Positions 1 to 64,000 of a stretch of DNA of 64,000 nucleotides are shown here, one piece after another. The position numbers and the translations under genes are program-made. Where the stretch lies: assembly GCF_024171895.1 (NCBI RefSeq), contig NZ_JAMTCQ010000008.1:248001-312000 (forward strand), in the 5' to 3' direction. Every line of letters begins with the position of its first letter. Positions within the stretch are counted from its first letter, which is position 1. A model generated the notes under the pieces. That model did not search any database, was not told where the DNA came from, and saw only the letters and a program-made list of their open reading frames with translations. Source of the DNA: Prauserella halophila. Lineage in GTDB: Bacteria > Actinomycetota > Actinomycetes > Mycobacteriales > Pseudonocardiaceae.

Positions 1-2713
1 TGCGGGCCGGGCTGGCCTGCTGGCCGTAGAGCAGGTTCGGCATCGGCGACTCGTGCGGTTCGTAGTGCGTCGGCAGCGGACCGTCGACGACACCGCTCGG
101 TGCGAACAACCACGCCTTGCCGTCGGCCTGCATGATGAACGGATCGTCACCGGCGAGTGCGCCGGGACCCGCCTCGCCGTACTCCGGTTCGAACCCGGGC
201 GGGGTCGTCGCCGGGAAGTCCGGCACGTCGTGGCCGGTCCACTCGCGGCGCTCGGCGTCCCACCAGACGAGCTTCTTGCGCTCGCTCCACGGCCTGCCCT
301 GTGGGTCGGCCGAGGCGCGGTTGTACAGCACCCGGCGGTTCGCGGGCCACGCCCAGCCCCATTCGAGCGCCGTCTCGTCCTGCTCGGTCCGCGCGGTGCG
401 GTTGCGGGCGCGGTTGACCCCGCCCGCGTAGACGCCGCTGTAGATCCAGCAGCCCGACGCCGTCGTGCCGTCGGAGCGCAGCTGCAGGTAGCTGTCGAGC
501 AGTTCGCCCGTGGTCAGGTCCACGCCGTTGATGCGGCGCAGCACGTCGTCGGCCGACGGTTCCGGGAACTCACCGTCGCCCTCGGTCCGGTAGTCCCACG
601 CCAGGTCCAACAGCGGCCGGTCACGGTCGTCGGCCGATCCGGCGAGCGTGCGCTGCAGCAGCCGGCCCAGGTGGTAGATGAACCACAGCTCCGAACGCTG
701 ATCCCCGCGCGGTGCGACGGCGCGGTCGCGCCACTGCAGCATCCGCTGGGTCTGGGTGAACGTGCCCTCCTTCTCCACGTGCGAGGCGGCGGGGAAGAAG
801 AACACCTCGGTGCGGCACTGTTCCGGAATGATCTCGCCGGTCTCGATCTCGGGCGCGTTGCGCCAGAACTCGGCGCTCTCGATCATCGTCAGGTCACGCA
901 CGACGAGCCAGTCGAGGTTGGCCATGCCGAGCCGCTGCAGCCGCCCGTGCGCCGAGCCGACCGCCGGGTTCTGCCCGAGCAGGAAGTAGCCGAACACCTT
1001 CCCGTCGATCATGTCCATCACGGTGCGGTAGGTGCCGTGATCACCGTCGATGCGCGGCAGGTGGTCGAAGGCGTAGTCGTTCTCCTCCGTGGCCGCCTCG
1101 CCCCAGTATTCCTTGAGCAGCGAGACGAGGTAGTCGTCGGCGTGGTGCCAGTACCCCTTCTGGTGGGTGCCGCGGATCGACTCGACGTAGTCGGCTTTGC
1201 CCGCGTGCCGGGCGTCCGGCATGGGCAGGTACCCGGGCAGCAGGTTGTACAGCGTGGGGATGTCGGTGGAGCCCTGGATGCTCGCGTGCCCGCGCAGCGC
1301 CAGCACTCCCCCGCCGGGCCTGCCGATGTTGCCGAGCAGCAGCTGGATGATCGCTCCCGCGCGGATGTACTGGGCACCCATCGAATGCTGGGTCCAGCCG
1401 ACGCTGTAGACCAGCGCCGCGGTGTGCTCCCGCCCGGAGGCACTCGTCCACGCCCGGCACACCTCGAGGAAGTCCTCGCGGGAGACGCCGCAGATCCGCT
1501 CCACCATCTCCGGCGTGTACCGCGAGAAGTGGCGCTTGAGGACCTGGAAGACGCAGCGCGGGTGCCGGAGTGTCTCGTCGGTCGCGATGCCCGTACCGCT
1601 TTCGAGCTTCGGCCCGCCCGAACCGTGCTGCTCGCCCGCGGACTGCTCCCGGTGCCGGTGACCCTCGACCGCGTTCGCCGGGAAGCCGTTCTCGTACTGC
1701 CACGTGGACGTGTCGTACGTGCCCGTCTCCGGGTCGTAGCCCGAGAACAGCCCGTCGAGGTCCTCCGTGTCGGCGAACTCCTCACTGACCAGGAACGACG
1801 CGTTCGTGTAGGCCTGTACGTACTCCCGGAAGTCCAAATCGTTCGACAGGATGTGGTTGATCACCCCGCCGAGCAGCGCGATGTCCGAGCCGGCCCGCAG
1901 CGGGACGTGCTTGTCCGCGAGCGCGCTGGTCCGCGTGAACCGCGGGTCGATGTGCAGCACCCTGGCCCCGCGCGCCTTGGCCTCCATGACCCACTGGAAA
2001 CCCACCGGATGGGCCTCGGCCATGTTCGAACCCATGATGACGACGCAGTCGGCATTGGCCAGGTCCTGCTGATAGTCCGTCGCGCCACCGCGACCGAAGG
2101 AGGCTCCCAGACCGGGAACCGTGGCGGAGTGTCAAATCCGCGCCTGGTTCTCGATCTGCACCGCGCCGAGGGCCGTGAAGAGCTTCTTGATCAGATAGTT
2201 CTCTTCGTTGTCGAGCGTCGCCCCGCCGAGGCTGGCGATGCCCTGCGTCCGCCGGAGCGGATTGCCGTCGGCGTCGGTCTCCTGCCAGCCCTTGCGGCGG
2301 GCGTCCAGCACGCGGTCGGTGAGCATGTCCATCGCCGTCGGCAGGTCCAGTTCCTGCCACTCGGTGCCGTACGCGGGCCGGTACAGCACCCGCTCCTCGC
2401 GGTGCTCACCGGTGACGAGCTGTTTACTGGCCGAACCCTTCGGACACAACCGCCCGCGCGAGACCGGACTGTCCGGGTTGCCTTCGATCTGCAGCACGTG
2501 CTCGCCCGTGTCGTCGCTGCCGACGTAGACGTGCTGGGCGCAGCCGACCGCGCAGTACGGGCAGACCGAGCCCGCCACCCGGTCGGCATCGGCGGTGCGG
2601 GGTTGCCGCTCGCGGGACTGCGCCGATGCGGCGGCGTCCCCTCTGCCGAGCCGGTCGGCGCCCGTGAGCTGGCGATACACCGGCCACGACCGGATCCACT
2701 CCCGCACACCCAT
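1..2713 (-). CDS. fdh: Formate dehydrogenase alpha subunit, selenocysteine-containing (partial)
   Basis: Large catalytic subunit of a molybdenum/tungsten bis-MGD formate dehydrogenase (FDH-N/FDH-O type) oxidising formate to CO2. The N-terminus has the [4Fe-4S] motif CPYCAVGC with the fourth Cys in RLCPKG. Reading is continuous to the left edge except for one TGA at 2132-2134 (residue 194), lying in NQARI-U-HSATV exactly where FDH-N carries selenocysteine; downstream EAHPVGFQWVMEAKARG and DPRFTRTSALADK match the family, and HYEPHESPMPN lies close to the window edge. Start ATG 2713 follows GGAGGAC. About 904 residues are inside the window; full family members are about 1000. No twin-arginine signal is visible, unlike E. 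coli FDH-N, so a cytoplasmic-side location is inferred. Gene callers that stop at TGA would break it in two. Confidence 0.93.
2102..2134 (-). promoter_or_regulatory. UGA selenocysteine codon and bacterial SECIS hairpin
   Basis: The UGA (2134-2132) is followed by 11 nt and then GGUUCCC-GGUCU-GGGAGCC (2120-2102), a 7-bp stem with a GGUCU apical loop. From memory of E. coli fdhF, spacing and loop sequence are the same, and that loop is the SelB-binding determinant. This supports readthrough as Sec rather than a nonsense mutation. Confidence 0.88.
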
Positions 2714-2786
2714 GGACGTCCTCCACTCGCCTCGTCGCGTACACGTCACCGTACCGCTCGCGGGCGGGTCCGTCAGCGCGCGACGA

Positions 2787-3677
2787 TCACGCCAGCCCGC
2801 GGATCACCCGGGCGGGCTGCTTGTCCCCGCGGATCGCCGACACCACGTCGAGCGCCTGGCACGTCTCGGCCACGTTGTGCGCGCGGAACACCGCTGCACC
2901 CTGCCAGGCGCACACGGCGGTCGCGGCCAGCGTGCCCGGCAGCCGCTCACCCACCGCGCGGTCGAGCGTCTCGCCGATGAAGTCCTTGTTGGACAGTGCC
3001 ACCAGCACCGGCCACCCGGTGTCGACCAGCCGCCCCAGCTCCCGGGTGAGCGCGAGCGAATGCCACGTGTTCTTGCCGAAGTCGTGCGTGGGGTCGACCA
3101 GCAGCCCCTCGGCAGGAACGCCGATGCGGACCAGGTCCTCGGCGCGGCGCGTCACCTCGGCGATCACGTCGGCCACGACGTCGGGATAGTGCACCCGATG
3201 CGGCCGGGTGCGCGGCACCGCGCCACCGGTGTGGGAACAGACGTAGCCGGCGCCGAACTCGGCGGCGACCTCCGACAGTCCCGGGTCGGCGCCGGCCCAG
3301 GTGTCGTTGAGCAGGTCCGCACCTTCCTCGCAGGCGAGCCTGCCGACCTCACGGCGCCAGGTGTCGACGCTGATCACCGCATGCGGGAACCGCTGCCGCA
3401 GCCGCGCCACGAACGGGACCACGCGCCGCCGTTCCTCGTCGACGTCGACGTCCGCACCGGGGCCCGCCTTCACCCCGCCCACGTCGATGATGTCCGCGCC
3501 GTCGTCGAGCGCCTGCTCGGCCGCGGCGAGGGCCTCGTCGGCGGCGTAGGTGGCGCCGCGGTCGTAGAACGAGTCGGGCGTGCGGTTCACGATGGCCATG
3601 ACCAATGGCCGGTCCCGACGCATCGCCCGGCCGCGGAAGCGGATCACGGATCCTGCGGAATTCTCACCGGTCTGCAC
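2787..3677 (-). CDS. folP2: Dihydropteroate synthase-like protein (FolP2 type)
   Basis: TIM-barrel pterin-binding protein of the dihydropteroate synthase family. MAIVNRTPDSFYDRG, DIIDVGGVKAGPG, SVDTWR, NDTW and DPTHDFGKNT are visible, and the C-terminus ends in RVIRGLA. The pattern VNRTPDSF with GGVKAGPG resembles mycobacterial FolP2, which is reported to lack normal DHPS activity, so folate synthesis should not be assumed. About 296 aa from GTG 3677; an internal ATG at 3623 is an alternative and neither has a strong Shine-Dalgarno, so the start is uncertain. It lies 73 bp upstream of the formate dehydrogenase on the same strand and may be co-transcribed with it. Confidence 0.85.
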   Translation of the reverse strand: MQTGENSAGSVIRFRGRAMRRDRPLVMAIVNRTPDSFYDRGATYAADEALAAAEQALDDGADIIDVGGVKAGPGADVDVDEERRRVVPFVARLRQRFPHAVISVDTWRREVGRLACEEGADLLNDTWAGADPGLSEVAAEFGAGYVCSHTGGAVPRTRPHRVHYPDVVADVIAEVTRRAEDLVRIGVPAEGLLVDPTHDFGKNTWHSLALTRELGRLVDTGWPVLVALSNKDFIGETLDRAVGERLPGTLAATAVCAWQGAAVFRAHNVAETCQALDVVSAIRGDKQPARVIRGLA

Positions 3678-3800
3678 ACCCCCAACGTATCGGTTCCCGC
3701 CGCCGGTCCCGGCCCGCGCGGGCGGGGCCGGGCCGTCGGACCTCACCGGCACCGGGCCGGACGGCCAGATCCCACCGGCACCCGGGGCCGGACGCACGCG

Positions 3801-3818
3801 CCGTGCCCGTCGGCACGG
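3801..3818 (-). terminator. Weak hairpin downstream of the aldolase gene
   Basis: CCGTGCC-CGTC-GGCACGG forms a 7-bp stem with a 4-nt loop in the 179-bp gap after the aldolase stop codon. There is no T-run, as is common in GC-rich actinomycetes, so this is only a candidate terminator. Confidence 0.3.
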
Positions 3819-3856
3819 GTGACGGCCGGGTCCGCTTTCCGCGGGAGCGCGGAGAA

Positions 3857-4492
3857 TCAGGCGTGGTGCAACATGTGATACGCCTCGGCGGGAAACGCCG
3901 TCCCGGTGTCCCCGACAGCCAGGGCCCGGTAGGTCGCGATGGCGGCTTCCTCCAGGTTCATGGCGCGGCGGAACGCCATACCGACATCGGGCCCCACCGC
4001 CGAACACCCGTGGTGGCCCAGGATCACGCAGTCGTGGACCTTGGCCTCGGCCGCAGCCCGGTCGGCCAGTTCGTCGGACCCGTTGGGATAGTAGTCGGTG
4101 CGCCCGACCGACCTGACGTACACGGCGTGGTCCAATGTGAACAGCCGGACGGGGTGACCGAGGGCATCCACGAGTACGGCGTGCTGCGGATGGATGTGCA
4201 CCACCGCGTTCACGTCCTCCCGCACCCGGTAGGTGCGCTGGTGCAGCTTCCACTCGCTCGACGGCGACGGGTGCCCGCCGACGACCTCGCCGTCGAGGTC
4301 CATTCTGGTGAAATCGCCGGGTTCGAGCCGATCGAGCCAGGTTCCGGACGCGGTCATCACGAACTCGCCGGAGCCGGGAAGCCGGGCGGAGAGGTTGCCG
4401 CCGCTCGCGAGCACGAGCCCGCGTTCGACGGCCATCCGGCCGACGTCGATGAGTTGCTCGACCAGTTCGTCGACCGTTCTCGCCTGCTTCAT
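3857..4492 (-). CDS. Class II aldolase/adducin family protein
   Basis: Zinc-dependent sugar-phosphate aldolase or epimerase of the fuculose-1-phosphate aldolase/ribulose-5-phosphate 4-epimerase family, 211 aa, full length. SGGNLSARLPG (N-terminal substrate loop), HIHPQH and GHHGCSAVGPD supply the expected metal-binding histidines. Start ATG 4492 follows AAGGAG and overlaps the stop of the SorC regulator by 4 bp (ATGA), so it is translationally coupled to it. It probably performs the carbon-carbon cleavage step for the product of the divergent FGGY kinase and dehydrogenase; the actual sugar cannot be read from sequence. Confidence 0.88.
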   Translation of the reverse strand: MKQARTVDELVEQLIDVGRMAVERGLVLASGGNLSARLPGSGEFVMTASGTWLDRLEPGDFTRMDLDGEVVGGHPSPSSEWKLHQRTYRVREDVNAVVHIHPQHAVLVDALGHPVRLFTLDHAVYVRSVGRTDYYPNGSDELADRAAAEAKVHDCVILGHHGCSAVGPDVGMAFRRAMNLEEAAIATYRALAVGDTGTAFPAEAYHMLHHA

Positions 4493-5475
4493 GACCCACT
4501 CCTTCTGTTCCGGGGTTGCCTGTTCTCCGCCGGCCGGTTGCCTGCTGCCGGGTCCACGAGCTCGGCCGCAGTCTCGGCGTCGGTCACGACCATGTTCATC
4601 AGGCCGGCGCGCAACGCAGTTTCCAGTGCGCGCACCTTGTGCGGACCGAACGAGATCGCCACTCGGTGCGGAATCGCCGACAGCTGTTCGAGCGAGAGCC
4701 CGACCACCCGCTCGTCCACGTCGCCGGAGACGGCCCGTCCCGCGTCGTCGAAGAACCGGGCCGAGATGTCGCCGAGGGCGCCGGCGGCCGTCAGCTGGCG
4801 CTGTTCGGCCGGGGCGAGCTCGTCGATGAGGAGCCCCGCGCGCGGCTCCATGCCGCCGACGCCCGCAATCAGCAGGTCGGCGTCGGCGGCGCGGCGCATC
4901 GTCTCCTGCACGCCGGGATCGGAGCGGAACGCAGCGGCCGTCTCGGGCGACGAGGCCAGGATCGGCGCCGGCAGGTGGTAGGTCCGCGCACCGAAGGCCG
5001 AGCCGAGTCGCAGCGCCACCTCGTGCGGGTTCCTGCCGCGTGAGATGCCGCCCCAGCTGCCCGCCAGCGGGACGAATCCCAGTTCCGGTGCCGGGTCGGC
5101 GTGCACGTGCGCCGCGGTGGCCGCCACGCTGGACGACAGCCCCACCGCGACGGTTCCCGACGTCGGCACGAGCACGCGCAGGCATTCCGCCCCGGCCATG
5201 CCGACCGACTCGGTGGTGCGCCCCTCGTCGGCGAAGCTCGGGGCGATCCACACCTGTTGCAGCCCGAACCGGCCGACGAGCGCGGCCTCCAGGTCGCCGA
5301 ACGGGCTGGCCGAACTGTGGATCGTGATCTCGACGATCCCCGAGCGGCGCGCATCGGCGAGCAGCCGTGTCACCTTCACCCTGGACAGTCCGAGCAGGTC
5401 GCCGATCTCCTGGTGAGTCATGCCGTGCTGGTAGTGCAGGCGGGCGACGCGGCCCTGTAGTTCTCGCGACTCCAT
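4489..5475 (-). CDS. SorC/DeoR-type sugar-binding transcriptional regulator
   Basis: 328-aa regulator with an N-terminal helix-turn-helix (HQEIGDLLGLSRVKVTRLLADA, residues about 20-42) followed by the SorC sugar-phosphate-binding domain (VPLAGSWGG, ADLLIAGVGG, ISFGPHKVRALETALRAGLMNMVVTD). SorC proteins respond to phosphorylated sugars. ATG 5475 is chosen because the HTH starts shortly after it; upstream in-frame sequence is unconserved and contains the promoter-like inverted repeat. It lies 155 bp downstream of the MFS gene on the same strand and overlaps the aldolase start by 4 bp. It probably controls the whole 3.9-9.8 kb locus through the TGAAC palindromes described separately. Confidence 0.9.
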   Translation of the reverse strand: MESRELQGRVARLHYQHGMTHQEIGDLLGLSRVKVTRLLADARRSGIVEITIHSSASPFGDLEAALVGRFGLQQVWIAPSFADEGRTTESVGMAGAECLRVLVPTSGTVAVGLSSSVAATAAHVHADPAPELGFVPLAGSWGGISRGRNPHEVALRLGSAFGARTYHLPAPILASSPETAAAFRSDPGVQETMRRAADADLLIAGVGGMEPRAGLLIDELAPAEQRQLTAAGALGDISARFFDDAGRAVSGDVDERVVGLSLEQLSAIPHRVAISFGPHKVRALETALRAGLMNMVVTDAETAAELVDPAAGNRPAENRQPRNRRSGS

Positions 5476-5477
5476 GC

Positions 5478-5515
5478 CGTGAACATCCGTTCTTATGTAT
5501 GACCCTACGTTCACG
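5478..5515 (-). promoter_or_regulatory. Putative SorC autoregulatory operator/promoter
   Basis: Arms CGTGAAC (5478-5484) and GTTCACG (5509-5515) form an inverted repeat just 5' of the regulator. Inside it, TGAACATCCGTTCT (5480-5493) resembles the two palindromes in the MFS/kinase promoter region. AT-rich bases in the middle (CATACATAAG on the minus strand) could be a -10 box. Confidence 0.5.
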
Positions 5516-5630
5516 CCATCCTGCCGTGCCGGCCCGAGCGCCGTCGACCGCCACCCCCGCGTGTCGCACGCACCGGCACCCGGCTCCCGCTTCGGCGACA
5601 CGCCGGTCACCGCGGTCGCACCGGCGGCGC

Positions 5631-6950
5631 TCACGACGTCGCCACCTCGTCGCGACCGGACGACCCCTCCGCATCAGCCGGCTCCTCCGCACCGGACGAC
5701 ACGGCCTCCGGTGCGCGCAGGCCGAAGGTGAGCGCGATCCCGACCGCGTAGAGCCCGGCGAGCAGCCACATCATGCCGCCGACGCCGAACGGCCCGAGGA
5801 ACGCACGGGCCAGCAGCGGACCGGTCGCGTTGCTCAGCCCGGCACCGAGGTTCAGGATCGCGACCGCCGCGGCCTTCTGCGTCGGAGCCAGCAGCGGAAC
5901 GATCGCACTGAGCGGCACGTAGGCAGCCATCGCGAGCCCGAGCAGGATCGCCGCGATCATGGCCACGGGGAAGTTGGGCCCGAGCCACTCGGGCAGGTAG
6001 TACATGGCGAGCACGGTGATCACGCAGCCCAGTCCGCCGAACCACGCCACGACGTTCACCGGGCCGATCCGGTCACCGAGGTATCCGGCCAGCACGTTGC
6101 CGATGATGTTGGCGAAGAGCATCGTGCCCCAGATCGTCTGCCACTGCGGCAGCGAGAACCCCACCTCGTTGACCATGTGCGAGGCGAGGAACACGGGGAA
6201 CGCGTAGAAGCACAGCGTGTTGATGATCCGCACGGCACCGCCGATGCCGACCTTCGGATGCGTGCGCACGACCGTGAGCCCCCGGGTCACCTGCCGCAGA
6301 TTCGCCCACGCGCCGGCCTGTGCCTCGTGCCGCCGGGTGCGCACGAGGAAGAGCACGATCACGCCGCCCGCCGCGACGAACGCCAGCGACAGCCACATGG
6401 TCGCCAGCTCCCCGACAAGCGGAATGACCGCACCGGCGAAGTAGGAGCTGAGCACGCCGAGCCCGGCGGTGGAGGCGAACCAGTACCACCCGACGGCCCT
6501 GCCGATCACGGCCTTGGGCGTGTCCATGGTGACCCAGACCAGAAACCCGTACGCGAAGAACGGATACCCGAACCCGCGAACGCCGTAGGAGAGCAGCATG
6601 ACCTCGTAGTTGCCCGCGACGACGCCGAACCCGAGGAAGACGACCTCGAACACGACCCACACGGTGAAGCCGATGAGCATCACGCGCCGCGGGCCCCACG
6701 CTTCGGCGAGCGCTCCGGCGAGCCATGCGGCGACCGCGACGACGACACCGTAGACGCTGATCAGCGTCGCCACTCCGGCGGCGCCGAATCCCCGGGACTC
6801 CAGATACGGCCCCAGGAAGCCGAGTTCGATCCCGTCACCGACCATGAACAGCAGAAGCGCGAGGTATCCCCAGGCCAGCGACCGGACGATGCCCTGCCGT
6901 TCCAGCCAGCCTGCGAAGCCCGTGCGTGGTTCCCCGGTCACCTCTGCCAT
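5631..6950 (-). CDS. MFS transporter, polyol/sugar permease-like
   Basis: 439-aa major facilitator with about 12 hydrophobic segments and the GDGIELGFLGPYLESRG first helix seen in RbtT/DalT/CsbX-type polyol permeases (family assignment from memory). The end of TM2 and following loop contain LAEAWGPRRV, a variant of the MFS loop motif. The C-terminal tail is acidic. ATG 6950 sits 8 nt after AAAGGAG; an adjacent GTG at 6953 is equally possible. It is divergent from the FGGY kinase and upstream of the SorC regulator, so it is the likely importer of the locus substrate. Confidence 0.85.
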   Translation of the reverse strand: MAEVTGEPRTGFAGWLERQGIVRSLAWGYLALLLFMVGDGIELGFLGPYLESRGFGAAGVATLISVYGVVVAVAAWLAGALAEAWGPRRVMLIGFTVWVVFEVVFLGFGVVAGNYEVMLLSYGVRGFGYPFFAYGFLVWVTMDTPKAVIGRAVGWYWFASTAGLGVLSSYFAGAVIPLVGELATMWLSLAFVAAGGVIVLFLVRTRRHEAQAGAWANLRQVTRGLTVVRTHPKVGIGGAVRIINTLCFYAFPVFLASHMVNEVGFSLPQWQTIWGTMLFANIIGNVLAGYLGDRIGPVNVVAWFGGLGCVITVLAMYYLPEWLGPNFPVAMIAAILLGLAMAAYVPLSAIVPLLAPTQKAAAVAILNLGAGLSNATGPLLARAFLGPFGVGGMMWLLAGLYAVGIALTFGLRAPEAVSSGAEEPADAEGSSGRDEVATS

Positions 6951-6974
6951 CACGAACTCTCCTTTGAGCTCCGG

Positions 6975-6990
6975 ATGAACATTTGTTCAT
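6975..6990. promoter_or_regulatory. 16-bp perfect operator palindrome
   Basis: ATGAACA-TT-TGTTCAT is a dyad with 7-bp arms, 25 bp upstream of the MFS start in the 304-bp divergent MFS/kinase promoter region. AT-rich against a very GC-rich background. Proposed SorC operator. Confidence 0.6.
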
Positions 6991-7108
6991 TCCCGTGCAC
7001 TTGCGATCGGCAGCGTGACCCGAGCGCGGACCGCTGTCAAGTGACCCCGAACGAGTTGACCTCCGGAGGCCTCACGTCGTAGCGTGACTGAACTACGGAC
7101 CAGGTACG

Positions 7109-7122
7109 TGAACCAATGTTCA
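7109..7122. promoter_or_regulatory. Second TGAAC-type operator
   Basis: TGAACCAATGTTCA matches the palindrome at 6975-6990 in both outer arms and the same 14-bp frame. It lies on the kinase side of the divergent region, so one site may serve each promoter. Confidence 0.5.
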
Positions 7123-7254
7123 ACACCAGTTCGCGGAGACCACCGGTTCGCGGAGTGGGTTCACCGGGTGGGATGTACCGGTGGGAAACGACCTGGTTCG
7201 ACCGGAGCACGTTCGACCGGACGTGCTCCACCGAGTGCGTTCACTGGAGAGCGG

Positions 7255-8832
7255 ATGAGTCAACCCCCGGTCGCCGTGGTCGGCATCGACGCGGGAACCA
7301 CGGCCGTCAAGGCCACCGTGCTCACCACCGACGGCGCGGAACTCGCCACAGCCCGGACCCCGGTGCACGTCGCCCGGCCCGGTCCGGCCCAGGCGGAGCA
7401 ATCGATGAACGAGTTGTGGCACGCCGTGGTCCGCACCGTGCGGGAGGCCCTGGATGCGGCCGGCGACGTCGATGTCGCCGCCGCAGGCGTCACCGGGCAG
7501 GGCGACGGGGTGTGGCTGCTCGACGAGCGCTACGAGCCGGTGGGACCCGCGATCCTCTGGCTCGACGGCCGAGCCGCCGACCGGGTGCGCGCCTGGGAAC
7601 ACGACGGACGAGCGGCGGCGATCCGCCGAGCCACCGGCTCCACCCTCTTCCCCGGCGCGCTGCCGGTGTTGCTGGAGGAACTCGAGGCGACCCGGCCGGA
7701 ACTGCTCCGCCGGGCACGCCACCACGCGAACTGCAAGGACTGGATCCGGCTGCAGCTGACCGGCGTACTGACGACCGACGCCTCCGAGGCCTCGCGCACC
7801 TATGTCGACCCGGCCACCGGCACCTACTCCGACGAACTCATCGACGCGCTGGGGCACCGCAGGTTCGCCGAGCTGCTGCCACCCGTCGAGGCGGCCGGCT
7901 CGCACCGGCCGCTCACCGCGGCCGCCGCCGGCACATTGGGCCTGCCGGCGGGCATCCCCGTCGTGACGGGCCTGGTCGACACCGCCGCCGGCGGCGCGGG
8001 GCTCGGCGTGAGCACCCCGGGCCAGTCCTACGCCATCATCGGCACGACCGCCTTCCTCGGCACCGTGCACGCGACGCGAGCGGACGTCGGCACCGACGTC
8101 GGGATCACACTGGCCACCGGACCCGACGGTGCGGTGCTCGAATGCCTCTGCCCGATGTCGGGCACCCCGAACCTCGACTGGGTGCGCGACCTGCTCGGCC
8201 GAGGCGGGCAGAGCTGGGAATCGGTCGAGGCCGAGGCGCGTGCGGTCCCCGCGGGCGCAGGCGGCGTGCTGTACCTGCCCTACGGAGCCGAGGCCGGTGA
8301 GCGCGCCCCCTTCGCCGATCCGCACGCCTCGGCGAGCTGGCTGGGACTGTCCACCGAGACGACACCCGGTCAGCTGCTGCGGGCCGTGTACGAGGGAATC
8401 GCCTTCAGTCTGCGGGAGTGCCGGGAAGCGCTCGGTGTCGGCGGAACACTGCGCCTCTGCGGCGGAGCAGCCACCAGCGGACTGCTGTGCCAGATCCTCG
8501 CCGACATCACCGGATGCACGATCGAACGCGCCTCCGCCGCCGAACTCGGCGCGCGCGGGGTCGCCGCCCACGCACTCGCCGCGATCACCGGAACCGATGT
8601 CCCGGCGGCCGCCGCGCGGCTGCTCGGCGAACTCGACGTCTTCCGGCCCGACCCCGGCCTGCGCACCGCCTACGAGACCCGGTTCGCCGCGTTCGTCGCC
8701 GTCCGCGACGCGCTCCGTCCACATTGGCCCGACCTGCGCGGCCTGCGCGCCCTCGGCGACGAGCCGTCCTCCCCCGAGCGCACGTCCGCCGGGGACGAAC
8801 ACCCGCCGCCCACGCACAAGGAGCTTGCCTGA
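7255..8832 (+). CDS. FGGY-family carbohydrate kinase
   Basis: 525-aa sugar kinase with the ASKHA fold. GIDAGTTAVKAT is the phosphate-1 loop near the N-terminus, VTGQGDGVWLLD and CKDWIRLQLTG resemble erythritol kinase (EryA) and L-xylulokinase (LyxK), TGLVDTAAGG holds the likely catalytic Asp, and LRLCGGAATSGLLCQILADI is the adenosine motif. This suggests phosphorylation of a ketopentose or four- to five-carbon polyol/ketose; the exact substrate is unknown. ATG 7255 follows GGAGAG. It overlaps the next gene by TGATG, so the two are co-translated. Confidence 0.9.
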   Translation: MSQPPVAVVGIDAGTTAVKATVLTTDGAELATARTPVHVARPGPAQAEQSMNELWHAVVRTVREALDAAGDVDVAAAGVTGQGDGVWLLDERYEPVGPAILWLDGRAADRVRAWEHDGRAAAIRRATGSTLFPGALPVLLEELEATRPELLRRARHHANCKDWIRLQLTGVLTTDASEASRTYVDPATGTYSDELIDALGHRRFAELLPPVEAAGSHRPLTAAAAGTLGLPAGIPVVTGLVDTAAGGAGLGVSTPGQSYAIIGTTAFLGTVHATRADVGTDVGITLATGPDGAVLECLCPMSGTPNLDWVRDLLGRGGQSWESVEAEARAVPAGAGGVLYLPYGAEAGERAPFADPHASASWLGLSTETTPGQLLRAVYEGIAFSLRECREALGVGGTLRLCGGAATSGLLCQILADITGCTIERASAAELGARGVAAHALAAITGTDVPAAAARLLGELDVFRPDPGLRTAYETRFAAFVAVRDALRPHWPDLRGLRALGDEPSSPERTSAGDEHPPPTHKELA

Positions 8833-9842
8833 TGCCCTCTTCGCCCACCCCGCGCGTCCTCGTCACCGCGGCGTTCGACCAGCGCGTCGCCGACGAACTG
8901 GCGGCCGATTTCGACCTCACCGTGGTCCCGCCGTCCGGCACGGGACGTTCGCTGGCCGACGCCGGGCTCGACGACGAGCTCGCCGCGGCCGACGCGGTCG
9001 TGTGCGAACTCGACGTGCTCGACGGGCCGTCGCTGGCGCTCGCCGGGAAGCTCGGCCTCGCCGTGTCGTGCCGGGCGGCGCCGGTCAACGTCGACCTCGA
9101 GGCGTGCAGCAGACGGGGCATCCCGGTGGCCACCACGCCCGGCCGCAACGCCGACGTCACCGCGGATCTCACGTTCTCGCTCCTGCTGTCGGCACTGCGC
9201 AACACCGCCCGCGCGGAGGCGTGGCTGCGCACCGGGGCGTGGACGAGCGACGACGTGTTCGAGCCCTACCGCGCCTTCCGCGGCCTGAGTCTCCGCGGGC
9301 GCACCCTCGGCATCCTCGGCGGCGGCGCCGTGGGACGCCGGGTCCTGGCCAGGGCACGGGCGTTCGGCATGCGTGTGCTCGTCTACGACCCCCATCTCCC
9401 TGCCGACACGTTCGGCGACGACGCCGCGATCGTGCCGCTCGACGAGCTACTCGCCGGTTCCGACGTCGTCACGGTGCACGTCCCGCTGACGGAGTCGACG
9501 ATCGGCCTGCTCGGAACCGAGCAGCTCGCCACCATGCGCCGTGGCGCCTACCTCATCAATGCGGGCAGGGCCGCCATCGTGGAGGAACAGCCGCTGATCG
9601 ACGCGTTGCGCAGCGGGCACCTCGCCGGCGCGGGCCTCGACGTGTACTGGACCGAGCCGCTCCCGGCCGATCACCCGCTCCGGTCACTGCCGAACGTCAC
9701 CCTCACCCCGCACATCGGCGGTGCTTCCGACGACGTGATCGTCGAACACTCGCGGCTCGCGGCGGACGCACTGCGTGCCTGGCGGGACGGTGCTCCGATC
9801 CCGTCGGTCGCCAACGCGCGGTCCCTGCCTGCGCAGGGCTGA
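8832..9842 (+). CDS. D-2-hydroxyacid dehydrogenase family protein
   Basis: 336-aa NAD(P)-dependent oxidoreductase of the phosphoglycerate dehydrogenase/CtBP superfamily. The Rossmann motif is GILGGGAVGRRVLARARAFG, followed by VYDPHLP; INAGRAAIV carries the catalytic Arg, DVYWTEPLP the acidic partner and LTPHIGGAS the catalytic His. It starts inside the kinase stop codon (TGATG), hence one operon. Together with the aldolase and kinase it implies a pathway passing through a hydroxyacid or ketose intermediate; assignment as serine-pathway SerA is unlikely given the context and lack of an ACT domain. Confidence 0.88.
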   Translation: MPSSPTPRVLVTAAFDQRVADELAADFDLTVVPPSGTGRSLADAGLDDELAAADAVVCELDVLDGPSLALAGKLGLAVSCRAAPVNVDLEACSRRGIPVATTPGRNADVTADLTFSLLLSALRNTARAEAWLRTGAWTSDDVFEPYRAFRGLSLRGRTLGILGGGAVGRRVLARARAFGMRVLVYDPHLPADTFGDDAAIVPLDELLAGSDVVTVHVPLTESTIGLLGTEQLATMRRGAYLINAGRAAIVEEQPLIDALRSGHLAGAGLDVYWTEPLPADHPLRSLPNVTLTPHIGGASDDVIVEHSRLAADALRAWRDGAPIPSVANARSLPAQG

Positions 9843-9858
9843 CCGGCCCAGGCGGGAA

Positions 9859-9896
9859 CCGGCGCCCGCACGCACCCGGCTGCGTGCGGGCGCCGG
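9859..9896. terminator. Bidirectional terminator hairpin
   Basis: Perfect 16-bp stem (CCGGCGCCCGCACGCA against its complement) with a 6-nt loop CCCGGC between two convergent genes. No U-tract follows, typical for this GC content. Confidence 0.7.
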
Positions 9897-9943
9897 CCGG
9901 GGTCTCGTCCCCGCCCGGCGCCCGCACCTGCACCGCGTGGTGC

Positions 9944-11101
9944 TCAGGCGTTGTTCAGCAGGGCGCTGGGTACCCGCAGCGCCGATTCCGAGGCCACCGC
10001 CCTGCGCCGCGCGGCGGCGATGCCGCCGAAACTCTCGGTGATCGCGGTCAACCGCGCGGCGTGATGGGCGACCTCGGCCTCGTAGGTCATGCCGATGCCG
10101 CCGTGCAACTGGACGGCCTCCTCGGCGACCGCGGTCGCCGCATCGCCCACGAACACGAACGCGTCGTCGGCGATCGCGGCCAGGTCGACACCCGCACCAC
10201 CGTCGGCGGCCTCGACCGTCGCCGTCGCCCACAGCGCCATCGACCGTGCCAGCTCGACGCGGGCGTACAGATCGGACGCACGGTGGACGAGTGCCTGGAA
10301 CGTCGCCAGCGGAACGCCGAACTGCTTGCGGTTCTTGAGGTACTCGACGGTGTGGGCGAGTGCGGACTCCATCAGCCCGACGGTCTCGGCCAGCACCGCC
10401 ACCCGTGCCCGCGCGAACGCAGTGTGCAGGACGGTCGTCGCGTCGACACCGGCTGCAGCGAGCGGGGTCGCGGGCGTGCCGGCGAATTCGACCTGCGAGG
10501 CGTGACTCCAGTCGGCACTGCGCCCGTCGGTACGCGCGATGCCGGCGGCACCCGCGTCCACGACGTACACGCCGGTCGTGCCACCCTCGACGGCCGTCAC
10601 CAGCAGCGTCGAGGCCTGATCGGCATGCCGCACCGGCGACTTCACGCCGGTGAGCACCACCGAACCGTCGCCGGACCGGGACGCCGTGACCGACGGCGCG
10701 CTCCCCCACGGCCTGCCCGGTTCGGCATGGGCGACGGCGATCGTCGTGGCACCCTCGGCCAGGGCGGGCAGGAACTGCTCGGCCTGCTCCTCGGTACCCA
10801 GTCCCGCGATCAGCCACGACGGCAGGAACACGCCGTCCAGCAGCGGTTCGGCGGCCGCATGTTTGCCGAGCGCTTCCAGCGTCGCGTACACCTCGACCGG
10901 CCCGGCATCGGCGCCACCGTGCTCACCGGAGATGGTCAGCCCGGCCAGCCCCAGCTCGGCGAGGGTCTTCCACACACCCTCGTCCCAGCCGAGCTCCGAG
11001 CTCGTCGCCTCGGCGCGGCCACCGGCCGGGTAGCCACGGCCCACCGCCGAGTCGACGGTGTCGAACAGCAGCTTCTGGTCTTCGTTGAAATCCAGGTTCA
11101 T
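9944..11101 (-). CDS. Acyl-CoA dehydrogenase family protein (subunit of a pair)
   Basis: 385-aa flavoprotein of the acyl-CoA dehydrogenase family. MNLDFNEDQKLLFDTVD begins the all-alpha N domain, NRKQFGVPLATFQALVHRASDLYA and AVQLHGGIGMTYE are the C-domain flavin-contact motifs. The central domain lacks the usual well-conserved TEP.AGSD signature (reads AHAEPGRPWGS). Found 14 bp downstream of a second, more canonical member: the arrangement resembles actinobacterial heteromeric alpha2beta2 dehydrogenases used for steroid or branched side chains (established for several mycobacterial FadE pairs). Substrate unknown. Confidence 0.88.
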   Translation of the reverse strand: MNLDFNEDQKLLFDTVDSAVGRGYPAGGRAEATSSELGWDEGVWKTLAELGLAGLTISGEHGGADAGPVEVYATLEALGKHAAAEPLLDGVFLPSWLIAGLGTEEQAEQFLPALAEGATTIAVAHAEPGRPWGSAPSVTASRSGDGSVVLTGVKSPVRHADQASTLLVTAVEGGTTGVYVVDAGAAGIARTDGRSADWSHASQVEFAGTPATPLAAAGVDATTVLHTAFARARVAVLAETVGLMESALAHTVEYLKNRKQFGVPLATFQALVHRASDLYARVELARSMALWATATVEAADGGAGVDLAAIADDAFVFVGDAATAVAEEAVQLHGGIGMTYEAEVAHHAARLTAITESFGGIAAARRRAVASESALRVPSALLNNA

Positions 11102-11115
11102 CGCCTACGCCTCTC

Positions 11116-12300
11116 TCACAGTCCCAGGATGGTCTTGGCGATCACGCCGCGCTGGATCTCGTTGGAGCCACCGAAGATCGACAGTTTGCGCTGGTTCAGA
11201 TACTGCGCCGCGGCGACCACCGCGGCGTCGTCGGCGCGCAGCGGGTCCTCGCCCGGCCCACCGGCGTCGAGCAGCATGCCGTCCTCGGCCGAAGCGTGCA
11301 TGCGGAGTTTGCTCAGTTCCTGCAACGCCTTCGTGCCCTCCATCTTGAGCAGCGACGACACGGGGCTGGCCTGGCCGTTCTCCGAGGCGCCCGTCACGCG
11401 CAGCTGCGTGGCCTCGAGCGCCAGCAGCGTCGTCCGCGCGCTGTGCATGGACGTGCGGAACTGCGGATCGTCGGCGAGTGCGCCGGTCTCGGTCGGTATG
11501 TCCGCCGCCGTCTCGGCGAGGTCGGCGAAGACCCGCTGGCTCGTCCCGATCTGCGCGATGCCGTTGCGCTCGTTGCCGAGCAGGAACTTGGCGTAACTCC
11601 AGCCCTGGTTCTCCTCGCCGACCAGATTCTCGGCCGGGACCCGCACGTTGTCGAAGAAGAACTCGTTGACCTCGTCGCTGCCGTCGACGAGATCGATCGG
11701 GCGGCGCTCGATGCCCGGCGTGGTCATGTCGAGCAGCAGGAACGACAGGCCCTGCTGCTTGCGCGGCGCGTCGGGGTCGGTGCGGGCGAGCACGAACATC
11801 CAGTCGCCGTACTGGCCCAGCGTGGTCCACGTCTTCTGGCCGTTGAGGACGTAGCTGTCGCCGTCGCGGCGCGCCGTGGTGCGCAGCGAGGCGAGGTCGG
11901 AACCCGCCTCCGGTTCGGAGAATCCCTGCGACCACCAGATGTCCAGGTTCGCCGTCGCGGGCAGGAACTGGCGCTTCTGCTCCTCGCTGCCGAACTCGGC
12001 GATGATCGGGCCGATCATGCTCACGTTGAACGCCAGCGGCTGCGGCACGGAGTTGCGCTGCAACTCCGAGGCGTAGATGTGCGACTGCGTCGGCGTCCAC
12101 TCCTTGCCGCCCCACTCGACGGGCCAGTGCGGGACCGCCAGGCCGTGGGCGTTGAGGATGCGCTGACTGGCGACGATGTCGTCGCGAGTCGTGCGGCTCA
12201 GCGCGTTGCGTCTGCGGACCTCCTCGGGGACTTCACGCGTGAACACCTCCCGCAGGCCGTCCCGGAATTCGATGTCCTCGCGGGACAACTCCAGATCCAT
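11116..12300 (-). CDS. Acyl-CoA dehydrogenase
   Basis: 394-aa acyl-CoA dehydrogenase. WWSQGFSEPEAGSDLASLRTTA is the FAD/substrate signature, GQKTWTTLGQYGDWMFVLART the middle beta-domain, and SIFGGSNEIQRGVIAKTILGL the C-terminal signature. ATG 12300 is preceded by GGAG at 5-nt spacing, which removes about 43 unconserved residues of the longer in-frame reading. It is first in a two-gene operon with the downstream partner dehydrogenase; probably the two form one enzyme acting on a CoA thioester of a bulky acid. Confidence 0.92.
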   Translation of the reverse strand: MDLELSREDIEFRDGLREVFTREVPEEVRRRNALSRTTRDDIVASQRILNAHGLAVPHWPVEWGGKEWTPTQSHIYASELQRNSVPQPLAFNVSMIGPIIAEFGSEEQKRQFLPATANLDIWWSQGFSEPEAGSDLASLRTTARRDGDSYVLNGQKTWTTLGQYGDWMFVLARTDPDAPRKQQGLSFLLLDMTTPGIERRPIDLVDGSDEVNEFFFDNVRVPAENLVGEENQGWSYAKFLLGNERNGIAQIGTSQRVFADLAETAADIPTETGALADDPQFRTSMHSARTTLLALEATQLRVTGASENGQASPVSSLLKMEGTKALQELSKLRMHASAEDGMLLDAGGPGEDPLRADDAAVVAAAQYLNQRKLSIFGGSNEIQRGVIAKTILGL

Positions 12301-12507
12301 GCAGTCTCCGTTCCTTCGTCGGCAGCTCGCTCCGTCGTTGGTGCTGCCCGGCCGGTCGGCCGACCCGCACCAACGTGCTCGGACGACACCGCCGTGACCG
12401 TCCCGGTTGCGGGCCGACGTCGCCACCACACGCTCCGCGCACTCTACGATCGATCATGCGTCCCACGCACGGGACACGGGACGAACGCCACGGCATCCGG
12501 TCGCGGC

Positions 12508-12549
12508 GCCCGCGCCGGGGTGCCCGCGCCGGGCTGCCCGCGCCGGGGT
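12508..12549 (+). repeat. Three tandem 14-bp GC-rich repeats
   Basis: GCCCGCGCCGGGGT, GCCCGCGCCGGGCT and GCCCGCGCCGGGGT follow one another in the 257-bp gap between the MFS stop and the acyl-CoA dehydrogenase start. Each unit can fold on itself, so the block may act as a terminator for the MFS gene. The rest of the gap shows nothing recognisable. Confidence 0.7.
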
Positions 12550-12557
12550 GCCCGGCC

Positions 12558-13970
12558 TCAGGCTGCGGACGAGACGGCCGCGGGCTCCGTCCGCGGTGCG
12601 GGCGTCAGCAACGCGATCGCGCCCGCGAGCACGGCGGCGCCGCCGGCGATCACGAAGATCACGGTGTAGGCCGTCAGGCCGGGGTACGTCGCGTCGCCGA
12701 CCCGGACGAGGATGCCCGCCGTCACGGTGGCGACGATGGCGCTGCAGCTCGACGTGCCGATCGACCGGCACAGCGCGTTGAGGCTGTTGGCAGCCGCCGT
12801 CTCCGACTGCGGCACGGCACGCATGATCAGCGCGGGCACGGCGCCGTAGGCGAGGGCCGCACCGATCGCCGGGACGGTGACCACCACGATCACCGCCGCG
12901 AGCGAGTCGTGGACCGCGACCCGCGCCAGATTGCCCACGGCCAGCAGCGACGTGCCTGCCGTGACCGTGACCTTGGGGCCCCAGCGGCGGGAGATGACCG
13001 CCGACAGCGGCGAGAACGCGACCATGGCACCGCCGACGGGCAGCAGCGCCAGCCCGCTGGCCACCAGCGACAGGTCGAAGCCGTAGCCGGTCGCGGCCGG
13101 TGCCTGCAGCATCTGCGCGCTGACCATGAACGAGGCGAACATCGCCACACCGATGAGTACGGACGCCATGTTCGTCAGCAGCACCGCCGGCCGGGCCGAC
13201 ACCCGCAGGTCGACGAGCGGACCGGTGGGCAGGCGCAGTTCGTACCAGCCCCAGCCCACGAAGATCACCGCGGCGGCCGACAGCAGGAGCAGCACCTCCG
13301 GACTGGCCCAGCCCCAGGTGCTGCCGCGGGAGACGGGTAACAGCAGGCACAGCAGCGCAGCCGACAGTCCCACCGCACCACCGAGGTCGAAACGCCCACC
13401 GCTGCGCACCGGCGATTCCGGCACGAGCAGCGTCACCAGCAGGAGTTGCAGCACGCCGAACACCGCCGCTCCGGCGAACAGCCAGTGCCAGTCGGCGTAC
13501 TCGGCGACGAACCCGGTCAGCGGCAGGCCGATCGCACCGCCCGCGCCCAGCGTCGAGCTCATGACGGCGATACCCGTGCCGACCCGTTCGGGCGGCAGCT
13601 CGTCCCGCATGATGCTGATGCCGAGCGGGATCACGCCGATGGCCACCCCCTGCAGTCCGCGCGCCGCGAGCACGACGAGGAATTCGCTGCTCACGGCACC
13701 GATCGCGCTGCCGGCGGTCATCGACGCCAGCGCCGCGAGCAGCATGCGCCGCTTGCCGTACATGTCGCCGAGCCTGCCGAGCACGGGCGCGCAGACGGCG
13801 CCGGTCAGCAGGGTGATCGTGATCAGCCACGCGGCGTTGGACGGGGTCGTGTCCAGCAGGCGCGGGAACGCGGGCAGCAGCGGCACGGCCAGTGTCTGCA
13901 TCAGGGACACGGAGATCCCCGACGCGGCGAGCACGGCGACCACGGACCACGGCGCGGACGTTCGGGCCAC
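12558..13970 (-). CDS. MFS transporter, DHA2 (14-TM) drug-efflux type
   Basis: 470-aa efflux permease with about 14 hydrophobic segments. PVLGRLGDMYGKRRMLL is the MFS motif A between TM2 and TM3, and LAARGLQGVAIGVIPLGISIMRDELP is the TM4/TM5 region of drug:H+ antiporters. The start is placed at GTG 13970, 9 nt after CGGAGG; a GTG at 13991 would put that Shine-Dalgarno inside the coding region. Same strand as the MmyB-like regulator 163 bp upstream. Substrate not predictable. Confidence 0.88.
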   Translation of the reverse strand: MARTSAPWSVVAVLAASGISVSLMQTLAVPLLPAFPRLLDTTPSNAAWLITITLLTGAVCAPVLGRLGDMYGKRRMLLAALASMTAGSAIGAVSSEFLVVLAARGLQGVAIGVIPLGISIMRDELPPERVGTGIAVMSSTLGAGGAIGLPLTGFVAEYADWHWLFAGAAVFGVLQLLLVTLLVPESPVRSGGRFDLGGAVGLSAALLCLLLPVSRGSTWGWASPEVLLLLSAAAVIFVGWGWYELRLPTGPLVDLRVSARPAVLLTNMASVLIGVAMFASFMVSAQMLQAPAATGYGFDLSLVASGLALLPVGGAMVAFSPLSAVISRRWGPKVTVTAGTSLLAVGNLARVAVHDSLAAVIVVVTVPAIGAALAYGAVPALIMRAVPQSETAAANSLNALCRSIGTSSCSAIVATVTAGILVRVGDATYPGLTAYTVIFVIAGGAAVLAGAIALLTPAPRTEPAAVSSAA

Positions 13971-14132
13971 GGCCGGTGTCCTCCGTTTCACTCGAAAACC
14001 GGCGCCACACCCGAGGTGAGTACGCCGACGATGTCAACCGACCGAGTAAACACGTTCCGCACGCGCGCCTGCAAGAAGAGTGTGGTTCCCCGCACTCGGC
14101 ACCGGCGAGTGCACGCCGGACGCCGGACGCCG

Positions 14133-14996
14133 TCAGGCCAATCGATGCAGAGCGTCCGCGGTCGGGCTTCCGGGTGGGGCGGTGTGGAGGAGGAGGCGCC
14201 GGCCGTCGCCGTCGGGAGCGTGGAGTATCTGGTACTCCACGTGCAGGTCGCCGAGGTCGGGGTGGAGGAGGTGTTTGGAGCCTCGGGTGCAGCGGCGTAC
14301 GGGGTGTTCGGCCCAGAGCCGGGCGAACTCGCTGCTGGTCACGCACAGCTCCCCGACCAGTGCCCTGACTGCTGCGTCGTCGGGTGCGGACGCGGCGTGG
14401 AACCGCAGTGAGGCGACGGCGAGGGAGGCTTCCTCCTGCCAGTGCCGGTAGAGATTCCGGGTGTACGGGTCGGTGAACAGCAGCCGGTGAGTGTTCCACG
14501 GTCCGGCATCGGTCAGGTGCGCGAAGAACAGCGCGCGGGCCACCCCGTTGCAGGAGAGGACGTCGTTGGTCGCCGAGAGCGTCATCGCGGCGGTGCCGGG
14601 CAGGTGTTCGACGATCCGGTCGAACGTGAACGTCATCCCCGCTTCGGACTCGGCGGCAGCGGTGGGGTCCTGGGTGGGCTGAGCGGTTCCGGCAACGTGG
14701 TGCAGGTACCCGGTGGCATCGTCGTCGAGGTTAAGGGCACGTGCCAGCGCGGTGATGATCCCGGCAGAGGGGTTCATGGCCTCGCCCTGTTCCAGCCGGA
14801 CGTAGTAGTTCACCGAGACCCCGGCGAGTTGCGCGAGTTCTTCCCTGCGCAGCCCGGGCACGCGGCGAACGGTGCCGTACGACGGGATGCCTGCCTGGTC
14901 CGGGGTGATCCGCGCCCGGTGGGCGCGCAGGAAGTCCCCGATCGGATTGGGTCTGCCGTGCTCTCCGGCCTGCTGGCGAGCGCGCTGGACCGTCAT
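14133..14996 (-). CDS. XRE-family regulator with MmyB-like ligand-binding domain
   Basis: 287-aa transcription factor. The N-terminal XRE helix-turn-helix reads LRREELAQLAGVSVNYYVRLEQGEAMNPSAG; the C-terminal two-thirds matches the MmyB-like PAS domain (LSCNGVARALFF, RNLYRHWQEEA, SEFARLWAEHPVR, GDLHVEYQIL), thought to bind fatty-acid-type ligands. Start ATG 14996 is preferred to ATG 15032 because the latter abuts the 33-bp inverted repeat that probably contains the promoter/operator. Divergent from an MFS exporter, the usual arrangement for local repressors of efflux genes. Confidence 0.88.
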   Translation of the reverse strand: MTVQRARQQAGEHGRPNPIGDFLRAHRARITPDQAGIPSYGTVRRVPGLRREELAQLAGVSVNYYVRLEQGEAMNPSAGIITALARALNLDDDATGYLHHVAGTAQPTQDPTAAAESEAGMTFTFDRIVEHLPGTAAMTLSATNDVLSCNGVARALFFAHLTDAGPWNTHRLLFTDPYTRNLYRHWQEEASLAVASLRFHAASAPDDAAVRALVGELCVTSSEFARLWAEHPVRRCTRGSKHLLHPDLGDLHVEYQILHAPDGDGRRLLLHTAPPGSPTADALHRLA

Positions 14997-15033
14997 GACC
15001 CCATCGTCCCAGGAAGTTCGGGCCGCAGTCATG

Positions 15034-15066
15034 GTCGTGGCTACCCCTCTCAGGGGTAGCCACGAC
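15034..15066. promoter_or_regulatory. 33-bp perfect inverted repeat, putative operator
   Basis: Two 15-bp arms (GTCGTGGCTACCCCT and its complement) with a 3-bp centre CTC lie between the divergent regulator and MFS genes. The dyad is too symmetric to be chance and is positioned to repress both promoters. The MFS start is 35 bp downstream. Confidence 0.75.
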
Positions 15067-15100
15067 AGAGGGAAGGCTGTGCCGCCGCGCTGCGGGGACC

Positions 15101-16351
15101 GTGGCGATCGTGACACAGCTGAACACCCCCACTTCCCCTGCGGCATCAGCGGCATCCGATCCCGGATCTGCTCCCACCACCGGAAAAGCGGCCGCGGCGC
15201 TGCTGGCACTGAGTATCGGCGGGTTCGGCATCGGGCTGACCGAATTCGTCATCGCCGGGTTGCTCACGGAGGTCGCCACCGACCTGGAGGTCACTGTCAG
15301 CCAAGCGGGCCGGCTGGTCGGTGGTTACGCGCTGGCTGTCGTACCCGGCGCGGTCGCGATCACCCCGCTCCTGATGCGCCGACCACCGAAGTACGCGCTG
15401 GCGCTGCTCCTGGCGTTCTTCGTCGTCGGCAACGCCCTCTCGGCATCGGCCCCGAACTACGAGGTGATGTTCGCGGGCCGGATCGTCGCCGCCCTGGCCC
15501 ACGGCGGCTACTTCGGCATCGGTGCGGTCCTGGCCGCCGCGCTGGTGCCGGCCCACCGGAAAGCTTCGGCCGTCGCCGCGCTCTTCGCCGGGTTGACCGT
15601 CGCCAACGTCCTCGGTGTCCCGGCCGGGGCGTTCGTCGGCCAGCAGTTCGGCTGGCGCTCGGTGTTCTGGATCATCGCCGGTGTCGGCATCCTCGCCCTG
15701 GCCGGGCTGATCGCTCTGGTGCCCAGGACCCGGCCCGAGCAGAACCAGCTCCCCCTCCGTCAGCAGTTCCGGGCCCTGGCCCGGCCTCAGGTGCTGACCT
15801 CGCTGGCGACCACCGCCCTGGTCTTCGGCGGCATGTTCGGAACGTTCACCTATGTCGAGCCGTTGCTGCGCGACGTCACCGGCTACTCCGCGCCGGCCGT
15901 CCCGTGGCTGTTGGTGCTGTTCGGCGTCGGACTCCTCGCCGGCAACCTCATCGGCGGCCGGGCCGCCGACAAACACCCCGACAACGCCGTGCTGGTGCTC
16001 TCGATCCTGCTGCCCGCCGTGATACTCGGCCTCGGCGCCGTCGCCACCATGCCCCTGCCCACGGCGGTCATGCTGACGCTGCTGGGAGCGATCGGGTTCG
16101 CCACCGTCCCGGGACTCCAAGCACGCGTGCTCCGCCATGCCACCGGCGCAGCCACCCTGGCCTCCGCGACCAACATCGCTGCGTTCAACCTGGGCAACAC
16201 CATCGGCGTCAGCCTCGCCGGCGCCGCTCTCGCCGCGGGTCACGGATTGCGCAGCCCGACCGTCACCGGAGCAGCCCTCACCCTCGTCGGACTGGCTCTG
16301 GTCGTCGCCGCGCGCCTCGCCACGCGCCGCCGGAACGCGCCGCCCCGGTAA
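15101..16351 (+). CDS. MFS transporter, DHA1 efflux type
   Basis: 416-aa, 12-TM exporter of the arabinose-efflux/chloramphenicol-resistance type. IGLTEFVIAGLLTEVATDLEVTVSQAGRLVGGYAL is the hallmark first two helices, AALAHGGYFGIGAVLAAALVP the TM4-TM5 segment, and NIAAFNLGNTIGVSLAGAAL the TM11 region. GTG 15101 follows GGGGACC; a second GTG at 15110 is possible. Controlled most likely by the divergent MmyB-like regulator through the 33-bp palindrome. Confidence 0.9.
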   Translation: MAIVTQLNTPTSPAASAASDPGSAPTTGKAAAALLALSIGGFGIGLTEFVIAGLLTEVATDLEVTVSQAGRLVGGYALAVVPGAVAITPLLMRRPPKYALALLLAFFVVGNALSASAPNYEVMFAGRIVAALAHGGYFGIGAVLAAALVPAHRKASAVAALFAGLTVANVLGVPAGAFVGQQFGWRSVFWIIAGVGILALAGLIALVPRTRPEQNQLPLRQQFRALARPQVLTSLATTALVFGGMFGTFTYVEPLLRDVTGYSAPAVPWLLVLFGVGLLAGNLIGGRAADKHPDNAVLVLSILLPAVILGLGAVATMPLPTAVMLTLLGAIGFATVPGLQARVLRHATGAATLASATNIAAFNLGNTIGVSLAGAALAAGHGLRSPTVTGAALTLVGLALVVAARLATRRRNAPPR

Positions 16352-16366
16352 CCGGACACGCTCCGC

Positions 16367-16675
16367 GTGACTGCCTACGGCCCGCCCGTCTCCCGCACTC
16401 CCGACACCGCCGCGATGACCCTCGCGCACCTGGCCGCGACCGCCTGCGTGTTCGCCGCCCTCACCGGTGCCGAACACACCCTGTTCACCCTGGTCCACGC
16501 GCTCGCCGCGCAGCTGCCGGCCGGACCGCCGCCGCTTGCCGTCGTCGGTCCGGTGTGGACACCGTGTCCGCCGCCACCGCAGCGGCGGCCCGTCCTGCAC
16601 GTGCTGTACCGGCGCATCCGGGGCCGCCGCGGCCCGCCCTCGTCGACGGTTCGACCTGTCGCCATCACCGTGTGA
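16367..16675 (+). CDS. Small hypothetical protein beside PepSY gene
   Basis: 102 aa from GTG 16367, 15 bp after the MFS stop. One weakly hydrophobic stretch (LAATACVFAALTGAEHTLFTLVHALAAQL) precedes a Pro/Arg-rich tail. Not recognised. Small proteins of this look sit next to PepSY-type membrane genes in actinomycetes, which is the only support for it being real. Confidence 0.4.
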   Translation: MTAYGPPVSRTPDTAAMTLAHLAATACVFAALTGAEHTLFTLVHALAAQLPAGPPPLAVVGPVWTPCPPPPQRRPVLHVLYRRIRGRRGPPSSTVRPVAITV

Positions 16676-16765
16676 CGCGCATCCGACCGGCCGCCTGCGA
16701 CCGCATGCCCCGGCGGGCGCCGCCGCGCGCCCACATCCGCATGCCCGTTCCAGGAGCGATCCGTC

Positions 16766-17533
16766 ATGTCCGGCACCACGCTGCGCCCACCGGAAGGCGC
16801 GGCCACCCCCGACCGGCCATCCGAACCGGCCCCGCGCGGCCGCAGCCGATGGCGCGGCGCGCTGTTGCGCCTGCACTTCTACGCGGGCGTGTTCGTCGGC
16901 CCGTTCATCCTCGTCGCCGCGCTCACCGGAGACCTGACGACCTACGGCACCAGCGGCGTACTGCCGCTGCGTATGACGCTCGACCAGCTTCACCGCAACC
17001 TGCTGCTCGGCGACGACGCCGCCGCGGTCGAGATCGCCGCGGCGGACCGGCCCGGCGATGCGTGGACGGTCAGGGAGATCGACCGGAGCTGGCCGACCCA
17101 GGTCGACACGGTCGCCGTCGACGCAGCCACCGGCGAGGTCACCGACCAGGTGCGGTTCGCCGAGTACCCGCTGGGCGCGAAGCTGGCCCGCTGGGGTATC
17201 GACCTGCACATGGGCACGCTGTTCGGCTGGCCGAACCGGGTGGTACTCGCCGCGGTCGGCGCCGGTCTGACGGCCGTGACCGTGCTCGGCTACCGCCTGT
17301 GGTGGCAGCGCAGGCCGGGACGCGCCGCGTTCGGCAGGCCGGTGCCCCGCGGGCGGTGGCGCGGCCTGCCCCGGTGGGGCCTGCTCGCCGCCGCGGCATC
17401 CGCGACCGCCGTCGGCCTGCTGGCACCGCCGTTCGGGCTCAGCCTGCTCGCCTTCCTGATCGTCGACGTCCTCATCGGACGGCTGGTGAGCCGTGGCCGT
17501 CAGTCCGGCGCGGAAGCCGACTCGACGGCGTGA
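16766..17533 (+). CDS. PepSY-associated membrane protein, internally shortened
   Basis: 255 aa. The start LRLHFYAGVFVGPFILVAALTG and the later DQLHRNLLLGD, AWTVREIDRSWPTQVDTVAVD and HMGTLFGWPNRV segments match PepSY-TM proteins (possible reductase or peptidase-regulatory membrane proteins). Family members are about 450-500 aa; here two stretches that normally carry PepSY repeats and further helices appear to be missing between ALTG and DLTTYG, and between LLLGD and DAAAVE, without loss of frame. It may be a decayed or minimal version. The 3' end overlaps the antiporter gene tail-to-tail by 34 bp. Confidence 0.7.
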   Translation: MSGTTLRPPEGAATPDRPSEPAPRGRSRWRGALLRLHFYAGVFVGPFILVAALTGDLTTYGTSGVLPLRMTLDQLHRNLLLGDDAAAVEIAAADRPGDAWTVREIDRSWPTQVDTVAVDAATGEVTDQVRFAEYPLGAKLARWGIDLHMGTLFGWPNRVVLAAVGAGLTAVTVLGYRLWWQRRPGRAAFGRPVPRGRWRGLPRWGLLAAAASATAVGLLAPPFGLSLLAFLIVDVLIGRLVSRGRQSGAEADSTA

Positions 17534-19083
17534 TCGGCCAGGTTGACGCCGGCACCAGCGTAGAGGTTGAACACCGCATCGGCGCCGCGGGAACGCAGCT
17601 CGTCGAGCTCCTCGTTGCGCTGCGCGATCGCGGCCACCCTGCCGGTGAAGCCCTTCTTGCGGAGCAGGTCGAGCACGAGCAGGTTTTCCCCGTGGAACGG
17701 CATGGCCAGCACGACCAGCTCGACCCGCCCGGAACGCTTGACCCGGGCCCAGAAGTCCACGTCGGTCGCATCGGCCTCGACGACGTCGAAGCCGCGTTCG
17801 CGCAACTGCGCAGCGCGGTGGCTGTCGTGCTCGACCCCGACCGCCCGGCGGCCGTGCACCGCGTGGAGCTGTTCGACGGTGGCCTGGCCGACGCGGCCCA
17901 TACCGAGCACCAGAGCGTCGGCGTCACCGAGATCGATCGGACGGTCCTCCGGGGAGAGGGACGCGGAGTCCTGCGCGGGCAGCCGCCGCGACACCCACGC
18001 CTCGAGACCGGGCGCGACGCGGTTGAGCACGGCCGAGACGAGGAAGCTCAGCGCCACGGCGAGCGCCAGCACGACGACCCAGTCCTCGGACACCGCACCG
18101 GTCGCGGCGACGACCGTCGCCACGATGAGCGCGAACTCGGAGTAGTTCCCCAGCGCCAGCGAGGCGAGCGTGGCGGTGCGGTAGCGCAGGCGCATCAGCC
18201 GCAGCAGCGCGAAGAACGCGACCGCCTTCACCGGGATCAGCAGCACGAGCAGCGCCGCGAGACCCAACGCCTCCCACGTCGGTGTTCCGGTCAGTCCGAT
18301 GCTGACGAAGAAGGCGATCAGCAGCACTTCCTTGCCGGTCAGCAGCAGCCGCGCCAGTTCACCCGCACGCCGGTGACCGGCCAGCAACGCCCCGATGATC
18401 AGTGCGCCGAGGTCCCCTTTGAGGCCGACCAGGTCGAACAGCACGTATCCCGGCACGAGCGCCATCATCAGGCCGAACAGGGCGCTGAGCTCGACCGAGT
18501 CGATCCGGTCCCAGATCTTGCGTGCCAGCCACGCACCCGGCACGAGCAGCACGAGCGCGAGGGCCCACGGGGACGGCACCTTGCCCTTGGACACGGTCAG
18601 CACGACCACCGCGATGATGTCCTGCATGATCAGCACGCCGATGGCGATGCGGCCGTACAGCGTCTGGTTGTCGCGACGTTCGTCGAGGACCTTGACGACG
18701 AACACCGTGGACGAGAACGACAAGGCCAGCGCCACGATCGCCATCTCCGCCAGGTCGGCGTCGGCGAGCAGCGCGAAGCCGAACGGCGCGACGGCCAGCA
18801 GTACGGCGAGACCGAGCAGGACGCTGAAGGCCATGTGCGCCAGCGACGTCAGCCACACCCGGGCCTTGAGCAGGGACCGCACGTCGAGCTTGAGACCGAT
18901 GCCGAACAGCAGCAGTGTCACGCCGAGATCGGCGAGTGTCTGCAGGCCGGGCATCTCCTCGACCCCCGCCGCGTGCAGCCCGAACCCGGTGATGAGGAAC
19001 CCGACCAGCGGCGGGAGTTTCACGAGCAGTGCCAGGCCGCCTGCGGCGAAGGCGGCGACGAGATAGATCGCGGCCGTTTCCAT
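17500..19083 (-). CDS. Kef-type cation:proton antiporter with TrkA-N domain
   Basis: 527-aa CPA2-family K+/H+ antiporter. The N-terminal part has about 12 membrane helices (LPPLVGFLITGFGLHAAG, DLGVTLLLFGIGLKLDVRSL, LSFSSTVFVVKVLDER, GDLGALIIGALLAGH). The C-terminal cytosolic RCK/TrkA-N domain (ALVLGMGRVGQATVEQLHA, VGVEHDSHRAAQLRERGF, EADATDVDFW) binds nucleotide and gates transport. ATG 19083 follows AAGGGGGG. Roles in potassium efflux and electrophile or pH stress are inferred from KefB/KefC. Confidence 0.92.
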   Translation of the reverse strand: METAAIYLVAAFAAGGLALLVKLPPLVGFLITGFGLHAAGVEEMPGLQTLADLGVTLLLFGIGLKLDVRSLLKARVWLTSLAHMAFSVLLGLAVLLAVAPFGFALLADADLAEMAIVALALSFSSTVFVVKVLDERRDNQTLYGRIAIGVLIMQDIIAVVVLTVSKGKVPSPWALALVLLVPGAWLARKIWDRIDSVELSALFGLMMALVPGYVLFDLVGLKGDLGALIIGALLAGHRRAGELARLLLTGKEVLLIAFFVSIGLTGTPTWEALGLAALLVLLIPVKAVAFFALLRLMRLRYRTATLASLALGNYSEFALIVATVVAATGAVSEDWVVVLALAVALSFLVSAVLNRVAPGLEAWVSRRLPAQDSASLSPEDRPIDLGDADALVLGMGRVGQATVEQLHAVHGRRAVGVEHDSHRAAQLRERGFDVVEADATDVDFWARVKRSGRVELVVLAMPFHGENLLVLDLLRKKGFTGRVAAIAQRNEELDELRSRGADAVFNLYAGAGVNLADHAVESASAPD

Positions 19084-19203
19084 GCGCCCCCCTTGTCGTC
19101 CGCCGTCCGTGACGCCGTCCGTGATCCGCACAAACCCGAAACCCTGGGACAGGACTCCCGGGGAACAGGACTCCCCGAGAACAAGGATCCTGAGAACAAG
19201 AAC

Positions 19204-19229
19204 AGGCCCAGGTGCTCTGACCTGGGCCT
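19204..19229 (-). terminator. Intrinsic terminator of tRNA-Asn
   Basis: 10-bp stem AGGCCCAGGT/ACCTGGGCCT with a 6-nt loop, 5 bp past the tRNA 3' end and followed on the minus strand by GTTCTTGTTCT. Confidence 0.8.
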
Positions 19230-19234
19230 TCTTG

Positions 19235-19307
19235 CTCCCCCAGCTGGATTCGAACCAGCAACCCTCCGGTTAACAGCCGAATGCTCTGCCGATTGAGCTA
19301 TGGGGGA
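19235..19307 (-). tRNA. tRNA-Asn (anticodon GTT)
   Basis: 73-nt cloverleaf. Acceptor TCCCCCA (5') pairs with TGGGGGA (3'); D-arm contains AGCTCAATCGGCAGAGC; anticodon arm has loop CTGTTAA with GTT; T-arm GCTGG-TTCGAAT-CCAGC. Discriminator G; CCA is not encoded. A TACTAT hexamer about 37 bp upstream (19344-19349) could be the -10 box. Confidence 0.95.
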
Positions 19308-19495
19308 ATGTTCTGTTGTCGCCGTAGCTCTCGCTTTCGACGGATAGTAACTCTAGACCATGGCCGCCTCGCGTCGTGACACGGGGTCCCCTTTCTCACC
19401 CCGCCGCGGTTTCCGGTGGCCAGGTGGCTCGGCCCGACCACGGCCGGGGGAGAATGAGCGCTTCAGCGAAACAGCCACGAGGAGGCTCACCCGTC

Positions 19496-19696
19496 ATGAG
19501 TAAGTTCCTGCTGGGCGCGGCCGTCGGCTACGTCCTGGGCGCTCGCGCCGGGCACGCCCGGTACGAGCAGATCGTGCGGACGTACCGGAAGGTCGCCGAC
19601 CATCCGGCCGTACAGGGTGCCGCGGGAGTGGCGCGCGCCAAGCTCGGCGAGAAGATGGGCGAACGCGCCCCGTTCGGGCGGTCCGCGCAGCACTGA
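19496..19696 (+). CDS. Small membrane protein, YtxH-like
   Basis: 66 aa from ATG 19496 after GAGGAGG. MSKFLLGAAVGYVLGARAG is one short membrane segment followed by a basic amphipathic helix (RYEQIVRTYRKVADHPAVQ). This composition is common in conserved actinobacterial envelope proteins of the YtxH type. Function unknown. Confidence 0.7.
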   Translation: MSKFLLGAAVGYVLGARAGHARYEQIVRTYRKVADHPAVQGAAGVARAKLGEKMGERAPFGRSAQH

Positions 19697-19752
19697 GCCG
19701 GGTCACGGCGGCGTCGGGTCAGTGGCCGGTCCGGGTCAGTGGCCGATCCGGG

Positions 19753-20517
19753 TCACGGCGTGTGCGCGACGACGAACACGCGCCGGAACGGCAGCCACGT
19801 CGTCCCGTCGGCGCGCTGCGGGTAGGCCTCCGCGAGCAGTTCGGCGAGCTCGCCGCGGAACTCCGCCCAGTCGGCGTCGCCGAGCGCCGCCCGGATCGGC
19901 CGCAGTGCCGTGCCCGTGATCCACTCCAGCACCGCGTCGTCGCCCTCGAGGCGCTGCACATACGTCGTCTCCCAGGCATCGACGGCGCAGCCGGCGTCGG
20001 CAAGCAGGTCGGCGTAATCCTCGGGGTCGCCGACCGCGTCCGCCCCGCGCAGCGACACGTCGGCCAGCCGGGTCCGCCACTGCTCACTCGCGGCGAGTCT
20101 GCGGGTCAGCACGTGTGAGGGCGCGTCGAAGTTGCCGGGGACCTGCAGCGCCAGCCACGCCCCCGACGGCAACTCTCCCACCCAGCGCCGCAGCAGGTCG
20201 GCATGACCGGGGACCCACTGCAACGTCGCATTGCTGATCAGCACGTCGGTATCGGGCTTCGGCGTCCAGGTTCCGACGTCGGCGAGCTCGGCCGCGACCC
20301 CCTCGGCGCGCGCCGCCTCGACCATCTCCGGCGAACTGTCGAGTGCCTCGAGCCGCGCCGAGGGCCACCTGCGCGGCAGCGTCGCCGTCAGATTGCCGGG
20401 GCCGCAGCCGGCGTCGACGACGCGCCGCGGCCGCTCGGCCGGAACCCGAGCGAGGAGCTCGTGGAACGGCCTGCCACGCAGGTCACCGTAGGTCAGATAG
20501 GTCGCGGGATCCCACAT
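19753..20517 (-). CDS. tam: Trans-aconitate 2-methyltransferase-like protein
   Basis: 254-aa class I SAM-dependent methyltransferase. [25 protein letters not shown] is the Tam-specific N-terminus, [15 protein letters not shown] is motif [17 protein letters not shown] motif II. Tam methylates trans-aconitate, a spontaneous aconitase by-product. Promoter region is short (about 65 bp to the neighbouring gene). The 57 bases after tRNA-neighbour gene end contain direct repeats of GGTCAGTGGCCG near its stop. Confidence 0.88.
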
Positions 20518-20581
20518 ACCGTACGAGCGTACTGCTATGCGGGTGGTGTCACAACCCGGCCGCTCCGGCCGCGGACCGGAC

Positions 20582-21109
20582 TCAGGCCTCGCCGCCGGAC
20601 AGCTGCGCCGCGGCCTCCCGGGCCATGGCGCGCACCGCGTCGACGTCGGTGCCGGGGTCGGGCCGTGCCTGCAGCATCACGCCGTCGGCCCCGGGCACCT
20701 TGCGCAGCACGAACCACGCTCCCCCGCCGTCGGCGAGGTCGGCGCGGTGCCGTGCCCGGATCGACCCTTCCACGCGCCTGCGCACGAGCTCGGGCAGCCG
20801 TCCCGCACGCGGCACCGCCACCCGCACCGGCGGCAGATCGCGCAGCAGTACCGCGCCGCCCGCCTCGTCGGCCTCCTCGGCTTCGACCACCGTGAGCGTC
20901 CCGGCGTCCCAGCCTGCTCTGCTCACCAGATGCCAGCCCACCCGCCGCGGACCGGCCTCGCCGGGCAGCCACAGCCCGAGTCGGGTCACCACGACGTGGC
21001 CGTGATCGGCCTCCGCAGCGGCGACGACGTCCTCACCGGGGTCCAACGCGGCACGTACGTCCTCCGGCACCGCCGGGCCGGCGATCCGGCGCCACCACCG
21101 CGACAGCAT
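20582..21109 (-). CDS. Conserved actinobacterial hypothetical protein downstream of dnaG
   Basis: 175 aa, no domain recognised. Sequence reads as a soluble beta-rich protein ([30 protein letters not shown]) with a helical C-terminus. ATG 21109 overlaps the dnaG stop (TGATG), so it is translationally coupled to primase. Proteins of this size and position occur next to dnaG in other actinomycetes. Confidence 0.75.
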
Positions 21110-23010
21110 CAGTCGAACCCGCCCGAGGCCTGACCCTTGAGCGCCTGCCGGTACTCCTCGAGTGCGACGAGGTCACCGAACAGGTCCCGGTACTCGTCCG
21201 GCGAGTCCACAGGGGACAGTCGCTGGAGTTTCGACTTCAATTCGCCGATCTGCCTTCCCACCAGGTTCTCCTGCACGGCCGAGAACATCGACTGCACATA
21301 ACGGGCGTCGGCCTCGCCCATCGCATGCGGCGGCTCGACGGCCAGTTCCGACAACAGGGACACCACGCCGGGATGCTCCGCGTGCTGCACCGCCGCGTCG
21401 AGCAACCCGGAGCCGGACAGCCCCGAGCTCGTCCCGCCCGCCGCCAGCACGGCACGGTGCACCGCGACATAGGCGGGGTGGGTGAACGCCTCCTCGGGCA
21501 GCGTGTCGTACTGCGGGCCGGCGAGCGCGGGCTCCTGCAGCGCCGCCTTCAGCACCTCCCGCTGCGCCGTGCGCTCGGAATCGCGCGGATCGGGCCGGGC
21601 GAACGCGGGTGCCTCCGACGACCCCGCAGCGGCGTTGCCGCGCGGTGCGGGTTTCCGCCCGTTCTCCTTCGCCGGGGCGCCCGCGCTCTCACGCACACGC
21701 CGCACGACCATCGCCTCGTCCTGCCAGCCGGTCCACCAGGCGAGTTTCGTCGCGTACCCGTCTCGCTTGGCCCGGTCCCTGATCTGGGCGACGAGCGGGA
21801 CGGTGCGCTGCAACGCCGCGACCTGACCGTCCACGGAATCGAGGTCGTACTCGGCCAGCAGGCTGCGGATCGCGAACTCGAACAGCGGAATCCGGCGCGA
21901 CACCAGGTCCCGCACCGCCGAGTCGCCCTTGGTCAGCCGCAGTTCACACGGGTCCATCCCCTCGGGGGCGGTCGCGATGTAGGTCTGGCCCGCGAACGTC
22001 TGGTCGCCCTCGAAGGCCTTCAACGCCGCCTTCTGCCCCGCCGCGTCGCCGTCGAACGTGAAGATGACCTCGCCGCGGAACTCGTCGTCGTCCATCATCA
22101 GCTGCCGCAGCACCCGCATGTGTTCCTCGCCGAACGCGGTGCCCGATGCGGCCACCGCGGTGGGCACGCCCGCTTCGTGCATCGCCATCACGTCGGTGTA
22201 GCCCTCGACGACGATCACCTGGTGCCGTTTGGCAATCTCCCGCTTGGCCTGGTCGAGGCCGAACAGCACCTGGGACTTCTTGTAGATCGGGCTCTCGCTC
22301 GTGTTCAGGTACTTGGCCTGGATCGGGTCGTCGTCGAACAACCTGCGCGCGCCGAACCCCACCACGTCACCGCCGCGGTCCTTGATCGGCCACACGAGCC
22401 GCCGGTGGAACCGGTCGATCGGCCCGCTGCGGCCCTCCTTGGAGATCTGGGACTTGTACAGCTCGTCCAGCTCGAAACCCTGGTTGATCAGATGCTTGGT
22501 GAGCTTGTCCCAGCCGCCCGGGGCGAACCCGCACCCGAACCTGGCGGCCGAGGCCTGGTCGAACCCGCGCTCCTTGAGGAACGTCCGGGCCGCCTCCGCC
22601 TCGGGGGTGGCGAGCTGCTCCGCGTAGAACGCCTGCGCCGCCTTGTGCACCTCGACGAGCCGCAACCGCGTGCCCCGGTTCTCCTTCCGGACGTCGCGGC
22701 CGCCGCCCTCGTAGGTCAGCGCCAGCCCGATGCGGTCGGCGAGCCGCTCGACCGCCTCCACGAAGGGGAGATGCTCGATCTGCATGATGAACTTGATGGC
22801 GTCGCCGCCCTCGCCGCAGCCGAAGCAGTGGAAGGTGCCGTGCGTCGCGCGCACGTTCATCGACGGCGTCTTCTCCTCGTGGAACGGGCACAGCCCCTTC
22901 AGCGCGCCGCCACCCGCGCGGCGCAGTGCCACGTACTCACCGATGACGTCGTCGATCCGATTGCGTTCGCGCACCTGCGCGATGTCGCTGTCCCGGATCC
23001 GTCCTGCCAC
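21109..23010 (-). CDS. dnaG: DNA primase
   Basis: 633 aa; synthesises RNA primers for replication. N-terminal zinc ribbon (CPFHEEKTPSM...CFGCGEGGD), catalytic TOPRIM domain (VVEGYTDVMAMHEAG, FTFDGDAAGQKAA), then a helicase-binding C-terminal domain (KSKLQRLSP). A low-complexity linker (about residues 430-470) precedes the C-terminal domain. The dnaG–dgt proximity is conserved in mycobacteria; here sigma-factor, membrane and serpin genes lie between. Confidence 0.97.
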   Translation of the reverse strand: MAGRIRDSDIAQVRERNRIDDVIGEYVALRRAGGGALKGLCPFHEEKTPSMNVRATHGTFHCFGCGEGGDAIKFIMQIEHLPFVEAVERLADRIGLALTYEGGGRDVRKENRGTRLRLVEVHKAAQAFYAEQLATPEAEAARTFLKERGFDQASAARFGCGFAPGGWDKLTKHLINQGFELDELYKSQISKEGRSGPIDRFHRRLVWPIKDRGGDVVGFGARRLFDDDPIQAKYLNTSESPIYKKSQVLFGLDQAKREIAKRHQVIVVEGYTDVMAMHEAGVPTAVAASGTAFGEEHMRVLRQLMMDDDEFRGEVIFTFDGDAAGQKAALKAFEGDQTFAGQTYIATAPEGMDPCELRLTKGDSAVRDLVSRRIPLFEFAIRSLLAEYDLDSVDGQVAALQRTVPLVAQIRDRAKRDGYATKLAWWTGWQDEAMVVRRVRESAGAPAKENGRKPAPRGNAAAGSSEAPAFARPDPRDSERTAQREVLKAALQEPALAGPQYDTLPEEAFTHPAYVAVHRAVLAAGGTSSGLSGSGLLDAAVQHAEHPGVVSLLSELAVEPPHAMGEADARYVQSMFSAVQENLVGRQIGELKSKLQRLSPVDSPDEYRDLFGDLVALEEYRQALKGQASGGFD

Positions 23011-23062
23011 GCCCCCACTTTAGGCCAGGACCCGATCTCCTCCGACCGGGCATACTCTGCCC

Positions 23063-23995
23063 ATGCCCGACACCCCGGCGGCGTCCGACGAGGCCGCCCG
23101 TTTCACCGCCGTGCGCGCCCACCTCGTCGGCGTCGGATACCGGCTGACCGGCTCCCTGGCCGACGCCGAGGACGCCGTGCAGGACGCGTGGCTGCGACTG
23201 ACCTCGCTCGACGACGAGCGGCGCGCGGCGATCCGCGACCTGACGGCGTGGCTGACGACCGTCGTCGCCCGGCTCTGCCTGGACCGCCTCCGCTCGGCGG
23301 CCGCACGCCGCGAACGGTACGTCGGCCCGTGGCTGCCCGAACCGGTCGTCACCGCCACCGACGGCAGGCCCGGTCCGCTCGACGCCGTCGTGGCCGACGA
23401 CGGTGCCCGTATGGCGGCCATGGTCGTGCTCGACACGCTGCCGCCCGAGCAACGGGTGGCGTTCGTGTTGCACGACGCGTTCGGGGTGCCGTTCGCCGAG
23501 GTCGCCGGGATCCTCGGCTGCACCTCCGGCGCCGCCCGGCAGTACGCCTCTCGTGGCAGGCGCGCGGCGCACGAGGCGGATCCGCCCCCGCGCGCCGGTG
23601 ACGACCATCGGCGGGTCGTCGAGGAGCTGCTCGCCGCCATGGCGACCGGCGACGTCCGGGCGGTAGCCCGGGTGCTGCACCCCGACGTGGTGCTCATGGG
23701 CGATTCCGACGGGAAGGCCCGCACCGCGCGGCGCGTCATGTCGGGCGCCGACAAGATCGCGCGATTCTTCGCGGGCCTGCTCACCGTCTACCGGCCGGGC
23801 GCCTTCGCTGCTGCCCGGCCGGTACTGGTCAACGGTGACCTCGGCGTATACCTGCCGCCGGTACCGGGCGGCGAGGGCTACCGCGACCTCGACGCCCACG
23901 TGCAGACCGTCGCCGTCGCTGGCGGCCGGGTCGTGGCGATCTACGACCAGGTCAATCCCGACAAGCTCACGCGCCTGCCGTCCCCTCCGGCCTGA
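23063..23995 (+). CDS. sigJ: ECF41-group RNA polymerase sigma factor (SigJ-like)
   Basis: 310 aa. Sigma region 2 (YRLTGSLADAEDAVQDAWLRL), region 4 (LDTLPPEQRVAFVLHDAFGVPFAEVAGILGCTSGAARQYASRGRRA), and a C-terminal SnoaL-like domain that in ECF41 factors replaces an anti-sigma factor. ECF41 signatures WLPEP and C-terminal NPDKL are present; the linker motif usually DGGGR/K reads DSDGK. Convergent with, and overlapping by 29 bp, a carboxymuconolactone decarboxylase-like gene, the classic ECF41 partner, whose promoter matches the ECF41 consensus. Confidence 0.93.
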   Translation: MPDTPAASDEAARFTAVRAHLVGVGYRLTGSLADAEDAVQDAWLRLTSLDDERRAAIRDLTAWLTTVVARLCLDRLRSAAARRERYVGPWLPEPVVTATDGRPGPLDAVVADDGARMAAMVVLDTLPPEQRVAFVLHDAFGVPFAEVAGILGCTSGAARQYASRGRRAAHEADPPPRAGDDHRRVVEELLAAMATGDVRAVARVLHPDVVLMGDSDGKARTARRVMSGADKIARFFAGLLTVYRPGAFAAARPVLVNGDLGVYLPPVPGGEGYRDLDAHVQTVAVAGGRVVAIYDQVNPDKLTRLPSPPA

Positions 23996-24563
23996 CCTCG
24001 CCGAGTTCCACCCGGCAGGCATCGCCCGAGGTGAACCCCTGGTCGACGATGCCGAGCGCCGCGTTCGACCGGGCGCGCATGTTCTCCAGGCCGATCTGCA
24101 GCGACAGTTCGACCACGCCCGCCCGGCCGAACTCCCGCTCCAGCTCGGCGACCTGCTCGTCGGACACCGCGATCGGCGTGTCGGTCATCGCATCGGCGTA
24201 GGCCAGTGCCAGCCGCTCCGAACGGGTGTACATCGGCGACGTGGCGTAGTCGTCGATGGCCGTCAACCGGTCGATGTCGAGGCCGTCGTGCTGCTGCAGC
24301 ATCGTGCCGAAGTCGACGCACCACGAACAGCCCAGACGCACGGCGACCCGGTAGACGGCCAGTTCGCGCACACTGGTCGGCAGCACCGTGGAGGCGCGTT
24401 CGGCGAGCGTCTCGAACACGCCGTAGGCGCGCATCAGTTTCGGGTGGTGGGCAGTCACGGCGAACGGCTCCGGCACGGCGCCGTACTTGCGTGCGACGAC
24501 GCGGTACAGCACACGCGTCACCGGACCCGCCTGGTCGGCGGTGACGACGGGAATGCGGGGCAT
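23967..24563 (-). CDS. Carboxymuconolactone decarboxylase/AhpD-like protein (ECF41 target)
   Basis: 198 aa. Redox-active pair in LGCSWCVDFGTMLQQHDG (C-x2-C with a following acidic residue and His), typical of AhpD-like alkylhydroperoxidase folds. ATG 24563 follows GAGGAGG. The gene is preceded by an exact ECF41 promoter. Likely acts in peroxide or organic-electrophile stress, though the true substrate of this group is not established. Confidence 0.88.
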   Translation of the reverse strand: MPRIPVVTADQAGPVTRVLYRVVARKYGAVPEPFAVTAHHPKLMRAYGVFETLAERASTVLPTSVRELAVYRVAVRLGCSWCVDFGTMLQQHDGLDIDRLTAIDDYATSPMYTRSERLALAYADAMTDTPIAVSDEQVAELEREFGRAGVVELSLQIGLENMRARSNAALGIVDQGFTSGDACRVELGEVRPEGTAGA

Positions 24564-24603
24564 GGCGATTCCTCCTCGGGTGTGACTCGATTTTCACCCG
24601 GGG

Positions 24604-24630
24604 GACGAGATCGCGCGGGCCGATGTGACA
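24604..24630 (-). promoter_or_regulatory. ECF41-type promoter
   Basis: TGTCACA (24630-24624), a 16-bp spacer, then CGTC (24607-24604). This is identical to the published ECF41 consensus TGTCACA-N16-CGTC. It lies about 40 bp before the start of the partner gene and outside the flanking membrane gene. Confidence 0.85.
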
Positions 24631-24649
24631 GCGGGACGGGCCGCAGGAG

Positions 24650-26428
24650 TCACGGGGACGTCAGTGACCGGACGTCCCAGATCCACATGTCCCCGCGGAG
24701 CCGTCCGGGGGTGCCGATCAGGTCCTCGACCGTGCTGCGGAGCGCGTCGGCGTCGGGGCGGTCCGCGTTCAGCACGACCAGGTCGGTGCGCCACTGCCGC
24801 AGGTCCGTCACGGCCTGCCGCCGTTCGGCCTCCCCCACGTTCGCGGCGAGGCCGCTGTCCTCGACCTCCTCGAGAGTCGTGGAGAACGACGTGCGCTGCG
24901 CCCCGTAGATGCCGGAACCGTCGTCGGCGGGGCCGACGAAGTAGCCCTCCGCGAGCGGGAAGGCGAGCCCCTGGCTGATCTGCCAGTGCAGTGGCTCGGC
25001 GTACCCGGTGTCGGGCAGCGGGACGACCGCCACCGACCGGCCCTCCCCCACATGGCCTGCCCACTGTCCGGATGCGAGGAACTCGGGCACCGGCTCACGC
25101 TGCCGCACGGGCAGCTCGGTGGGCACGATCGGCACGAGCGCCACGAGCAGCGCGCCGAACCAGCTCACCCACGCCACGTATGCCCATTCCGGTACCCACG
25201 GCAGGCGCAGCACGCGGTCGGTGGCCAGTGCGAGCAGGATCCCGCCCAGCGGCGCGCACGCCATCGCGAGCCGGGACTCCAGCACCGACGACACGAGCGG
25301 GGCGTCGACGAACAGCAGCCACGGGCCGGGAATCGACGTCGCCGCGCCGTCCACGACGAGTAGCACGCCCATCGACAGCCACGCCATCACCAGCATCGAC
25401 ACGGCGACGGCGCGTGCGGCCGCAACCCGCCACAGCGCGACCGTCACCCCGAGCAGCACCAGCACGAGCGGCCAGCCGAAGAACGCGTTCTCCTCGGTGC
25501 GGTTGAGCGACAGGTCGACGGCCGAGGTCTCGGTTCCGGCCAGCGACGCCGTCGCGTACGCGGTGAACGCGCCGACGTCGTTGCCCTGGAAGCCGTGCTC
25601 GATCCCCGAATAGCTCTGCGGGCCCGCGAACTGCCACCACAGCGGCACCGCCACGATCGCCCCCGCGACGAGCGCGCCGACGCCGATGCCGGTGGCGAGC
25701 GGACGCACCATCGGGCCGATCTCCACCGGCCGCGACAGCGCGTACACGAGCACGAACACCACCAGTGCCAGCGCCGCGATCAGCAGCGGCTCCTCGCCCA
25801 GAAACACCTGGTAGGCGCCCAGCAACCCGAGGATCACGCCGTGGGCGACCGGCCGCTCGCCGCGGGCGAGCAGGAGCAGCCGGTGGACGAGCAGCGGCAC
25901 CAGCAACAGCACGACGAAGTTGGGGTGCGCGTTGGCGTGCGAGATGATCGGCGGGGCGAACCCGGCGAGTCCCGCACCGATCGCAGCGGCGCCGCGGGCG
26001 GCGACCAGGTGCCGGGACAGCAGCCAGTACCACGCCACGGCCGTTCCGGCCAGGCCGCCGGTGAGCGTCACTGCCCACGTCACGGTCGGTCCGAACAGGA
26101 CGGTCACCGGTGTCAGCGGGATCCCGACGCCGAGCATGGCCGTGTTGGCCATGAGGTTGACGCCCAGCGGATAGTTCTGCAGGTCGGTGTGCAGCGGATT
26201 CGACAACGTCAGCACGTTTTTCGCGGTGACGGCGAAGAACCACTCCCACATGTTCTGGTCCTGCCCGCTGCCCTGCAGGTAACCCGAGTCGAGGTTCTGC
26301 CACAGTCCGCGGTAGACCAGCAGCGCCGCCGCCACACACGCCAGTACGACGAGAACGTCGGCGATCCGGCCGCGGGCGCGCGTATCGAGCCGCACCCGGG
26401 CAGGCGCAGCGGGAGACGCGCGTGTCAC
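24650..26428 (-). CDS. Polytopic membrane protein, GT-C glycosyltransferase-like
   Basis: 592 aa with about 11-12 membrane helices and a large C-terminal extracytoplasmic domain (from about residue 440). The first loop contains QGSGQDQNMWEWFFAV and a later IISHANAHPN; an acidic pair near the first periplasmic loop and such a layout are typical of GT-C lipid-linked sugar transferases, but no specific family is recognised. GTG start overlaps the serpin stop by 4 bp. Confidence 0.7.
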   Translation of the reverse strand: MTRASPAAPARVRLDTRARGRIADVLVVLACVAAALLVYRGLWQNLDSGYLQGSGQDQNMWEWFFAVTAKNVLTLSNPLHTDLQNYPLGVNLMANTAMLGVGIPLTPVTVLFGPTVTWAVTLTGGLAGTAVAWYWLLSRHLVAARGAAAIGAGLAGFAPPIISHANAHPNFVVLLLVPLLVHRLLLLARGERPVAHGVILGLLGAYQVFLGEEPLLIAALALVVFVLVYALSRPVEIGPMVRPLATGIGVGALVAGAIVAVPLWWQFAGPQSYSGIEHGFQGNDVGAFTAYATASLAGTETSAVDLSLNRTEENAFFGWPLVLVLLGVTVALWRVAAARAVAVSMLVMAWLSMGVLLVVDGAATSIPGPWLLFVDAPLVSSVLESRLAMACAPLGGILLALATDRVLRLPWVPEWAYVAWVSWFGALLVALVPIVPTELPVRQREPVPEFLASGQWAGHVGEGRSVAVVPLPDTGYAEPLHWQISQGLAFPLAEGYFVGPADDGSGIYGAQRTSFSTTLEEVEDSGLAANVGEAERRQAVTDLRQWRTDLVVLNADRPDADALRSTVEDLIGTPGRLRGDMWIWDVRSLTSP

Positions 26429-27549
26429 GGCGTGACCACTCGCGCAGCGAAATAGACGGCGCCCGTCGCGGCGTGACGCACCAGCAGCAGGAACGGCCGG
26501 TTGACGTCGACGACGACGGGCTCACCGGTCGGCAGGGACACGAGGCGCATCGTCGCCGCCGTCGCCGCGGCACCTTCCAGCCCGCTCTCGTCGAGCCGCA
26601 GCACCGCCTGATGCAGCACCTCGGAAACCTGCAGCCGCGGATCACCGGACAGGCCACCGAGATCGGCCTGCGGCGTGAACATCCGCCGCACGCCGAGGCT
26701 GCGCAGCGCCGCGCCGAACGGCACCGGCACGTCGAGCGACACCCGCGGCATCGTCAACCGCACCTGCTCCGGTGCCATCGCCGCCAGCAGGTCCGCCAGC
26801 ACGGCGTCGTCCAGGCCCGCCTCCGCATCGGCCAGCCTGCGGTCCGGCAGCAGGACGACGGCCTCGACCCCGCCGGCCGCCGGCACCGCAACCGCCTGCC
26901 AGCCCGCCGCCTCGGCGTAGCGCATCCGCGCCGTCTGCCGCATCATCGGCACCGGCAGCGGACCGTCCGGACCGTGGAAGTCCCCGTCGGCCGTGTCCCC
27001 CACCGGGAACGGGTGCCGCCAGGCACAGCGCAGGTAGAGCGCGTTGACCAACGTGGCGACCGTGTCGGGGCCGACGGTGCCGGGTGGCAGCAGCTCGGGG
27101 ATCAGGTTCCGCGTGGTGGCAGCCACATCGGCGTTGATCGCGGCGCGGGCGGCTTCGGGGTCGTCGACGAACGGTGCGGCCGCGACCCGGCCGGACGTCC
27201 GGTGCTCGAGTGCCTCCGCGTAGCCGTCCTCGACCGCCAGCCCGTCCCACGCCCACAGCGTGTTCGACACGGCGAGTTCCGGTTCCTCCTGCCCGGCCCG
27301 GGACTCGAGCGCGGCGGCGGCATCCAGCAGCCGGACCTGTTCCGCGGTCGTGGATCCCGTCCCGGCGAGCAGCGAGGTGATCTCCGCGGCGGTCTCACCC
27401 CGCGCGCCCTCGGCCACGAGCGCCAGCGCACCCGCCGCCGAATACGGGGACACACAGGCATCGTCGATCCCGGGTTCCCCCGCGGTCGCGCGGTGCACGG
27501 CCAGCGCGAACCGGAGGTGCGCCGCGTTCGCATCCGTCGTGACCTCCAT
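26425..27549 (-). CDS. Serpin (serine protease inhibitor)
   Basis: 374-aa serpin without an obvious signal peptide from ATG 27549. Conserved features: VSPYSAAGALALVAEGARGETAAEI (helix B/C), NTLWAW, TLVNALYLRCAW (strand 3A), LPDRR, and the RCL hinge LDESGLEGAAATAAT followed by VNRPFLLLVRHAATGAVYFAARVV. The alanine-rich hinge is of inhibitory type, but the consensus small P14 residue is replaced by Leu; counting from P17 Glu puts P1-P1' at about Val-Ser. Serpins trap proteases by loop insertion. It overlaps the membrane protein by 4 bp and follows dgt by 25 bp. Confidence 0.92.
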   Translation of the reverse strand: MEVTTDANAAHLRFALAVHRATAGEPGIDDACVSPYSAAGALALVAEGARGETAAEITSLLAGTGSTTAEQVRLLDAAAALESRAGQEEPELAVSNTLWAWDGLAVEDGYAEALEHRTSGRVAAAPFVDDPEAARAAINADVAATTRNLIPELLPPGTVGPDTVATLVNALYLRCAWRHPFPVGDTADGDFHGPDGPLPVPMMRQTARMRYAEAAGWQAVAVPAAGGVEAVVLLPDRRLADAEAGLDDAVLADLLAAMAPEQVRLTMPRVSLDVPVPFGAALRSLGVRRMFTPQADLGGLSGDPRLQVSEVLHQAVLRLDESGLEGAAATAATMRLVSLPTGEPVVVDVNRPFLLLVRHAATGAVYFAARVVTP

Positions 27550-27574
27550 TCCGTGACCGTATCGTCCCCGGCGG

Positions 27575-28909
27575 TCAGGCGTGGCGGCCCGTGTGCCACG
27601 CGTGCCAGGCGTGCGCCTGCGCATCGGTGAGGGTCGCCACCTGGTCGATCACCGCGCGCAGCCGCTCCGCGTCGCCTGCCGCCTGCTCCCACGCCTGCCG
27701 GAACACGGGTTCGAGCGCGTCCGGAGACCGCAGGAGCAGCACCTCGATCAGTTCGGCGAGCAGCTGCCGCTGCCCCTCCTGCAGTGCCAGCCTGCGCCGG
27801 TCGCTCATGACGTAGCGCAGCGCCAGCGCTTTCAGCAGCGCGACCTCCGCACCCACCCGGGCCGGCACCCGCAGGTCGGCCTCGTAGCGCCGCAGCGGGT
27901 GCTGCCCGTACGCCGCGCGCGTGGCCGTCACGGCCGCGGACGCGAACCGCCCGACGAGCTCACTGGTGAGCCGCTTCAGCGCGACCTGCGCACCGAGCGT
28001 CGAGTCGTAGTCGCGGGCGGCCAGCTCGGCCACCACCGGCAGCGTGAGCAGTTCCGCCGCCGCCTCTTCCACCGCCGACACCGGTTCGGCCGTGAAGTGC
28101 TTCGCCGCGAGCGCCGCCACGACGGCGCGCACCTCCGGATCGGCCAGCTCGCCGAACGAGATCCGGCCCGCACGGACGGCGTCCTCGACGTCGTGCACCG
28201 AGTAGGCGACGTCGTCGGCCCAGTCCATGATCTGGGCCTCCAGGCACCGCCGATCACCGTGCGGCCCGGGTTCCCCACCGTGGCCGCTCTCGCGGAGCCA
28301 CGTGAACACCGCCAGATCGTCGGTGTACACCCCGAACTTCGCCGTGCCGGGACGCCGCGGCCACGGGTACTTGGTCGCCGCGTCGAGGCTGGCGCGCGTG
28401 AGGTTGAGCCCGCCGGTGACCTCGCCGAACCACCCGTCCCCTGCGTCCCCGCCGGAGGCGGGCGGTTCGGCTCCCAGCACCTTCGGTTCGAGGCGGGTGA
28501 GGATACGCAGGGTCTGAGCGTTGCCTTCGAACCCGCCGCACGCCTGCGCGGCCTCGTCGAGCGCGTCCTCGCCGTTGTGGCCGAACGGCGGATGGCCGAT
28601 GTCGTGCGCCAGCCCCGCGGTGTCGACGACGTCCGGGTCGGCGCCCAGGTCCTCGGCGATCCCGCGGCCGATCTGGGCGACTTCGAGGGAATGGGTGAGC
28701 CGGGTCCGTGGCACACCACTGACCTCGGCACCCTCCCCCGGGCCGACCACCTGTGTCTTGCCTGCCAGCCTGCGCAACGCCGCCGAGTGCAACACGCGGG
28801 CGCGGTCCCGGGAGAACGGCGTGCGCAGATCCGTACGCGCCCCGCTCAGCGCGCCGCCCTTCGCCGGCTCGGGATGAAGCCGGGCGCGGTCCTGCTCGGT
28901 GTACGACAC
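27575..28909 (-). CDS. dgt: Deoxyguanosinetriphosphate triphosphohydrolase-like protein
   Basis: 444-aa HD-domain dNTPase that converts dNTPs to nucleoside and triphosphate. [35 protein letters not shown] (HD motif), [18 protein letters not shown] supply metal and nucleotide residues. The insertion after KVLGAEPP lies in the usual variable region. GTG start 28909. Downstream of ydcF-like gene by 30 bp, in an operon running into the serpin. Confidence 0.95.
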
Positions 28910-28939
28910 CCGCGTCAGTCTACGAACCGGCCCGACCGG

Positions 28940-29551
28940 TCACGAACGCACGCTGTCGGCGGCGGCGAGATTGTAGTACAGCAGCGCGGCGGTCTCCCGC
29001 ACGATGTACCAGACCTGCGTCTCCCGGGTCTGCACGATCGGCCCCGAATGCGTCGGTGAGGTCCAGGCCTCGAGGCCCGCGTCCTCGGCCATCGTGTGGG
29101 CCCGCAGTGAGTGCCACGGATCGCTGACGATCACCGTCGTCGCCCAGCCGCGGTCGTGCATCTCCCGGGACGCGCCCTGCAGCGACCGCAACGTGTCGAC
29201 GCCCTCCGAAACGACCAGCGTGTCCGCAGCAGGGACGCCGTTGTCGGTCAGCCAGTCGGCACCCGCCTCGGCCTCGCTGTGGGCATCACCCGGTGCCCGC
29301 CCGCCCGTCGTGATGATGCGCGGCGCGACCCCCTGGTCGTACAGCTCTTTCGCATGGCCGAGCCGGTGGGCGAACACCTGCGACGGCGTGCCGTCGTACT
29401 GCGCGGCGCCGAGGACCACGATCGCGTCGACGTTCGGCCGCTCGTCGGCCCGCGCCACGTACCAGACCCGGAAGGCGGTGCCGCCGACGAGCAGGAGCGC
29501 CATGATCACGGCACCGGCGACGGAGCGGCGGACCCACCGTGTCACCCCCAC
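28940..29551 (-). CDS. YdcF/SanA-family DUF218 protein
   Basis: 203 aa with one N-terminal anchor (AVIMALLLVGGTAFRVWYV) and an extracytoplasmic DUF218 fold: DAIVVLGAAQYDGTPSQVFAHRL, ITTGGRAPGD, SEGVDTLRSLQGASR, VIVSDPWHSLRA. Linked to envelope/peptidoglycan precursor metabolism in E. coli SanA, otherwise uncharacterised. Separated from dgt by 30 bp and from the glyS stop by 13 bp. Confidence 0.9.
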   Translation of the reverse strand: MGVTRWVRRSVAGAVIMALLLVGGTAFRVWYVARADERPNVDAIVVLGAAQYDGTPSQVFAHRLGHAKELYDQGVAPRIITTGGRAPGDAHSEAEAGADWLTDNGVPAADTLVVSEGVDTLRSLQGASREMHDRGWATTVIVSDPWHSLRAHTMAEDAGLEAWTSPTHSGPIVQTRETQVWYIVRETAALLYYNLAAADSVRS

Positions 29552-29564
29552 GACCCCGCGCCCC

Positions 29565-30953
29565 TCAGCAGCCGATGAGGCGAGCGGCCAGGTAGGACTC
29601 GAGCTTATCGATGGCGATGCGCTCCTGACTCATCGTGTCGCGCTCGCGCACCGTGACCGCATGGTCGTCGAGCGTGTCGAAATCGACCGTGATGCAGAAC
29701 GGCGTGCCGATCTCCTCCTGGCGCCGGTACCGCTTGCCGATGGACTGCGCGTCGTCGAAATCGACGTTCCAGTGCTTGCGCAGCATCGCCGCGATGTCCC
29801 GGGCCTTCGGCGTCAGATCGGAGTTGCGCGACAGCGGCAGCACCGCGACCTTGTACGGCGCCAACCGCGGGTCGATCTTGAGCACGGTGCGCTTGTCGAC
29901 ACCGCCCTTGGCGTTGGGCACCTCGTCCTCGGTGTAGGCGTCGAGCAGGAACGCCATCATCGGACGGCCGACGCCCGCCGCGGGCTCGATCACGAACGGG
30001 CGGTACCGGTCGCCACCGGCCTGGTCGAAGTACGACAGGTCGACACCCGAGTGGTTCGAGTGCGTCGTCAGGTCGAAATCGGTGCGGTTGGCGACGCCCT
30101 CGAGCTCGCCCCACTCCTGACCCGCGGAGAAGCGGAAGCGGTACTCGACGTCGACCGTCCGCTTCGAATAGTGCGACAGCTTTTCCTGCGGATGCTCGTA
30201 CAGGCGCAGGTTGTCCTCCCGGATGCCGAGGTCGACATACCAGGCCTTGCGCTGTTCGATCCAGTACTCGTGCCAGGACTCGTCCTCGCCCGGCTCGACG
30301 AAGAACTCCATCTCCATCTGCTCGAACTCGCGCGTGCGGAAGATGAAGTTGCCCGGCGTGATCTCGTTGCGGAACGACTTGCCGATCTGGCCGATGCCGA
30401 ACGGCGGCTTCTTCCGCGCCGTCGTCTGCACGTTGAGGAAGTTCACGAAGATGCCCTGCGCGGTCTCCGGCCGCAGGTAGTGCAGCCCCTCCTCGGCCTC
30501 GACGGGGCCGAGGTGCGTCTTGAGCATCATGTTGAACTCGCGCGGCTCGGTGTACTGGCCACGGTTGCCGCAGTTCGGGCACGGCACGTCGGACAGGTCG
30601 TTCTCGTCGACCTCCGCGCCGGTGCGCTCGGCGTAGTCCTCGGCGAGCTGATCCGACCGGAACCGGCGGTGGCACTCCAGGCACTCCACCAGCGGGTCGT
30701 GGAACGCCCCGACGTGCCCCGAGGCCTCCCACACCTGGCGCGGCAGGATCACCGACGAGTCGATGCCGACGACGTCCTCACGCCCCTGCACCACGGTCTT
30801 CCACCACTGGCGCTTGATGTTGTCCTTCAGCTCGACGCCGAGCGGTCCGTAGTCCCACGCCGACCGGGTACCGCCGTAGATCTCCCCCGAGGGGAAGACG
30901 AAGCCACGACGCTTGCAGAGATTGACGACGGTCTCGATGTTGTTGGCGGGCAC
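29565..30953 (-). CDS. glyS: Glycyl-tRNA synthetase
   Basis: 462-aa homodimeric (alpha2, eukaryote-like) glycyl-tRNA synthetase. Class II motifs: motif 1 around [19 protein letters not shown], motif 2 [25 protein letters not shown], motif 3 [13 protein letters not shown]; a zinc ribbon ([12 protein letters not shown]) is inserted. GTG 30953 with GGAG 6 nt before gives a length near the mycobacterial enzyme. Divergent from smtB, an order conserved in mycobacteria. Confidence 0.96.
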
Positions 30954-31209
30954 TCCACGCTCCGTGGGAACTATCGCAGGGGTCGGGTCGGACAGGGTTG
31001 AGTCGAACAGTCGTAGATCGAAAGATGTGAAGCACCAGACTAGCCCCAGCCCGGAGACTCGCCCGCGAGGGGCGCCGCACCACGCCCGGCCCGCGGCGGG
31101 AGGGAACCGGACCCGCGCCGCGGGTGTCCGTCGCGGCCCGCCGCGTGCTCGAGCGGGAGGGAACCACTGCGGCGGCGCACTAGGATGGAACGGCAGACGA
31201 CCACCGACG

Positions 31210-31237
31210 CGAGCACGCAGACACGAGCACGCAGACA
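31210..31237 (+). repeat. Two tandem 14-bp repeats upstream of smtB
   Basis: CGAGCACGCAGACA occurs twice back to back in the 331-bp glyS/smtB divergent region. Possible regulator-binding or slippage repeat. Confidence 0.6.
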
Positions 31238-31242
31238 CGATC

Positions 31243-31260
31243 CCGTGTGCCGGCACACGG
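31243..31260 (+). promoter_or_regulatory. 18-bp palindrome upstream of smtB
   Basis: CCGTGTGCCGGCACACGG is a perfect dyad ending 24 bp before the smtB start. It is a candidate operator for SmtB or Zur, although it is more GC-rich than known sites. The remainder of the 331-bp divergent region shows no T-box or other recognisable element. Confidence 0.45.
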
Positions 31261-31284
31261 CCGACGCAGGCTGGAGCATGCGAC

Positions 31285-31815
31285 ATGCCGACCGCGAGTT
31301 CGGGCGCGGCGCACACGGGCCCGCAGGGCCCCGGCGAGACCGGCGGCGAGGACACCGGTGCCGATCACGCACCGGCCACACCCGGATCGGCCGGCCCCGG
31401 GCCCGCCGACGGCCGCCCACACGCAGACGACCGGGCGCACGCGGACGGCCATGCGCACACCGCGTCCGAGGACGCCGCCGGGCACGACCATCCCGGCGGT
31501 CCGGTGCCACTGACCCCGCCGCCGTCACCGGCCGCGTTGACCGATGCGGGTGACCTGCTGCGCGCGCTGGCCGCCCCGGTGCGGATCGCCATCGTGCTGC
31601 AGTTGCGGGACGGTGACCGGTGTGTGCACGACCTGGTCGACGCCCTGGACGTGACCCAGCCGCTGATCAGCCAGCACCTGCGCGTCCTCAAAGCGGCGGG
31701 TGTCGTACACGGTCAGCGCCGTGGGCGCGAGGTCGCCTACCGGCTGGTCGACGATCACCTTGCGCATATCGTGGTGGACGCCGTCGCACACGTGCAGGAG
31801 GAGGCGAAGCGATGA
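31285..31815 (+). CDS. smtB: ArsR/SmtB-family metal-sensing repressor with His-rich N-terminus
   Basis: 176 aa. Winged helix about residues 80-165 ([34 protein letters not shown]). Helix alpha5 carries [17 protein letters not shown], an exact D-x-H-x10-H-x2-E zinc site. The first 72 residues are an unusual Pro/Asp/His-rich extension with eight His. ATG 31285 has GGAG 9 nt upstream. It overlaps zur by 4 bp; the smtB-zur operon beside glyS is known from mycobacteria, where SmtB derepresses zur at high zinc. Confidence 0.93.
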
Positions 31816-32297
31816 GCACTTCGACGAGCAGCTCGTCGGCGAAGAGCACCTCGGCGGGAGCCGAGGGTTCCAAGGCATCCGGCACGTCCAGGGCTCCCCT
31901 GCCGGGACGGAGGGCGACCCGGCAGCGCGCCGCGGTCGTGGAGCTGCTGTCCGAGGTGGACGACTTCCGGTCGGCCCAGGAGCTGCACGACGAACTGCGC
32001 CGCCGCGGCGAGGGCATCGGGCTCACCACGGTGTACCGGACGCTGCAGTCGCTCAGCGAGGCCGACGAGATCGACGTGCTGCGCACCGACTCCGGCGAGG
32101 CCCTGTACCGGCGCTGTTCGGACCACCATCACCATCACCTGGTGTGCCGCACCTGCGGCTACACCGTCGAGGTCGAAGGACCCGCCGTCGAGCGCTGGGC
32201 CGAGGCGACCGCCTCCGGCAACGGCTTCTCCGACATCAGTCACATGATCGAGATCATGGGCACGTGTTCGACCTGCACCCAGCAGCAGGCCGGCTGA
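31812..32297 (+). CDS. zur: Zinc uptake regulator, Fur family
   Basis: 161 aa. N-terminal Ser/Ala-rich tail, winged helix (RATRQRAAVVELLSEVDDFRSAQELHDEL...GLTTVYRTLQSL), metal sites CSDHHHHHLVCRTCGYTVEVEG and MGTCSTC (two CxxC pairs for structural zinc). Represses zinc uptake genes when Zn is sufficient. Co-transcribed with smtB and convergent with a TIGR03943/permease pair likely to be zinc-regulated. Confidence 0.93.
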   Translation: MSTSTSSSSAKSTSAGAEGSKASGTSRAPLPGRRATRQRAAVVELLSEVDDFRSAQELHDELRRRGEGIGLTTVYRTLQSLSEADEIDVLRTDSGEALYRRCSDHHHHHLVCRTCGYTVEVEGPAVERWAEATASGNGFSDISHMIEIMGTCSTCTQQQAG

Positions 32298-32335
32298 CCT
32301 CCCGGGGCTCGCACGGCCTCAGATCTCGCACGGGC

Positions 32336-33112
32336 TCAGGTCTCGTACGGCTGTTCCGGCCGGGGAATCCGCCGCAGGGTGCGCACCGCGACGTCGGGAA
32401 CGTAGTCGCGCTCGCGCGTGTCGTCGGCGGGCACCAGCCGCCCGGTGACCTCGACCCACGTGTCCGAGGGCAGCAGGTCGGCCTGCCCACCGGTGAGACC
32501 GGTGCGCACGGCGAACGCGTCGGCCGCACAGCAGCTCATGGTCAGGCGCGCCAGCTGCGGGCCGTCGGGGGTCTGCACGACGAATCCGGTGAGCCGCACC
32601 GTGCGCCCGTCCAGTGAATCGCGTTCGTCCCACCCGGCGCGGGCGACGAAGTCGCCCACCGGCAGCGCCACGACGTCGCCGGGCGGGAGCGGGTCGAATG
32701 CGGTGTTGCCGGGTTCGGTGTTCTTCCGGGCACGCAGCACCGAATCGGCGCCGAGCGCCGGGGGCGCCACCAGCAGCACGGTCAGCACGGGGACGACGAT
32801 CAGCCACGCCGAGCGCGCGGTGTGCTCGTGCCCGTCCGCCCCACCGCAGGCGTCCGCGGCACCGCCGTGGCCGGGTCCGCCGGAGACCCCGGAGACCCCG
32901 GAGCCGTCGGAGCCACCGGCCGCCGCACGCGCGCCCGCCCGGACGTCCCGCACGATCGCCACGCCCGCGAGCGCGATCATGACGATGCCCGCTCCGAACA
33001 GCCACGGTTGGTGCGTGGCCTTCACGTAGCGCAGGTAGTCGCCGGTCACGGCGATCTTCAGCAGCGCCCCGCCGAGCAGGAGCAACAGGATGTTCTGGGT
33101 CTCGCGTTTCAC
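32336..33112 (-). CDS. TIGR03943-family membrane protein
   Basis: 258 aa. Two N-terminal helices (LLLLLGGALLKIAVTGDYLRYV, FGAGIVMIALAGVAIV), a Gly/Ser/His linker, another helix, then an extracytoplasmic domain with VRLTGFVVQTPDGPQLARLTMSCCAADAFAV. This family is always paired with the DUF318/UPF0718 permease and is often near Zur genes, suggesting metal traffic (inference). GTG 33112 overlaps the permease stop by 4 bp. A duplicated 16-bp sequence, CTCAGATCTCGCACGG/CTCAGGTCTCGTACGG, lies at its stop. Confidence 0.85.
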   Translation of the reverse strand: MKRETQNILLLLLGGALLKIAVTGDYLRYVKATHQPWLFGAGIVMIALAGVAIVRDVRAGARAAAGGSDGSGVSGVSGGPGHGGAADACGGADGHEHTARSAWLIVVPVLTVLLVAPPALGADSVLRARKNTEPGNTAFDPLPPGDVVALPVGDFVARAGWDERDSLDGRTVRLTGFVVQTPDGPQLARLTMSCCAADAFAVRTGLTGGQADLLPSDTWVEVTGRLVPADDTRERDYVPDVAVRTLRRIPRPEQPYET

Positions 33113-34128
33113 CGCACGCCTCCCAGGAAGACCAGCCCCGACACCACGGCGCACCCGATCGCCACCACGAACGTGACCGGTGCGAACCGCAGCGCGAACG
33201 CCCGCCCGAACGTACCGGCTTGCAGTGCGAACAGCTTCGCGTCGATGGCGGGGCCCACGACCAGGAACACCAGCCGCGGCAACAACGGCAACGCCGACAG
33301 CGACGCGGCGACGAACGCGTCGGCCTCGCTGCACAGTGACAGCACCACGGCCAGCACTGCCATGACCAGGACGCCGAGCACGATCTGCTCGCCCAGCGAG
33401 GAGAACCAGTCCGCGGGGATCACCACGCCGAAGGCCGCGGCGACCAGGGCGCCCAGCACGAGGAAACCACCAGCGTCGACGAGATCGGCCCTGGCGGTCT
33501 CGGCGAACACGCGCCACCGGTCGCGCCCGGCGACGTCGGGCAGCCGCCGTAGCGCCCGGTCGGCGATCCAGTCGAGTTTGCCCCAGCGCAGCCACAGCCA
33601 GCCCATGATCAGCGCCGTGGCCAGCGAACCGGCGAACCGGGCCGCCACCATGGCGGGCTCGCCCGGGAACGCGACGGCCGTCGAGACGAGCACGATCGGG
33701 TTCACCGCGGGTGCGGCCAGCAGGAACGCCAGGGCCGCGGCCGGGGCGACACCCTGTCCGATCAACCGCCGCGCCACGGGCACCGACGCGCATTCGCACC
33801 CGGCCAGCACCACACCCGAGGCACCGGCGACGCCGACGGCGGCCGAGTCCCGGCGCGGCAGCACGCGGCGCAGTGCGCGGGCAGGCACGAAGGCGGCGAT
33901 CGCGCCGCTCAGGAGCACGCCGAGTACGAGGAACGGCAGCGCCTGCACACAGATCGCCACGAACACCGTCGCCGCCGTCTGCAGCACCGGGACGTCGACG
34001 GCCGCGCGGAGCTGGTCCTGCCCGAGGATCGCCAGCACCAGCAGCGCGCACAGCACCTGCATCGAGGTGACGCGCCACCGACGGCGCGGCCGGCCCGCAC
34101 TGTCCGCACTGTCGACAACGGTTTCCAT
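33109..34128 (-). CDS. UPF0718/DUF318 permease
   Basis: 339 aa, about 8-9 helices. Family signatures VVLAGCECASVPVARRLIGQG, LAAPAVNPIVLVST and LSLCSEADAFVAASL place conserved Cys/Glu/Asp in the membrane. Forms a two-gene unit with the TIGR03943 partner. The substrate is unproven; position beside smtB-zur suggests a divalent metal. Confidence 0.88.
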   Translation of the reverse strand: METVVDSADSAGRPRRRWRVTSMQVLCALLVLAILGQDQLRAAVDVPVLQTAATVFVAICVQALPFLVLGVLLSGAIAAFVPARALRRVLPRRDSAAVGVAGASGVVLAGCECASVPVARRLIGQGVAPAAALAFLLAAPAVNPIVLVSTAVAFPGEPAMVAARFAGSLATALIMGWLWLRWGKLDWIADRALRRLPDVAGRDRWRVFAETARADLVDAGGFLVLGALVAAAFGVVIPADWFSSLGEQIVLGVLVMAVLAVVLSLCSEADAFVAASLSALPLLPRLVFLVVGPAIDAKLFALQAGTFGRAFALRFAPVTFVVAIGCAVVSGLVFLGGVR

Positions 34129-34165
34129 CAGTGCGCCATCATGCCAGGCGCCGACAGGCGCTCCC

Positions 34166-34576
34166 TCAGGCGTCGACGAGTTCCGAACGCACCTGCGAGG
34201 CCGTCGACACCACGAGCATCAGCAGCGTGCCGAGCGGCCCCGGGTCGAGACCCTGCGCGGGGAACGCATACCGCAGCGTGACGTCCATGCCGCTCTCGTT
34301 GTGCACGATGCCGAGCGTGCCGAACAGGCCCTGGCCGGCACGCTCGGCGACGACCGCGGCCAGTTTCTGGTCGTCGGGCAGGTCCCACGCCACGACGCAC
34401 GTCAGGCTCAGCACCAGCAGGCCGTCGGCCAGCTGCATCGCCTGCACGACGCAGGGCACCTCGGAGTGCTTGAACGTGAGCGTGCCGTCGTCGTCGACCT
34501 GCACGTCGAGATAGTTCTCGAGTGCACCCTTGGCGGCGGCGAGCAGTTCGGCGGTGTCGGCGGCCTCAGAGGTCAT
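34166..34576 (-). CDS. YbjN-domain protein
   Basis: 136 aa. [32 protein letters not shown] and [21 protein letters not shown] are typical of the YbjN/T3SS-chaperone-like fold (CesT-like) found in actinobacteria. ATG 34576 overlaps uppS stop by 4 bp (ATGA) and has GAAGGA upstream. Function unknown. Confidence 0.78.
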
Positions 34577-35427
34577 GCGGTGTCCTTCCCGGGTTCGGCG
34601 GTGGTGTCGGCGGCGTCGGTGTCGTCGCTCTGGTCGACGGCGGCGCCGAACCGGCGGTCGCGCTTGGCGTATTCGAGACACGCGTCCCACAGCTGGGTGC
34701 GGTCGAAGTCGGGGAACAGGGTGTCCTGAAAGACGAATTCGGCGTAGGCCGATTCCCACAGCAGGAAGTTCGACGTCCGCAACTCGCCGGAGGGCCGGAG
34801 GAACAGGTCCACGTCCGGCATCTGCGGCTGATACAGGTACTTGGCGACGGTGCGTTCGTCGACCTTGTCGGGGTTGATCTTCCCCTCGGCCGCCAGCCGC
34901 GCGATCCGCCGTGCCGCATCGCCGATCTCGGCGCGGCCGCCGTAGTTGACGCACATGGTCATGTTCAGGCGCGTGTTGTGCTTGGTCTTCTCCTCGGCGG
35001 CCTCGAGTTCCTTGATCACGCTGCGCCACAGTTTGGGCCTGCGGCCCGCCCAGCGAATCCGCACGCCGATGGACCCGAGGTAGTCGACCTGGCGGCGGAT
35101 CGTGTCGCGGTTGAAGCCCATCAGGAAGCGCACCTCGTCGGGGCTGCGCTTCCAGTTCTCCGTGGAGAACGCGTACACCGACAGCCACTCGACGCCGAGT
35201 TCGACCGCCCCGCCGGCGACGTCGATCATCACCGACTCGCCGCGCTTGTGCCCTTCGATGCGTGGCATGCCGCGCTGGTTGGCCCACCGGCCGTTGCCGT
35301 CCATCACCAGGGCGACGTGGTTCGGCACCAGCTCCTGCGGGATCCGGGGCGGCCGCGCGCCCGACGGGTGCGGGTCAGGAGCCCGCACCTCCGGTACGCG
35401 TGCCGTTTCGCGAGCCTTCCGCCGCAC
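34573..35427 (-). CDS. uppS: Z-isoprenyl (decaprenyl) diphosphate synthase
   Basis: 284-aa cis-prenyltransferase making the lipid carrier for peptidoglycan and arabinogalactan. [13 protein letters not shown] (catalytic Asp), [44 protein letters not shown] are the five conserved regions. GTG 35427 with GGAGG 6 nt before. Its 5' 53 bp lie inside the 3' end of recO in another frame. Confidence 0.95.
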
Positions 35428-36493
35428 CTGTCACCTCCGCCTCACCGGGCTCTGCCGTCCCTGCCGTGTCCGTCCACGTCGTCGCGACCGTCCCGGGTGT
35501 CTCGGGTGTTTCGCCGTGGGAGGCCGCCCGCGACTCGCCGCCTGCCTCCCGGTCGTCCGCGTCCGGGTCCCCGGTCGCCGCGGTGGGTGTCACCGCGGTG
35601 TCCTGTCGTGCCGGGCCGGGTCGCTCCGGGTCGTCTCGTGCCGGGTCGTCTCGTGCCGGGTCGACCGCTGCCGGATCGGCGGCACCGGTGCCCGGATCGC
35701 CGGGGCCGTCGCCGCCGGGATGCGGGTCCGACCCTAACGCGGCGGTCAGCGGCGCCTCGCGGGCACGGCGTTCCACGAAGGGCAGCGAGCGCAGGCGGCG
35801 CTCCAGATGCCACTGCAGATGTGCCGCGACCAGGCCGCTGACGTCACGGCGCACGCCCGGGGTGCTGTCCTCGGCCAGGGGCCAGTCGCCGTGCAGCAGA
35901 GCGGCCATCACGACGAGCACGTCGGGCGCGGGATGCACCGCGCCGGGGACACGGCAGCGCGGGCACAGCAGGCCGCCCGCCTGCACGTGGAACGCGGCGT
36001 GCCGACCGCGTTCGCCGCAGCGGGCACATTCGGTGAGCGCGGGTTCCCACCCGGCGAACGCCATGGCGCGCAGCAGGAACGCGTCGAGCACGAGGGACGA
36101 GTCGCGCTGCCCGCCCGCGAGTGCCCGCAGCGCACCGACGACGAGGAGGTACAGCTTCAGCGCGGGCTGCTCCTCCTCGGCGGCCAGCCGGTCCGCGGTC
36201 TCCACGATGGCGGCGGCCGCCGTGTACGCCTGGTAGTCGCCGACGATCGGCAGCGCGAAGGCGTCGACCGTCTGCACCTGGGTGACGACGTCGAGCGTGC
36301 GGCCGGTGTAGAACTGCACGTCGACGTGGCCGAACGGCTCGAGCCTGGCGCCGAACCGGGAGGTCGTGCGCCGCACACCCTTGGCGACGGCGCGCACCTT
36401 GCCGTTGCGGCGCGTCAGCAGCGTGATGATGCGGTCGGCCTCACCGAGCTTGTGCACGCGCAGCACCACGCCGGTGTCCCGATACAAGCTCAC
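35375..36493 (-). CDS. recO: DNA repair protein RecO with long C-terminal extension
   Basis: 372 aa from GTG 36493. N-terminal OB fold ([42 protein letters not shown]), zinc finger [25 protein letters not shown], then a Pro/Asp/Arg-rich disordered tail of about 110 residues ([19 protein letters not shown]). Typical RecO is about 250 aa. RecO mediates RecFOR-dependent strand annealing. The tail DNA contains short tandem repeats around 35620-35665 and overlaps uppS. Confidence 0.92.
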
Positions 36494-36585
36494 CGGAACA
36501 GTTTCCCACGCCGGGGTGACAACGCCGTGATCAGCGGCGCCGAGGCGTGACACTCATCGCCGCGGGCGATGCCTACGGGGCGCCT

Positions 36586-37008
36586 TCACGATCCCGTGGA
36601 ACGGAACCACTCCCCCGCGGGCACGCCGCGGAACACCCACCACGCGACGGTCACGACCACGAGCGTGATCAACGCAGCGTGCCCCGTGCGCCCTGCCGGC
36701 CACCACCGCCGTGCCCGTCCGGCTTCCCATCGAGCCAGAGCGAACAGCACAGCTGCCGCCAACGGCATCAGCACGGCGATCGCGAAGGCGTTGTGGCCGA
36801 CGGCGGCGACCAGATCCCCGCGAAGCAGGTCACCGATGGCACGGCTGCCGCCACAGAACGGGCAGTCGATTCCGGTGAGTGCACGGAACCAGCACGGTAT
36901 CGCCACAACGCCGGTGCCCAACGCCACGGCGATGAGCAGGCCGCCACCCGCGAGGCCCGGCGTGACACGCAGGGCGTGCCACGGCCGGATCACCTGCGGA
37001 GGGGTCAT
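36586..37008 (-). CDS. DUF2752 membrane protein
   Basis: 140 aa, three helices. PCWFRALTGIDCPFCGGSRAIGDLLRGDLVAAVGHNAFA is the DUF2752 signature with a CPFCGG motif. Starts 1 bp past the RDD gene stop, so co-translated with it. Function unknown. Confidence 0.85.
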   Translation of the reverse strand: MTPPQVIRPWHALRVTPGLAGGGLLIAVALGTGVVAIPCWFRALTGIDCPFCGGSRAIGDLLRGDLVAAVGHNAFAIAVLMPLAAAVLFALARWEAGRARRWWPAGRTGHAALITLVVVTVAWWVFRGVPAGEWFRSTGS

Positions 37009-37009
37009 G

Positions 37010-37984
37010 TCAGTAGTTGACCGGCTTCGTCGAGATGACGTACGTCTTGGCGGCCTTGTCGTGCCAGCCCTGGCGCGCCTGCTCGTCGAAGAACGGCGAG
37101 AGATTCATGAGCAGCGACACCAGGCCCCCGATGCAGGGGATGATGCCCGGCGCCATCTGCGTCGCGACACGGCTGAACGCCGGACCGCTGCCGATTCCCG
37201 GTTGTTGCTGCATACTGCTCAACTCGGTCATGACCCGCAGGCCCGCGACGCTCTTGCCGACAGTAGCGCCCCGGGAACCGAGCATGAGGCCCTCGTACAG
37301 GACCAACCCGATGAACGGCAGCGGTGCCATCAACCAGATGATCCAGCCCAGGCCCGGATCGCTCGCGACGACGGCCAACTGGATGATCATCACGAGGATG
37401 CCGACCGGCATACCGATGATCAGACCGTCGACCAGCCTGGCGAGGAACCGGCTGCCCATGGTGCCGAGCACCAGCGGGCCGGTGTTCGAGAACTGGATCT
37501 GCGCACCGGGCACGATGATCCGGGCCTGCCCGGCCACCATCTGGCCACCCCCGAAACCACCGGGCTGCTGGCCGGGGAATCCGCCCGGCTGTCCGTACGG
37601 CGGCTGTCCGTACGGCGGCTGTCCGTACGGCGGCTGTCCGTACGGCGGCTGTCCGTACGGCGGCTGTCCGTACGGCGGCTGCTGACCGAAGGGCTGCTGA
37701 CCGGGTGCCGGTTGCCCGTACGGCTGTTGCCCTGGCGCCGGTTGCCCGTACGGCTGCTGACCGGGTGCCGGTTGCTGAAACCCGCCGGACTGGGGATTCG
37801 GCTGCTGAAAGCCCCCCGACGGAGGCTGCTCGTACTGCCCCGGCACTCCCTGCCCGTACGGCTGACCCGGCTGCTGGCCCGGCTGCTGGCCGTACGGCTG
37901 CTGCCCCGGTGCGCCCTGGCCGTACGGCTGCTGCTCTTGGCCGGGCTGCTGGTTGTAGGGCTGCTGGTTGTAAGGATTGGTCAT
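37010..37984 (-). CDS. RDD-family membrane protein with Gln/Pro/Tyr-rich N-terminus
   Basis: 324 aa. The first 150 residues are PYGQP-type repeats (six exact PPYGQ copies), low-complexity and probably cytosolic; then the RDD domain ([42 protein letters not shown]) with three helices, ending STKPVNY. RDD proteins are thought to transport small ions or solutes. ATG 37984. Paralogue of the next gene downstream on the map (38091-38681). Confidence 0.9.
37587..37676 (-). repeat. Six exact 15-bp tandem repeats
   Basis: GGCTGTCCGTACGGC (plus strand) repeated six times without mismatch, encoding the PYGQP units. Perfect identity indicates recent expansion by slippage; copy number should vary between strains. 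Confidence 0.95.
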
Positions 37985-38090
37985 GCGGGTCCGTCTCCCC
38001 CTTGTGGCGATGATCGCGCGAGACAGTACCTCATGGACGCCCTCGGCGAGGTGTCCCATGACCTACGCACGGGCATGCCTGCCCGGAACG

Positions 38091-38681
38091 TCAATAACGT
38101 ACCGGTTTGGTCGACACCACGTAGGTTCCGGCTGCCTTGTCGGGCCAGCCTTGGCGCGTGATTTCGTCGAAGAACGGCGACACGCCGACGAGCACCGTGA
38201 TGAAGCCACCGAGACACGGCAACAGAGCCGGTAACGCAAGCGTCGCCGCACGGAGCAGACCGGCTCCGATACCCGGGCAACTGCCGGGACGGGTCGCCGA
38301 ACGTTCCGTCACCACTCGCACACCGGCAACCGTCTTTCCGACGGTCGCTCCGCGAAGGCCGTTGAGCAGACCGTCGTAGACGAACCACACCACGACCACA
38401 GCCGGTGCGAGGAGCAGCAGCGTCCACCACAACCTCGGCTGTTCGACCACCACGGCGAACAGCAGCACGACGAACCCGACGCCGGCCGGCACACCGAGAA
38501 TGACCGAGTCCACCAGACGTGCGACGAACCGGCTTCCCATCGTGGCGAGCACGAGTGGCGCGGTGCCCGGAAACCGGATCCACGCGCCCGGCGTGATGAC
38601 CTCCGGACCGTCCACCCCGCCTCCGTACTGCGGCGGCAGGGACGCACCTCCGAACGAGTGGGGCGGGTAGGGGCCGGACAC
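38091..38681 (-). CDS. RDD-family membrane protein, paralogue
   Basis: 196 aa from GTG 38681. The RDD domain (GSRFVARLVDSVILGVPAGVGFV, GATVGKTVAGVRVVTE) and the STKPVRY end mirror the neighbouring RDD protein; the repeat-rich N-terminus is missing (only about 25 residues). 9 bp after the era stop. Likely a tandem duplicate that kept a short N-terminus. Confidence 0.88.
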   Translation of the reverse strand: MSGPYPPHSFGGASLPPQYGGGVDGPEVITPGAWIRFPGTAPLVLATMGSRFVARLVDSVILGVPAGVGFVVLLFAVVVEQPRLWWTLLLLAPAVVVVWFVYDGLLNGLRGATVGKTVAGVRVVTERSATRPGSCPGIGAGLLRAATLALPALLPCLGGFITVLVGVSPFFDEITRQGWPDKAAGTYVVSTKPVRY

Positions 38682-38690
38682 GGTGAGACC

Positions 38691-39704
38691 TCAGAAGCCC
38701 AGGCGGCCCAGCTGCTTCGCGTCGCGCTGCCATTCCTTCGCCACCTTGACGTGCAGGTCGAGATAGACCTTCGAGCCGAGCAGCGCCTCGATGTGCGTGC
38801 GGGCGGTGGCACCCACCTGCTTGAGCCTGCCCGCCTTGTGCCCCAGCACGATGGCCTTCTGGCTCTGCCGTTCGACGAACAGGTGCGCGTAGATGTCGAC
38901 CATGTCGCCCGAGCCTTCGCGCGGGATCATCTCTTCGACCGTGACGGCGATCGAGTGCGGCAGTTCGTCCCGCACACCCTCCAGCGCGGCCTCGCGGATG
39001 AGCTCGGCCACCAGCCGCTGTTCGGGCTCGTCGGTGAGGTCGCCGTCCGGGTACAGCTGCGGCCCCTCCGGCAGCTGGCTCACCAGCACGTCGGCGACCG
39101 TGTCGAGCTGATAGCCACTGGTGGCCGACACCGGAACGAGCTCGGCCAGCTCCATCAGCTGCTGCAGCTCCAGCAGCTGCTCGGCGACGACCTCCGGCTT
39201 GACGAGGTCGGTCTTGGTGACGATCCCGACGACGGGCGTGCGCCGCGCGATCTTGGCCAGTTCCGCCGCGATGTACTTGTCCCCGGGGCCGATCTTTTCC
39301 CCGGCCGGCACGCAGAAGCCGACCACGTCCACTTCGGACCACGTGGCGCGGACGACGTCGTTGAGCCGTTCCCCGAGCAGCGTGCGCGGCCGGTGCAGCC
39401 CCGGAGTGTCCACAATGATCAGCTGGGCGTCGTCGCGGTGCACGATCCCGCGGACGGCGTGCCGCGTCGTCTGCGGCTTGGTCGACGTGATCGCGATCTT
39501 CGTGCCCACGAGCGCGTTGGTCAGCGTCGACTTGCCCGCGTTGGGCCGTCCGACGAAACAGGCGAACCCCGACCGGTGCTCGGCGGGCGTCTCCCGAAAC
39601 CCCGTGTCCTGGATCCCGGCGTCCCGCAGCTTCGCGGCGAGGTCGTCGCCCGGCTCGTCCGTGCCGCCGTCGTCGTCCCGCCCGTGATCACCGGCTCCCG
39701 TCAC
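38691..39704 (-). CDS. era: GTPase Era
   Basis: 337 aa. N-terminal GTPase (G1 GRPNAGKST, G2 TTRH region, G3 DTPGLHRP, G4 TKTD, G5 SAT) and C-terminal KH domain (ERQSQKAIVLGHKAGRLKQVGATARTHIE). Involved in 16S rRNA maturation/30S assembly. About 40-residue N-terminal tail is Gly/Asp-rich. GTG 39704 overlaps the upstream gene by 4 bp. Confidence 0.96.
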   Translation of the reverse strand: MTGAGDHGRDDDGGTDEPGDDLAAKLRDAGIQDTGFRETPAEHRSGFACFVGRPNAGKSTLTNALVGTKIAITSTKPQTTRHAVRGIVHRDDAQLIIVDTPGLHRPRTLLGERLNDVVRATWSEVDVVGFCVPAGEKIGPGDKYIAAELAKIARRTPVVGIVTKTDLVKPEVVAEQLLELQQLMELAELVPVSATSGYQLDTVADVLVSQLPEGPQLYPDGDLTDEPEQRLVAELIREAALEGVRDELPHSIAVTVEEMIPREGSGDMVDIYAHLFVERQSQKAIVLGHKAGRLKQVGATARTHIEALLGSKVYLDLHVKVAKEWQRDAKQLGRLGF

Positions 39705-40036
39705 CGGACGGTCTCCTGCACGTCCCCCGCCGGGTCGGCGCGCAGCACCGGTGCGTCGGCCGTCAGGTCGCGCACCGCGTGCACCGACTCCTCCGCCACG
39801 AGCGGCTCCGCCGTCACCACTGCCGCCGCCTCGAGTCCCTCGGCCCCGCTCGACACCGCAGCCGCCACCGCGGCCTGCACCGCCGTGAGCGTCAGCGACG
39901 GCAGGTCGATCGTCGCCGCCGCGTAGGTCCGCCCGTCGGTGTCGCGCACCGCCGCCCCTTCGGCGGCCTGGATCCGCGCCCGCGTCGAGCGCGCCAGAAT
40001 GACGAGCTTCTCGTCCTCCGGGTCGAGGTCAGGCAT
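39701..40036 (-). CDS. Cytidine deaminase-like protein lacking the zinc site
   Basis: 111 aa, commonly annotated as cytidine deaminase in actinomycetes. Fold features (KLVILARSTRARI, VRDTDGRTYAAATIDLPSLTLTAVQAAVAAAVSSGAEGLEAAAVV) are visible, but the catalytic C/HAE and PCxxC motifs are absent, so deaminase activity is unlikely. Overlaps CorC gene end by 8 bp and is coupled to era. Confidence 0.8.
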   Translation of the reverse strand: MPDLDPEDEKLVILARSTRARIQAAEGAAVRDTDGRTYAAATIDLPSLTLTAVQAAVAAAVSSGAEGLEAAAVVTAEPLVAEESVHAVRDLTADAPVLRADPAGDVQETVR

Positions 40037-41363
40037 GTTCGACGCTCCTATCGCTGTCACTCTCGTCGCTTCCGTTGGTTCGCTGCGGCCGGTCCGCGTT
40101 CTCATAAGTGCAGCGCACGACGACCGTGGTGATCCGCATCCGGCCACGGCGGTCCTTGCCGCCCTCGGCCCGCAGCCGCAACTCGCCGATCTCCGCCTCG
40201 GCGCCGGGCAGCGGCACCCGGCCCAGCCGCTGCGCCAGCAGCCCGCCGACCGTTTCGACGTCGTGATCGGACAGGTCGACGTCGAACAGCTCGCTCAGGT
40301 CGTCGATGCCCAGCCGTGCCGAGACCCGCACGGCGCCGTCGGCCAGTTCCTCCACGTCGGGCCGTTCCTCGGAGTCGGACTCGTCGGTGATCTCGCCGAC
40401 GATCTCCTCGAGGACGTCCTCGATGGTCAGCAGCCCGGCCGTGCCACCGTACTCGTCGACCGCGATGACCAGGTGGTGCCGGGACACCTGCATCTCGTTG
40501 AGCAGACCGTCGAGCCGTTTCGAATCGGGCACGAACGCGGCCGGGCTCATGAGCTCCGCGACCGGCCGGGCGTTGCCGCCTGCGGCCATGGCCGCCTGCA
40601 CCAGATCCTTCAGGTTCACCACACCGACGATGTCGTCGGCGGTCTCGCCGATCACCGGCAGCCGCGTGAACCCGGTCCGCATCGACAGGGCGAGGGCCTG
40701 CCGCACGGTCTTGGTCTGCTCGATCCACACGATCTCGGTCCGCGGCACCATCACGCCACGGGCCACGGTGTCGCCGAGTTCGAACACCGAGTGGATCATT
40801 TCGCGTTCGTCGGTACCGACGACACCGCGCTCACCGGCGAGGTCGACGAGTTCGCGCAACTCGGCTTCGGTGGTGAACGGACCCTCGCGGAAACCCTTGC
40901 CCGGCGTGATCGCGTTGCCGACCGCGATGAGCAGCCTGCTGAGCGGTCCGAGAATCGTGCCCAGCACACGGACGGGACCGGCCACGATCAGCCCGACGGG
41001 ATAGGGGTGCTGCCTGCCGATCGTGCGCGGCCCGACGCCGACGAGCACGTAACTGGCCACCACCATCACCACGCCGGCGCCGGCGACGGCCAACCAGTCC
41101 TGCTGGAACCAGCGGATGCTGACGACGGTGACGAGCACGGTCGCCGTGAGCTCACAGGCGAGGCGCAGCAACATCAGCAGGTTGATGTGCCTGCTGCGCT
41201 CCCCGATGACGGCCACGAGCTGGCGCGCACCGGTGCGGCCCGCACGGACCATGCCCTCGGCACGCGCCTGCGACACGGCGCTCACCGCCGAGTCGGCCGC
41301 GGCGAAGACGCCGCCCAGCAGTACCAGCAGGACGGCCAGAATCAGGGCCGCGGTACTGCTCAC
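40029..41363 (-). CDS. CorC/HlyC-type membrane protein with CBS domains
   Basis: 444 aa. DUF21 membrane part (four helices, first 130 residues), two CBS motifs ([12 protein letters not shown]..., [20 protein letters not shown]) and the CorC_HlyC domain ([22 protein letters not shown]). Family includes magnesium/cobalt transport-related proteins. GTG 41363 overlaps ybeY by 4 bp. Confidence 0.93.
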
Positions 41364-41911
41364 GGTGTCTCCTGGTTCGTCCCTCCGTCGAGCCCGGCGG
41401 CGCCGAGCAGACGGTCGTCGACGCTGCGCTGCGCCTCCCGGCGGGACTCCTCCAGTTGCGCCGCCTGGAAGTCGGCGAGGATGCGGTTCTGCAGGCCGAA
41501 CATCTCGCGTTCCTCGGCCGGCTCGGCGTGGTCGTAGCCGAGCAGGTGCAGCGTGCCGTGGACGGTCAGCAGGTGCAGCTCGTCCATCAGCGCGTGGCCC
41601 GCCTGCTTGGCCTGGTCACGCGCGAAGGCCGGGCACAGCACGATGTCGCCGAGCAGCGCGGCGGTGTCGTCCGGTGCGTCGGGCCTGCGGGTCCCTTCCA
41701 TCTCTTCCATGGGGAACGCCATGACGTCGGTCGGCCCCGGCAGATCCATCCACCGCTCGTGGAGGTCCTCCATGACGTCGAGGGTCACCAGCAGCACCGA
41801 CAGTTCGGCGAGCGGGCTCACCTCCATCTGGTCCAGGGCGAACCTGGTGGCCGACACGATCGACTCCTCGTCGACGCCGACTCCGGACTCGTTGGCGATC
41901 TCGATACTCAC
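41360..41911 (-). CDS. ybeY: Endoribonuclease YbeY
   Basis: 183 aa from GTG 41911. The zinc motif [11 protein letters not shown] and the [10 protein letters not shown] segment define YbeY, needed for 16S rRNA 3' end maturation. Overlaps phoH by 4 bp (GTGA). Confidence 0.95.
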
Positions 41912-43008
41912 GCGCGATCCTCGCTGTGCTTGCCGTTGCCCGCGGACCTGCCGCGACCGCCGCCACCGCGCCCGTCCGCAGCGCCGGGAGCGGACGTCTC
42001 GCCTGCCGCTGCGTCCTGCGTGGCCTGCCACTTCTCGTAGGCGTCCACGATGTCGCCGACGAGCTTGTGCCGCACGACGTCACTGCTGGTCAGAGTCGAG
42101 AAATGCAGATCATCGACGCCGTCGAGGATCTCGCGCACGATTCGCAGTCCGCTGCGCTGTCCGCCCGGCAGGTCGACCTGGGTGATGTCGCCGGTCACGA
42201 CGACCTGCGACCCGAACCCGAGCCGGGTCAGGAACATTTTCATCTGCTCGGGCGTGGTGTTCTGTGCTTCGTCGAGGATCACGAAGGCGTCGTTGAGCGA
42301 CCGGCCACGCATGTAGGCGAGCGGGGCGATCTCGATGGTGCCCGCCTGCATCAGCCGCGGGATCGACTCGGGGTCGACCATGTCGTAGAGCGCGTCGTAC
42401 AACGGCCGCAGGTACGGGTCGATCTTCTCGTTCAGCGTGCCCGGCAGGTACCCGAGCCGCTCTCCCGCCTCGACGGCCGGCCGCGTGAGGATGATGCGGT
42501 TGACCTGTTTGGCCTGCAGCGCCTGGACGGCCTTCGCCATGGCCAGATACGTCTTGCCGGTACCGGCGGGGCCGATACCGAACACGATGGTGTGCTGGTC
42601 GATGGCCTCGACGTAGCGCTTCTGGTTCAGCGTCTTCGGCCGGATGGTGCGCCCGCGCCGCGACAGGATGTCCATGCTCAGGACCTCGGCCGGGGACTCC
42701 GCGTTGCCCGCCGACAACATGCCGACGGTGCGGCGCACCGCGTCGGGTCCGAGCTGCTGCCCCTTGGAGGCGAGTGCGACGAGCTCGCCGAACGCCCGCT
42801 CGGCGAAGGCGACCGCGGAGGACTCGCCGGTCAGCGTGACCTCGTTGCCCCGGACGTGCACATCGGCGTCGAGCAGTTCTTCGATGACCCGCAGATTCTC
42901 ATCGCTCGACCCGAGCAGCGCCAGCGTGGCCGCGTCGGGAATCGGGAGCTTCGAGCGCGCCTGCGTACCGCCGGTCTCGGGCGTCTGCTGCGGAACGGTT
43001 CCGGCCAC
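41908..43008 (-). CDS. phoH: PhoH-like ATPase
   Basis: 366 aa. Walker [16 protein letters not shown], Walker [12 protein letters not shown], sensor [13 protein letters not shown]-terminal small domain and Gly/Arg-rich C-terminal tail. phoH–ybeY pairs act in RNA metabolism. Start GTG 43008. Confidence 0.95.
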
Positions 43009-43136
43009 GTGGCCTCTGGCCTGCCTTCTGCACTCATCGTGCCGGTCGGTAACGGATGTCTGCCTGCCATGCTAACGGCCGTACCGGCGCAAGGGCTCCC
43101 GGATTCTCGGCTCCCCGGTGCTCCCGGCGCGTGGTA

Positions 43137-43520
43137 TCAGCCTTCGTCCGGCTTCTCCTGATAACGCCCGAAGAAGCCGAGCTGTTCCCCGCCCAGCACG
43201 TGGGCGTGGACGTGGAAAACGGTCTGCCCGGCATCGGCTCCGGTGTTGAACACGACGCGATAGCCGCTCTCCACCAGGCCGTCGAGGTCGGCGACCCGGT
43301 GTGCGGTGGCGATCACGTCGGCGAGCAGCGCCGGATCGGCCGCCGCGAGCTCGCCCACGTCGCGGTACCGCGTCTTGGGCACCACGAGCACGTGCGTGGC
43401 AGCCTGCGGGGAGATGTCGCGGAACGCCAGCGTGGTGGTCGTCTCCTCGACGATGTCGGCCGGGATCTCGCGCGCGATGATCCGCTCGAACAGGGTTTCC
43501 GACGGGTCGGGCTCACTCAT
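43137..43520 (-). CDS. HIT-family hydrolase (HINT-like)
   Basis: 127 aa from ATG 43520. HVHAHVLGG is the histidine triad, TLAFRDISPQAATHVLVVPK the substrate-loop; purine nucleoside phosphoramidase/AMP-lysine hydrolase-like. 128 bp separates it from phoH. Full length. Confidence 0.94.
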   Translation of the reverse strand: MSEPDPSETLFERIIAREIPADIVEETTTTLAFRDISPQAATHVLVVPKTRYRDVGELAAADPALLADVIATAHRVADLDGLVESGYRVVFNTGADAGQTVFHVHAHVLGGEQLGFFGRYQEKPDEG

Positions 43521-43843
43521 GGCGGAAACTGTAGCTGGCCGGCACGAGGGCCTGCGGACACCGGCACGGCGGCGACGGCCGATATACCGCAGGCCGAAAC
43601 ACCGCGGCGCAGGTGGAACGTGGGGGACGCGTGCCACCCGCGCCGCGGCTCCGCCGGGCCGAGGGGGAGGTGCCCGGCGTGGTCTCGGCGTATCGGCCGG
43701 ACGCGGCAGCGCCGAACACTGCAGCGTCGAACACTGCAGAGCCGACCGGCAGCGGATCCGACCGATCGTTAACCAGCGTAACTGTCGTGCCGTGGACGAG
43801 CGACCGTACCGACCGTTCGTCGACCGAGTGCATCGGTGAACGG
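43521..43843. other. 323-bp intergenic region with direct repeats
   Basis: No gene supported. Contains two 12-bp direct repeats CGAACACTGCAG (43713-43724 and 43728-43739) followed by a less GC-rich stretch (GTTAACCAGCGTAACTG), a plausible HIT-phoH promoter region. Confidence 0.6.
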
Positions 43844-44644
43844 TCACCATCGCGCGGTCAGCGCACCGAGGGCACCGAGGGCCACCGCGCCCGCCGTCGA
43901 CGTCCGCAGCACGTCCGGACCGAGGCGCACGCCGACGGCGCCGGCTCGCGTGAGCGCCGTCAGCTCCTCGGCGGTGACGCCCCCTTCCGGACCGACGATC
44001 AGGTACAGCTCACCGCGGACGGGTAGCGCCACATCCTTCAGGCCGGCCTCGGCGGTCGCCTCCAGCAGGTACCCGCCGCCGGCCCCGGCCACGAGCGCCG
44101 CCAGGCCTGTGGTGTCGACCGGCTCGGGCACCTCGGGTACGCGTCCACGTCGTGCCTGTTTCGCCGCGGACCGCGCAGCGGTGCGCCAGCGGGCGAGCGC
44201 CTTCGCACCCCGCGGCCCGTCGTCCCACTTCGCGATGCTGCGGCTGGCACGCCACGGCAGGACGGCGTCCGCCCCCGCTTCGGTGGCCAGTTCGACGGCG
44301 AGCTCACCGCGGTCGCCCTTCGCCAGCGCCTGCACGATCGTCACCCGCAGCTGCGGCGGCGGGTCCTCGCGTCGCCCCAGCACCGTGACCTCGAGCGACG
44401 GATGCCGACCCGGTGCGACGGCGTCGACGGCACAGTCGGCGAGCCCGCCGGCGCCGTCGGACAGCGTCAGGCGCTCGCCCGCCCGGGTGCGCCGTACGGT
44501 CACCGCATGCCGCGCCTCCTCGCCGTCGAGCACCGCGTGCTCGCCCGGAGGCAGCGCGTCGACCAGGAACACCGGAGGCGTCGACTCCGGCGGCGACGAC
44601 TCCCGGCCGGTCTCCCCGCCGGCACCGTCGCCGCCCGCGGTCAC
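43844..44644 (-). CDS. rsmE: 16S rRNA (uracil-1498-N3)-methyltransferase
   Basis: 266-aa SPOUT methyltransferase. [19 protein letters not shown] (PUA-like N domain), [33 protein letters not shown] and [14 protein letters not shown] (trefoil-knot SAM site). The first 20 residues are Gly/Ser-rich. GTG 44644 overlaps dnaJ by 4 bp. Confidence 0.94.
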
Positions 44645-45807
44645 TTCTTCGCGCGCAGCTTGGAGAACAGCCCACCGCGGTGGGCGCCGCTGCCCGCGAG
44701 CTCGGGCGCCTCCTCGCCGCGCAGCTTCGCCAGCTGCCGGATCAGGTCCGCCTGCTCCTCGTCCACCTTCGACGGCACCACGACGTCGACGTGGACGTGC
44801 AGGTCTCCCCGGCCGTCGACGCGGCCGGACGACCGCAGCCGCGGCATGCCCTTGCCGGTGAACACGAGCTCGGTCTCCGGCTGCGTGCCCGGTTCGATCT
44901 CGACGTCCACCTCACCGTCGATCAGCGTCTCGAGCGGCACGGACGCACCGAGCGCAGCGCTGGTCATCGGGATCCGCAGTCGGCAGTGCAGGTCGTTGCC
45001 CTGGCGTTCGAAGACCTCGTTCGGTTCCTCGTCGATCTCGACGTACAGGTCGCCGGCCGGACCGCCGCCCGGACCGACCTCACCCTGCCCGGACAGGCGG
45101 ATGCGCATGCCGTCGCCGACGCCGGCCGGGATCTTGGTCGAGACGTTGCGACGGGCGCGCACGCGACCGTCGCCGCTGCACTTGCGGCACGGGTCGGTGA
45201 TCTTCTCGCCGAGGCCCTGGCACGCGGGGCACGGCCGGGCGGTGACGACCTGGCCGAGGAACGAGCGCTGCACCGACTGCACCTCGCCCTGACCGCCGCA
45301 CGTGTCGCACGTGGCCACCGAGCCGTTCTCGCCCATGCCGGCGCCGCGGCACTCGTCACACAGCACGGCCGTGTCGACGGCGATCTCCTTGTCGATACCC
45401 GTCGCGCACTCTTCGAGCGTCAGCTGCAGCCGGATCAGCGCGTCCGACCCGGGCTGGACCCGGCTGCGCGGCCCCCGGCCCCGGCCGCCACCGCCGGCCC
45501 CGCCGAAGAAGGCGTCCATGATGTCGCCCAAGCCACCGAAGCCGCTGAACGGGTCGCCGCCACCGCGGCCACCGCCCGCACCGGCGCCGCCGTCCATCGG
45601 GTCGCCACCCAGGTCGACGACCTTGCGCTTCTGGGGGTCGGACAGCACCTCGTAGGCCGTCGTGACCTCGCCGAACTTCTGTTGCGCGTCCTCGGACGGG
45701 TTGACGTCGGGGTGCAACTCACGCGCGAGCTTGCGGTAGGCCCGCTTGATCTCCTGGTCGCTCGCGTCCTTCGACACGCCCAGAGTTCCGTAGTAGTCCC
45801 TCGCCAC
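44641..45807 (-). CDS. dnaJ: Molecular chaperone DnaJ (DnaJ2 type)
   Basis: 388 aa. J-domain with HPDVN (HPD motif), Gly-rich linker ([11 protein letters not shown]), four CxxCxGxG zinc repeats ([32 protein letters not shown]), then the peptide-binding domain. Directly downstream of hrcA, the order of mycobacterial dnaJ2. Confidence 0.96.
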
Positions 45808-45846
45808 CGTTTCGACGTCCTCCTAGTACCGCACCTGAAACCGGGG

Positions 45847-46872
45847 TCAACCGCCGGCCAGGATCCGGCCCACGTAATTGGCCACCGCGCGTACCGCGGC
45901 GATCGTCCCGGGGTAGTCCATCCGTGTCGGACCGACCACACCCATGCCACCCAGCAGCAGATCATCGGACCCGTACCCGATCGATACGACCGACGTGCTC
46001 CGCATCTGCGCGTCTTCATTCTCCTCACCGATGCGCACCGTGACCGAACCGGGGTTGCGTGCGGCGGCCAGCAGCTTCAGCACGACGACCTGTTCCTCGA
46101 GCGCTTCGAGCACCTCCCGCAGCGAGTCGGGGAAGTCGGCGACGCTGTTGGTCAGGTTCGCCGTCCCGCCGAGCACGAGCCGGTCCTCGGGGTCCTCGAC
46201 CAGCGATTCGACCAGCGTCGTGGCCACCCGGGTCATGACCTCGCGCAGCTCCGGAGGCCCCTGTTCGGGCAGTTCCGACACCTTTGCCGCCGCATCCGCC
46301 AGTTTACGGCCCGCCAGCGCGTTGTTGAGCTGGTCGCGCAGTAATGCGACGGATTCCTCACCGAGGACGTCGCCGAGTTCGACGGTGCGCTGATCGACCC
46401 GGCCCGTGTCGGTGATCAGCACGAGCATCAGCCGCGCCGACGTCAGCGGCACGACCTCGACGTGCCGCACGGTCGAGTTGGTCAGCGTCGGGTACTGGAC
46501 GACGGCGACCTGGCGGGTGAGCTGGGCCAGCAGGCGCACGGACCGGCGCAGCACGTCGTCGAGGTCGTTCGCGCCGTCCAGGAACCGGTGGATGGCCCTG
46601 CGCTCGGCCGTGGAGAGCGGCTTGATCTCCGAGAGCCGGTCGACGAACAGCCGGTACCCCTTGTCGGTGGGGATCCGGCCCGCACTCGTGTGCGGCTGGG
46701 TGATGTAGCCGTCCTCCTCCAGCGAGGCCATGTCGTTGCGCACCGTGGCGCTGGAGACAGCGAGGTCGTGCCGGTCGACCAGAGCCTTGGAACCGACCGG
46801 CTCCTGCTCGGACACGTAGTCGGCGACGATCGCGCGCAGCACCTCGAAGCGCCGCTCGTCCGCGCTGGCCAA
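45847..46872 (-). CDS. hrcA: Heat-inducible transcription repressor HrcA
   Basis: 341 aa from TTG 46872 (Shine-Dalgarno GAGGAGG, 6-nt spacing). HTH in [57 protein letters not shown]-terminal dimerisation domain with [27 protein letters not shown]. HrcA binds CIRCE elements; none was found in its own upstream region. Confidence 0.95.
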
Positions 46873-46981
46873 CAAGCACCTCCTCACCCGTCACGGCCGG
46901 ACTGCCCGGCGGTGTCGGCCGCGCCGACGACGCCGCAGCCTCTCACCCGCCGAGTTTACGGGGCGCTCGTGGCCGACGGGA

Positions 46982-48481
46982 TCACGTGTTGCCGGGAAAG
47001 CGCAGGTTGACGCCGCCGCTCGCGGCGCCCGCCGTCGAGGGCCACCGCGAGGTGACGACCTTGCGGCGGGTGAAGAAGTGAAAGCCCTCGGGGCCGTAGG
47101 CGTGGCTGTCGCCGAACAGCGAGTCCTTCCAGCCGCCGAAGCTGTAATAGCCGACCGGCACCGGGATGGGCACATTGACGCCGACCATGCCGACCTCGAC
47201 CTCGCCCGTGAACCGGCGGGCGGCACCGCCGTCGCCGGTGAACACGGCGGTGCCGTTGCCGTAGTGGTTGGCGTTGATGAGCTCCACGGCTTCGTCGAGC
47301 GAGGCGGCCCGCACGACCGACAGCACCGGGCCGAAGATCTCGTCGGTGTAGATCGGCATCTCCGGCCGCACCCGGTCGAACAGTGTCGGGCCGAGCCAGA
47401 ACCCGCCACCGTCGATGCCGGGTTCGCGGCCGTCGACGGCCAACGTGGCACCGGCATCGAGACCGGCGTCGATGTAGGAGGCGACCCGTTCCCGGTGGGC
47501 GGCCGTGACCAGCGGCCCCATCTCCGAGTCCGGTTCCCTGCCGTCGCCGACGCGCAGGCCGGCGATCCGCTCGGTGAGCTTCGCCACGAGCTCGTCGCCG
47601 ATCGGATCGACCGCCACGACGACCGACACGGCCATGCACCGCTCCCCCGCCGAGCCGAAGCCCGCCGACACGGCGGCGTCGGCCGCACCGTCGAGGTCGG
47701 CGTCGGGCAGCACCGCCATGTGGTTCTTCGCACCTCCCAGGGCCTGGCAGCGTTTGCCCGCGGCGGTGGCCTTCTCGTAGACGTACCGCGCGATCGGGGT
47801 GGAGCCCACGAACGAGACGGCCTCCACCCCGGGGTGGTCGAGCATCGCGTCCACGGCGGCCTTGTCGCCGTGGACGACGTTCAGCACGCCGTCGGGCAGG
47901 CCCGCCTCGGCGAGCAGCTCCGCGATCAGGAGCGAGGCCGACGGGTCCTTCTCGCTCGGTTTGAGGACGACGGTGTTGCCGCAGGCGATCGCGTTGGGGA
48001 CGAACCACAGCGGCACCATCGCGGGGAAGTTGAACGGCGAGATCACGCCCACCACCCCGAGCGGCCGGGCCGTCGAGTGCACGTCGACGCCCGTGGAGGC
48101 GTTCTCGCTGAACTCGCCCTTCAGCAGCTGGGGTGCACTGCAGGCGTACTCGACGTTCTCCAGTGCCCGTGCGACCTCGCCCGCGGCGTCCGAGACGACC
48201 TTGCCGTGTTCGGCGGTGATCAGCCGGGCGAGGTCGTCCTGCCGCTGCGCCAGCAGTTCACGGAACCGGAACAGCACCCGGGTGCGGCCTGCGAGCGAGG
48301 TGTCGCGCCATGCCGGGAAGGCGGCGGCCGCGGCGCGCACGGCCTCGTCGACCTCCGCGGTCCCCGCGAAGTCCACGTGGGCCTGCACCGTGCCGGTGGC
48401 CGGGTCGAACACCTCCCCGGTGCGCTCGGCGGTTCCGAACCACGACTTGCCCGCTATCCGATGGGTGATGTGTTCGCTCAC
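46982..48481 (-). CDS. mmsA: Methylmalonate-semialdehyde dehydrogenase (acylating)
   Basis: 499 aa ALDH. ISPFNFPAMVPLWFVPNAIACGNTVVLKPSEKDPS, VSFVGSTPIARYVYEKA, GERCMAVSVVVAV (catalytic Cys), PIYTDEIFGPVLSVV. Oxidises malonate/methylmalonate semialdehyde to acyl-CoA; malonate semialdehyde is the product of beta-alanine transamination. GTG 48481 follows GAGGAG. Same strand as the aminotransferase, likely co-transcribed. Confidence 0.94.
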   Translation of the reverse strand: MSEHITHRIAGKSWFGTAERTGEVFDPATGTVQAHVDFAGTAEVDEAVRAAAAAFPAWRDTSLAGRTRVLFRFRELLAQRQDDLARLITAEHGKVVSDAAGEVARALENVEYACSAPQLLKGEFSENASTGVDVHSTARPLGVVGVISPFNFPAMVPLWFVPNAIACGNTVVLKPSEKDPSASLLIAELLAEAGLPDGVLNVVHGDKAAVDAMLDHPGVEAVSFVGSTPIARYVYEKATAAGKRCQALGGAKNHMAVLPDADLDGAADAAVSAGFGSAGERCMAVSVVVAVDPIGDELVAKLTERIAGLRVGDGREPDSEMGPLVTAAHRERVASYIDAGLDAGATLAVDGREPGIDGGGFWLGPTLFDRVRPEMPIYTDEIFGPVLSVVRAASLDEAVELINANHYGNGTAVFTGDGGAARRFTGEVEVGMVGVNVPIPVPVGYYSFGGWKDSLFGDSHAYGPEGFHFFTRRKVVTSRWPSTAGAASGGVNLRFPGNT

Positions 48482-48573
48482 GACGTACTCCTCGGCGTTC
48501 GATGCGGTCGGATGGGCGGGTGCGGGCCGGGCGGTGCGGGCCGGCATGCGGGCCGGTTGTGCGTCCGGTGGGC

Positions 48574-49890
48574 TCAGACGGCGGCGATCGACTCGCCGAG
48601 GATGCCGAGCGCCTCGGTGACCTCCTCCGAGGTGAGCGTCATCGGCGGAGCGAGACGCAGCACGTTGCCGTACAGTCCGCCCTTGCCGATGAGCAGACCG
48701 CGCGCCTTGGTCTCCTCGAGGACGCGGCCCGCCGCGGCCGGATCCGGCTCGTCGCCGCCGGGCCGCACCAGTTCGATCCCGATCATCAGGCCCTTGCCCC
48801 GCACGTCACCGACGAGGTCGTGGCGGCTCTGGATGTCCCGCAGGCCCGCCATCAGCGTCGCGCCCTGTTTGGCGGCGTTGCCCTGCAGATCGTGGTCGAG
48901 CACGTAGTCGAGCGTCGCCTGCGCCCCCGCGGTGGCCACGGGGTTGCCGCCGAACGTCGAGATCGAGTTCGCGCCGAGGCAGTCCATGATGTCGCCGCGG
49001 GCGACGACGCCGCCGATGGCCAGGCCGTTGCCCAGCCCCTTGGCGAACGTCATGACGTCCGGCGTCACGCCGTGCGCGTCGATGCCCCAGAAGTGCTCGC
49101 CCGTGCGGCCCCAGCCGGTCTGGACCTCGTCGGAGATCAGCAGGATGCCGTGTTCGTCGAGCACCTCCTTGAAGGCGCCGAGCATCCCGTCGGGCGGCGT
49201 GGAGAAACCACCGACGCCCTGGATCGGCTCGGCGATGAACGCGGCCACGTCACCGGACGTGCTGGTGCGCAGCACGTCGCGCAGGTCCTCGGTGCAGGCA
49301 TCGATGTAACCGGCGTCGTCGAGCCCGGCGAACGGGCCTCGGTAGCGGTACCCGCCGTGCACGTAGCCGACCTTCACCGGCGACAGCGAGCTCGCCGACC
49401 AGCCGCGGTTGCCGGTGATGCCGACCGTGCCGAACGCCCTGCCGTGGTAGGAGTTGCGCAGCGTCAGGATCTGGTTGCTGCGCCGGTACTGCGTGGCCAG
49501 CATCAGCGCGGTCTCGTTGGCCTCGGTGCCGGAGTTGGTGAAGAACACCTTCGCGTCCGGGATGCCGGACAGCTCGGCGATCCGCTCGGCCAGTTCGACC
49601 TGCTTGCGGATCAGATACAGCGTCGAGGTGTGCAGCACACCCGTGTCGAGCTGCGAGCGCACGGCGTCGGAGATCTCGGCCACGTCGTAGCCGATCGCGT
49701 TGGTGAGGATGCCGGCGAAGAAGTCGAGGTAGGTCCGGCCGTCGCCGTCGGTGACCCGCCTGCCGCTCGCGCGCACGATCTCGATCGGCTCGTCGTAGTA
49801 GAGCGCCATCCAGCTCGGCAGCACGGCGCGGTGTCGTTCCAGCAGCGGGCTCTCGAGCGGGTGGCGGTGCGGCACGTCCGGTTCCGTCAT
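48574..49890 (-). CDS. Class III (omega) aminotransferase
   Basis: 438 aa PLP enzyme. SGTEANETALMLATQYRRSN, LISDEVQTGWGRTGEHFWG, TFAKGLGNGLAIGGVVARGD (Schiff-base Lys), NPVATAGAQATLDYV. Context (mmsA, PucR, beta-ureidopropionase) supports beta-alanine or beta-aminoisobutyrate:pyruvate/glyoxylate transamination. ATG 49890. Divergent from PucR regulator over 108 bp. Confidence 0.9.
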   Translation of the reverse strand: MTEPDVPHRHPLESPLLERHRAVLPSWMALYYDEPIEIVRASGRRVTDGDGRTYLDFFAGILTNAIGYDVAEISDAVRSQLDTGVLHTSTLYLIRKQVELAERIAELSGIPDAKVFFTNSGTEANETALMLATQYRRSNQILTLRNSYHGRAFGTVGITGNRGWSASSLSPVKVGYVHGGYRYRGPFAGLDDAGYIDACTEDLRDVLRTSTSGDVAAFIAEPIQGVGGFSTPPDGMLGAFKEVLDEHGILLISDEVQTGWGRTGEHFWGIDAHGVTPDVMTFAKGLGNGLAIGGVVARGDIMDCLGANSISTFGGNPVATAGAQATLDYVLDHDLQGNAAKQGATLMAGLRDIQSRHDLVGDVRGKGLMIGIELVRPGGDEPDPAAAGRVLEETKARGLLIGKGGLYGNVLRLAPPMTLTSEEVTEALGILGESIAAV

Positions 49891-49935
49891 GACCCCGAGT
49901 TTCGGCGCGCCGCACGGGCCGATGCCACCCACAAT

Positions 49936-49965
49936 CTGTACGTACTCCCCCGGCGGACCGTACAG
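49936..49965. promoter_or_regulatory. Inverted repeat in PucR/aminotransferase promoter
   Basis: CTGTACG (49936-49942) and CGTACAG (49959-49965) form 7-bp arms spaced by 16 bp within the 108-bp divergent region. Candidate PucR operator. Confidence 0.5.
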
Positions 49966-49998
49966 TCTGCCGTTCGGCACGTCCCTCGTGGAGGTGAC

Positions 49999-51630
49999 AT
50001 GTATCCGACGGTCGGCGACGTACTCGCACTGCCCGTGATGCGCCAGGGTGGGCCGCATGTCGTGGCGGGCTCCGACGGCCTCGACACGCCGGTCCGGTGG
50101 GTCCACGTCGCGGAGATCGCCGAGATCGCGCCGCTGCTGAAAGGCGGCGAACTGGTACTCACCACCGGAGTCGCCCTGCCGGACGACGACGCCGCACTGG
50201 CCCGGTACGTCGACGACCTGGCTGCGGCCGGTGTGTCGGGCGTGGTGGTGGAACTCGTGCGGCACTGGCACGACCGGCTCCCGCAGGCGCTGGTCACCGC
50301 GGCGGACAAGCACCGGCTGCCACTGGTGACACTGTCACGCGAGACCCGGTACGTCGCGGTGACCGAGGCGGTGAACGGACTCATCGTCGACGCCCAGGTC
50401 GACGAACTGCGCGCGGCCGCTCACGTGCACGAGACGTTCACCGAGCTGACCGTCGCGGGCGCCGAGCCGCACGTGGTGCTGCGCGAGGTGGCCCACCTGA
50501 CCGGGCATGCCGTCGTCCTGGAGACGCTCGCCCACGAGGTGGTGGCCTACGACGCGGCCGGTACCGACCCGGCCGAGCTGCTCGCCGACTGGCGGACTCG
50601 GTCACGGCAGGTGCGGACCGGCGAGCGCACGGGTTACGACCGCGCCTCGGGCAGGCTGGTGGCGATCGTCGGTGCGCGCGGCCGCGATTGGGGGCGGCTG
50701 GTGCTGCTGTGCGGGGATCAGCCGCCGCACCGGCACGTCGTGGTGGCCGAGCGCGCGGCGTCGGCCCTGGCCGTGCATCACCTGCTGGCCGCGAGCGGCG
50801 ACAGTCTGGAGCGCCAGGCCCACCGCGACGTGCTCACGCAGCTGCTCGCCACGCCGTCGACGGTCACGCCGCTCGCCGAGCTGGTCGCGCGGGCCGAGGC
50901 GCTGCACGTTCCGCTGACCGGGCACCGGCTGATCGGCGCAGCGATCCGGCCCCGGCTGCCGGACCTGCCGGGACCGGCCGCGGCGGCGTCCACCGGGCCG
51001 CTGCTGCGCGACCTCGCCGAAGCGACCGCGCTCGCGGCCCGGCGTGCCCGCGTGGCCGCGCTCGTGGCCGATCTCGACGGCATCGGCGTGCAGGTGCTGT
51101 TGGCGCTCTCACCCCGGGCCGACACGGACGCGGTGCTGCGCAGGCTCGCCCAGGAGGTGCGGCAGGCCAAACATTCGGTACCGCTCGTGCTGGCCGTCGG
51201 CACCGCCGTGGACGCGCCCGCAGAGGCCGGCCGGAGCCTCGCCGAGGCAGGCCACGTCGCGTCCGCCGCACTGCACCGCGACCAGCACCCGCCTGCCGGC
51301 TACCACCGGCTTGACGACGTGCGCCTGTACGGATTGCTGCATCTGCTCTCGGACGACGACCGGCTCGATGCCTTCGCCCGGCGGGAGCTCGGCCCGTTGC
51401 TGGCGAAGGACGCCGCCACCGGGAGCAGGCTCGTCGAAGCCCTCCGCCGATTCTGCGACCACGGCGGCAACAAGTCGGCGGCGGCCGCGGCGGCACACAC
51501 CTCGCGAACGGCCTACTACCAGCAGCTGGCGCGCATCGAACAGGCGTTGGACGTCTCGCTCGAAGACCCGTCGTCGCTCGTCTCGCTGCATGTGGCGCTG
51601 CTGATTCACGACGTACTGGGAGCCGACTAG
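49999..51630 (+). CDS. PucR-family transcriptional regulator
   Basis: 543 aa. N-terminal PucR ligand domain (TVGDVLALPVMRQGGPHVVAGSDGLDTPVRWVHVAEI), GGDEF-like middle, and a C-terminal HTH_30 (LVEALRRFCDHGGNKSAAAAAAHTSRTAYYQQLARIEQALDVSLED). PucR regulators control purine, hydantoin or pyrimidine catabolism. ATG 49999 follows GGAGGTG. Likely activates both the divergent mmsA/aminotransferase genes and the NCS1 operon further right. Confidence 0.92.
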   Translation: MYPTVGDVLALPVMRQGGPHVVAGSDGLDTPVRWVHVAEIAEIAPLLKGGELVLTTGVALPDDDAALARYVDDLAAAGVSGVVVELVRHWHDRLPQALVTAADKHRLPLVTLSRETRYVAVTEAVNGLIVDAQVDELRAAAHVHETFTELTVAGAEPHVVLREVAHLTGHAVVLETLAHEVVAYDAAGTDPAELLADWRTRSRQVRTGERTGYDRASGRLVAIVGARGRDWGRLVLLCGDQPPHRHVVVAERAASALAVHHLLAASGDSLERQAHRDVLTQLLATPSTVTPLAELVARAEALHVPLTGHRLIGAAIRPRLPDLPGPAAAASTGPLLRDLAEATALAARRARVAALVADLDGIGVQVLLALSPRADTDAVLRRLAQEVRQAKHSVPLVLAVGTAVDAPAEAGRSLAEAGHVASAALHRDQHPPAGYHRLDDVRLYGLLHLLSDDDRLDAFARRELGPLLAKDAATGSRLVEALRRFCDHGGNKSAAAAAAHTSRTAYYQQLARIEQALDVSLEDPSSLVSLHVALLIHDVLGAD

Positions 51631-52259
51631 CAACGGGCCCTGGTGACTGGATGCGGCGAGGTCGCCGCGATTTCTCCCACACATTTCCGGAGCGCGTCGC
51701 CGGGCCGATGTGCAGATCGATTCGGTTGGATATGAACCGGGCGACCATACACTGTTCCCGCTTGTCGCCGCGGAAACGTCCGCCGAGGTGGAATGGTTCG
51801 TTCGTGCACCTCGAATGCGATGACGGCGTGACGGTTTCTTTCCGCGCGGTGGAGGTGGTTGTTGTCTCGGCGGCCCCCGCACCCAATCTGCGGGTTTTGG
51901 CGGCAATGGTCGTCGAGTGCCCGGCAACTCCGCGAACCTCGGGACCGGCGTTCCCGCACTTGTCGAGTCATTCCACGGTCGCCGAAGGACCCACCTCGCT
52001 CTCGGCGGATTTCTTCCACACCTGCGGCTACACAGGTCTGACACGGGGCGCATTCGACCGACTCACACGGTTCCGCGACCCGGCCGCCCCGCTACGCCAC
52101 ACACGCCGCCTACGACCGGGTCGAAATCGTCGTCACCTCGCCCTCTTCGTGCGCTCGAACCACTCGATTACAGGACACACTCTACACGTGCCCTGCCGGG
52201 ACTGTGTCACTCTATTGTGTAATATCTGTCTCGACCGTGTGTTCGATACGGTTGGTGTT
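51631..52259. other. 629-bp AT-richer region without a supported gene
   Basis: Open frames on both strands do not resemble any protein; base composition is less GC-rich and codon bias is absent. Near the right end TAATAT (about 52220) is a good -10 for the DUF222 gene. Looks like decayed accessory DNA. Confidence 0.6.
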
Positions 52260-53620
52260 GTGGATGACGTGATGGAGGAGATCGAGCGGGTCGGTGTTGT
52301 TCGGGCTCGGCGGGCGCGGCTCGATGCCGAAGAACTCGAACTGTTGGCGGCGATCGCGGCGGATGCGGGCGACGACCGTGGTGTGGCCGAGGAGTTGACG
52401 CCGGTGTTGCGGGTGTCGACGCGGGAGGTGGAGCGGCGGATCGAGGATGGGCGGTCGGTGGTGCGGCGGATGCCGCGGCTGCACGCGGCGATGCAGAACG
52501 GTGAGGTCGAGTCGTACGGGGCGCGGCGGGTGCTGGCGGTGGTCGGTCCGCTCGATGACGACATCGCCCGCCAAGTCGACGGTCTCCTGGCGGAGAGGCT
52601 GGTGGATGCGCCGGAGACGGCGTGGCAGCCGGGCAACCTCGCGCAGCGGGTGCGTCGGCTCGTGGAGAAGACCGATCCCGATGGGCAGGTCGAACGGGCC
52701 CGGCGGGCACGGGCGGAACGCAAGGTCGAACTCACGCCCGGCGAACACGCGATGTCGTCACTGGAAGTGAGCCTGCCGGCCGAACGGGCGGGCGCCTGTT
52801 ATTCGCGGGTCGATGCGATGGCCCGATCACTGCGGCACGGTGGTGACCGCCGCACCCTGGACCAGCTACGGGCCGACGTGGCCGCCGACCTGCTGCTGGG
52901 GCGTGACCCCGGTGTCTCCCCGCCGGAAGCGGCAGCCATGGTGTATCTCCACGTGCCCGTTGACGCGGCCCTGTCGATGGTCGACGACGGCTGTGAGTTG
53001 GACGGCTACGGGCCCATACCGGCCCGATCGCGCGCGAAATCATGACCAATGAGCGGAGTATCTGGCGGGCGGTGTTGTGCGACCCCGGAACCGGTGAGCC
53101 GGTGGACCTGGGGCGCAGGAGGCGACGGCCGAGTGCGGTGATCCGGGAGTTGGTGCGGGTGCGGGACCGCGAATGCGTCATGCCCTGGTGCCACCGCCCC
53201 GCCCGGCACTGCGACCACGACCACGAACACCCCTGGGCCGCCAATATCAGTGACAGTGACAGTGGTGGTTCGACGTCGGTCGCCAACGGCGGACCCCGCT
53301 GCCGACGACATCACCGACTCAAAGACCGGCCCGGCTGGAATGCCCGCTACGACCCGGTCCACGGCGTCACCCGTGTGACAACTCCGCACGGGGCGACCTA
53401 CACCGCCCACCGCGAACCCGTCCTCACCCCCACACGCCACACCCCGAAACGACAGGACCCGGGACGACAGAACCCGGGACGCACCGCCCCGAAACGCCAG
53501 GCGCCGGGACGCGAGGCGTCGGCACGCCGCGCCCCCGCACACCGCCACACCGCCCGTGCCGAACCGGAACGAGAAACCACCGCCCCGGAACACCAGGACA
53601 ACGACAGCCCACCGTTCTAG
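52260..53620 (+). pseudogene. DUF222/HNH endonuclease gene, frameshifted
   Basis: Typical actinobacterial 13E12-type protein in two pieces. The first frame (52260-53045) carries DUF222 (RVSTREVERRIEDGRSVVRRMPRLHAAMQNGEVESYGARRVLAVV, QVDGLLAERLVDAPE) and stops in GPIPARSRAKS. The second frame (from 53042, ATGA overlap) continues MTNERSIWRAVLCDPGTGEPVDLG and the HNH motif CVMPWCHRPARHCDHDHEHPW...CRRHHRLKD, then a Lys/Arg/Pro tail. A one-base loss around 53018-53028 explains it; the intact reading would be about 450 aa. Recoding or coupled expression cannot be excluded. Confidence 0.75.
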
Positions 53621-53640
53621 GTGTGCTGTTCGGGCTCGTT

Positions 53641-54778
53641 GGTGACGGCTCGGCACGGGGTTGATGATCTTGATGTGGGTGAGGGCCTCCGGGTTCGGTG
53701 TGGATCACCACGAACAACACGCCGATCCGAGGAGGCCCTCTGGTGGTCCACCGTAGCGCTCCGCTGACCCCGACCGGACGGCTGCGGCTGGCCCAGTGCG
53801 TTGTCGAGGACGGCTGGCCCGTGCGCCGCGCGGCCGAGCGGTTCCAGGTCGCCCACACGACCGCGGCCCGCTGGGCCGGCCGCTACCGCCACGACGGCGA
53901 GCAGGCTTTGGACGATCGCTCCAGCCGTCCGCACCACAGCCCGCAACGCACCGGTCAGGTAGTCGAGCACGAGGTCCTGCGGCTTCGTGACGAGCACAAG
54001 ATCGGGCCGCTGCGCATCGCCGGTCGGGTACCGGTCGCTGCCTCGACCGTGCACCAGGTCTTGGGCCGCCACCACCGCCCGAGTCTGGCCGCGTGCGACC
54101 GGGCCACCGGCGAACCGGTGCGCCGCTACGAACGCCGCCGCCCCGGCGAGCTCGTCCACGTCGACGTGAAAAAGCTAGGTCGGATTCCCCGGGGCGGCGG
54201 CCATCGCGTCCTGGGACGCGCCGCCGGTCGCGGCAACCAAGCCCGCGCCTGCGGTGGTGGGTATCTGTTCCTGCACACCGCACTCGATGACCACTCCCGA
54301 CTGGCCTACACCGAGACCCTGGCCGACGAGAAAGCCGCGACCTGCGCCGACTTCCTACGCCGGGCGCAGGCCTGGTTCACCGGCCACGGCGTGACCATCG
54401 AGCGAGTGCTCACCGACAATGCCTGGTCCTACCGCAAAAACACTTGGCAACAAGCCTGCGCCGACCTGGGCATCGCCCGACGGTTCACCCGCCCCTGGCG
54501 CCCACAAACAAACGGAAAGTGGAGCGCTACCACCGCACCCTGCTCGACGAATGGGCCTACCAACAGCCCTATCAATCCGAAAACGAACGCCAGCAAGCCT
54601 TCGACGACTGGCTCGACTGGTACAACTTCCACCGACCCCACACCGCAATCCACAGAGCCCCACCAGCCAACCGCGTCACCAACCTCCCCGAATCACCCCC
54701 CCCCAGGGCACATCAGGCACGCCAGCAGTGGTGGTCCCGGCGCACCGGTGACCGGTCGGCACGCGGTCGATGATCTCG
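53641..54778 (+). mobile_element. IS481-family insertion sequence (boundaries approximate)
   Basis: Contains a full-length but frameshifted IS481 transposase. A 10-bp inverted repeat (GAGGGCCTCC at 53681-53690 and its complement at 53731-53740) folds over the start. Two 32-bp related direct sequences flank it (53641-53672 and 54747-54778, 27 of 32 identical). True terminal inverted repeats were not identified. Confidence 0.7.
53743..54773 (+). pseudogene. IS481-family transposase, frameshifted
   Basis: The first frame from GTG 53743 (after GAGGAGG) has the HTH (RLRLAQCVVEDGWPVRRAAERFQVAHTTAARWAGRY), DDE Asp residues in HVDVKKL and DDHSRLAYTE/LTDNAWSYRKN. After PQTNGK the frame is lost; the expected VERYHRTLLDEWAYQQPYQSENERQ with the catalytic Glu continues in the -1 frame at 54519 to the stop at 54773. 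A missing A in the A-run at 54516-54518 restores the frame. Probably inactive, unless -1 frameshifting occurs. Confidence 0.85.
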
Positions 54779-54879
54779 GCCAGTAGCTGCGCCGGCAGAC
54801 ACGCATAGCCCTATCGGGCGATAACGACCACTCGACGGAGTAGCACAGTCGAGCCCCCGGACCTGCCGATAGTCAGGGC

Positions 54880-55281
54880 ATGCGTACGTTCAGCGCCCGT
54901 TTGTCCCGGACCGTGACCGTCGCCGCGTGCACGCTCGCCGTGCTCTCGCTGGGCGGGCAGGCGACCGCCGCGCCGCCGGAATCGTCCCTGGCCCTGTCGC
55001 TGCAGCACAGCGACGGCACCATCGCCTTCACCCAGCTGCACTGCGACCCGGCGGGAGGCTCGCACCCGACCGGCGCCCAGGCGTGCGAGAGCCTCGACGA
55101 GGTGGGCGGACAGCCGGCCGCACTGGGCTCCGACAGCCACGGCGACCTCTGCCCGATGATCTATGCGCCCGTGCGCGCCTCCGCACACGGGCACTGGCGA
55201 GGCGAACCGGTGCACTTCACCACGACCTACAACAACAGCTGCCTCGCCGACGCCGAATCCGGCGGTGTGTTCGGGTTCTGA
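54880..55281 (+). CDS. Subtilisin inhibitor-like protein (SSI family, I16)
   Basis: 133 aa, secreted: basic start, hydrophobic core VTVAACTLAVLSLGG, cleavage near ATAA|PPES. Four Cys in the SSI pattern (LHCDPAGGSHPTGAQACESL and CPMIYAPVRASAHGHWRG...NNSCLAD), ending GGVFGF. Reactive-site P1 Met in CPMIY, as in Streptomyces SSI. Inhibits extracellular subtilisin-like proteases. Confidence 0.92.
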   Translation: MRTFSARLSRTVTVAACTLAVLSLGGQATAAPPESSLALSLQHSDGTIAFTQLHCDPAGGSHPTGAQACESLDEVGGQPAALGSDSHGDLCPMIYAPVRASAHGHWRGEPVHFTTTYNNSCLADAESGGVFGF

Positions 55282-55319
55282 GGCACGCAGCCCGCATGAG
55301 ATCACCGGCCGGGCCGTGC

Positions 55320-55430
55320 AGCCCGGACCCCGTGCAGTCCGGACTCCGCACAGCCTGAATCGCACAGCCTGAATCGCACAGCCTGACTCGCACAGCCGGA
55401 CCCCGCAGAGTCCGGACTCCGCACGACCCG
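55320..55430 (+). repeat. Tandem and interspersed repeats between SSI and NCS1
   Basis: CGCACAGCCTGAAT occurs three times in tandem (55347-55388, last with one mismatch) plus a partial copy, flanked by two copies of a GGACCCCG...AGTCCGGACTCCGCAC block (about 55325-55350 and 55398-55423). Each block holds the palindrome AGTCCGGACT. The remaining bases up to 55634 show no gene. Confidence 0.75.
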
Positions 55431-55634
55431 GCCGTCACGTATCCCACAGCCACCCCTCCGCCTCGACCGCCTCGGTCACACTCGGACCCGGGACATCGGG
55501 TTTCGCCGAGGTTTCACGCGTGGCACCGGCGATGTTTCCCCGCCGCGCGCAATCGACATTCTGTCGCCGCGACCCCGCATCTTTGAACACTCTGCCAATC
55601 CCGGCCGCCGCGCCGCGGCGCGCACGATGCGCCA

Positions 55635-57233
<1,599 letters not shown>

Positions 57234-58039
57234 CAAGGATTCGATGATCCAGGCCTCCGTCGACGCCATCGCCTCGGCGGCCTCGCAGGGCGCACAGGTC
57301 GTGTGCCTGGAGGAACTGTTCTACGGGCCCTACTTCTGCCAGGTACAGGACACCGAGTACTACTCCTACACCGAGACCGTCCCCGACGGTCCGACGACCC
57401 GGCTCATGCAGGAGGTCGCGCAGCGGCACGGCATCGTGGTCGTCGCACCGATGTACGAGCAGGAACAGCCGGGCCTGTTGTACAACACGGCCGCGGTGAT
57501 CGACGCCGACGGCACCTACCTGGGCAAGTACCGCAAGAACCACATTCCGCAGTTGAAGGGCTTCTGGGAGAAGTTCTACTTCCGGCCCGGCAACACGGGC
57601 TATCCGGTGTTCGACACCGCGGTGGGCCGGATCGGCGTCTACATCTGTTACGACCGGCACTTCCCCGAGGGGTGGCGCGCGCTCGGCCTGGCGGGCGCGA
57701 AGATCGTGTTCAACCCCTCGGCCACGAGCCGCGGCCTGTCGCAGCACCTCTGGCGCCTCGAACAGCCCGCCGCGGCCGTGGCCAACGAGTACTACGTCGG
57801 CGCGATCAACCGGGTGGGCGTGGAGCCGTTGGGAGACAACGACTTCTACGGCCAATCCTATTTCGCCGATCCACGCGGCCAGCTGATCGGCGACGCGGCC
57901 TCGGACACCGACGACGAGGTCGTGGTACACGACCTCGACCTGACCGAGCTCGCCGAGGTGCGCAACCTGTGGGCCTTCTACCGCGACCGCAGGCCCGACT
58001 CGTACGACTCACTGGTGACCCCCTGAGGAGGCCGATCCG

Positions 58040-59437
58040 ATGAGAACCCTGATCAAGAACGGCACCGTGCTCAGCACGACCGGTGCGGTGACCGCCGACG
58101 TCCTGGTCGACGGCGAGACGATCGCCGCCGTGACCGCACCCGGCCTGCTGGCCGGGCAGAACGCGGTGTTCGACACCGAGTTCGACGCCGCGGGCAAGTA
58201 CGTCATGCCGGGCGGGATCGACGCCCACACGCACATGGAGATGCCGTTCGGCGGCACGTTCTCGGCCGACACGTTCGAGACGGGAACGCGGGCCGCCGCA
58301 TGGGGCGGCACGACGACGATCATCGACTTCGCCGTCCAGCCCAAGGGCAGTTCCCTGTTGTCCACACTGGACACGTGGCACGAGAAGGCCGAGGGCGACT
58401 GCGCCATCGACTACGGCTTCCACATGATCGTCTCCGACGTCAACGACGCGACGCTCAAAGAGATGGAATCGTGTGTGGCCGCCGGGGTGAGCAGCTTCAA
58501 GATGTTCATGGCCTACCCCGGGGTCTTCTACTCCACCGACGGCGAGATCCTGCGCGCCATGAACAAGGCTGCCGACATCGGCGGCACGATCGCCATGCAC
58601 GCCGAGAACGGCATCGCGATCGACGAACTCGTCGCCCGCGCGATCGCCGAGGGCAGGAGCGGGCCGTACCAGCACGGTGCTACCCGACCTCCGGAACTGG
58701 AAGGTGAGGCGACCTCGCGCGCGATCACCCTGGCCCGGGTCACCGGATCGCCGCTGTACATCGTGCACCTGTCGGCTGCACAGGCGCTCTCGGCCGTGGC
58801 GGAGGCCCGCGACGAGGGGCAGAACGTCTTCGCCGAGACGTGCCCGCAGTATCTCTACCTGTCCATCGACGACCTCGCGAAGCCCGACTTCGAGGGCGCC
58901 AAGTACGTCGCCTCTCCCCCACTGCGCGAGAAGCACCACCAGCCCGACCTGTGGCGAGGTCTGCGCACCAACGATCTGTCGGTCGTCTCCACCGACCACT
59001 GCCCGTTCTGCTTCAAGGACCAGAAGGAGCTCGGACGCGGCGACTTCACCAAGATCCCGAACGGTATGCCCGGTGTCGAGCATCGGATCGACCTGCTGCA
59101 TCAGGGCGTGCTCGCCGGCGAGATCTCACTCGCCCGCTGGGTGGAGGCGTGCTCGACGACACCCGCCCGGATGTTCGGGTTGTATCCCCGCAAGGGCGTG
59201 ATCGCGCCGGGCGCCGATGCCGACATCGTCATCTACGACCCGGCCGCCGAGCAGACGATCTCGGCCGAGACGCATCACATGAACGTCGACTACTCGGCCT
59301 ACGAGGGCATGACCGTCACGGGCCGGTGCGAGACCGTGCTCTCCCGCGGCAGCGTCGTGGTCGACCGCGGGACCTACCACGGCCGAGCGGGACACGGCCG
59401 GTTCCTCGAACGCGACCTGTGCCAGTACCTGAATTGA
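58040..59437 (+). CDS. hydA: Dihydropyrimidinase (hydantoinase)
   Basis: 465 aa amidohydrolase. HTH metal pair in GGIDAHTHMEMPFGG, carbamylated Lys in SSFKMFMAYPG, MHAENG, IVHLSAAQAL, and STDHCPFCFKDQK Asp. Opens dihydrouracil, dihydrothymine or hydantoin rings to N-carbamoyl amino acids, handing product to the preceding amidohydrolase. ATG 58040 after GAGGAGG, 13 bp from the previous gene. Confidence 0.95.
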   Translation: MRTLIKNGTVLSTTGAVTADVLVDGETIAAVTAPGLLAGQNAVFDTEFDAAGKYVMPGGIDAHTHMEMPFGGTFSADTFETGTRAAAWGGTTTIIDFAVQPKGSSLLSTLDTWHEKAEGDCAIDYGFHMIVSDVNDATLKEMESCVAAGVSSFKMFMAYPGVFYSTDGEILRAMNKAADIGGTIAMHAENGIAIDELVARAIAEGRSGPYQHGATRPPELEGEATSRAITLARVTGSPLYIVHLSAAQALSAVAEARDEGQNVFAETCPQYLYLSIDDLAKPDFEGAKYVASPPLREKHHQPDLWRGLRTNDLSVVSTDHCPFCFKDQKELGRGDFTKIPNGMPGVEHRIDLLHQGVLAGEISLARWVEACSTTPARMFGLYPRKGVIAPGADADIVIYDPAAEQTISAETHHMNVDYSAYEGMTVTGRCETVLSRGSVVVDRGTYHGRAGHGRFLERDLCQYLN

Positions 59438-59449
59438 GAGGAGCCGGGT

Positions 59450-60448
59450 GTGGATTTCGGAGTGGTGCTCCAGACCGACCCGCCCGCGCGGGACGTCGTG
59501 CGGCTGGCGAGCCTGGCCGAGGACGAGGGCTTCCGCTACGGGTGGACGTTCGACTCGGTCGTGCTGTGGCAGGAACCGTTCGTCATCTACTCGCAGATCC
59601 TGGCCGCGACGTCGTCGATGACGGTCGGGCCGATGGTGACCAGCCCCGGCACGCGCGACTGGTCGGTGCTGGCCTCACTGTTCGCGACGCTCAACGAGAT
59701 GTACGGCAACCGCACGGTGTGCGGCATCGGCCGCGGCGATTCGGCGCACCGTGTGATCGGCAAACCACCGTCCACACTGGCCACGCTGCGGGACTGCATG
59801 ACCACCGTGAAGGATCTGGCCGAGGGCCGGGAGGCGCGGCTGCACGACACCGCCGTGCGCATGCCGTGGGTGTCGGGCGGCCGGCTCGAGATGTGGATGG
59901 GCGGCTACGGCCCGAAGGCACTCAGGACGGTCGGCGAGCACGCCGACGGTTTCATCCTGCAGTGTGCGGACCCGGCGATCGCACGGTGGACGATCGGCGC
60001 GGTGCGTGAGGCGGCGAGCGCCGCGGGCCGTGATCCGGGCGGCATCACGATCTGTGTCGCAGCACCGGCGTACGTCGGCGACAACGTGGCGCATCAGCGC
60101 GAACAGCTGCGGTGGTTCGGCGGCATGGTCGGCAACCACGTGGCCGACCTCGTCGCCCGTTACGGCGATTCCGGGCCGGTGCCGCGCGAGCTGACCGAGT
60201 ACATCGCGGCGCGGGAAGGATACGACTACTCCCACCACGGCCGTGCGGGCAACCCGTCGACGGAGTTCGTCCCCGACGAGATCGTCGACCGATTCTGCCT
60301 GACCGGCCCCGCCGAGGCGCATGTGCGGCGGCTGGAAGAGCTGGCCGAACTGGGTGTCGACCAGTTCGCCCTCTATCTCATGCACGACCGGCGCGAGGAG
60401 ACGCTCCGCGCCTACGGCCGGGACGTCATCCGCAAGCTGGCGTCGTGA
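59450..60448 (+). CDS. LLM-class F420-dependent oxidoreductase (TIGR03842-like)
   Basis: 332 aa TIM-barrel. MDFGVVLQTDPPARDVVRLASLAEDEGFRYGWTFDSVVLWQEP, GPMVTSPGTRDWSVLASLFATLNEMYGNRTVCGIGRGDSAHRVIGKPP are typical of F420-binding LLM proteins. GTG start after GAGAGGAG, 12 bp from dihydropyrimidinase, thus fourth gene of the operon. This subfamily repeatedly sits with hydantoinases; it could carry out the missing ring-reduction or oxidation step. Confidence 0.88.
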   Translation: MDFGVVLQTDPPARDVVRLASLAEDEGFRYGWTFDSVVLWQEPFVIYSQILAATSSMTVGPMVTSPGTRDWSVLASLFATLNEMYGNRTVCGIGRGDSAHRVIGKPPSTLATLRDCMTTVKDLAEGREARLHDTAVRMPWVSGGRLEMWMGGYGPKALRTVGEHADGFILQCADPAIARWTIGAVREAASAAGRDPGGITICVAAPAYVGDNVAHQREQLRWFGGMVGNHVADLVARYGDSGPVPRELTEYIAAREGYDYSHHGRAGNPSTEFVPDEIVDRFCLTGPAEAHVRRLEELAELGVDQFALYLMHDRREETLRAYGRDVIRKLAS

Positions 60449-60450
60449 CC

Positions 60451-60496
60451 GTCGAGGGTGCTCCGGCGGCGGAACCGGCGCCGGAGCACCCTCGAC
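60451..60496. terminator. Strong bidirectional hairpin
   Basis: Perfect 17-bp stem GTCGAGGGTGCTCCGGC (60451-60467) with complement 60480-60496 and a 12-nt loop, immediately after the F420 oxidoreductase and before the convergent hydrolase. Ends both transcripts. Confidence 0.8.
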
Positions 60497-60507
60497 CGCC
60501 ACTCACC

Positions 60508-61059
60508 TCAGCCGAAGGTCACCTGAGCTGCCGGGACCGTGGTCGCCGTCCTGCCCGGCGCAGCGTGGAAGCTCCAGTACAGGTTCGTGTGGGCGATGAC
60601 CGCCTCGGGCGGAGGGACGCCCCACACGGACCGGTCGCCTGCGGTGTGGGCATCGCCGACGAGCGTGACGTCGTAGCCCCGGGTGAACGCCCCGTGCAAC
60701 GTCGACCGGATGCACGCGTCCGTCTCCGCACCCGTCACCACCAACGTGCCTGCGCCGCGTGCCGCGAGGACCGATTCCAGATCCGTGTCCTCGAAGGCGT
60801 CACCGTAGTTCTTGCCCACGACCGCTTCCCCGCCCGCAGGCTGCAGTTCCGGCACGATCTGCCAGCCGGGGCTGCCTTCGACGAGTTCCTCGTCCGCATG
60901 CCGCACCCATACGACCGGCACGCCGGCGCGCCGCGCACGATCGACCAGCGCTCCGATGGTGGCCACCACGGCGTCCCGCCGATACGCCTCGTCGACCACC
61001 GCGTTCTGCACGTCGACGACCATCAGTGCGGTGTGGGGCCGGCCGTCCAGGACCGTCAT
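60508..61059 (-). CDS. Isochorismatase-family cysteine hydrolase
   Basis: 183 aa from ATG 61059 (GAGGAG upstream). ALMVVDVQNAVV (catalytic Asp), VGKNYGDAFEDTDLESVLAARG (Lys), VTGAETDACIRSTLHGAFTRGYDVTLVGDAHT (catalytic Cys in DACIR). Such enzymes hydrolyse nicotinamide, N-carbamoyl compounds or ureidoacrylate; a role in N-carbamoyl degradation is possible from the neighbourhood but unproven. Confidence 0.9.
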   Translation of the reverse strand: MTVLDGRPHTALMVVDVQNAVVDEAYRRDAVVATIGALVDRARRAGVPVVWVRHADEELVEGSPGWQIVPELQPAGGEAVVGKNYGDAFEDTDLESVLAARGAGTLVVTGAETDACIRSTLHGAFTRGYDVTLVGDAHTAGDRSVWGVPPPEAVIAHTNLYWSFHAAPGRTATTVPAAQVTFG

Positions 61060-61167
61060 GTGTCTCCTCGCGTCGTCTGTCTCCTTGCGTCGTCCCACGG
61101 CCCGTCGGCACCACCGGACGGACCCGCCTGCCGAACCCTACGTACGACCACCGACAGTTCCGGCGAG

Positions 61168-61977
61168 TCAGCTGTTCACGGTCTCCTCGGCCGCACGTTC
61201 GGCGGCCTTCTCCTCGCGCCACGTCTCGTCGTCCGCGCCGCGGCGCCAGTATCCGGAGATCGACACCCGATCGCGCTCGACGCCGCGTTCGCGCAGCAGG
61301 TACCGGCGCAGTTCGCGTACGAAACCCGCCTCGCCGTGGACGAACGCCTGCACCTCGCCCGCGGGGAACTCGAGTGCGCGCACCGCGGCGACGAGGTCGT
61401 CGGCGCGGGAGCGGTGCAGCCACTGCACCTGCGCGTCGGCCTTCGTGACGAGCGGCAGGTGTTCACGCTCGTCCTCGACCAATACGAACACCCGGACGTC
61501 GGCGCCGTCCGGCATCGCCTCCAGCGCGTTCGCGATGGCGGGCAGTGCACTCTCGTCGCCGACGAGCAGGTGCCAGTCCGCATCGCCGGACGGCGCGTAG
61601 CTGCCGCCGGGGCCGACCAGCTGCACCTCGTCACCCGCCTCCAACTGCGCGGCCCACGGGCCCGCCAGCCCGCGATCGCCGTGGTGAACGAAGTCGAGAA
61701 CGAGTTCGCGCGCGTCGGGGTCGAAGCCACGGACGGTGTAGGTCCGCATCCGGGGCCGCTGCTCCGCGGGAAGATCCGCCAGGTCGAGCGGGTCCGGGTA
61801 GGTCACGCCGTCCGGGGCGAACAGGACTTTGACGTAGCTGTCGGTGCACGTGTTCGGCGCGAACGCCGCGAGGCCGTCGCCCCCGCAGACGACGCGGATC
61901 AGGTGTGGGGTCAGGCGTTCGGTGCGCCGCACCGCGGCCCGCATCACCGGCCTGCTGCGACCTCGCTTGTCGGCCAT
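61168..61977 (-). CDS. Siderophore-interacting protein (FAD ferric reductase)
   Basis: 269 aa. FAD-binding RMRTYTVRGFDPDARELVLDFVHHG with GLAGPWAAQLEAGDEVQLVGPGGSY, and C-terminal SIP domain (LLVGDESALPAIANALEAMP, FVHGEAGFVRELRRYLLRERGVERDRVSISGYWRRG). Reduces ferric siderophores with NAD(P)H to release iron. ATG 61977 after GAGGTGAGGAG. An iron-box-like palindrome lies 36 bp upstream. Confidence 0.93.
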   Translation of the reverse strand: MADKRGRSRPVMRAAVRRTERLTPHLIRVVCGGDGLAAFAPNTCTDSYVKVLFAPDGVTYPDPLDLADLPAEQRPRMRTYTVRGFDPDARELVLDFVHHGDRGLAGPWAAQLEAGDEVQLVGPGGSYAPSGDADWHLLVGDESALPAIANALEAMPDGADVRVFVLVEDEREHLPLVTKADAQVQWLHRSRADDLVAAVRALEFPAGEVQAFVHGEAGFVRELRRYLLRERGVERDRVSISGYWRRGADDETWREEKAAERAAEETVNS

Positions 61978-62012
61978 CCGTGCACTCCTCACCTCGCGCC
62001 GTTCCCTCGCGA

Positions 62013-62028
62013 GTAAGGCTACCCTTAC
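62013..62028. promoter_or_regulatory. Iron-box-like palindrome (IdeR/DtxR candidate)
   Basis: GTAAGG-CTAC-CCTTAC has perfect 6-bp arms. The core AAGGCTA...CCTT resembles the IdeR consensus (about 12 of 19 positions by eye). Placed between the siderophore-interacting protein and the GMC oxidoreductase. Confidence 0.55.
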
Positions 62029-62143
62029 ATTCACCCGGATGCACTCACGGCCCCGACCGACGAGTCGGCACCTCGACCGCAGCAGGCACCCGGCCGCGGG
62101 ACTCCTCTTGACACTTCGCCAACAAGCGGCGAGCGTGGTGCTC

Positions 62144-63826
62144 ATGACGCAGTTCGACTACGACGTCCTGGTCATCGGCTCCGGCTTCGGCGGCAGCGTG
62201 AGTGCTCTCAGACTGACGGAGAAGGGCTATTCGGTCGGCGTTCTCGAACAGGGCCGCCGATTCGCCGACCACGAACTGCCCCGGACGTCGTGGCGACTCC
62301 GCGACTACGTGTTCGCGCCCGCGCTGGGCTGCACAGGCATTCTGCGCATCACACCGCTCACGGAGGCGCTGGTCCTCTCCGGCGCGGGTGTCGGCGGCGG
62401 GTCGCTGGTCTACGCCAACACGCTCTACCAACCACCCGACACCTTCTACGCCGATCCGCAGTGGGCCCACATCACCGACTGGAAAGCAGAGCTCGAGCCG
62501 TACTACGACCAGGCGCGCCGCATGCTCGGGGTCGCCACCTATCCGTGCACGACGTCCGCCGACGAGGTCGTGCGCTCGGTCGCCGACGACATGGGCATCG
62601 GCGACACCTACGGCCCCGCGCCGGTCGGCGTGTTCTTCGGTGACGAGAGCGCGGAACGCGGCGTGACCGTTCCCGATCCGTACTTCGGCGGCACCGGTCC
62701 GCGCCGCCGCACGTGCACCCACTGCGGCGAGTGCATGACCGGCTGCCGCCACAACGCCAAGAACACGACCGTCAAGAACTATCTGTACCTGGCCGAACGG
62801 GCGGGCGCCCGGATCCACCCGCTCACCACCGTCACCGCGGTGCGGCCCCTGTCCGGCGGCGGCTACGCCGTCGAGACCGCCGCCACCGGGAAGCCGTGGC
62901 AGAAGCGGACACTCTGCGCCGAACAGGTCGTCTTCTCGGCGGCCGCCCTCGGCACGCAGCGCCTGCTGCACCGCATGCGCGACCACGGCGTTCTGCCGCG
63001 GCTGTCGGAGCGGCTCGGAGTACTGGCGCGCACCAACTCGGAGGCGATCCTCGCCGCCCGCTCCCTCCGGGAGGGCACCGAGTACCACCGCGGCGTCGCC
63101 ATCACCTCGTCGATCCACCCCGACGAGGCGACGCACGTCGAACCCGTGCGCTACGGCAAGGGCAGCAACCTCCTCGCCCTGCTCGGTGCGGTACTCGTCG
63201 ACCCGAAGCCCGGCAGGCCTCGCTGGCTGCTCGGGCTGAAGGAGATGTGGCGCCGGCGGCGGGACCTGCCGAAACTGCACAATCCGAAACGCTGGTCGGA
63301 GCAGACGATCGCGCTGCTGGTGATGCAGACCCTCGACAACTCGGTCACCACCTACACCAGGCGCGGCAGGCTCAGAACGAAACCGGGCGTCGGCGAGCCC
63401 AATCCGACCTGGATCCCCGCGGGCCACGACGTCACCCGGCGCGTGGCCGACAAGATCGACGGACTGGCCGGTGGCGGTTGGAACGACCTGGCCGACGTCC
63501 CACTGACCGGGCACTTCATCGGCGGCTGCACCATCGGCGACTCCGCGGAGACCGGTGTCGTCGATCCCTACCAGCGTCTCTACGGGTACGAGGGACTGCA
63601 CGTCGTGGACGGTTCGGCGATCTCGGCGAACCTCGGTGTGAACCCGTCGTTGACCATCACCGCACAGGCCGAGCGGGCGATGGCACTGTGGCCCAACAAG
63701 GGCGAGCCCGATCCGCGGCCCGCACTCGGCTCCGACTACCGCCGCGTCCGGGCGGTGTCCCCGGAGAACCCGGTCGTCCCCGAGGCGGCGCCGGGTGCGC
63801 TGCGGCTCCCCCTGTCACCGGCGTGA
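62144..63826 (+). CDS. choD: GMC oxidoreductase, ChoD (cholesterol oxidase)-like
   Basis: 560 aa. FAD-binding DYDVLVIGSGFGGSVSALRLTEKGYSVGVLEQGRRF; GAGVGGGSLVYANTLYQPP; C-terminal HFIGGCTIGDSAETGVVDPY and VVDGSAISANLGVNPSLTITAQAERAMALWPNKGE. Matches mycobacterial ChoD end to end, by memory. A cysteine cluster TCTHCGECMTGCRHNAKNT looks like a ferredoxin motif. ATG 62144 has little Shine-Dalgarno; TTGACA at 62108-62113 suggests a short or absent leader. Steroid oxidation is likely but unproven; ChoD itself may not be a main cholesterol oxidase. Confidence 0.9.
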   Translation: MTQFDYDVLVIGSGFGGSVSALRLTEKGYSVGVLEQGRRFADHELPRTSWRLRDYVFAPALGCTGILRITPLTEALVLSGAGVGGGSLVYANTLYQPPDTFYADPQWAHITDWKAELEPYYDQARRMLGVATYPCTTSADEVVRSVADDMGIGDTYGPAPVGVFFGDESAERGVTVPDPYFGGTGPRRRTCTHCGECMTGCRHNAKNTTVKNYLYLAERAGARIHPLTTVTAVRPLSGGGYAVETAATGKPWQKRTLCAEQVVFSAAALGTQRLLHRMRDHGVLPRLSERLGVLARTNSEAILAARSLREGTEYHRGVAITSSIHPDEATHVEPVRYGKGSNLLALLGAVLVDPKPGRPRWLLGLKEMWRRRRDLPKLHNPKRWSEQTIALLVMQTLDNSVTTYTRRGRLRTKPGVGEPNPTWIPAGHDVTRRVADKIDGLAGGGWNDLADVPLTGHFIGGCTIGDSAETGVVDPYQRLYGYEGLHVVDGSAISANLGVNPSLTITAQAERAMALWPNKGEPDPRPALGSDYRRVRAVSPENPVVPEAAPGALRLPLSPA

Positions 63827-63854
63827 TGTCGGCACGCATGCGAAACTGCTCCGC

Positions 63855-64000
63855 ATGACCGCCGGATCCGCGCCGAAGTGGCGCAGGCTCGAGCCCGACG
63901 AACGCAGGGAGCAGATCTTCACCTGCGCCGCCGAGCTGTTCGGCGAACGACCGTATGCCGCCGTGTCCACCGCCGACATCGCGGCACGCGCCGGTGTCGC
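63855..64000 (+). CDS. TetR-family regulator (partial, cut by right edge)
   Basis: First 48 residues only: KWRRLEPDERREQIFTCAAELFGERPYAAVSTADIAARAGV, the start of a TetR helix-turn-helix. ATG 63855. 28 bp downstream of choD-like gene on the same strand; the effector domain lies outside the window. Confidence 0.85.
   Translation, partial: MTAGSAPKWRRLEPDERREQIFTCAAELFGERPYAAVSTADIAARAGV

Follow-up and report, generated by a model that had tools for sequence, protein, structure and literature searches.

Described selenocysteine-containing formate dehydrogenases

Formate dehydrogenase (FDH) alpha subunits (FdhA) and SelD are named as the most widespread bacterial selenoproteins in the portions of two papers at hand (PMC1794560, PMC5029168). 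According to the same portion of the former, it is chiefly FdhA and SelD that have changed from selenocysteine (Sec) to cysteine, and remnant SECIS-like structures persist in part of the Cys forms (PMC1794560). Actinomycetospora chiangmaiensis, a member of the Pseudonocardiaceae as is Prauserella, is described in the available sections of a 2020 paper as having three FDH systems with Sec, among them a membrane-bound enzyme with an FdhA1 of 1078 aa, FdhB and FdhC (PMC7176365). These sections report that its removal of formic acid is selenium-dependent, that no other formate oxidation is encoded, and that SelA, SelB and SelD were detected at low abundance; 'n.a.' replaces the accession for two of the Sec-containing FdhA proteins (PMC7176365). 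From excerpts of three further papers, Amycolatopsis mediterranei possesses a tRNA-Sec and a UGA-containing FDH, both missing in A. orientalis, with selABD implied (PMC4048454); Corynebacterium aurimucosum carries selABD, selC and an fdnG with an internal UGA (PMC2830990); and members of the Geodermatophilaceae have FDHs together with a tRNA-Sec whose anticodon is CUA (PMC5330540).

Here we analysed a stretch of 64,000 nucleotides from Prauserella halophila (the window), at the start of which the first-pass annotation had placed a Sec-containing FDH gene. In our reading, to which we assign a probability of roughly 0.97, the locus is a three-gene FDH operon composed of fdhA and the genes for a 4Fe-4S subunit and an NrfD-type membrane subunit, in which the UGA is read as Sec through SelB and a hairpin and the product is a formate-oxidising enzyme. 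The arrangement is real but ordinary, being known and common in related bacteria. It is unsurprising because actinobacterial FDH already has its own NCBIfam model and Sec-containing FDHs have been published for other actinomycetes, and we call it ordinary because the enzyme, the recoding signal and the machinery are all of a known kind in the same bacterial family. A literature search for Prauserella together with selenocysteine found no paper. The locus adds one genus to the known distribution of these enzymes, with the recoding event correctly read.

With the systems of A. mediterranei and C. aurimucosum, as far as the excerpts describe them, the locus shares an actinomycete FDH with a UGA and a tRNA-Sec, although these belong to other genera. 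It differs from A. chiangmaiensis, as presented in the available sections, in that the genome of the window holds one match at E ≤1e-100 rather than three FDH systems. The placement of the sel genes is also different: selA and selB of A. chiangmaiensis are listed there under the FDH1 cluster (PMC7176365) and the excerpt for C. aurimucosum has the sel genes clustered with fdnG (PMC2830990), whereas those of Prauserella lie on another contig than fdhA.

The fdhA gene and its neighbours

The features of the locus inside the window are collected in Table 1. The most likely start of fdhA is the ATG at 2713-2711 on the minus strand, which is favoured because an in-frame TGA stands just upstream of the matching Met in six relatives (L030-L032, L035, L036 and L043), and the frame continues beyond the start of the window. 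The whole gene, taken from the genome (locus L022), has 1146 codons from an upstream GTG or about 1134 from the likely ATG, and it terminates in a second TGA. With the TGA at 2134-2132 translated as Sec, the 916 codons that the window covers contain no other stop. Under the standard code a plain translation breaks the gene in two. The statement of the first-pass annotation that standard annotation would split the gene needs toning down, as NCBI has a family model into which the protein fits, while the 2020 paper on A. chiangmaiensis prints 'n.a.' for two such FdhA accessions (PMC7176365).

Table 1. Features of the fdhA locus in the 64,000-nucleotide window
Feature	Position	Strand	Basis
fdhA, predicted Sec-containing formate dehydrogenase alpha subunit, 5′ part	1..2713	minus	translation with TGA=U; profile scores
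TGA predicted to be read as selenocysteine	2132..2134	minus	alignment with known Sec residues; orthologue codons
SECIS 5′ arm GGUUCCC	2114..2120	minus	sequence, fold, pairing counts
SECIS apical loop GGUCU	2109..2113	minus	loop kept in TGA orthologues
SECIS 3′ arm GGGAGCC	2102..2108	minus	sequence, fold, pairing counts

FdhA, with Sec entered as Cys, passes the curated cut-offs of NCBIfam NF041513 for actinobacterial FDH (formate_DH_Act; 1877 bits, cut-off 1400) and of TIGR01553 for the FDH-N alpha subunit (951 bits, cut-off 814), and is on these scores a member of the family of Sec-FDH alpha subunits; its score for TIGR01591 (317 bits) is under the cut-off of 666. Model positions 2-1067 of the 1067 of NF041513 are matched. 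No difference was seen in the matched part, but a C-terminal tail of FdhA lies outside the match. This tail carries TAPD-like repeats (L022 4312-4500) and lies beyond the start of the window.

The peptide around the TGA reads VQIENQARI-U-HSATVPGLGASFGRGG, with the Sec at residue 206 of the translated frame or at residue 194 counted from the ATG at 2713. In alignment, the residue at the TGA falls on the X printed for both E. coli FDH-N (1kqf_A) and 1h0h_A, and a comparison with E. coli FdnG and FdhF likewise puts TGA/Sec at the aligned residue, which in fdnG is codon 196. The placing of an in-frame TGA at the FDH Sec position was exact to the base.

The gene for the 4Fe-4S protein (L022 3368-4315) comes after fdhA, its start overlapping the fdhA stop, and is followed by that for the NrfD-type membrane protein (L022 2397-3446). 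The best model for the former was that of the FDH beta subunit (TIGR01582), at 192 bits under a cut-off of 335; no NCBIfam model matched the latter. By analogy with known families, Sec would be a ligand of a Mo/W-bis-pterin site at which formate is oxidised, and the electrons would reach the quinone pool by way of first the 4Fe-4S and then the membrane subunit. Compared with FdnG, to which FdhA is 38% identical, two differences were noted. FdnG is exported by the Tat system, but no twin-arginine motif was seen by eye at the FdhA N-terminus; and FdnI, the E. coli membrane subunit, is of the cytochrome-b type rather than the NrfD type.

It could be asked whether the Sec protein is made but mainly works in the other direction or on another substrate, for instance by reducing CO2 or by catalysing a related reaction of molybdopterin enzymes. 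Some room for such an enzyme is left by the breadth of the molybdopterin superfamily, by an assignment of activity from sequence and by a membrane subunit that differs in type from FdnI. However, two models for formate dehydrogenases score FdhA above their cut-offs, it shows the identity to FdnG given above, and Actinomycetospora, which has Sec-FDHs and, in the available sections of the paper, no other encoded formate oxidation, removes formic acid in a selenium-dependent manner (PMC7176365). We regard a different main reaction as very unlikely and retain formate oxidation as the probable function.

The gene just upstream of fdhA occupies window 2787-3700 on the minus strand and may, judged by a sequence motif, encode a dihydropteroate synthase. 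Further on, the frames at window 3857-9842 resemble, judged by eye from the ORF translations, a sugar/polyol utilisation cluster with an aldolase, a SorC-type regulator, an MFS transporter, an FGGY-type kinase and a D-hydroxyacid dehydrogenase.

Selenocysteine machinery of the genome

The bacterial Sec decoding trait, namely tRNA-Sec, SelA, SelB and SelD, is complete in the genome. Only matches above the cut-off were counted, since weak ones to the same models also occur in control genomes. Of nine tRNA-Sec matches one exceeds the Rfam cut-off (71 vs 47 bits), and its anticodon is TCA according to ARAGORN. Each of the three proteins is represented by a single match above the curated cut-off: SelA with 426 bits (cut-off 268), SelD with 382 bits (cut-off 125) and SelB with 248 bits (247.9), barely above its cut-off of 242.25, with model positions 2-373 of 581 matched in the genome search. 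The domains of SelB comprise the GTPase, the SelB beta-barrel and SelB-wing_3, the last identified with Pfam at residues 544-587 (E 3.2e-14). The genes form a cluster at C4:376291-379857, in which selC is flanked by selA and selD. The genes that the first-pass annotation had expected have thus all been found, SelB and tRNA-Sec, whose absence was to count against it, included. In addition, fdhD is present above its cut-off, and the UGSC family has no match in the genome, a negative that carries no weight since the controls gave none either.

By analogy with known families, the ribosome at the UGA would meet SelB carrying Sec-tRNA-Sec and bound to the downstream hairpin by its C-terminal winged helix, and the selenocysteine so delivered would go in before a release factor acts.

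The hairpin downstream of the TGA codon

A 7-bp stem with a GGUCU loop (2120-2102) begins 11 nt after the TGA, exactly as had been claimed. The fold proposed as a check gave a mixed answer: the hairpin is indeed predicted, at -12.6 kcal/mol, but it is no more stable than those of shuffled sequences, which folded as well in 43/200 cases for 40 nt (z -0.80), 27/200 for 35 nt (z -1.04) and 97/200 for 56 nt (z +0.10). Because shuffles fold as well, the folding energy by itself is no evidence for the hairpin.

What raises the hairpin above chance is the rarity of its pattern, the loop that is kept in TGA and lost in TGC orthologues, and one covarying pair. A scan of both strands of the window for a TGA followed at the same fixed spacing by one of four allowed loop forms and by six or more of the seven pairs gave a single occurrence, the fdhA site, against a mean of 0.05 per sequence in 40 simulated 64-kb sequences (first-order Markov, from the window). 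When the genome was searched with model R1, which includes the fdhA site itself, that site had an E-value of 2.3e-14 and the next of the 12 matches 0.16. No further credible SECIS site was found in this search, R1 being built from FDH sites only, and other selenoproteins are possible. Rfam at gathering thresholds found one tRNA elsewhere in the 64-kb window and nothing at the TGA and hairpin of fdhA.

Codon, loop and pairing in orthologues

The codon at the Sec site was read in 130 loci, 50 from a sample of the window's family and the best 80 of 593 from a further search, a selection that favours close relatives; the two sets share some species. The 50 sample loci consist of the 30 best matches and 20 fetched further, the latter being nine full-length matches that lack a stop, one partial second copy (G035), six with two TGAs and four with a TGA and a TAG. 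The codon is TGA in 121 loci (41 of the family sample and all of the best 80 of 593) and TGC in nine. At the same distance, the 121 TGA loci have the loop GGTCT (115), AGTCT (3) or AGTTT (3), and none of these forms occurs in the nine TGC loci. The locus therefore shows what is expected of a bacterial SECIS, that is, a hairpin right after the UGA whose conserved loop contains G and which accompanies Sec but not Cys, and the two types of locus offer a natural comparison of SECIS presence within one bacterial family.

The TGA loci reduce to 62 distinct 45-nt stretches, in which seven stem pairs are formed in 34 and six in 28; the TGC loci form 3 to 6, and one of them still forms 6/7. The named pairing holds in 93.5% of cells (shuffled mean 88.8) and 30 cells are changed on both sides (shuffled mean 4.3), neither value being reached in 500 shuffles, and the nine further pair types were reached by 3/500. 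When the partner column is shifted by one to three positions, at most 65.7% of cells pair, and RNAalifold, unaided, predicts the inner six pairs. The covariation is narrow: 28 of the 30 doubly changed cells lie in one pair, alignment pair 18-30, which is changed on both sides in 28/62 and paired in 62/62 distinct sequences. The number of pairs with a double change, two, is ordinary (201/500 shuffles), three of the seven pairs are invariant, and the outermost is open in 27/62.

These data bear on whether a near-cognate tRNA could read the TGA with no need of selenium, the hairpin being just a side effect of constraints on the protein and its codons. The stretch does code a conserved peptide, and protein constraint explains part of the nucleotide conservation. 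Nevertheless, in all 121 TGA loci the Pro, Gly/Ser and Leu codons, which span the last part of the 5′ arm together with the loop, have C, T and G as their respective third bases, and pair 18-30 covaries. The TGC orthologues code a similar peptide, of their own type (RVCHS, with V/A/I for the loop-region Pro), and yet lack the loop, the T of the middle third base (Gly/Ser codon) being found in 0/9. As the tRNA-Sec also accompanies the TGA type (see below), selenium-free readthrough is rejected as highly improbable. Because they share this peptide type, the nine TGC proteins may stand for few events of loss. We likewise reject, as scarcely credible, that the gene is decaying and that its TGA is a nonsense mutation or a sequencing error, which would fit a frame that stops after 205 aa under the standard code. 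The same TGA is present in all six genus-sample genomes with a match over the site (L024-L029) and in 121 of the 130 loci, the 1146-codon frame is free of stops elsewhere, and the sel gene set is present. Reading of the TGA as Sec is thus the interpretation that we carry forward.

Comparison with the E. coli SECIS elements

The hairpin had been called E. coli-like, and this holds for the loop sequence and spacing but not for the bulge. By sequence position, E. coli fdhF has GGTCT equally far from its TGA; the corresponding letters of fdnG are AGTCT, a form shared by 3/121 actinomycete TGA loci. The loops that RNAfold predicts for E. coli are smaller, 4 bases in fdhF and 3 in fdnG, and it leaves one base of each E. 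coli 5′ arm unpaired, corresponding to alignment column 18 in fdhF and 17 in fdnG. In contrast, the actinomycete stem is without this one-base bulge: column 17 is paired in 61/62 distinct sequences and column 18 in 62/62 (U-A, C-G, U-G, G-U and G-C), and the inner six pairs are unbroken in 61/62, with no bulge of the E. coli type.

Bacterial SelB contacts bulged-out bases, according to the part of a paper at hand (PMC11881835). We see an even chance that the actinomycete fdhA SECIS forms a bulge-free class, in which the loop and spacing of fdhF are kept and the bulged base is replaced by a covarying pair, so that SelB would read loop and stem with no bulge contact. How bulge-free SECIS hairpins are read is the one new question that the locus raises.

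Sec and Cys types across the family

Among 200 genomes sampled from the window's family, 126 had an fdhA match at E ≤1e-100. Two of these, both with tRNA-Sec, were set aside, G149 as its match misses the site and G028 as its match is distant (42% identity). The other 124 were classed by stop counts, the codon itself being read only in fetched loci, into 115 of the TGA type and nine of the Cys type. A tRNA-Sec was found in 114/115 TGA-type vs 2/9 Cys-type genomes, a contrast among related species for which a Fisher p overstates independence. The single TGA-type genome with no tRNA-Sec match, G138, is in 370 contigs and 87% complete. With tRNA-Sec above the cut-off in 138/200 sampled genomes, the remark of the first-pass annotation that selenoproteins are patchy in actinomycetes needs trimming for this family.

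In G031 and G115, tRNA-Sec is present though the fdhA found is of the Cys type, and it is also present in 20 of the 74 genomes that have no fdhA match at E ≤1e-100. This pair and these 20 genomes may have kept Sec for other proteins.

Additional stop codons in orthologues

A second in-frame TGA occurs in 18 matches, which brought up the possibility of a double-Sec gene. This was rejected: in 11 of the 12 that were read, it stands just upstream of the probable start (L030-L032, L035, L036, L043, L064-L067 and L069). The twelfth, L068 from the 450-contig assembly G121, has it 691 codons past the Sec, where the protein of the window has Trp. In-frame TAG or TAA codons lie upstream of the probable start in L047, L051 and L070-L072, and L073 has a TAG 472 codons past the Sec, at the end of its match. 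In L111 (Micromonospora andamanensis) an in-frame TAG stands one codon before IENQARI-Sec, where the relatives have Gln; it is a mutation or a sequence error in the record.
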